Positions 1 to 21,724 of a stretch of 21,724 nt of DNA are shown piece after piece. Origin of the DNA: an uncultured Pseudomonadota bacterium (GTDB lineage Bacteria > Pseudomonadota > Gammaproteobacteria > Burkholderiales > SG8-39). Both the position numbers and the translations under genes were made by a program. Location: the NCBI GenBank assembly GCA_903909415.1, contig CAIVVS010000078.1:1-21724 (forward strand), in the 5' to 3' direction. Below the pieces are notes generated by a model. That model saw only the letters and a program-made list of their open reading frames with translations. It had not been told where the DNA came from and made no database searches. The stretch's first letter is position 1; every line of letters begins with the position of its first letter.

Positions 1-167
1 ACCGCAAGCACCGCCGAGGCGGCGATGGCGGCATCCACGATGCTGCCGCCGCGCGACATCGCCTCGCGGGCCGCGTCGCTCGCCAGCGGATGGCCGGTGA
101 CGGCCATCCAGCGCCGGCCGCGCAGCGTCCTGTCCGTGCCTTCAGCGCTGGTCGTTCCTTCGTTCAT
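1..167 (-). CDS. Gamma-glutamyltransferase family protein, N-terminal fragment (cut by window edge)
   Basis: Reading the minus strand from ATG 167-165 gives about 55 residues that run off the left edge. Residues about 21-55 contain MAVTGHPLASDAAREAM followed by a RGGSIVDAAIAASAVLAV-like stretch, which is the conserved N-terminus of gamma-glutamyltranspeptidases (Ntn hydrolases that cleave gamma-glutamyl bonds). No signal peptide is visible before it, so it may be a cytoplasmic or catabolic relative rather than the classical periplasmic glutathione enzyme. Its ATG overlaps the TGA of the upstream LysR gene (ATGA), so the two are translationally coupled. The catalytic Thr and the rest of the protein lie outside the window. 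Confidence 0.8.
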   Translation of the reverse strand, partial: MNEGTTSAEGTDRTLRGRRWMAVTGHPLASDAAREAMSRGGSIVDAAIAASAVLA

Positions 168-1081
168 GTGTCGAATCCCCGTCCCACCTCGCGCACCGCC
201 TGTCGCAGGAAGCGGTGGGTCGGGTCGCGGTGGGTGCGCTCGTGCCAGATCATCAGGATGTTCGGGTCGGCGAAGGCCAGCGGCGCGCGCATTACCTGCA
301 ACGACAGCATGCCGGCGAATTCGCGCGCGATGCGCTCGGGGACGGTGGCGATCATGTCGGTGCCGGCCACCACCGCGATGGACACCAGCAGGTCGGGCAC
401 GCGCACGCCCACCTTGCGCTGCACGCGCCGGCGCCGCAGGCTGCGCTCCACCGTCGCCTCGATGGTGGACACCGGGTTCGGCCCCGCGCCCAGCACCACG
501 TGCGGGATGTCCAGGTAGTCCTCGATGGGCATGCGGCCCTTGATGCGCGGATGGCCGCGGCGCGCGATCGCAACCAGCGGCAGGCGGAACAGCGCCTGCG
601 CATGCAGGCCGGGCGCGACGCTGGGCGGGTAGCCGATCACCATGTCGCACTCGCTGGACTCCAGCATCTCGCGGGTGCGCCGCACGTCGCCGGGCTGCAC
701 CAGCACGCGCACGTTGGGCGCCTTCTTCTCCAGGCTGCGCACCAGGCGCGGGAGCAGCGAGAAGGCCAGCGACGAGAGCGCGACGATGCGCAGGTCCACC
801 GCGGCGCCCTTGGGGTCGCTGCGCGGCGGGCCGCCCAGCGCGTCCTCCACCAGGCGCAGCGCCTCGCGCGCCTGGGCCGCGGCGTGCAGCGCGCGCGGCG
901 TCGGGGTCATGCCGCCGCGGGTGCGCACCAGCAGCGGGTCGCCGAAAGCCAGGCGCAGCCGCGCCAGCACCGCGCTCATCGCCGGCTGGCCGATGCCCAT
1001 GCGCGCCGCGGCGCGCGACACGTGCGCTTCGGCGACCAGCGCGTCCAGGCAGGCCAGCTGGTGCATGTCCAGGGGCTTCAT
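164..1081 (-). CDS. LysR-family transcriptional regulator
   Basis: This is a 305-residue protein, the usual LTTR length. Residues about 4-62 form the winged helix-turn-helix (HQLACLDALVAEAHVSRAAA, then a GIGQPAMSAVLARLR recognition helix and DPLLVRTRGG wing). The rest is a periplasmic-binding-protein-like effector domain. I chose ATG 1081 because LTTR helix-turn-helix domains begin only a few residues after the start; the upstream ATG at 1117 would add 12 residues (MSGTARRHYNPG) that the family does not need. Neither start has a convincing ribosome site. It is divergent from the molybdenum hydroxylase operon with a perfect palindrome between them, so it probably controls that operon in response to a pathway metabolite and represses itself. 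The inducer is unknown. Confidence 0.92.
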   Translation of the reverse strand: MKPLDMHQLACLDALVAEAHVSRAAARMGIGQPAMSAVLARLRLAFGDPLLVRTRGGMTPTPRALHAAAQAREALRLVEDALGGPPRSDPKGAAVDLRIVALSSLAFSLLPRLVRSLEKKAPNVRVLVQPGDVRRTREMLESSECDMVIGYPPSVAPGLHAQALFRLPLVAIARRGHPRIKGRMPIEDYLDIPHVVLGAGPNPVSTIEATVERSLRRRRVQRKVGVRVPDLLVSIAVVAGTDMIATVPERIAREFAGMLSLQVMRAPLAFADPNILMIWHERTHRDPTHRFLRQAVREVGRGFDT

Positions 1082-1125
1082 GCCGGGATTGTAGTGCCGT
1101 CGGGCCGTGCCGGACATGGCATTGG

Positions 1126-1142
1126 CTGATAATGCTTATCAG
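1126..1142. promoter_or_regulatory. Candidate LysR operator, perfect palindrome in divergent promoter region
   Basis: CTGATAA-TGC-TTATCAG is a perfect 7-bp inverted repeat with a 3-bp centre, in the 148-bp gap between the divergent lysR-type gene and the hydroxylase gene. AT-rich dyads of this kind are typical LTTR boxes. It contains GATAAT (1128-1133) on the plus strand and CATTAT on the minus strand, either of which could be a -10 element; no good -35 is visible on either strand, as is common for activator-dependent promoters. It is followed by two smaller overlapping palindromes, GGAATTCC and CCATATGG, at 1142-1155. Confidence 0.55.
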
Positions 1143-1229
1143 GAATTCCATATGGTGGCGCCCCATCCTCCGGGTTAGAGTGTCCCTGCAGTTCTCCCGA
1201 ACCGTCACTGCCAACCGACACCCCCTCCC

Positions 1230-3692
1230 GTGGATTCGCACAACCAGCCTTCTCCCCAAGCCGACCATGTCCTGGGCCCCGGACGGGGCTGGGACCGGCT
1301 CGCCGACCCCTTGCTGATCGGCGCGGGTGTGCTGCGCCGCGAGGACCTGCGCCTGCTGCGCGGGCAGGGGCGCTTCCTCGCCGACGTGCAGCTGCCGGGC
1401 ATGCGCGAACTGGCCTTCGTGCGCTCGCCGGTGGCGCATGGGGTGCTGAAGTCGGTAGCCGCGCCCGAGGGCATCGCGCCGGGTTGTTTCTGGACCGCCG
1501 ACAGCCTGCGCGGCATCGCCGCGCCCATGGTGGCCGGGCTGCTGCGCGATGCCTTCCGTCGCGCGCCCTATCCGGCGCTGGCCGAGGGCCGGGTGCGCTT
1601 CGCCGGCGAGGCCATCGCCGCGGTGATCGCCGGCTCGCGCGCCGAGGCGGAAGACCTGGCCGAGGCGGCAAGCGTGGACATCGATCCGCTGCCGGCGCTG
1701 TCCGATGCGATGGACGCGCTCGCGCCCGGCGCGACCCGGCTGCACGAGGCCTGGGCCGACAACAACTACCTGCTGGTCGAGCGCGCCACCCCCGGCTACG
1801 ACGAGGCGGTGGCCGGCGCCGACGTGCACGTGACCCGCCACTACCGCATGGCGCGCGCCGGCCCGATGCCGATCGAGACGCGCGGCTGCGTGGCCTGGTT
1901 CGACCGGCGCAACGACCAGATCGTGCTCTGGACCTCCACCCAGCGCCCACACCTGATCCGCAGCTTCCTCGCCCAGCACCTGGGCTTCGACGAGAACCGC
2001 GTGCGGGTGATCGTGCCCGACGTGGGCGGGGCCTTCGGGGTGAAGACCAACTTCTACCCGGAGGAGCTGGCGGTCGCGGCCATCGCGACGCAGCTGGACC
2101 ATCCGGTGCGCTGGATCGAGACCCGCTCCGAACACATGCTCACCGCCTGCCATGCGCGCGAGCAGATCCAGACCATCACGGCGCATGCGATGCGCGACGG
2201 CACGCTGGTGGCGCTGGAGGCGGACATCGTCGGCGACGGCGGCGCGTATTCCATGATCACCTCGACCAGCGCCATCGAGGCCAACATGGCGGTGAGTGTG
2301 CTGCTCGGCCCGTACCGGCTCAAGCACTACAAGTTCCGCGCGCGTTCGGCCGCGACCAACAAGACGCCGATGGGCCCGTACCGCGGCGTCGGGCGTCCCG
2401 GCGCGGTGTTCGCGATGGAGCGCACCATCGACGAGCTGGCGCTGGCGCTAGGCCTGCCGCCAAATGAAGTGCGCGCGAAGAACGTCATCACCCCGGCGGA
2501 GTTCCCTTACAAGACCGCCAGCGGCCTGACCTACGACACCGGCGACTACCCCTCGCTGATCCGGATGGCCGAGGCCGCGATGCGCGACCGTCCCGCGCCG
2601 CCGCTCGCGCCGGGCGAACGCGCCGGCATCGGCTATGCGATGTACGTGGAGCAGACCGCGCACGGCGCGGCCGAGTTCGTCGCGCGCGGCTCGCCGGTGC
2701 TGTACGGCTTCGAGTCGGCGCGGGTGAAGCTGGACCTGTCGGGTTCGCTCACGGTGGAAGTCGGCGTGCTGTCGCAGGGCCAAGGGCTGGAGACCACGCT
2801 GGCGCAGATCGCGTCCGCCGCCAGCGGCGTACCCATCGGGCGCATCAGCGTGCGCCAGGGTGACACCGACATCTGCCCTTATGGCATGGGCACGGTGGCG
2901 TCGCGCTCCATGGTCAAGTCGGGCGGCGCGGTGTTCCACGCCTGCGTGAAGCTGGCCGACAAGCTGCGAGCGATCGCCGCGTCGCAGCTGGGCTGCCAGC
3001 CGTCCGAGCTGACGCTGACCTCGGGCGTGGTGAAATATGCAGATAAATCAGCCACTTATGCGCAAATTGCCGATATTGCCTGGCAGAACGTGCAGAAACT
3101 CCCGGCCGGCCTGGAGCCGGGCCTGGAGTTCCTGCACAACTACCGCCCGGAGATCGAGACCGGCACCTTCGCCTCGGGCATGCATGCCGCGCGGGTCGCG
3201 GTGGATGCCGACACGGGTGTCGTACGGCTGCTCGACTACCTGGTGGTCGAGGACTGCGGCCAGGAAATCAACCCGGTGATCGTCGAGGGTCAGGTGCGCG
3301 GCGGGGTGGTGCAGGGCATAGGCCAGGCGCTGTCCGAGGCGTTCCGCTTCGACGAGGCCGGCCAGCCGCTGGCCGGCAGTTTCATGGACTACGCCATTCC
3401 GATCGCCGACGGCCTGCCCGACATCCGCATCGAGCACCAGCACACGCTCTCTTCCTTCGGCATCTTCGGCATGAAGGGCACGGGCGAGGGCGGCGCGATC
3501 GCCCCGCCTGCCGCCATCGCCAATGCCATCGGCGATGCGCTGCGCGAGCTGAACATCGGCGTGGCCGAGGCCCCGGTCACCTCCCTCGCGGTCTGGTCGG
3601 CGCTGCGCCGCGCCGCGGCCAAGGGGACGGGCGCGGACAACAAAGCACGTACTTACATACGGTCAAAACCGGCCAACCAGGAGGCTTCATGA
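1230..3692 (+). CDS. Xanthine dehydrogenase/CoxL-family molybdopterin-binding large subunit
   Basis: An 820-residue molybdenum hydroxylase large subunit, which would insert water-derived oxygen into an aromatic or aldehyde substrate at a Mo-cytosine dinucleotide centre. Visible motifs are the N-terminal LLRGQGRFLADV stretch (about 42-53), GGAFGVK (266-272, cofactor binding), MGPYRGVGRPGA (381-392) and GEGGAIAPPAAIANA near 752, where the catalytic Glu of this family lies. The AYRCSFR loop of form I CO dehydrogenase is absent, so it is not a true CO dehydrogenase. The start is GTG 1230, without a visible Shine-Dalgarno; the next conserved block begins about 25 residues in, so little room remains for another start. 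The 2Fe-2S (CoxS) and FAD (CoxM) partner subunits are not adjacent. Its TGA overlaps the ATG of the next gene, and AGGAGG at 3679-3684 lies inside its end. Confidence 0.9.
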   Translation: MDSHNQPSPQADHVLGPGRGWDRLADPLLIGAGVLRREDLRLLRGQGRFLADVQLPGMRELAFVRSPVAHGVLKSVAAPEGIAPGCFWTADSLRGIAAPMVAGLLRDAFRRAPYPALAEGRVRFAGEAIAAVIAGSRAEAEDLAEAASVDIDPLPALSDAMDALAPGATRLHEAWADNNYLLVERATPGYDEAVAGADVHVTRHYRMARAGPMPIETRGCVAWFDRRNDQIVLWTSTQRPHLIRSFLAQHLGFDENRVRVIVPDVGGAFGVKTNFYPEELAVAAIATQLDHPVRWIETRSEHMLTACHAREQIQTITAHAMRDGTLVALEADIVGDGGAYSMITSTSAIEANMAVSVLLGPYRLKHYKFRARSAATNKTPMGPYRGVGRPGAVFAMERTIDELALALGLPPNEVRAKNVITPAEFPYKTASGLTYDTGDYPSLIRMAEAAMRDRPAPPLAPGERAGIGYAMYVEQTAHGAAEFVARGSPVLYGFESARVKLDLSGSLTVEVGVLSQGQGLETTLAQIASAASGVPIGRISVRQGDTDICPYGMGTVASRSMVKSGGAVFHACVKLADKLRAIAASQLGCQPSELTLTSGVVKYADKSATYAQIADIAWQNVQKLPAGLEPGLEFLHNYRPEIETGTFASGMHAARVAVDADTGVVRLLDYLVVEDCGQEINPVIVEGQVRGGVVQGIGQALSEAFRFDEAGQPLAGSFMDYAIPIADGLPDIRIEHQHTLSSFGIFGMKGTGEGGAIAPPAAIANAIGDALRELNIGVAEAPVTSLAVWSALRRAAAKGTGADNKARTYIRSKPANQEAS

Positions 3693-4708
3693 CATCCCCG
3701 CGAGGCATCACGTCTTCGATCCGAACGGCCAGCGCCGCAGCGACGCTGGCCGCAGCGACCTTGGTCGCGGCCCTGTCGACCGGCACCGCCCACGCACAGG
3801 CCCCGGCCGCCTGGCCGGCCAAGGCCGTGCGCATCGTCGTGCCCTTCCCGCCGGGCGGGCAGACCGACATCGTGGCGCGCTTCATCGGCGACCACCTCGG
3901 CAAGAGCTGGGGCCAGCAGGTGGTGGTGGAGAACCGCGCCGGCGCCGGCGGCACCATCGGCACGGACCATGTCGCCAAGAGCGCGCCCGACGGCTACACC
4001 CTGCTGCTGTGCACGCTGGCGGCCAACGCCATCGCGCCCAGCGTCTACGCCAAGCTGCCCTACGACGCGATCAAGGACTTCACGCCCATCATGGCGCTCA
4101 CCGGCACGCCCTCGGTGATCGGCATCAGCCCGGCGCTGCCGGTGAAGACCCTGGCCGAGTTCATCGAGTACGCCAAGGCCCGCCCCGGCCAGCTCACCTT
4201 CTCGTCGCCCGGCGCGGGCGTGTCCAGCCACCTGGCGATGGAGAACTTCGCGCTGACCGCCGGCCTGAAGATGACCCACGTGCCCTACAAGGGCAGCGCC
4301 CCGGCGCTGAACGCGGTGATGGCCGGCGAAGTGACGGCGACCTTCGACCCGATCTCCACCATGGCGCCGCTGGCCAAGGCAGGCAAGGTGCGGGCCATCG
4401 CCATGTCCGGCACGAAGCGCTCGCCGCTGCTGCCCGACGTGCCCACCATCGCCGAATCCGGCCTCAGGAACGTGGAGTCCTACGCGTGGAACGGGCTGAT
4501 GGGCCCGGCCGGCATGGCGCCCGACGTGGTCGCCAAGGTGTTCCGCGACGCGGGCGTCGGCCTGCGCAGCCCCGAGCTGCGCGACCGCATGGCGGCGCTG
4601 GGCGTGGACATCCTGGACATGGGCCCGGCCGACTTCACCGCCTACGTGCGCGTCGAGACCGAGAAGTGGGGCGCGATCGCGCGCCGCGTCGGCGCCAAGG
4701 CCGAATGA
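3689..4708 (+). CDS. Bug-family (TctC-like) tripartite tricarboxylate transporter substrate-binding protein
   Basis: A 339-residue periplasmic binding protein. Residues 1 to about 37 form a signal peptide ending THAQA, followed by the Bug signature WPAKAVRIVVPFPPGGQTD and later the DGYTLLLCTLAANAI and PYKGSAPALNAVMAGEV blocks. Bug proteins bind carboxylated organic acids with high affinity. No TctA or TctB membrane subunit is present here, so it either feeds a transporter encoded elsewhere or acts as a sensor, as is known for some Bug proteins. It is translationally coupled to the hydroxylase gene (ATGA), with AGGAGG 5 nt before the ATG. By context, its ligand may be the aromatic acid degraded by this operon (inference). 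Confidence 0.93.
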   Translation: MTSPRGITSSIRTASAAATLAAATLVAALSTGTAHAQAPAAWPAKAVRIVVPFPPGGQTDIVARFIGDHLGKSWGQQVVVENRAGAGGTIGTDHVAKSAPDGYTLLLCTLAANAIAPSVYAKLPYDAIKDFTPIMALTGTPSVIGISPALPVKTLAEFIEYAKARPGQLTFSSPGAGVSSHLAMENFALTAGLKMTHVPYKGSAPALNAVMAGEVTATFDPISTMAPLAKAGKVRAIAMSGTKRSPLLPDVPTIAESGLRNVESYAWNGLMGPAGMAPDVVAKVFRDAGVGLRSPELRDRMAALGVDILDMGPADFTAYVRVETEKWGAIARRVGAKAE

Positions 4709-4768
4709 CAACACCGCACTGAGCACACGTCGGACTGAGCAAGCAGGACTGAGGAGGAAGCAGACACC

Positions 4769-5845
4769 ATGTCCCGATACGGATTCGTCGGCGCCGCGGC
4801 GGTGCCGCATGCGCCGCAGATGCTCTCGCTGCCCAAGAGCGAGGACCACGCCCAGGTGGCGCGGGTGCGCAAGGCGATGCAGGGCATCGGCGAGGCGATG
4901 CGCGCCGAGAAGCCCGACCTGGTGATCGTGATCGGCAACGACCACGGCGACGACTTCATCCTGCGCTCGGTGCCGGCTTTCATGTTCCATTGCGGCCCGC
5001 GCGCCGCCGGCCGCGACGGCCATGCCGGCCATTGGGCGGTGGACGGCGAGGCCGGTTACGCGCTGCTGCGCGCGATGCAGGACGAGGGCTTCGACCCGGC
5101 GTTCACGCTGGATGCGCCCATCGGCACCTTCTTCACCATCCCGATCGAGTTCATGGGCTGGTCGAAGGAGACGCCGGTGCTGCCGCTGTTCGTCAATTCC
5201 TACGTGCCGCCACAACCGTCGCCCGAGCGGTGCTTTGCCTTCGGGCAGGCGCTGGCGCGCGCGGTCGAGCGCGCCGGACGCCGCGCGGTGCTGATCGCCA
5301 GCGGCGGGTTGTCGCACTACCCCGGCACCGCCGTCTATTCGGAACCCGGCCCGGACATCAAGGCCGACACCGAGATCTTCGAGCGCATCCGCGGCGGCAA
5401 CCTGCGCCACCTGCTGTCCATGGACGCGGCGACGCTGGACGCCACCGGCAACATCGAGCTGCGCTCCTGGCTGATCCTGGCCGGCATCGTCGGCGACCGC
5501 AAGCCGCAGGTCGCCTTGCTCGAGCCGAACTGGCACCACACCTACGGCACCTTCGGCTGGACCGACCTGAAGCCGCGCAAGCCCGCGCGCCTCTGGTACC
5601 CGGCCAACCCGACGCAGCGCGCCGAACTCGCCCGCGCGCTGCATGCGCTGCGCACGGACGAGGACGCGGGCCGCGCCTTCCTTGCCGATGCCGCGGCCTT
5701 CGCCGCGCGCTGGGACCTGGCCGAGGACGAGCGCGCCGCGCTCATCGCCTTGGACGAGAAGGCGATGCGCGACGCGATGGGCATCCATGCGCTGCTGACC
5801 TCGGGCGCGGCCCGGAGCCTGGACAAACTCCGCAAGGCGAAATAA
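4769..5845 (+). CDS. Class III extradiol ring-cleavage dioxygenase, LigB domain with C-terminal LigA-like domain
   Basis: A 358-residue protein expected to open an ortho-dihydroxylated or amino-hydroxylated ring using non-haem Fe(II) and O2. By comparison with LigB/MhpB the metal ligands are H14 (in VPHAP), H59 (GNDHGDD) and E230 (GNIELRSW), and the catalytic acid/base is H183 (ASGGLSHYPG). Residues about 283-350 (DLAEDERAALIALD, GIHALLTSG) resemble LigA, the small subunit of protocatechuate 4,5-dioxygenase, so this is a LigB-LigA fusion like gallate dioxygenases but shorter. A second conserved His of MhpB (in DHGFAQPLEF) aligns with T120 in TFFTIPIEF. The leader at 4716-4753 repeats (G/C)ACTGAG three times before GAGGAGG. 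The true substrate is unknown; a RidA protein follows. Confidence 0.88.
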   Translation: MSRYGFVGAAAVPHAPQMLSLPKSEDHAQVARVRKAMQGIGEAMRAEKPDLVIVIGNDHGDDFILRSVPAFMFHCGPRAAGRDGHAGHWAVDGEAGYALLRAMQDEGFDPAFTLDAPIGTFFTIPIEFMGWSKETPVLPLFVNSYVPPQPSPERCFAFGQALARAVERAGRRAVLIASGGLSHYPGTAVYSEPGPDIKADTEIFERIRGGNLRHLLSMDAATLDATGNIELRSWLILAGIVGDRKPQVALLEPNWHHTYGTFGWTDLKPRKPARLWYPANPTQRAELARALHALRTDEDAGRAFLADAAAFAARWDLAEDERAALIALDEKAMRDAMGIHALLTSGAARSLDKLRKAK

Positions 5846-5855
5846 GGAAGATGAA

Positions 5856-6290
5856 ATGACACAGCCGTACAAGGGAACGCGCCGCATCGTGCGCGGCGCC
5901 TCGCTGCACAAGGTGAAGGTGCCGCTGGCGCACGCGGTCACGGTGGGCAACCTGGTGTTCGTCTCCGGCACCCCGCCCTACAAGACCGGGCCGAACGCCG
6001 GCTACCGCGAGATGGTGGTGGGCGACTTCGGCGCGCAGTTCAAGCAAAGCATGGCCAACATGAAGGCGAGCCTGGAGGCCGCGGGTTCGTCGCTGGACCG
6101 CGTGGTGAAGGTCAGCGTGTTCCTCGCGCGTGGTTCGGACTTCGTGCAGATGAACGAGCTCTACCGCGACTACTGGGCCGAGGACGACTGGCCGGCGCGC
6201 ACCACCCTGGTGGTGGGGCACGTGGTGCCGGACATGCTGCTGGAGATCGAATGCGTGGCCGAGCTCGACCCGGACAAGGTGGTGAAGTGA
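5856..6290 (+). CDS. RidA (YjgF/YER057c/UK114) family protein, possible aminomuconate-type deaminase
   Basis: A 144-residue single-domain RidA-family protein. Visible are FVSGTPPYKTGP (about 35-46), the conserved Arg in WPARTTLVV (R115), which binds the carboxylate of enamine/imine substrates, and E130 in LEIECVAEL. RidA proteins hydrolyse reactive 2-aminoacrylate-type enamines, and catabolic members include 2-aminomuconate deaminase. It starts 10 nt after the dioxygenase stop, behind AAGGAAG at 5844-5850. Lying directly between a LigB-type dioxygenase and an aromatic FAD hydroxylase, it probably removes ammonia from the ring-cleavage product, implying a nitrogen-bearing substrate (inference). 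A general housekeeping role is less likely given the operon. Confidence 0.88.
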   Translation: MTQPYKGTRRIVRGASLHKVKVPLAHAVTVGNLVFVSGTPPYKTGPNAGYREMVVGDFGAQFKQSMANMKASLEAAGSSLDRVVKVSVFLARGSDFVQMNELYRDYWAEDDWPARTTLVVGHVVPDMLLEIECVAELDPDKVVK

Positions 6291-6327
6291 TGGGGCATCC
6301 CATGGACGCCAAGCAGGAGAACGGACG

Positions 6328-7479
6328 ATGAAGGGCCATGCGGAGATCGCCGGCGGCGGCATAGGCGGGTTGTGCCTGGGCATGATGCTCGCGCAGCGCG
6401 GCTGGACGGTGCGGGTGCACGAGCGCTCGGAAGAGATCCGCGAGATCGGCGCCGGCATCTACATCAAGAACAACAGCATCAAGGTGATGGAAGAAGCCGG
6501 CATGTTCGGCAAGCTCGCGCCGCGCGGCACGCAGCTGAACCGCGCCGAAGTGCGCGACCGCACCGGCAAATTGATGCTCACGCGCATGCACGACACCGAG
6601 CCGACGCGCGTCTACGTGTTCTCGCGCCAGGCGCTGATCGAGGAGCTGCGCGACGGCGCGCTCGCCGCGGGCGTGGAGATCGTCACCAACTCGCAGGTCG
6701 CCGGGGCCGACCCGGACGGCGCACTGGTGCTGGAGGACGGCACGCGCCTCAAGGCCGACGTGGTGGTCGGCTGCGACGGCTTCAACAGCAGGGTGCGCGC
6801 CTCCATCGGCGTCACCGCGCATCCGCGCCTGCTGGACACCTGCATCAACCGCTACCTGCTGCCGCACCGGCGCTGGACGCGCGAGCCGGTGACCACCGAG
6901 AACTATTCCGGCATGCGCCGCATCGGGGTGACCCCCGCCGGCGACGAGCTCACCTACATCTTCACCGTCTGCCCGCAGCACGACACGCCGACGCGCACGC
7001 TGCCGCTGGACCGCGCCAACTGGCTGGCGGCCTATCCGCATCTCGGCGACATGTTCGAGGAACTGGCCGCGACCCCGGCCACCTCGTTCCAGTACTGCCT
7101 GGTGCGCACCGAGCAGTGGACCAAGGGCCGGGTTGCGCTGGTGGGCGATGCCGCCACCGGCATGCCGCCGACGCTGGGGCAGGGCGCGGGCCTGACCATC
7201 ATGAACGGGCGGACGCTCGCCGAGGCGCTGGAGCGCAGCAAGGACGTGCCCACCGCGCTGGCACAGTGGGAACAGGCGGTGCGCGAGGTCAGCGACATGA
7301 CGCAGAACTGGGCGCTGCGCTGGGACTGGATCAGCCGCACCTGCCCGCCCCACCTGGCTTGGGTCAAGCCGCTGTTCATGGGTGCCTACAAGGTGGTGCC
7401 GGCGATCGGCCGGCGCATGCGCATCGCCGACCGGGGACTGGACGTGATTTTGCCCCGCGTTCGCGCAGCGACGGCGTAA
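6328..7479 (+). CDS. FAD-dependent aromatic monooxygenase (salicylate/6-hydroxynicotinate hydroxylase type)
   Basis: A 383-residue class A flavoprotein monooxygenase. It has the dinucleotide fold GGGIGG (9-14) and E32 in VRVHER for the FAD ribose, the DG motif VVGCDGFNSRVR (D150-G151) and the GD motif VALVGDAATGMPPTLGQGAG (G273-D274). In this class the GD motif is normally GDAAH; here the His is Thr. Such enzymes use NAD(P)H and O2 to hydroxylate or decarboxylatively hydroxylate a ring acid. AGGAG at 6315-6319 sets the start. In the operon it would make the ortho-diol or aminophenol for the dioxygenase. Its last codons and TAA are the first unit of a 27-bp tandem repeat that continues downstream, so the C-terminus may have been trimmed or extended by that repeat. 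Confidence 0.88.
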   Translation: MKGHAEIAGGGIGGLCLGMMLAQRGWTVRVHERSEEIREIGAGIYIKNNSIKVMEEAGMFGKLAPRGTQLNRAEVRDRTGKLMLTRMHDTEPTRVYVFSRQALIEELRDGALAAGVEIVTNSQVAGADPDGALVLEDGTRLKADVVVGCDGFNSRVRASIGVTAHPRLLDTCINRYLLPHRRWTREPVTTENYSGMRRIGVTPAGDELTYIFTVCPQHDTPTRTLPLDRANWLAAYPHLGDMFEELAATPATSFQYCLVRTEQWTKGRVALVGDAATGMPPTLGQGAGLTIMNGRTLAEALERSKDVPTALAQWEQAVREVSDMTQNWALRWDWISRTCPPHLAWVKPLFMGAYKVVPAIGRRMRIADRGLDVILPRVRAATA

Positions 7480-7540
7480 GCACGGCTTCGCGCAGCGACG
7501 GCGTAATTACGGCTTCGCGCAGCGACGGAGTAGAACAGGT
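7460..7540 (+). repeat. Three tandem 27-bp repeats across the stop codon
   Basis: Units begin at 7460, 7487 and 7514, each opening with TTCGCGCAGCGACGG. Units 1 and 2 differ at two positions and unit 3 diverges in its last ten bases. The TAA in unit 1 is the stop codon of the FAD monooxygenase; in other frames the repeat reads as SRSDGV (plus) or TPSLREAV (minus). It is probably an intergenic repeat family rather than coding sequence. No function can be assigned. Confidence 0.85.
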
Positions 7541-7653
7541 TTCATCCACGAAACAGGGCATTGCCATTCTCGATGCGCCGCTGCCGGATTTTTCGGGAAC
7601 GGCGCTCCGGCCACACTAGAATGCTGCCGTTCCCATTCCTGCAGGCAGCCACC

Positions 7654-8646
7654 GTGACCCACACCGCCACCCTCGTTCGCTCCGCGCTCGCCGCGGCCCT
7701 CCTTGCCTTCTCGCTCGGCGCCCAGGCCCAGGCCCCTGCCCAGGCCTGGCCGTCGCGCGGCGTGACCCTGGTCGTGCCCTTCCCGCCCGGCGGCGGGCCC
7801 GACGCCTTCGCGCGCATCACCACCGAGAAGCTCGCGGCCAAGCTCGGCCAGACCATGGTGGTGGACAACCGTCCCGGCGTCGGCGGCCTCGCCGGCGCGA
7901 GCTTCGTCGCCAAGTCCACCGACGGCCACACCTTCCTGGTCGCGCCCAACACCATCGCCATCGCGCCGCACATCCTGCCCAAGGGCGCCGGCGGCGGCAT
8001 CGACGTGATGAAGGACCTGGTGCCGGTGATCACGCCGGCAGCCACGCCCATGATGCTGGTGGTCAACCCGTCGCTAGGCGTGAAGACCGTGGCCGAGCTG
8101 GTCGCGGCCGCCAAGGCCAAGCCCGGCATCCCCTACGCCAGCGCCGGCAATGGCTCGCCCATGCACATCGCGGGCGAGTTGTTCCGCAAGGCGGCGGGCG
8201 TGGACCTGCAGCACATTCCCTACAAGGGTGTCGCCCCCTCGGTGGCGGACACGCTGGGCGGCCAGATCCAGGTGCTGTTCGTCGCCATGGGCGGGGGCAT
8301 CGCCCAGCACCTGCGTTCGGGCAAGCTGCAGGTGATCGCGGTCACCGAGAAGCGCCGCTCGCCGCTGCTGCCCGGCATCCCGACCATGGGCGAGCTGGGC
8401 TTCAAGGGCGTGGAGACCGACGCCTGGTACGGCGTGTTCGCGCCGGCCGGCACGCCGCCGGCGGTGGTGGCGCGCATGAACCAGGAGATCAACGCCATGC
8501 TCGCGCTGCCCGACGTGCGCGAGCGCATGAACACCGCCGGCATGGACGTGCGCGGCGGCACGGCCGAGGCCTTTGCCGCGGAGATGCGCGAGGACCATGC
8601 GCGCTACGGCCGCATCGTGCAGGAGTTCGGCATCAAGGCCGACTGA
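7654..8646 (+). CDS. Bug-family (TctC-like) substrate-binding protein, second copy
   Basis: A 330-residue periplasmic binding protein of the same family as the one at 3689. It has a signal peptide ending GAQAQA, the WPSRGVTLVVPFPPGGGPD motif, DGHTFLVAPNTIAIAP and IPYKGVAPSVADTLGGQ. I chose GTG 7654 because it gives a clean signal peptide (short polar start, one Arg, then Ala/Leu core); ATG 7621 would add MLPFPFLQAAT and is the alternative. A TAGAAT at 7617-7622 could be a -10 for a transcript starting between these two sites, but no good -35 was found. It may bind a different acid from the first Bug protein, or the substrate of the Rieske enzyme that follows. No membrane components are nearby. 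Confidence 0.92.
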   Translation: MTHTATLVRSALAAALLAFSLGAQAQAPAQAWPSRGVTLVVPFPPGGGPDAFARITTEKLAAKLGQTMVVDNRPGVGGLAGASFVAKSTDGHTFLVAPNTIAIAPHILPKGAGGGIDVMKDLVPVITPAATPMMLVVNPSLGVKTVAELVAAAKAKPGIPYASAGNGSPMHIAGELFRKAAGVDLQHIPYKGVAPSVADTLGGQIQVLFVAMGGGIAQHLRSGKLQVIAVTEKRRSPLLPGIPTMGELGFKGVETDAWYGVFAPAGTPPAVVARMNQEINAMLALPDVRERMNTAGMDVRGGTAEAFAAEMREDHARYGRIVQEFGIKAD

Positions 8647-8673
8647 AGCCGCTTGCAACACAAGGAGTACCCC

Positions 8674-9801
8674 ATGAACGCGCCCACCACCAAGGTCCCC
8701 GAACTGCTGCCCGGCCTACCCGTGGGCCTGCCGGCAGGCCTGCGCAACTACTGGTACCCGGTGCTGCAGTCCGAGGAACTGCCCGCGGGCAAGCCGGTGG
8801 GCTTCCGCGTGCTGGGCGAAACGCTGGTGGCCTGGCGCGACGCGAAGGGTGGGCCCTGCGTGGTGGTGGACCGCTGCCCGCACCGCTCGATCAAGCTGTC
8901 GGTCGGCCGGGTGCTGGAGGGCGAGCTGCAATGCGTGCTGCACGGCCTGCGCTTCGACGGCGGCGGGCGCTGCACGCTCATCCCCTGGGAGGCCGAGCGC
9001 AGCAAGCTGCACGACATGGTCGGCGTCACCGCCTACCCGGCGAAGGAACTCGGCGGCTATATCTGGGCCTACATCGGCGACCCCAAGGCCTTCCCGCCGC
9101 CGCCGCTGGAATCTGAAGTCCCCGAGGAACTGCTGCACCCCGAGTCCTTCATCTGGTTCCGCCTGCCCACGCAGGTGTGGAAGGCCAACTGGCTGCTGTC
9201 CATAGACGGGAGCGACGCCTACCACGCGATCGTGCTGCACACCGCCTCGCAGTCCGAGGCCGACATCGCGCGCCAGGGCGGCGTGCCGCTCAAGGACCGG
9301 CGCGTGCAGATCATCCGCACCTCGCACGGCGTGCGCGGCGTGTCGGTGGACCTGCAGGGCAATCCCATCGGCCACGGCCACTTCACCAGCGACGTGAAGG
9401 GCGAGCGCTTCGCGCTGCCCTGCGTGTCCACCAACCCCATCGTGCCCGCGCCCGGCGCGCCGGCCTATGCCTCGCGCCTGTGGCAGTTCGCGCTGGACGA
9501 GCAGCACACCATGGTGGTCCGCTTCATCACCTTCCGCGCCACCAATGACGCCGAGCGCCAACGCGCCACCGAGACCTTCGAGGGCGTGGCGCGCGCGCGG
9601 CTGGACAAGGTGGCCGAGGAAGACGCCTGGGCCGCCGAGGCGCAGGGTGAGCTGCTCACCGCCCGCGCCAACGAGTTCCTGCTCGCGCCGGACGAGGACG
9701 TGGTGCACGTGCGCCGCATGATCACCAGGGCCTTCGTGCGCCAGCAGACCGAGGGCGCGCGCGACGCGGTGCCGGTTGGGGCGCTGGTGTTTCCCGCGTG
9801 A
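8674..9801 (+). CDS. Rieske non-haem iron aromatic ring-hydroxylating oxygenase, alpha-type subunit
   Basis: A 375-residue oxygenase. The Rieske 2Fe-2S ligands are C68-x-H70 and C87-x2-H90 (CPH, 16 residues, CVLH). The mononuclear iron site is D181-x2-H184-x4-H189 in DAYHAIVLH; the third ligand should be a carboxylate in the C-terminal region. Length and layout fit the phthalate dioxygenase/vanillate demethylase class (single alpha subunit plus separate reductase) rather than alpha/beta dioxygenases. The start is ATG 8674, behind AAGGAG at 8662-8667; a TTG at 8653 is unlikely. No reductase (ferredoxin-NAD type) is encoded in the window, so it must borrow one. It may carry out a demethylation or hydroxylation feeding the operon. 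The Nudix gene overlaps its stop. Confidence 0.92.
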   Translation: MNAPTTKVPELLPGLPVGLPAGLRNYWYPVLQSEELPAGKPVGFRVLGETLVAWRDAKGGPCVVVDRCPHRSIKLSVGRVLEGELQCVLHGLRFDGGGRCTLIPWEAERSKLHDMVGVTAYPAKELGGYIWAYIGDPKAFPPPPLESEVPEELLHPESFIWFRLPTQVWKANWLLSIDGSDAYHAIVLHTASQSEADIARQGGVPLKDRRVQIIRTSHGVRGVSVDLQGNPIGHGHFTSDVKGERFALPCVSTNPIVPAPGAPAYASRLWQFALDEQHTMVVRFITFRATNDAERQRATETFEGVARARLDKVAEEDAWAAEAQGELLTARANEFLLAPDEDVVHVRRMITRAFVRQQTEGARDAVPVGALVFPA

Positions 9802-10280
9802 CCGGTAACGAACCCGACCGCCTGTCCGACGCCGAGTTCATCCGCGCGATCGACGCCGTCCCGCTGGTGTCCATCGACCTGATCGTGCGCAACCCGGCGG
9901 GCGAGGTGCTGCTGGGCCACCGCAACAACGCGCCGGCGGCGGGGTTCTGGTTCACGCCCGGGGGCCGCGTTCGCAAGCGCGAGCGGCTGGTGGACGCGTT
10001 CTCGCGACTTGCCCAAGGCGAGCTTGGCCTGGCGCTCACGCTGCCGCAGGCGCGGCTGCTCGGGGCCTACGAGCACCTGTACCCGGACAACGTGTTCGGC
10101 ATCGAAGGCATCGACACCCACTACGTGGTGCTGGGTTACGAGGTCGCGCTCGCCACCGCGGCCGAGGCGCGCGCCTGCAGCCAGCATGCGGAGCTGCGCT
10201 GGTGGAAGCTGGATGAGTTGATGGCGTCGGCCGCCGTGCACGCCAATGTGAAGGCGTATTTCGGCAGCGCGGCGGGGTAA
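9798..10280 (+). CDS. Nudix hydrolase, GDP-mannose mannosyl hydrolase (NudD/WcaH) type
   Basis: A 160-residue protein closely matching E. coli NudD in layout: PLVSIDLIV near 22-30, APAAGFWFTPGG, and the variant Nudix box GGRVRKRERLVDAFSRLAQG followed by ELG, which has the family's altered spacing instead of the REUxEExGU consensus. THYVVLGYEV and VHANVKAYF also match. NudD hydrolyses GDP-mannose to GDP and mannose. The start is GTG 9798, overlapping the Rieske stop (GTGA), so it is co-translated with an aromatic oxygenase. No sugar-nucleotide genes are nearby, so either the substrate differs or the coupling is accidental. The family assignment is firm; the substrate is not. Confidence 0.85.
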   Translation: MTGNEPDRLSDAEFIRAIDAVPLVSIDLIVRNPAGEVLLGHRNNAPAAGFWFTPGGRVRKRERLVDAFSRLAQGELGLALTLPQARLLGAYEHLYPDNVFGIEGIDTHYVVLGYEVALATAAEARACSQHAELRWWKLDELMASAAVHANVKAYFGSAAG

Positions 10281-10304
10281 TCCGTTTGGACCAGCGGCAA
10301 GGCG

Positions 10305-10339
10305 AAGGCCTGCCAGGTCAGGCAGGTGCTGCAGGCCTT
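10305..10339. promoter_or_regulatory. Inverted repeat upstream of hicB-like gene
   Basis: AAGGCCTGC (10305-10313) and GCAGGCCTT (10331-10339) are perfect 9-bp arms separated by 17 nt, with a smaller nested CCTGCC/GGCAGG pair. It lies 21 nt before the HicB-type start codon. HicB proteins bind an operator at their own promoter, so this is a candidate autoregulatory site. It could instead be a terminator-like hairpin for the preceding operon, but no T-tract follows. Confidence 0.4.
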
Positions 10340-10360
10340 GGACAAACTCGGAGGCAGGAC

Positions 10361-10684
10361 ATGAACCCCAAGCACTGCACCTATCGCGTGACCTGGTCGC
10401 CCGAGGACGGTGAGCACGTGGCGCTGTGCGCCGAGTTTCCCTCGCTGAGCTGGCTGGCGAAGACGCCGGAGTCGGCACTGCGTGGCATCCAGAAGGTGGT
10501 GGCCGGCGTGGCGGCCTACATGCAGGCCCGGCGCGAGCCGGTGCCGGAACCGCTGGCCGACCGCACCTACAGCGGCGAGTTCCGGGTGCGCATCCCGCCG
10601 CAACTGCACCGCCAGCTCGCGCTGACCGCCGCGGAGCAGGGCGTAAGCCTGAACCGGCTGGCGAGCGCGAAACTCGCTGCCTGA
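10361..10684 (+). CDS. HicB-family antitoxin, apparently without HicA
   Basis: A 107-residue protein with an N-terminal HicB fold (YRVTWSPEDGEHVALCAEFPSLSWLA, about 8-33) and a C-terminal ribbon-helix-helix/Arc-like DNA-binding part (YSGEFRVRIPPQLHRQLALT, then AEQGVSLNRLASAKL, about 70-105). HicB neutralises the HicA mRNA interferase and represses its own operon. The start is ATG 10361, behind GGAGG at 10350-10354. No intact HicA (about 60 residues with a conserved His) is found on either side. The preceding frame ends in QVRQVLQALDKLGGRT with its TGA overlapping this ATG, which weakly resembles the start of a HicA and might be a remnant. An orphan regulator role is also possible. Confidence 0.85.
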   Translation: MNPKHCTYRVTWSPEDGEHVALCAEFPSLSWLAKTPESALRGIQKVVAGVAAYMQARREPVPEPLADRTYSGEFRVRIPPQLHRQLALTAAEQGVSLNRLASAKLAA

Positions 10685-10878
10685 TCTCCGCCCCGTCGCA
10701 GGGGTGCCGGTACGGCGGGTTGCACGCCCGGATTGCCCGTCGACACCCTCCCTCGGTCCGCCGTCGGGTGCGCCGGTTGCCGCCTCCTGAGGGCGGCGGC
10801 CTGGGCGCAGGCTGGGAAAAACGGGTCAAGTTGCTGATATTAAAAAGAATATTCGCAGTCCCGGATGGCGGCGGGCCA

Positions 10879-10907
10879 TTTACCGCACACACGCTTGATG
10901 CTAGATT
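10879..10907 (+). promoter_or_regulatory. Candidate sigma70 promoter of the caspase/FGE gene
   Basis: TTTACC (10879-10884), 17 nt, TAGATT (10902-10907), predicting a transcript start near 10914 and a leader of only about 14 nt. It lies in the most AT-rich stretch of this neighbourhood. The -35 is weak (4 of 6 consensus bases). If the start is as predicted, the first bases of the downstream hairpin's left arm would not be in the RNA. Confidence 0.5.
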
Positions 10908-10908
10908 T

Positions 10909-10932
10909 GCCATATCGGAGGCCTGATATGGC
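10909..10932. promoter_or_regulatory. Inverted repeat enclosing the ribosome binding site and start codon
   Basis: GCCATATC (10909-10916) and GATATGGC (10925-10932) are perfect 8-bp arms around an 8-nt centre that contains GGAGG (10917-10921). The ATG (10928-10930) lies in the right arm. In RNA this would put the start codon in a stem and the Shine-Dalgarno in the loop. In DNA it would be an operator just downstream of the promoter. Either way it suggests tight control of this gene. Confidence 0.55.
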
Positions 10933-12856
10933 AAAAATACTTTTCTTCGTGATGCTGGTGCTGCATGCCGGGCTGGCCCACGCCCAGCAGCGCAACCTCA
11001 ACGTCGGCGCCACCTCGGGTGGTACCCGCGTCGCGCTGGTGGTGGGCAATGACGCTTACACCCGCGTCCCGGCGCTGAGGAACGCCAAGTCCGATGCGCA
11101 GGCCATGGCCACGGCGCTGCGCGCCACCGGCTTCGACGTGATCCTGCGCACCGACCTGGATGACCGCAGCCTGCGCGGCGCGGTGCGCGAGTTCATCGGG
11201 CGGCTGTCCGGCGGCGGCGAGGCGGTGTTCTATTTCGCCGGCCACGGCGTGCAGCTGGGCGCGGCCAACTACCTGCTGCCGACCAACATCAACGCGGACA
11301 ACGAAGCGCAGGTGCGGGACGACGGCCTGCCACTGCAGCGCGTGCTGGACGACCTGACGGACAGCAAGGCGCGCTTCTCGGTGGCGATCATCGACGCCTG
11401 CCGCGACAACCCCTTCCCGCGCGTCGCCGGCCGCAGCATCGGCACGGCGCGCGGCCTGGCGCCCACCAGCCCTGCCACCGGGCAGATGGTGCTGTTCTCG
11501 GCCGGCACGGGCCAGAGCGCGCTGGACCGGCTCGGCCCTTCGGACCGTGACCCGAACGGCCTGTTCACCCGCGTGCTGCTCAAGCAGATCCAGCAGCCCG
11601 GCGTGCCGGTGGACCAGGTGCTGCGCAACGTGCGCGAGGAAGTGGTGTCGCTGGCCAAGGGCGTGGGGCATGAGCAGGTTCCTGCCCTGTACGACCAGAC
11701 CATAGGGCGCTTCTACTTCCGGCCCGGGACGGCGGTGGCGAGTGCCGCGCCGTCGTCGGTGGCGGTGCCGGTGGACCCGACGGCGAACGACCGCGCCTTC
11801 TGGGAATCGGTGAAGGACAGCCGCAACGCCGACGAGATCAGGGCCTACCTGGAGCAGTTCCCGAAGGGGCAGTTCGCCGCGCTGGCGCGTACGCGGCTGC
11901 GCGGGCTGGAGACACCGCCTCCCGTGGCCGCCCCGGTGGTACCCGCGCCCAGCATTGCCAGCGCCGCGCCCTCGTCGCTGGTGGCGGCGCCGACGCAGGC
12001 GGTGGTGGACCTGCAGCGGGTGGCGGCGGGCACGGTGTTCCGCGACTGCGCCGACTGCCCGGAGATGGTGGTGATCCCGCCGGGGCGTTTCACCATGGGG
12101 TCGCCGGATTCGGAACCCGGCCGTCGCCCCGAAGAAGGTCCGTTGCGTTCGATCAGCATCCCCTCGGCCTACGCGGTCGGCAAGTTCGAGGTGACGCGCG
12201 CGCAGTACGCGCGCTTCGCACGCGAAACCGGCCGCGCGGCGAGCGGCGGCTGCTTTGCCTGGACCGGCCAGAAGTACGAGGACAGCCCGCAGGCGAGCTG
12301 GAGCAACCCCGGCATCCCGCAGACCGAGAACGACCCGGTGGTGTGCGTGAGCTGGGAGGACGCCAAGGCCTTTGCGCAATGGCTGGGCGGCAAGACGGGC
12401 AAGAACTATCGGCTCCTGACCGAGGCGGAATGGGAGTACGCCGCGCGAGCGGGCACCACCGGGCGGCGCTACTTCGGGGAGAACGACGCGGACGCCTGCC
12501 GGTATGCCAATGTGGCCGACGCCAGCGCCAAGTCAAGCTACAACTTCGGCAACACGTTTGACTGCCGTGACAACTACGCGGCTACCGCTCCCGCAGGCAG
12601 CTTCCTGCCGAACGCCTTTGGTCTTTACGACATGCTGGGCAATGCTTGGGAGTGGACCGAGGATTGCTGGGCAGACAACTACACCCAAGCGCCGACCAAC
12701 GGCGCGGCCAGCAGCGCCGGCAACTGCGGCCGGCGCGTGCTGCGCGGCGGGTCGTGGGACGGCCATCCGCGCGTCCTGCGCGCTGCCTTCCGCGTCGGGG
12801 ACTCCGTTGGCGGCCGCGGTTCCGTCGTCGGTTTCCGGCTCGCGAGGACCAATTAA
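10928..12856 (+). CDS. Exported caspase-like/FGE-fold protein, probable DGR variable (target) protein
   Basis: A 642-residue multidomain protein. Residues 1-19 are a signal peptide ending AHA, without a lipobox. Residues about 33-265 are a caspase-like (peptidase C14) domain with H106 (YFAGHGVQ) and C158 (IIDACRDNPF) as the catalytic pair. Residues about 287-327 form one helical repeat (AYLEQFPKGQFAALARTRL), followed by a Pro/Ala linker. Residues about 367-642 are a formylglycine-generating-enzyme (FGE, C-type-lectin-fold) domain: MVVIPPGRFTMGSP, YRLLTEAEWEYAARAG, GLYDMLGNAWEWTEDCW and the end RRVLRGGSW...GFRLART. The two active-site Cys of true FGE align with G612 and L617, so it is not a sulfatase activator. 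The terminus matches DGR target proteins, and a bAvd gene follows. Start ATG 10928 has GGAGG 6 nt upstream. Likely role: a diversified ligand-binding domain gating a periplasmic caspase-like protease (inference). Confidence 0.85.
   Translation: MAKILFFVMLVLHAGLAHAQQRNLNVGATSGGTRVALVVGNDAYTRVPALRNAKSDAQAMATALRATGFDVILRTDLDDRSLRGAVREFIGRLSGGGEAVFYFAGHGVQLGAANYLLPTNINADNEAQVRDDGLPLQRVLDDLTDSKARFSVAIIDACRDNPFPRVAGRSIGTARGLAPTSPATGQMVLFSAGTGQSALDRLGPSDRDPNGLFTRVLLKQIQQPGVPVDQVLRNVREEVVSLAKGVGHEQVPALYDQTIGRFYFRPGTAVASAAPSSVAVPVDPTANDRAFWESVKDSRNADEIRAYLEQFPKGQFAALARTRLRGLETPPPVAAPVVPAPSIASAAPSSLVAAPTQAVVDLQRVAAGTVFRDCADCPEMVVIPPGRFTMGSPDSEPGRRPEEGPLRSISIPSAYAVGKFEVTRAQYARFARETGRAASGGCFAWTGQKYEDSPQASWSNPGIPQTENDPVVCVSWEDAKAFAQWLGGKTGKNYRLLTEAEWEYAARAGTTGRRYFGENDADACRYANVADASAKSSYNFGNTFDCRDNYAATAPAGSFLPNAFGLYDMLGNAWEWTEDCWADNYTQAPTNGAASSAGNCGRRVLRGGSWDGHPRVLRAAFRVGDSVGGRGSVVGFRLARTN
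12731..12850 (+). other. Probable DGR variable region (VR) with initiation-of-mutagenic-homing-like 3' end
   Basis: Codons 611-634 contain only 3 adenines in 72 nt. Against the recurrent DGR template pattern (SW-NNN-PR-N-LR..N.N.N...N.NNN.GFR), every position that is normally Asn is replaced here: D611, G612, H613, V616, F621, V623, D625, G629, G631, S632, V633. All eleven codons end in C or T (GAC, GGC, CAT, GTC, TTC, GTC, GAC, GGC, GGT, TCC, GTC), as expected if AAC/AAT codons of a template had their adenines changed. The conserved flanks (12731-12757 and 12830-12850) are GC-rich and unvaried. The upstream boundary is a guess. The matching template repeat was not found in this window. Confidence 0.7.
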
Positions 12857-12884
12857 TTCCTGTGTCTTCGCCTCCTTACCTCCT

Positions 12885-12907
12885 GCGGCCGTGCGCAGCA
12901 CGGCCGC
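12885..12907. promoter_or_regulatory. Strong GC hairpin downstream of the variable region
   Basis: GCGGCCGTGC (12885-12894), loop GCA, GCACGGCCGC (12898-12907): a perfect 10-bp stem, 28 nt after the stop codon of the caspase/FGE gene and before avd. In the Bordetella phage DGR, a GC-rich hairpin or cruciform a short distance after the VR promotes retrohoming, and this has the right place and shape. No T-run follows, so it is a poor intrinsic terminator. It could also simply separate the two genes. Confidence 0.55.
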
Positions 12908-12931
12908 GCGTTCAATGTTGGAGGGTTGAAC

Positions 12932-13291
12932 TTGGCTGATGCGGCACGCCAGACTGGCCCCGCCGTGGAGGCTATGTACCGTTTCCTGCTGTGGCTGATC
13001 CCGGCGGTCGAGAAGCTGCCGCGCAGCCACAAGTTCACGCTGGGCGAGCGCATCACGTCGGCGGCGCTGGATGTGCTGGAGCGCCTGGTCGAGGCCACCT
13101 ACTCGCGGCAGCGCGACGCCGCCCTGGACGCGGCCAACCTCGGGCTGGAAAAGCTTCGCTTCCTGTTCCGGCTGGCCGCGGACCTGAAACTGTTGGACCT
13201 GCGGCGCTACGAGTTCGCCGCACGCAGCCTGGACGAAGTGGGCCGGCTGGTGGGCGGATGGAAGAAGGCGCACCGTGCCGCGAAGGGCTGA
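12932..13291 (+). CDS. avd: bAvd-like DGR accessory variability determinant (four-helix bundle protein)
   Basis: A 119-residue, basic, all-helical protein. Residues about 29-42 carry LPRSHKFTLGERI, the hallmark of the bAvd/23S-intervening-sequence four-helix-bundle family, followed by helices DVLERLVEATYS, AANLGLEKLRFLFRLAADLKLL and YEFAARSLDEVGRLVGGWKKAHR. bAvd forms a pentamer that binds the DGR reverse transcriptase and RNA and is needed for mutagenic retrohoming. I chose TTG 12932, with GGAGG at 12920-12924 (7-nt spacing); TTG 12926 would sit directly on the ribosome site. It follows the variable protein as in canonical DGRs, but no template repeat or reverse transcriptase comes after it in this window. 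The related 23S rRNA-intron protein is less likely because no rRNA is nearby. Confidence 0.85.
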   Translation: MADAARQTGPAVEAMYRFLLWLIPAVEKLPRSHKFTLGERITSAALDVLERLVEATYSRQRDAALDAANLGLEKLRFLFRLAADLKLLDLRRYEFAARSLDEVGRLVGGWKKAHRAAKG

Positions 13292-13316
13292 AGGACTGTT
13301 CGGGCGGGTCGCCGGC

Positions 13317-13345
13317 TTGCACGGTGCGAAATGGCCATTTAGAAT
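13317..13345 (+). promoter_or_regulatory. Sigma70 promoter of the Phd/PIN toxin-antitoxin operon
   Basis: TTGCAC (13317-13322), exactly 17 nt, TAGAAT (13340-13345). The transcript start is predicted about 6-7 nt downstream, at or next to the antitoxin ATG (13352), so the mRNA is probably leaderless. No Shine-Dalgarno precedes the ATG, which agrees. Confidence 0.7.
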
Positions 13346-13361
13346 CTGAAAATGGACATTT
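13329..13361. promoter_or_regulatory. Twin palindromic operators for the antitoxin
   Basis: AAATGGCCATTT (13329-13340) is a perfect 12-bp palindrome. AAATGGACATTT (13350-13361) is a one-mismatch copy exactly 21 bp (two helical turns) downstream. They flank and touch the -10 element, and the second covers the start codon. This is the expected arrangement for cooperative autorepression by a Phd/YefM dimer pair. Confidence 0.7.
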
Positions 13362-13594
13362 CAGTCACCGACTTCAAGCAGCGCTGCCTGGAGATCATCC
13401 GCGGCGTGGAGCAATCCGGCCGGCCGGTCAGCATCACCCGGCGCGGCAAGGTGGTGGCGCGCCTGCAGCCTTCCGGGTCTTCGGCTGCCGCTGCCGCCAA
13501 GCCCTGGGAGCGGCTGCGCGCCAGGGGCGTGCGCCTCGCCGGGGAGCCGGGCGAGTCTGTGCTGGATGCCCGGGATCTCGAGGCGATGCGTTGA
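13352..13594 (+). CDS. Phd/YefM-family antitoxin
   Basis: An 80-residue protein whose first 40 residues (MDISVTDFKQRCLEIIRGV, then SGRPVSITRRGKVVARLQP) are the Phd/YefM DNA-binding and dimerisation fold. The remaining half (SSAAAAAKPWERLRARGVRL...) is an unstructured-looking toxin-binding tail. It should repress its own promoter through the twin palindromes over its start and neutralise the PIN toxin encoded 26 nt downstream. The ATG lies at the predicted transcription start, so translation is probably leaderless. It is on the same strand as the putative DGR target and avd, but has its own promoter. Confidence 0.9.
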   Translation: MDISVTDFKQRCLEIIRGVEQSGRPVSITRRGKVVARLQPSGSSAAAAAKPWERLRARGVRLAGEPGESVLDARDLEAMR

Positions 13595-13620
13595 ACCACG
13601 CGCTTCGCTGAGGCGGCGAG

Positions 13621-14028
13621 TTGCAGGTCCTGCTGGATACCCATGTCTGGATCTGGTGGCTGTCCGCCACCAGCGGCTTGTCCGGGCGCGAGCGCGCCGC
13701 GCTGGACGCGCTCGCCGCGGACGGTGCCTTGCTGCTTTCACCCATCAGCCTGTGGGAAGCGCAGATGCTGCACGCCAAGGAGCGCCTCAGCTTGCCGCGT
13801 TCGCTGCGGTTTGCCGACTGGCTGGGCGAGGCCGCCGACGAATCCGTCATCTCGCTGGCACCGCTGGATGCCGGCGTGGTCATCGCGCTCGATGCCCTGC
13901 CTGCTTCCTTCCACGGGGACCCGGCGGACCGGTTGATCGTCGCCACCGCGCGCGCGCGTGGCTGTCCGCTGGCCACCCACGACACGGCTATACGCCGAAG
14001 CCGGGCCGTCCCGATATGGAAGCCCTGA
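13621..14028 (+). CDS. PIN-domain ribonuclease toxin (VapC family)
   Basis: A 135-residue PIN domain with the acidic metal-binding residues in place: D6 (LLDTHVWIWW), E46 (PISLWEAQM), D103 (GDPADRLIVATA) and D121 (ATHDTAI). VapC-type toxins cleave specific RNAs (tRNA or rRNA loops) with Mg2+ or Mn2+. TTG 13621 is the only start that keeps the first catalytic Asp at the family position, and GAGG at 13610-13613 is a suitable ribosome site. It pairs with the Phd-type antitoxin upstream. All key residues are present, so it looks active. It ends 6 nt before the convergent SDR gene. Confidence 0.92.
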   Translation: MQVLLDTHVWIWWLSATSGLSGRERAALDALAADGALLLSPISLWEAQMLHAKERLSLPRSLRFADWLGEAADESVISLAPLDAGVVIALDALPASFHGDPADRLIVATARARGCPLATHDTAIRRSRAVPIWKP

Positions 14029-14034
14029 ACCCCG

Positions 14035-14829
14035 CTACTTGATCGACGTCCCGCCATCCACCGCCAGCGTCGCCCCGGTGATGAACGACGCCTCGTCCGA
14101 GGCGAGCCACAGGATGGGATGGGCGATCTCGATCGGTTCGCCCCAGCGGCCCATCAGGGTTTCCGGCTTCGGACCTGAACGCAGTTGCCCCTCGTCCAGC
14201 CCGCGCGCGGCAGCGCGGCCGACGGTGAAGGGGGTGAGGGTGCCGCCGGGGCAGATGACGTTGGCGCGCACGCCGTGCGCCGCTTCCTCCCAGGCCAGCG
14301 TGCGCGTCAGCGACACCAGGCCGGCCTTGGCGGCGTCGTAGGCGCCGAACTTGTCGCGGCCTATCAGCGCGTAGGTGGAGGAGATGTTGACGATGCTCGC
14401 GCCCTTGCTTGCGACGCTAGCTGCGCGCAAGTGCGGCAGCGCGGCGCGCGAGAAATTCACCGCGCCCAGCAGGTTCACCGCGAGCAGTTTCTCCCATTGC
14501 GTGACGTCGGCGTCCGCGATCGGGGACACGTAGCGGATCGCAGCGTTGTTGATAAGCGTGGTCAGTCCGCCGAAGGCCGCGACCGCGCGCGCCACCGCAG
14601 TGCCGGCCTGCACCGGGTCGGTGACGTCGGCGGCAAAGCCTTCCAGCGACGCGGCCTGCGCGCCGAGCATTTCGCGCAGGTCGGCCACGGTCTGCGCCAG
14701 CGTCCCGGCGTCGCGGTCCACCAGCAGCACCTTCGCGCCTTCGCGGCAGAACAGCTCGCCGGTGGCGGCGCCTATGCCGCCCGCGCCGCCGGTGATGAGC
14801 GCGATCTTTCCCTGCAGTCGGTTTGTCAT
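14035..14829 (-). CDS. Short-chain dehydrogenase/reductase (SDR)
   Basis: A 264-residue classical SDR. TGGAGGIG (13-20) is the glycine-rich cofactor loop and D38 (LLVDRD) favours NAD(H) over NADP(H). NNAA (95-98), N119 and the catalytic S151, Y164 and K168 (YDAAK) are visible, and the end SFITGATLAVDGGTSIK is typical. It would interconvert a hydroxyl and a keto group, or oxidise a cis-dihydrodiol. It is divergent from the substrate-binding protein gene across a 138-bp gap, so the two may share regulation. A longer open frame continues upstream of the ATG in this frame, but that part is an antisense shadow of the neighbouring genes. The substrate is unknown. Confidence 0.92.
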   Translation of the reverse strand: MTNRLQGKIALITGGAGGIGAATGELFCREGAKVLLVDRDAGTLAQTVADLREMLGAQAASLEGFAADVTDPVQAGTAVARAVAAFGGLTTLINNAAIRYVSPIADADVTQWEKLLAVNLLGAVNFSRAALPHLRAASVASKGASIVNISSTYALIGRDKFGAYDAAKAGLVSLTRTLAWEEAAHGVRANVICPGGTLTPFTVGRAAARGLDEGQLRSGPKPETLMGRWGEPIEIAHPILWLASDEASFITGATLAVDGGTSIK

Positions 14830-14967
14830 GGCGCGATGTTCCGCGCCCCCGGCTGCCCAGGTCAAGCCCGGCGCGTGATCACACCGGTGCTGCACGGTAG
14901 AATCGGCGGGAACAAAGCTCGCGTCCTGCAAGCAATCCCTCCCGCTGACACTGTCCCAAGGATCGCC
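14830..14967. promoter_or_regulatory. Divergent intergenic region between SDR and binding-protein genes
   Basis: TAGAAT at 14898-14903 is a plausible -10 for the plus-strand operon, but no good -35 is spaced from it. GTGATCAC (14875-14882) and CACCGGTG (14882-14889) are adjacent 8-bp palindromes at the -35 position and could be an activator or repressor site. No regulator gene adjoins this region. Confidence 0.3.
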
Positions 14968-15888
14968 ATGACCATCCGCGTCGCCATTCCCGACATGATC
15001 TCCCCGTCCTACTTCCCCGCCATCGCCGCGGTGGAGCTGGGTTTTTTCAAGCAGGAAGGGCTGGACGCGACGGTCGAGCTGCTGTTCCCGGTCACCAAGA
15101 CCTATGACGAGCTGCGCGACGGCCGGCTGGACTATGTCGGCGGCGCGGCGCATGCGCCGCTGTATGCGTTCAAGGACTGGGCCGGCTGCCGGTTGCTGTG
15201 CGCGCTTTCGCAGAACATGTACTGGTTCCTCGTCGTGCGCGCCGACCTCAAGGCCGAGCGCGGGGACCTGCAGGCGCTGCGCGGCCTGCGCATCGGCGCG
15301 GCGCCCGGGCCGGTGGACGGCCTGCGCCAGATGCTGCGCGACGTCGGCATGGACCCGGCCAAGGACGTGCAGATCGGGCCGGTGCCCGGCGCGATCGGCG
15401 ACAAGGCGTCCTTCGGCGTGATGGCGGCGCAGGCGCTGGAAGAGGGCAAGCTGGACGGCTTCTGGGCCAACGGCATGGGCTACGAAGTGGCAATCCGCAA
15501 GGGCGTGGGCAAGCTGCTGCTGGATGCGCGACGCGGCGACGGCACGCCGGGCGCGGTGGATTACACCTTCCCGGCCTTCGTCACCACGCAGGCCAAGCTG
15601 GAGAAGAACCCCAAGGAAGTCGCCGCCGCGACGCGCGCGATCTGCAACGCGCAGCTGGCGCTGAAAAAGGACCCGGGCCTGGCTACGGCCGCCGCTGCCA
15701 AGCATTTCCCGGCGCCGGAGACCGCGCTGATCGCGGAGCTGATCCGCCGCGACACGCCGTTCTACGACGGCGCGCTGTCGCGCCAGAAGATCGCCAAGCT
15801 GAACGACTTCTCGATCGGCATGGGCATCCTGTCGAAGGCGCCGGCCTACGAGGACCTGGTCCCGGCCATCTGCCGCGAAGTCTGGTAA
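14968..15888 (+). CDS. ABC-type (SsuA/THI5-like, NMT1 superfamily) substrate-binding protein without signal peptide
   Basis: A 306-residue protein of the type II periplasmic-binding fold: VAIPDMISPSYFPAIAAVELGFFKQEGLDA (about 4-33, the NMT1/SsuA opening), then GRLDYVGGAAHAPLYAFKD and GLRIGAAPGPVDG. The start is ATG 14968 after AAGGA (14958-14962). No signal peptide is visible at this start or in the upstream in-frame sequence, and no permease or ATPase gene is nearby, so it may be cytoplasmic and act as an enzyme or ligand-binding partner of the downstream flavoprotein, whose GTG begins 10 nt later. A missed signal sequence elsewhere is the alternative. Confidence 0.8.
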   Translation: MTIRVAIPDMISPSYFPAIAAVELGFFKQEGLDATVELLFPVTKTYDELRDGRLDYVGGAAHAPLYAFKDWAGCRLLCALSQNMYWFLVVRADLKAERGDLQALRGLRIGAAPGPVDGLRQMLRDVGMDPAKDVQIGPVPGAIGDKASFGVMAAQALEEGKLDGFWANGMGYEVAIRKGVGKLLLDARRGDGTPGAVDYTFPAFVTTQAKLEKNPKEVAAATRAICNAQLALKKDPGLATAAAAKHFPAPETALIAELIRRDTPFYDGALSRQKIAKLNDFSIGMGILSKAPAYEDLVPAICREVW

Positions 15889-15898
15889 GGACCACGCT

Positions 15899-17596
15899 GT
15901 GACCACAACGCTGGACTGCGACGTCCTGGTCATCGGCGCGGGCGGCGCCGGCATGTACGCGGCACTGGCCGCGGCGCGCAATGGCGCGGCCAACGTGATC
16001 CTGCTGGATCGAGGCCTGATCGGCCGCGCCGGCGCGACCGTGATGGCGCAGATGACGGTGGCGGTGGCGCTGGGCGAGGAATGCCCGGACAGCACCGACG
16101 CGCACCTGGCCGACACGCTGGCGGCAGGACGGGGCCTGTGCGACGAGTCGCTGGCGCGCCTGCTGGTGGAGGACGGACCGCTGCGCATCCGCGAGCTGGA
16201 ATCGTGGAAGGTGGGCTGGGCGCGCTCTGAAGACGGCTCGCACATCAAGCAGGTGCACGCCCCCGGCCACGACCGGCCGCGCTGCGTGTACGTGGACTTC
16301 CTCAACACCGGGCCGGCGGTGTCGCGCACCCTGCGCACCCGTCTGAACCCGGTGGATGCGGTGCGGCGCATCGGCGACATCGTGGTCACCGACATCGCGA
16401 TGAAGGATGGCGTCGCCACCGGCGCGATCGGCTTCCACCTGCGTACCGGCGAGACGGTGGTGTTTCGCGCCGGCGCGACGGTGATCGCCACCGGCGGGCT
16501 GACGCGGCTGTACGCGCGCAACAGCGCCTCGGTGAACATGGGCGGCGACGGCTATGCGCTGGCGCTGCGCGCCGGGGCCGAACTGATCGACATGGAGTTC
16601 GTGCAGTTCTTCCCGATCGGCCACCTCGCGCCGCGGCTGGTGGGCATGGACCCGATCATGTGGGACCCGTTCCGCTACAAGCTCGGCGGGCGGCTGCTCA
16701 ACAGCGAGGGCGAGGAGTTCAGCGAGCGCTACGGCCGCGAGAAGGACGGGCGCTACAACCTGACGCGCGACGTCGCGACCTACGCGATCTTCAAGGAAGT
16801 CGAGGCCGGGCGCGGCAGCCCGGCGGGCGGCGCCTACCTCAGCTTCCAGCACGTGCCTGAGGCGGAGCTGCGGCGCAACTTCGGCCCGGTGATCGACCGG
16901 CTGGCGAAGAACGGCATCGACCTCACCAAGCAGCCGATCGAGGTGGCGCCGATCGCGCATTACCACATGGGTGGCGTGAAGGTCGGCGCCGACATGGCCA
17001 CGCGCGTGCCGGGCCTGTACTGCTGCGGCGAGGCGGTCGGCGGGGCCAATGGCGCGAACCGGCTGTCGGGCAATGCGATCACCGAGGCGCTGGTGTTCGG
17101 CGAGGTGGCCGGGCGTTTCGCGGCGGGTCATGCCAAGTCGGCGGGCGCGGCGCGTGTCGCCGGCACGGCGGAGTCGCTGGCGATGCTGTCGGGCGCCGGG
17201 GCCAAACCTTCAACGAACCTCGCGGACATGGTGGCGCGCCTGCAGCGGCTGATGGCCGAGAAGGTCGGGCCGTTCCGCACCGAGGAGAAGCTGGTCGCGG
17301 CGCTGGCCGGGCTGGACGAACTGGACCGCGAGCTGGGCGCGATGCCGCCCGCGTCGGCCGGCGGCTACGACCTGTCGCGGCTGGACTGGTTCGACCTGCG
17401 CAACATGCTGCTGGTGGCGCGCTGCGTGGCGATGGCGGCGCAGACGCGGCGCGAGAGCCGCGGCGCCCAGCAACGCGAGGACCTGCCGGGGATGTTGCCA
17501 GAATGGCAATTGAATCAGGCACTTAGCCTTAAAAACGGCAAATTGGCGCTGGAGCGGCAGGCGGTGCCTGGCCAGGCCGGAAAGGTGGCGGCATGA
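15899..17596 (+). CDS. Succinate dehydrogenase/fumarate reductase-type flavoprotein subunit
   Basis: A 565-residue FAD protein. GAGGAG (13-18) is the FAD-binding loop. HYHMGG (354-359) and GEAVGGANGANRLSGNAITE (377-396, with R388) are the conserved SdhA/FrdA active-site segments, and RESRGAQQREDLP (518-530) is the family C-terminal motif with the usual His changed to Gln. The catalytic RGEGG is changed to RYKLGG (R259 kept), so the substrate is probably not fumarate or succinate. The family carries out hydride transfer at a C-C bond (dehydrogenation or ene reduction). The start is GTG 15899, behind AAGGA at 15887-15891. Its TGA overlaps the next ATG, which encodes a 2Fe-2S protein, its likely electron partner. 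No membrane anchor is present, so the enzyme is presumably soluble. Confidence 0.87.
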   Translation: MTTTLDCDVLVIGAGGAGMYAALAAARNGAANVILLDRGLIGRAGATVMAQMTVAVALGEECPDSTDAHLADTLAAGRGLCDESLARLLVEDGPLRIRELESWKVGWARSEDGSHIKQVHAPGHDRPRCVYVDFLNTGPAVSRTLRTRLNPVDAVRRIGDIVVTDIAMKDGVATGAIGFHLRTGETVVFRAGATVIATGGLTRLYARNSASVNMGGDGYALALRAGAELIDMEFVQFFPIGHLAPRLVGMDPIMWDPFRYKLGGRLLNSEGEEFSERYGREKDGRYNLTRDVATYAIFKEVEAGRGSPAGGAYLSFQHVPEAELRRNFGPVIDRLAKNGIDLTKQPIEVAPIAHYHMGGVKVGADMATRVPGLYCCGEAVGGANGANRLSGNAITEALVFGEVAGRFAAGHAKSAGAARVAGTAESLAMLSGAGAKPSTNLADMVARLQRLMAEKVGPFRTEEKLVAALAGLDELDRELGAMPPASAGGYDLSRLDWFDLRNMLLVARCVAMAAQTRRESRGAQQREDLPGMLPEWQLNQALSLKNGKLALERQAVPGQAGKVAA

Positions 17597-17931
17597 GCGC
17601 TCGGATCTCCACGATGCACATCCGGCGCGGCGCGCCCGGTGAGGCGGCGCATGAGCAGAGCTATGAGGTGCCCTACGAACCGGGCCAGTCGGTGCTGGAC
17701 GGCCTGCGCTGGATCCGCGTGCACGCCGATCCCAGCCTGACCTTCCGCTACTCCTGCATCAATGCCAACGCCTGCAAGGAATGCATGATGCAGATCGACG
17801 GCAAGGTGGGTTATGCCTGCACCGCGCGCCTGGTCGAGGGGGCGATGCACATCGCGCCGCTGGACAACAAGGACCTGGTGCGCGACCTGGTGACGGAGAT
17901 CGCGCCGCCCGAAGAGCGGCTGGTTCGGTGA
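17593..17931 (+). CDS. Stand-alone 2Fe-2S protein, SdhB/FrdB N-terminal domain only
   Basis: A 112-residue protein matching only the N-terminal plant-ferredoxin-like domain of SdhB/FrdB (usual length about 230-250). The cluster ligands are C55, C61, C64 and C76, spaced C-x5-C-x2-C-x11-C; the usual first gap is x4. The C-terminal domain with the 4Fe-4S and 3Fe-4S clusters is absent, and the gene ends cleanly, so this is not an obvious truncation. The ATGA overlap with the flavoprotein gene argues for a 1:1 complex. Electrons would pass between FAD and one 2Fe-2S cluster and on to an unknown carrier, not to quinone through a membrane anchor (inference). Confidence 0.85.
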   Translation: MSARISTMHIRRGAPGEAAHEQSYEVPYEPGQSVLDGLRWIRVHADPSLTFRYSCINANACKECMMQIDGKVGYACTARLVEGAMHIAPLDNKDLVRDLVTEIAPPEERLVR

Positions 17932-17962
17932 ACAGCGCTTTCAACCTGAAGCGCTGAGCCAA

Positions 17963-19162
17963 GTGGGCGAGAAGCTTGTCCTCATCGCCGGCGCGGGCCC
18001 GGTGGGCCTGGCCGCGGCGCTGGTGCTGGCCGACGCCGGCATCCGCGTGAAGGTGTTCGAGGCCGCCGACGGCATCGCCGAGGACCCGCGTGCCTCGACC
18101 TTCCATCCGCCGACGCTGGAGATGTTCGACCGCTTCGGCATCACGCCCGAACTGCACGCGCAGGGACTGGTCTGCCCGACCTGGCAGATCCGCTGGCAAC
18201 CGTCGGGCGAGCGCGCGGTGTTCGACCTGTCGGTGCTGCAGGACGACACGCGCTATCCGTACCGGCTGCAGTGCGAGCAGTGGCGGCTGACGCGCGCGGC
18301 CTACGAGCGGCTCAAGGGGAACCCGCTGGTCGAGATTGCCTTTGGCGCCGGCGTGGGCGGGCTGAAGCAGGATGCGGACGGCGTCAGCATCACGGTGACG
18401 CGCGAGGGCGGTGCCACGGAATCGGTGCGCGGCAACTTCCTGATCGGCGCCGACGGCGCGCACAGCTTCGTGCGCAAGGCCATCGGCCAGTCGCTGGAAG
18501 GCGACACCTATCCCGAGACCATCCTGATCACCGAGACGGTGTTCCCGTTCCAGGACCACCTCGAAGGCCTGTCGTGGACCAGCTACTGCTGGCGCGACAA
18601 GGGCAATTTTTCGCTGCTGCGCCTGCCCAACCTGTGGCGCGTCGGCATCTATCCCCTGCAGGGCATGTCCATCGAGGAACAGCTGTCCGAGGACAACGTC
18701 GAGTCCATGCTGCAGTCGATCTGGCCCAAGGCCGGACGCTACGAGGTGCTGGCGCGCCGTCCCTACCGCACGCACAACCGCATCGTGCAGCGCTACCGCG
18801 TCGGGCGCGTGTTCCTCGCGGGCGATGCGGCGCACCTGAACCCACCCACCGGCGGGATGGGCATGAACGGCGGGCTGCACGACGCCTTCAACCTTGCCGG
18901 CAAGCTGGCCGACGTGCTGCGCGGGCGTGTGCCCGATTCGGAGCTGGACCGCTACGAGCGCCAGCGCCGGCCGGTGGCCGAGGCCGAGATCCTCGCGCAG
19001 GCCGACCGCAACCGCGCGCGCATGCGCGAGATGGACGACGAGCGGCGCCGCGCGACCATGGCCGAGCTGCAGGCCACCGCGTCGGACCGCAAGCGCCTGC
19101 ATGCCTTCGCGCTGAAGAGCTCGATGATCGAGGGCCTGCGCAAGGCCGCTGCCATCGCCTGA
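17963..19162 (+). CDS. FAD-dependent aromatic hydroxylase (PheA/TfdB/UbiH-like)
   Basis: A 399-residue class A flavin monooxygenase. GAGPVG (10-15) and E33 (VKVFEA) bind FAD, D164-G165 (LIGADGAHSFVR) is the DG motif, and G287-D288 (VFLAGDAAHLNPPTGGMGMN) is the GD motif with its His intact. PheA/TfdB enzymes hydroxylate phenols next to the existing hydroxyl, using NAD(P)H. It is much shorter than TfdB (about 590) because the thioredoxin-like C-terminal domain is missing; a charged helix (residues about 325-385) takes its place. The start is GTG 17963, 31 nt after the 2Fe-2S gene, with a weak ribosome site. It probably belongs to the same operon as the flavoprotein. Confidence 0.88.
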   Translation: MGEKLVLIAGAGPVGLAAALVLADAGIRVKVFEAADGIAEDPRASTFHPPTLEMFDRFGITPELHAQGLVCPTWQIRWQPSGERAVFDLSVLQDDTRYPYRLQCEQWRLTRAAYERLKGNPLVEIAFGAGVGGLKQDADGVSITVTREGGATESVRGNFLIGADGAHSFVRKAIGQSLEGDTYPETILITETVFPFQDHLEGLSWTSYCWRDKGNFSLLRLPNLWRVGIYPLQGMSIEEQLSEDNVESMLQSIWPKAGRYEVLARRPYRTHNRIVQRYRVGRVFLAGDAAHLNPPTGGMGMNGGLHDAFNLAGKLADVLRGRVPDSELDRYERQRRPVAEAEILAQADRNRARMREMDDERRRATMAELQATASDRKRLHAFALKSSMIEGLRKAAAIA

Positions 19163-19235
19163 AGGCCGGGGCCCCGGGCGGGGCTGGGTACGCAACTTGC
19201 TGATTGGGGTGGCATACCCAGGCGAGGAGCCCACC

Positions 19236-20276
19236 ATGCCCCACAGCAGCCGCGTTTCTTCCATAGCGGGATTGCCCGTGATCGATCTTGATGCGCCGCG
19301 CACCGAAGTGGCGCGGGCGGTGCGCGCGGCTTGCCGCGACACCGGGTTCTTCTACCTGGTGAACCATGGGGTGCCGTCGCGGGTGGTGCAGGAGACCTTC
19401 ACCCAGTCGGGACGCTTCTTCGGCCAGGACGAGGCGGCCAAGATGGCCGTGTTCCACAAGCAGTCGCGCGGCCTGCAGGGCTACGAGCCGCTGTGCGCAC
19501 AGTCGCTGGACGGCGTCTCGCCGCCCGACCTGAAGGAAAGCTACTACTGCAGCTTCGACCTGCCCGATAGCCATCCCTACGTGGTCGCGGGCCTGCGCAC
19601 CTTCGGCGCCAACCAGTGGCCGGCCGGCCTCACCGGTTTCCGCGAGGCGATGCTCTCGCACCTGGCCTCGGTCACGCTGCTCGGCCACGAGGTGCTGCGG
19701 CTGTTCGCGCTGTCGCTGAACCTGCCCGAGGAGCACTTCGACCCGATGTTCGGCGAGGCGAGCTGCCACCTGCGGCTGGTGCATTACCCGCCGCAGCCGG
19801 CCAGCGCGCTGGACCAGAACCAGATCGGCGCGGGCGCGCACTCCGACTGGGGCGCGCTCACCCTGCTGGCGCAGGACGACGCGGGCGGCCTGCAGGTGCG
19901 GAACGTGGCCGGCGAATGGGTGTTCGCGCAGCCGCTGCCGGGCAGCTTCATCGTCAACATCGGCGACCTGATGGCGCGCTGGACCAACGACTTCTACCGC
20001 TCCAGCCTGCACCGCGTGATCAACAACGTGTCCGGGCGCGAGCGTTTCTCGGCGGCGTTCTTCTTCGGCCCCGATCCCGAGGCGCGCATCGAATGCCTGC
20101 CGACCTGCACCGACGCGTCCAACCCGGCGCGCTATCCGGCCTGCACGGCCGGCGAGCACATGCGCGAGATGGTCGCCAGGACCTATGGGAAAGGTGCGGG
20201 CAAAGGCGCGGGCGAAGGTGCGGACAAGGGCGCGGGCCCGGAGCAGGCGAAGGCAGTGGCCCTGCAGCCGGCCTGA
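19236..20276 (+). CDS. 2-oxoglutarate/Fe(II)-dependent oxygenase, isopenicillin N synthase family
   Basis: A 346-residue protein. The N-terminal DIOX_N part (LPVIDLDAPR...CRDTGFFYLVNHGVP, 13-47) is followed by the catalytic double-stranded beta-helix with H202-x-D204 (AHSDWGALTLL) and H259 (SSLHRVINN) as iron ligands, and R270-x-S272 (RFSAAFFF) for the 2-oxoglutarate carboxylate. It would hydroxylate, desaturate or demethylate a small molecule. ATG 19236 follows GAGGAG (19224-19229), so the in-frame TTG at 19197 is not needed. The last 35 residues are a Gly/Lys/Ala repeat tail not seen in the family. It follows the aromatic hydroxylase by 73 nt and faces the convergent hydrolase gene. Confidence 0.92.
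   Translation: MPHSSRVSSIAGLPVIDLDAPRTEVARAVRAACRDTGFFYLVNHGVPSRVVQETFTQSGRFFGQDEAAKMAVFHKQSRGLQGYEPLCAQSLDGVSPPDLKESYYCSFDLPDSHPYVVAGLRTFGANQWPAGLTGFREAMLSHLASVTLLGHEVLRLFALSLNLPEEHFDPMFGEASCHLRLVHYPPQPASALDQNQIGAGAHSDWGALTLLAQDDAGGLQVRNVAGEWVFAQPLPGSFIVNIGDLMARWTNDFYRSSLHRVINNVSGRERFSAAFFFGPDPEARIECLPTCTDASNPARYPACTAGEHMREMVARTYGKGAGKGAGEGADKGAGPEQAKAVALQPA
20187..20234 (+). repeat. Four 12-bp coding repeats (GKGA motif)
   Basis: Four imperfect 12-bp units encode GKGA, GKGA, GEGA and DKGA near the C-terminus of the 2-oxoglutarate oxygenase. This looks like slippage expansion of a flexible tail beyond the catalytic fold. Copy number may vary between strains. Confidence 0.85.
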
Positions 20277-20306
20277 GCGCTTCCCGGCCAGGACGGGATG
20301 GACCCG

Positions 20307-21008
20307 TCAGGACGCGAGCCAGCCTTTCATCGCCACCGTCACTTCCTCGGGCTGCTCCAGCGTCGACAGGTGGCCGCAGTAGTCGATCATCTTCAGCCTG
20401 GCCCCGGGGATGCCGGCGGCCATCTCCTCGTGGCGGTCCGGCGGCGTGAGCGCGTCCTGGCGGCCGCACAGCACCAGCGTCGGGCAGGCGATGGCCCCGA
20501 GGTGGGGGCGGCTGTCGATGCGGCCCATGATGGCCTTCTGCTGGCGCACGAAGGCATCGCGCCCGACGCTGCGCGCCATGGTCTTGATTACCGCCACCAG
20601 CGCCGGGTGGTCGGTGCGGGTGCGGTGGACCAGTTGCGGGATGAGGGCGTCGGTCACGCCCATGAAGCGGCCGCGGTCGGCCAGTTCGATGAAGGCCTGG
20701 CGCCGCGCGGTCTGCTCGGGCGTGTCGGCGCGCGCGGCGGTGTCCAGCAGCGCGAGGTGCGTGACCCGGTCCGGGGCCTGGCGCATTACCTCCAGCGCGA
20801 CGTAGCCGCCCATGGACAGGCCGGCCAGCGCGAACTGCCGGAACGGGCAGGCGGCCAGCAGGGAGGCGGCGATGCCCCCCATGCTGTCCTCGCGCGTGTG
20901 GTCGGCGACCCAGCAATCGGCGTCGTTGGCCAGGCCCTCGACCTGTTCCTGCCAGAGCAGGGAGTCGCACAGCAGGCCGGGCACCAGCACGAGGGGAAGC
21001 TTGGACAT
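20307..21008 (-). CDS. Alpha/beta hydrolase
   Basis: A 233-residue single-domain alpha/beta hydrolase. The nucleophile is S65 (LAGLSMGGYVA, the G-x-S-x-G elbow), the acid D185 (CGRQDALTPP) and the base H213 (DYCGHLSTLEQPEEV). The oxyanion region is LVPGLLCDSLLW (8-19). Its size and the GHLSTLEQP end resemble 3-oxoadipate enol-lactonase and N-formylmaleamate deformylase relatives, but the substrate cannot be assigned. It has no signal peptide. It is convergent with the oxygenase gene (30-nt gap) and its promoter lies in the 21009-21232 region. It may hydrolyse a late ring-fission product or an ester from these clusters (inference). Confidence 0.9.
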   Translation of the reverse strand: MSKLPLVLVPGLLCDSLLWQEQVEGLANDADCWVADHTREDSMGGIAASLLAACPFRQFALAGLSMGGYVALEVMRQAPDRVTHLALLDTAARADTPEQTARRQAFIELADRGRFMGVTDALIPQLVHRTRTDHPALVAVIKTMARSVGRDAFVRQQKAIMGRIDSRPHLGAIACPTLVLCGRQDALTPPDRHEEMAAGIPGARLKMIDYCGHLSTLEQPEEVTVAMKGWLAS

Positions 21009-21232
21009 CGGATTGCGCCTAGGGTGGTTCGGTGCCCGGATGGTCCGGGCGCGGGGAATGGCTGATGTTAGCGGCAGCAGGCCTGCAGAATCGGCGGGGC
21101 GGGGCCGGAAATGCGGGATGTTGAGTAAATTTGTCGGATTAAATCCGATGGAAATGCCGGGAAAAGAGAGTGATCACTTCGGTTCTTGGCACGGATGGCG
21201 TGCCGGCCTCCGCGGACCGGGTGGTGGGTGAA
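21009..21232. promoter_or_regulatory. Non-coding gap upstream of hydrolase and tRNA operon, with a palindrome at 21134-21148
   Basis: I see no credible gene here. TCGGATT-A-AATCCGA (21134-21148) is a perfect 7-bp inverted repeat in an AT-rich patch, and could be an operator for the minus-strand hydrolase or a small hairpin. No clear promoter for the hydrolase was recognised. Confidence 0.35.
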
Positions 21233-21261
21233 TTGACCGGAATCGAAAAATCACACATAAT
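21233..21261 (+). promoter_or_regulatory. Sigma70 promoter of the tRNA operon
   Basis: TTGACC (21233-21238), 17 nt, CATAAT (21256-21261). The predicted start lies about 7 nt before the first base of tRNA-Tyr, and the intervening sequence is GC-rich as in stringently controlled stable-RNA promoters. Confidence 0.8.
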
Positions 21262-21274
21262 CAGCGGTTTCGCC

Positions 21275-21360
21275 GGTGGGGTTCCCGAGCGGTCAAAGGG
21301 ATCAGACTGTAAATCTGACGGCTCCGGCCTTCGAAGGTTCGAATCCTTCCCCCACCACCA
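21275..21360 (+). tRNA. tRNA-Tyr (anticodon GTA)
   Basis: An 86-nt gene including encoded CCA. The acceptor stem GGTGGGG/CCCCACC pairs fully, the anticodon stem is TCAGA/TCTGA around loop CTGTAAA (GTA at 21309-21311), a long class II variable arm is present, and the T-arm contains GGTTCGAATCC. It is the first gene of the Tyr-Gly-Thr run. Confidence 0.96.
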
Positions 21361-21544
21361 TGAGCACCATGGGTGCGAGATTTGCGGGCGGAAAGCAGGG
21401 CAACGGGGCCGGACACGGCGCCGGGGCGCCAGGGACATGCAGTTACGGCGGCGCGCCATGTGGTGCGGGGCCGGGCAGGGGCGGAGCAGTAGCGGCGGGA
21501 GTGAAAGCAGGGCGGGCGGCAGGCCTGCAAAGTTGCGGGGCGAA

Positions 21545-21618
21545 GCGGGTGTAGCTCAATGGTAGAGCAGAAGCCTTCCAAGCTTATGACGAGGGTTCGA
21601 TTCCCTTCACCCGCTCCA
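21545..21618 (+). tRNA. tRNA-Gly (anticodon TCC)
   Basis: A 74-nt gene with encoded CCA. The acceptor stem is GCGGGTG/CACCCGC, the D-arm contains GCTCAATGGTAGAGC, the anticodon loop is CTTCCAA (TCC at 21577-21579) and the T-loop is GTTCGATTC. The 184 nt between it and tRNA-Tyr hold nothing I can recognise. Confidence 0.96.
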
Positions 21619-21629
21619 GACAGATTTCC

Positions 21630-21704
<75 letters not shown>

Positions 21705-21724
21705 GAAGACACAGCAGCAGTAGT

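Follow-up and report, generated by a model that had tools for sequence, protein, structure and literature searches.

Among the described diversity-generating retroelements (DGRs), three offer close comparisons with the locus studied here. The DGR of Bordetella phage BPP-1 (mtd-avd-TR-brt) is intact and phage-borne, with its reverse transcriptase (RT) and template repeat (TR) present and Mtd as its target, and its retrohoming requires a GC-rich hairpin just after the variable repeat (VR) (PMC3240598). Thiohalocapsa PB-PSB1 is reported to have degenerate DGR loci, some without RT, in which the VRs fit the template of another locus perfectly at non-A sites (PMC10907252). The cyanobacterial orthocaspase-CLec variable proteins, mostly predicted to be cytosolic, join a caspase-like N-terminus to a diversified CLec C-terminus, and remote targets are known among them (PMC7517822). 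A global DGR survey notes its own blindness to remote targets (PMC8144416), and we found no mention of RT-less DGR loci in the searched passages of a 2019 survey (PMC6642488).

The locus that we describe lies in a 21,724-base stretch from an uncultured bacterium (the window, meaning the whole stretch analysed) and has something of each of these systems. It shares with BPP-1 an Avd-family protein, a 3'-terminal VR in the target gene and a hairpin just after this VR, although the hairpin loop has four nucleotides (GRNA) in BPP-1 and three (GCA) in the window (PMC3240598). As in DGR 4 and 5 of Thiohalocapsa PB-PSB1, RT has been replaced or lost while the VR-bearing target has been kept, and the target is modular, as are the target proteins of that genome, some of which have FGE/CLec domains (PMC10907252). 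The two cases differ in that MITE-like arrays replace the RT in Thiohalocapsa, with VRs that match the DGR 2 template (PMC10907252), whereas here an RT stub borders on a toxin-antitoxin (TA) module and no matching template lies in the window. What sets the window cassette apart from the cyanobacterial proteins is that its relatives are mainly proteobacterial and its N-terminus looks like a leader. The initial annotation had read this region as a DGR target with avd but lacking a functional RT and TR, followed by TA genes, and in both respects it proved right: the variable protein (VP), VR and Avd were confirmed, a full RT and a TR are absent from the window, and Pfam identifies the genes after avd as a Phd/YefM-like antitoxin and a PIN toxin. 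The features are as follows.

10928..12856, + strand: target (variable) protein, VP, with a caspase domain and a C-terminal FGE domain that contains the VR.
12743..12850, + strand: VR, placed by column entropies and by comparison with the templates of relatives.
12885..12907, + strand: perfect hairpin with a 10-bp stem and GCA loop, resembling DGR target-site hairpins.
12926..13291, + strand: avd (bAvd accessory protein), an intact ORF with a TTG start as listed, recognised by Pfam, NCBIfam and structure profiles.
13275..~13318, + strand: DGR RT stub with a GTG start overlapping avd, V/M-PRRAEGLFGRVAG, from alignment with the RT starts of relatives.
13319..13328, + strand: junction decamer GCACGGTGCG, which repeats 13269-13278 (avd end) in inverted orientation without mismatch.
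13329..13340, + strand: palindrome AAATGGCCATTT, a likely TA operator, conserved before homologous antitoxin genes.
13352..13594, + strand: Phd/YefM-like antitoxin, PF02604 at 28.0 bits, just below the cut-off of 29.8, with homologues before PIN genes.
13621..14028, + strand: PIN-domain (VapC-like) toxin, Pfam PF01850 at 58.7 bits.

The target protein matches Peptidase_C14 at residues 33-258 (98.3 bits) and FGE-sulfatase at residues 377-640 (231.5 bits) in Pfam, and the PADLOC 'caspase' model at 41.3 bits. Judged from its sequence alone, it appears to begin with a hydrophobic leader (by eye), and its GHG and DACRD motifs look catalytic. Column entropies were calculated from the window VP and the 119 best-listed of 3579 homologues found. 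They reach 2.88-3.77 bits at residues 611-613, 615-616, 621, 623-629 and 631-634, and stay at 0-0.72 bits at the conserved anchors R606, G607, G608, W610, R618, R622, G635, F636 and R637. Over the last ~35 residues the anchors (RGGSW, R618, R622, GFR) thus alternate with hypervariable columns, a pattern which, as read from the alignment, is that of a DGR variable repeat. The variable codons 611-634 correspond to 12758-12829, and the target protein ends in a VR of DGR type. Variable columns also occur upstream of the VR (3.35 bits at residue 586, 2.97 bits at residue 601), and the VR looks rather uniform in a subgroup of the homologues (P0005-P0014, for example), so that not every relative is under diversification. 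At most variable sites of the window VR, related DGR templates have Asn codons. Against template L010, the best fit among 44 related templates of equal length, the VR has 26 mismatches among the 29 template A and nine among the 67 remaining sites, a comparison made across species.

The hairpin starts 28 nt 3' of the VP stop, between VP and avd, with a folding z of -3.7 and equal stability in 0 of 200 shuffles. Relatives have a similar arrangement: where the VP stop could be located (33 of 53 loci), a hairpin follows within 120 nt in 25 cases, and in 15 of these its loop is a three-nucleotide GNA. Lying downstream of the VR, the window hairpin occupies the place of a putative DGR target-site hairpin. 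The avd product scores 72.2 bits against Pfam bAvd and 110.9 bits against NCBIfam NF033474 (DivGenRetAVD), above the cut-off of 80, and its structural relatives by profile are PDB 4dwl (Bbp7, E 9e-5) and 8ub7 (Avd, E 6e-4). On these profile matches, 12926-13291 is a true Avd, the accessory protein of a DGR.

What the window does not hold is the machinery that would rewrite this target. An A-specific repeat scan gave no TR match in the 21,724 bases at either of two settings. Applied to the 62 RT-positive relatives, the second setting gave candidate pairs in 57 and clear ones in 47 (at least nine A-site mismatches and at most one other in 60 nt). When the scan of the window was relaxed, the best non-self place had 32 non-A mismatches of 96, and the RT profile found no RT ORF in the window. 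Neither mark of a functional DGR, a DGR-type RT or an A-mismatched TR, is therefore present within the 21,724 bases. Plasmid megablast of the window returned short pieces only, amounting to at most 3% of it, and an exact 32-nt pattern had no match in viral contigs. The right end of the window carries tRNA-Tyr, -Gly and -Thr, which we take to suggest that the contig is chromosomal.

The initial annotation had offered two readings, diversification in trans or a lost RT, and had overlooked both the hairpin at 12885-12907 and the RT stub, which speaks for RT loss in cis. The stub peptide from the GTG at 13275 is VPRRAEGLFGRVAG, with LF at +5 after the avd stop, and its reading frame closes at the TGA at 13347-13349. 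Overlap of the RT start with the avd end is usual among relatives. Of the 42 relative loci shown, 18 have the RT motif LFxxIAxF at 5 nt past the avd stop; in the others it starts at 2, 8 or elsewhere, or in some was not found. When the 18 loci with the same spacing (among them L013, L038 and L052, which have cut RTs) were used for an in-register alignment of RT starts, the 36 nt past the avd stop of the window ranked first among 43,376 positions on both strands. Aligning on the LF codon all 32 motif-bearing relatives among L001-L053 again put the stub first, of 43,382. By 9-nt blocks after the avd stop, the window agrees with the relatives at 0.64, 0.48, 0.72 and then 0.25, against 0.68, 0.48, 0.75 and 0.62 among the relatives themselves: RT homology breaks sharply at +27 after the avd stop. 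In a weaker test, the 11-mer stub peptide ranked second of 37,772 peptides, and the 14-mer fell outside the top six because RT homology is over by then. This peptide test used 35 RT N-termini picked by hand, leaving out distant sequences and any that lacked the motif, and the distant viral avd loci (25-36% identity) served as background in it only.

Thus, a remnant of ~15 N-terminal RT codons remains at the canonical place. The stub, the sharp end of homology and the operator 10 nt later together indicate that RT was cut after ~15 codons, with the TA module at the cut. Since the stub follows avd, RT was once in cis and was then truncated, and we consider the loss of RT in cis highly probable. 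A cassette without RT from the start was rejected because of this stub. The related idea that RT was never in cis, the VP-avd pair having been copied in as a remote cassette, can appeal to the remote target genes known elsewhere (PMC7517822), but the stub stands at the canonical avd overlap and leaves this idea scarcely credible.

The junction itself could raise another doubt. The decamer at 13319-13328 repeats the avd end in inverted orientation, and an inverted copy of such kind within 60 nt occurs at only 5 of 21,634 window positions. Because the locus is known from a single contig and has this 10-nt inverted repeat at its junction, it might be an assembly chimera, in which an intact RT would follow on the true contig and the TA flank would be a misjoin at 13319-13328. 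However, no part of the TA operator is missing at the join, and a truncated RT followed by TA genes is also found in the complete chromosome that carries locus L022 (see below); we regard a chimera as very improbable.

Homologues of the antitoxin, at 60-66% identity, lie upstream of PIN genes. The palindrome AAATGGCCATTT is whole in L201 and partly kept in L202 and L203, in each case before a homologous TA pair, and these three are the only toxin matches at E<=1e-25 among 399 genomes. From the palindrome to the antitoxin start there are 22-23 nt in the window and in L201. Based on this conservation, seen in three loci only, AAATGGCCATTT is likely the operator of the TA module. With its antitoxin and PIN toxin sharing an operon behind a putative operator, the module is type II, of the Phd/PIN (VapBC-like) kind.

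We then compared the window with other avd loci. An Avd alignment run against GTDB species genomes yielded 278 confirmed relatives. We retained the best 80: in 62 of them RT was recognised by motif, and 50 show a template-type peptide that is in frame and rich in Asn. Seventy-seven loci have room for an RT (at least 1.3 kb after avd), three more being too near a contig end. RT is intact in 61 (RT profile coverage of at least 70%), partial or frame-broken in 11 and without trace in five. RT decay beside a retained avd is common (16 of 77 loci), with the qualification that the 'broken' RTs of L020, L027 and L056 may be assembly frame errors and that MAG assemblies are incomplete. As the loci were collected through avd, loss of avd goes uncounted and its retention is not measurable. 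With RT broken or missing this often, and with degenerate and trans-served loci in print (PMC10907252), the earlier judgement that both a frozen and a trans-diversified cassette would be unusual was too strong. Degenerate DGRs being already published, the present locus adds one more, with an unusually clear scar. Among 399 genomes from the order to which G018 belongs, seven have a match to its Avd, at 68% identity at best, so there is no close relative among those genomes. A protein encoded in the flank, at 15899-17596, found a match at E<=1e-150 in just one of 399 genomes from the family of G018, with 64% identity.

In several of the RT-broken loci (L013, L022 and L052) avd is full-length. 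This would fit a co-option of VP and Avd, in which Avd might have a role apart from retrohoming, such as binding the VP mRNA or protein. The avd-based collection, however, is biased towards retained avd, and avd is truncated in L053; co-option seems to us very improbable.

More weight belongs to the possibility that the cassette, without its own RT and TR, still undergoes diversification in trans, with an intact DGR at another place in the host genome acting on it. Such service would account for VP, hairpin and avd all staying intact, and diversification in trans has been reported for RT-less loci of Thiohalocapsa (PMC10907252). Among our relatives, the genomes of 15 of the 16 broken-RT loci were searched (that of L056 was left out), and another DGR RT match of at least 300 bits was absent in 12 and present in only three, G005, G006 and G009. 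The G006 match and one of the two in G009 contain internal stops. Weaker RT matches (below 120 bits) occur elsewhere in G008, G010, G012 and G016, and G014, the single-record chromosome of L053, has no other DGR RT at E<=1e-10. The other template in G006 misfits the VR of the broken locus, from which it differs at 31 of 90 non-A sites; G009 yielded no VR for comparison.

G005 is a different matter. This complete Binatia chromosome (OX638375.1) carries the RT-truncated locus L022, a VP-avd pair, together with an intact DGR, L069. L022 has the order VP-avd-truncated RT-TA of the window, but differs in that its TA genes are of the Xre/RES type and that L069 provides a fitting template. The L022 VR matches the L069 template at 86 of 90 non-A sites and mismatches it at 18 of 30 A sites, and the two targets of L069 itself have 14 and 2 non-A mismatches with the same template. 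Third-position differences number 4 of 39 between the L022 VR and the template, whereas L022 and L069 differ at 66 of 180 third positions in the FGE region next to it (Fisher p 0.001). The L022 VR thus looks like one rewritten from a distance by L069, to judge from these comparisons, although constraint on the VR sequence could contribute. The fit between L022 and L069 means that trans service is possible. Overall, the relatives include a single likely trans case, most of the genomes having no further strong machinery, and we consider service in trans unlikely, though far from negligible, for the window locus.

Metagenomes contain a near relative. Its Avd (P0121) is 98% identical to that of the window, and an FGE-only VP (P0241) has 72% identity to the last 203 residues of the window VP. 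P0121 and P0241 are each on a 4478-base contig, presumably the same one. Between R606 and R637, P0241 differs from the window VR at 13 of 32 residues, all of them in hypervariable columns, in a comparison of protein only and between VPs that differ. The P0241 VR keeps two Asn.

Based on these results, we propose that the ancestral order would have been VP(VR)-hairpin-avd-RT-TR, possibly followed by the TA module. A rearrangement, either a deletion or a TA insertion with deletion, would have taken out a segment that began near RT codon 16 and extended through the TR, so joining the RT stub to the TA operator. The locus would then be unable to diversify in cis, and the VR in the host would most likely be one frozen variant of what may be an exported caspase-FGE sensor. 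We consider this joint reading, a degenerate chromosomal DGR that has lost RT and TR and whose VR is frozen, to be reasonably probable, and for the window locus a frozen relic is likelier than trans service. What counts against a relic is that intact VP, avd and hairpin would hardly be kept in an old one without selection. The locus nevertheless offers a clear structural record of DGR decay, in which target, hairpin and Avd are whole and RT is cut at codon ~16. With the survey (16 of 77) and the Binatia pair, frozen or trans becomes a question that can be answered with read data.

Finally, TA genes are neighbours of other DGRs as well. TA domains occur within 1.4 kb after RT in 8 of 42 RT-positive loci. 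A Phd-like antitoxin and PIN toxin lie downstream of the DGR and on the same strand in L015, L048 and L069 (an assignment that rests on ORFs and family counts); the others have HigB (L002), PIN (L009), MazE and PIN (L030), PIN_3 with an RHH-type partner (L031) and HEPN with a nucleotidyltransferase (L071). Control windows 3.5-4.9 kb away contained TA domains in 0 of 42 cases, and further control windows one antitoxin in 63; these 63 were scanned as one batch, with TacA1 and GNAT counted as one window (two if apart). The excess near DGRs, 8 of 42 against about 1 of 105, has a Fisher p of 0.0002, for a count made on + strand ORFs only (114 near, 71 far and 120 further controls) in which the locus assignment of near ORFs rests on 30 of 114 rescanned. 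Among the papers listed in searches on DGRs and TA, no title or abstract opening mentions TA genes beside DGRs, which is no proof of novelty. Words starting with 'toxin' are absent from the main text of PMC8144416 and PMC10907252, and PMC8867640 uses 'toxin-antitoxin' once, of retrons.

If upheld in larger sets, the excess of TA genes behind DGRs would suggest how cassettes are retained. One could go further and imagine TA modules as regular 3' partners of chromosomal DGRs that outlive them and help to hold a VP-avd cassette in the chromosome as a ready trans target, the window and L022 being two stages of one cycle; we think this doubtful. Nine broken loci had their next genes scanned (10 of 44 ORFs). 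The eight besides L022 are followed by metabolic genes, by a gene for a caspase-FGE protein or by ORFs without a match, and a TA pair, Xre/RES, was found only downstream of the truncated RT of L022. This argues against TA insertion as the usual breaker of RT: at one of nine loci, it is not the rule.

The complete Binatia chromosome OX638375.1 carries, at 9755-12238 of locus L022, a cassette of variable protein (VP) and avd genes with a truncated reverse transcriptase (RT), and the variable repeat (VR) of this cassette fits the template of an intact diversity-generating retroelement (DGR) at another locus, L069:

11426, intact DGR L069, same chromosome OX638375.1, ~176 kb from L022

The RT-truncated cassette of L022 is then followed by a toxin-antitoxin pair, Xre/RES, which places toxin-antitoxin genes behind the cassette as in the window. 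Directly behind chromosomal DGRs, such genes were found in excess, at 8 of 42 loci as compared to about 1 of 105 control windows, when the first 1.4 kb after the RT was considered. The DGR loci concerned are:

L002, L009, L015, L030, L031, L048, L069, L071

At the junction in the window, a perfect 10-nt inverted repeat (arms 13269-13278 and 13319-13328) has a right arm that takes up the whole gap separating the RT homology from the toxin-antitoxin operator, and this repeat could possibly be the scar of the rearrangement.

Among homologues of the window VP, the metagenome protein P0241, an apparent near relative, consists of a leader and FGE domain only and lacks the caspase domain, although the Avd encoded on a contig of equal length is 98% identical to that of the window; perhaps the caspase domain is gained or lost as a unit. 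Within P0003-P0022, one group of close full-length relatives has a rather uniform "VR", many of its members carrying MORN repeats N-terminal to the caspase-FGE part, and may represent a non-diversified lineage.

Other genes of the window include:

10286-10684, HicB-domain ORF just upstream of the VP gene (Pfam, 55.6 bits)
21275-21704, tRNA-Tyr, tRNA-Gly and tRNA-Thr, consecutive, at the right end
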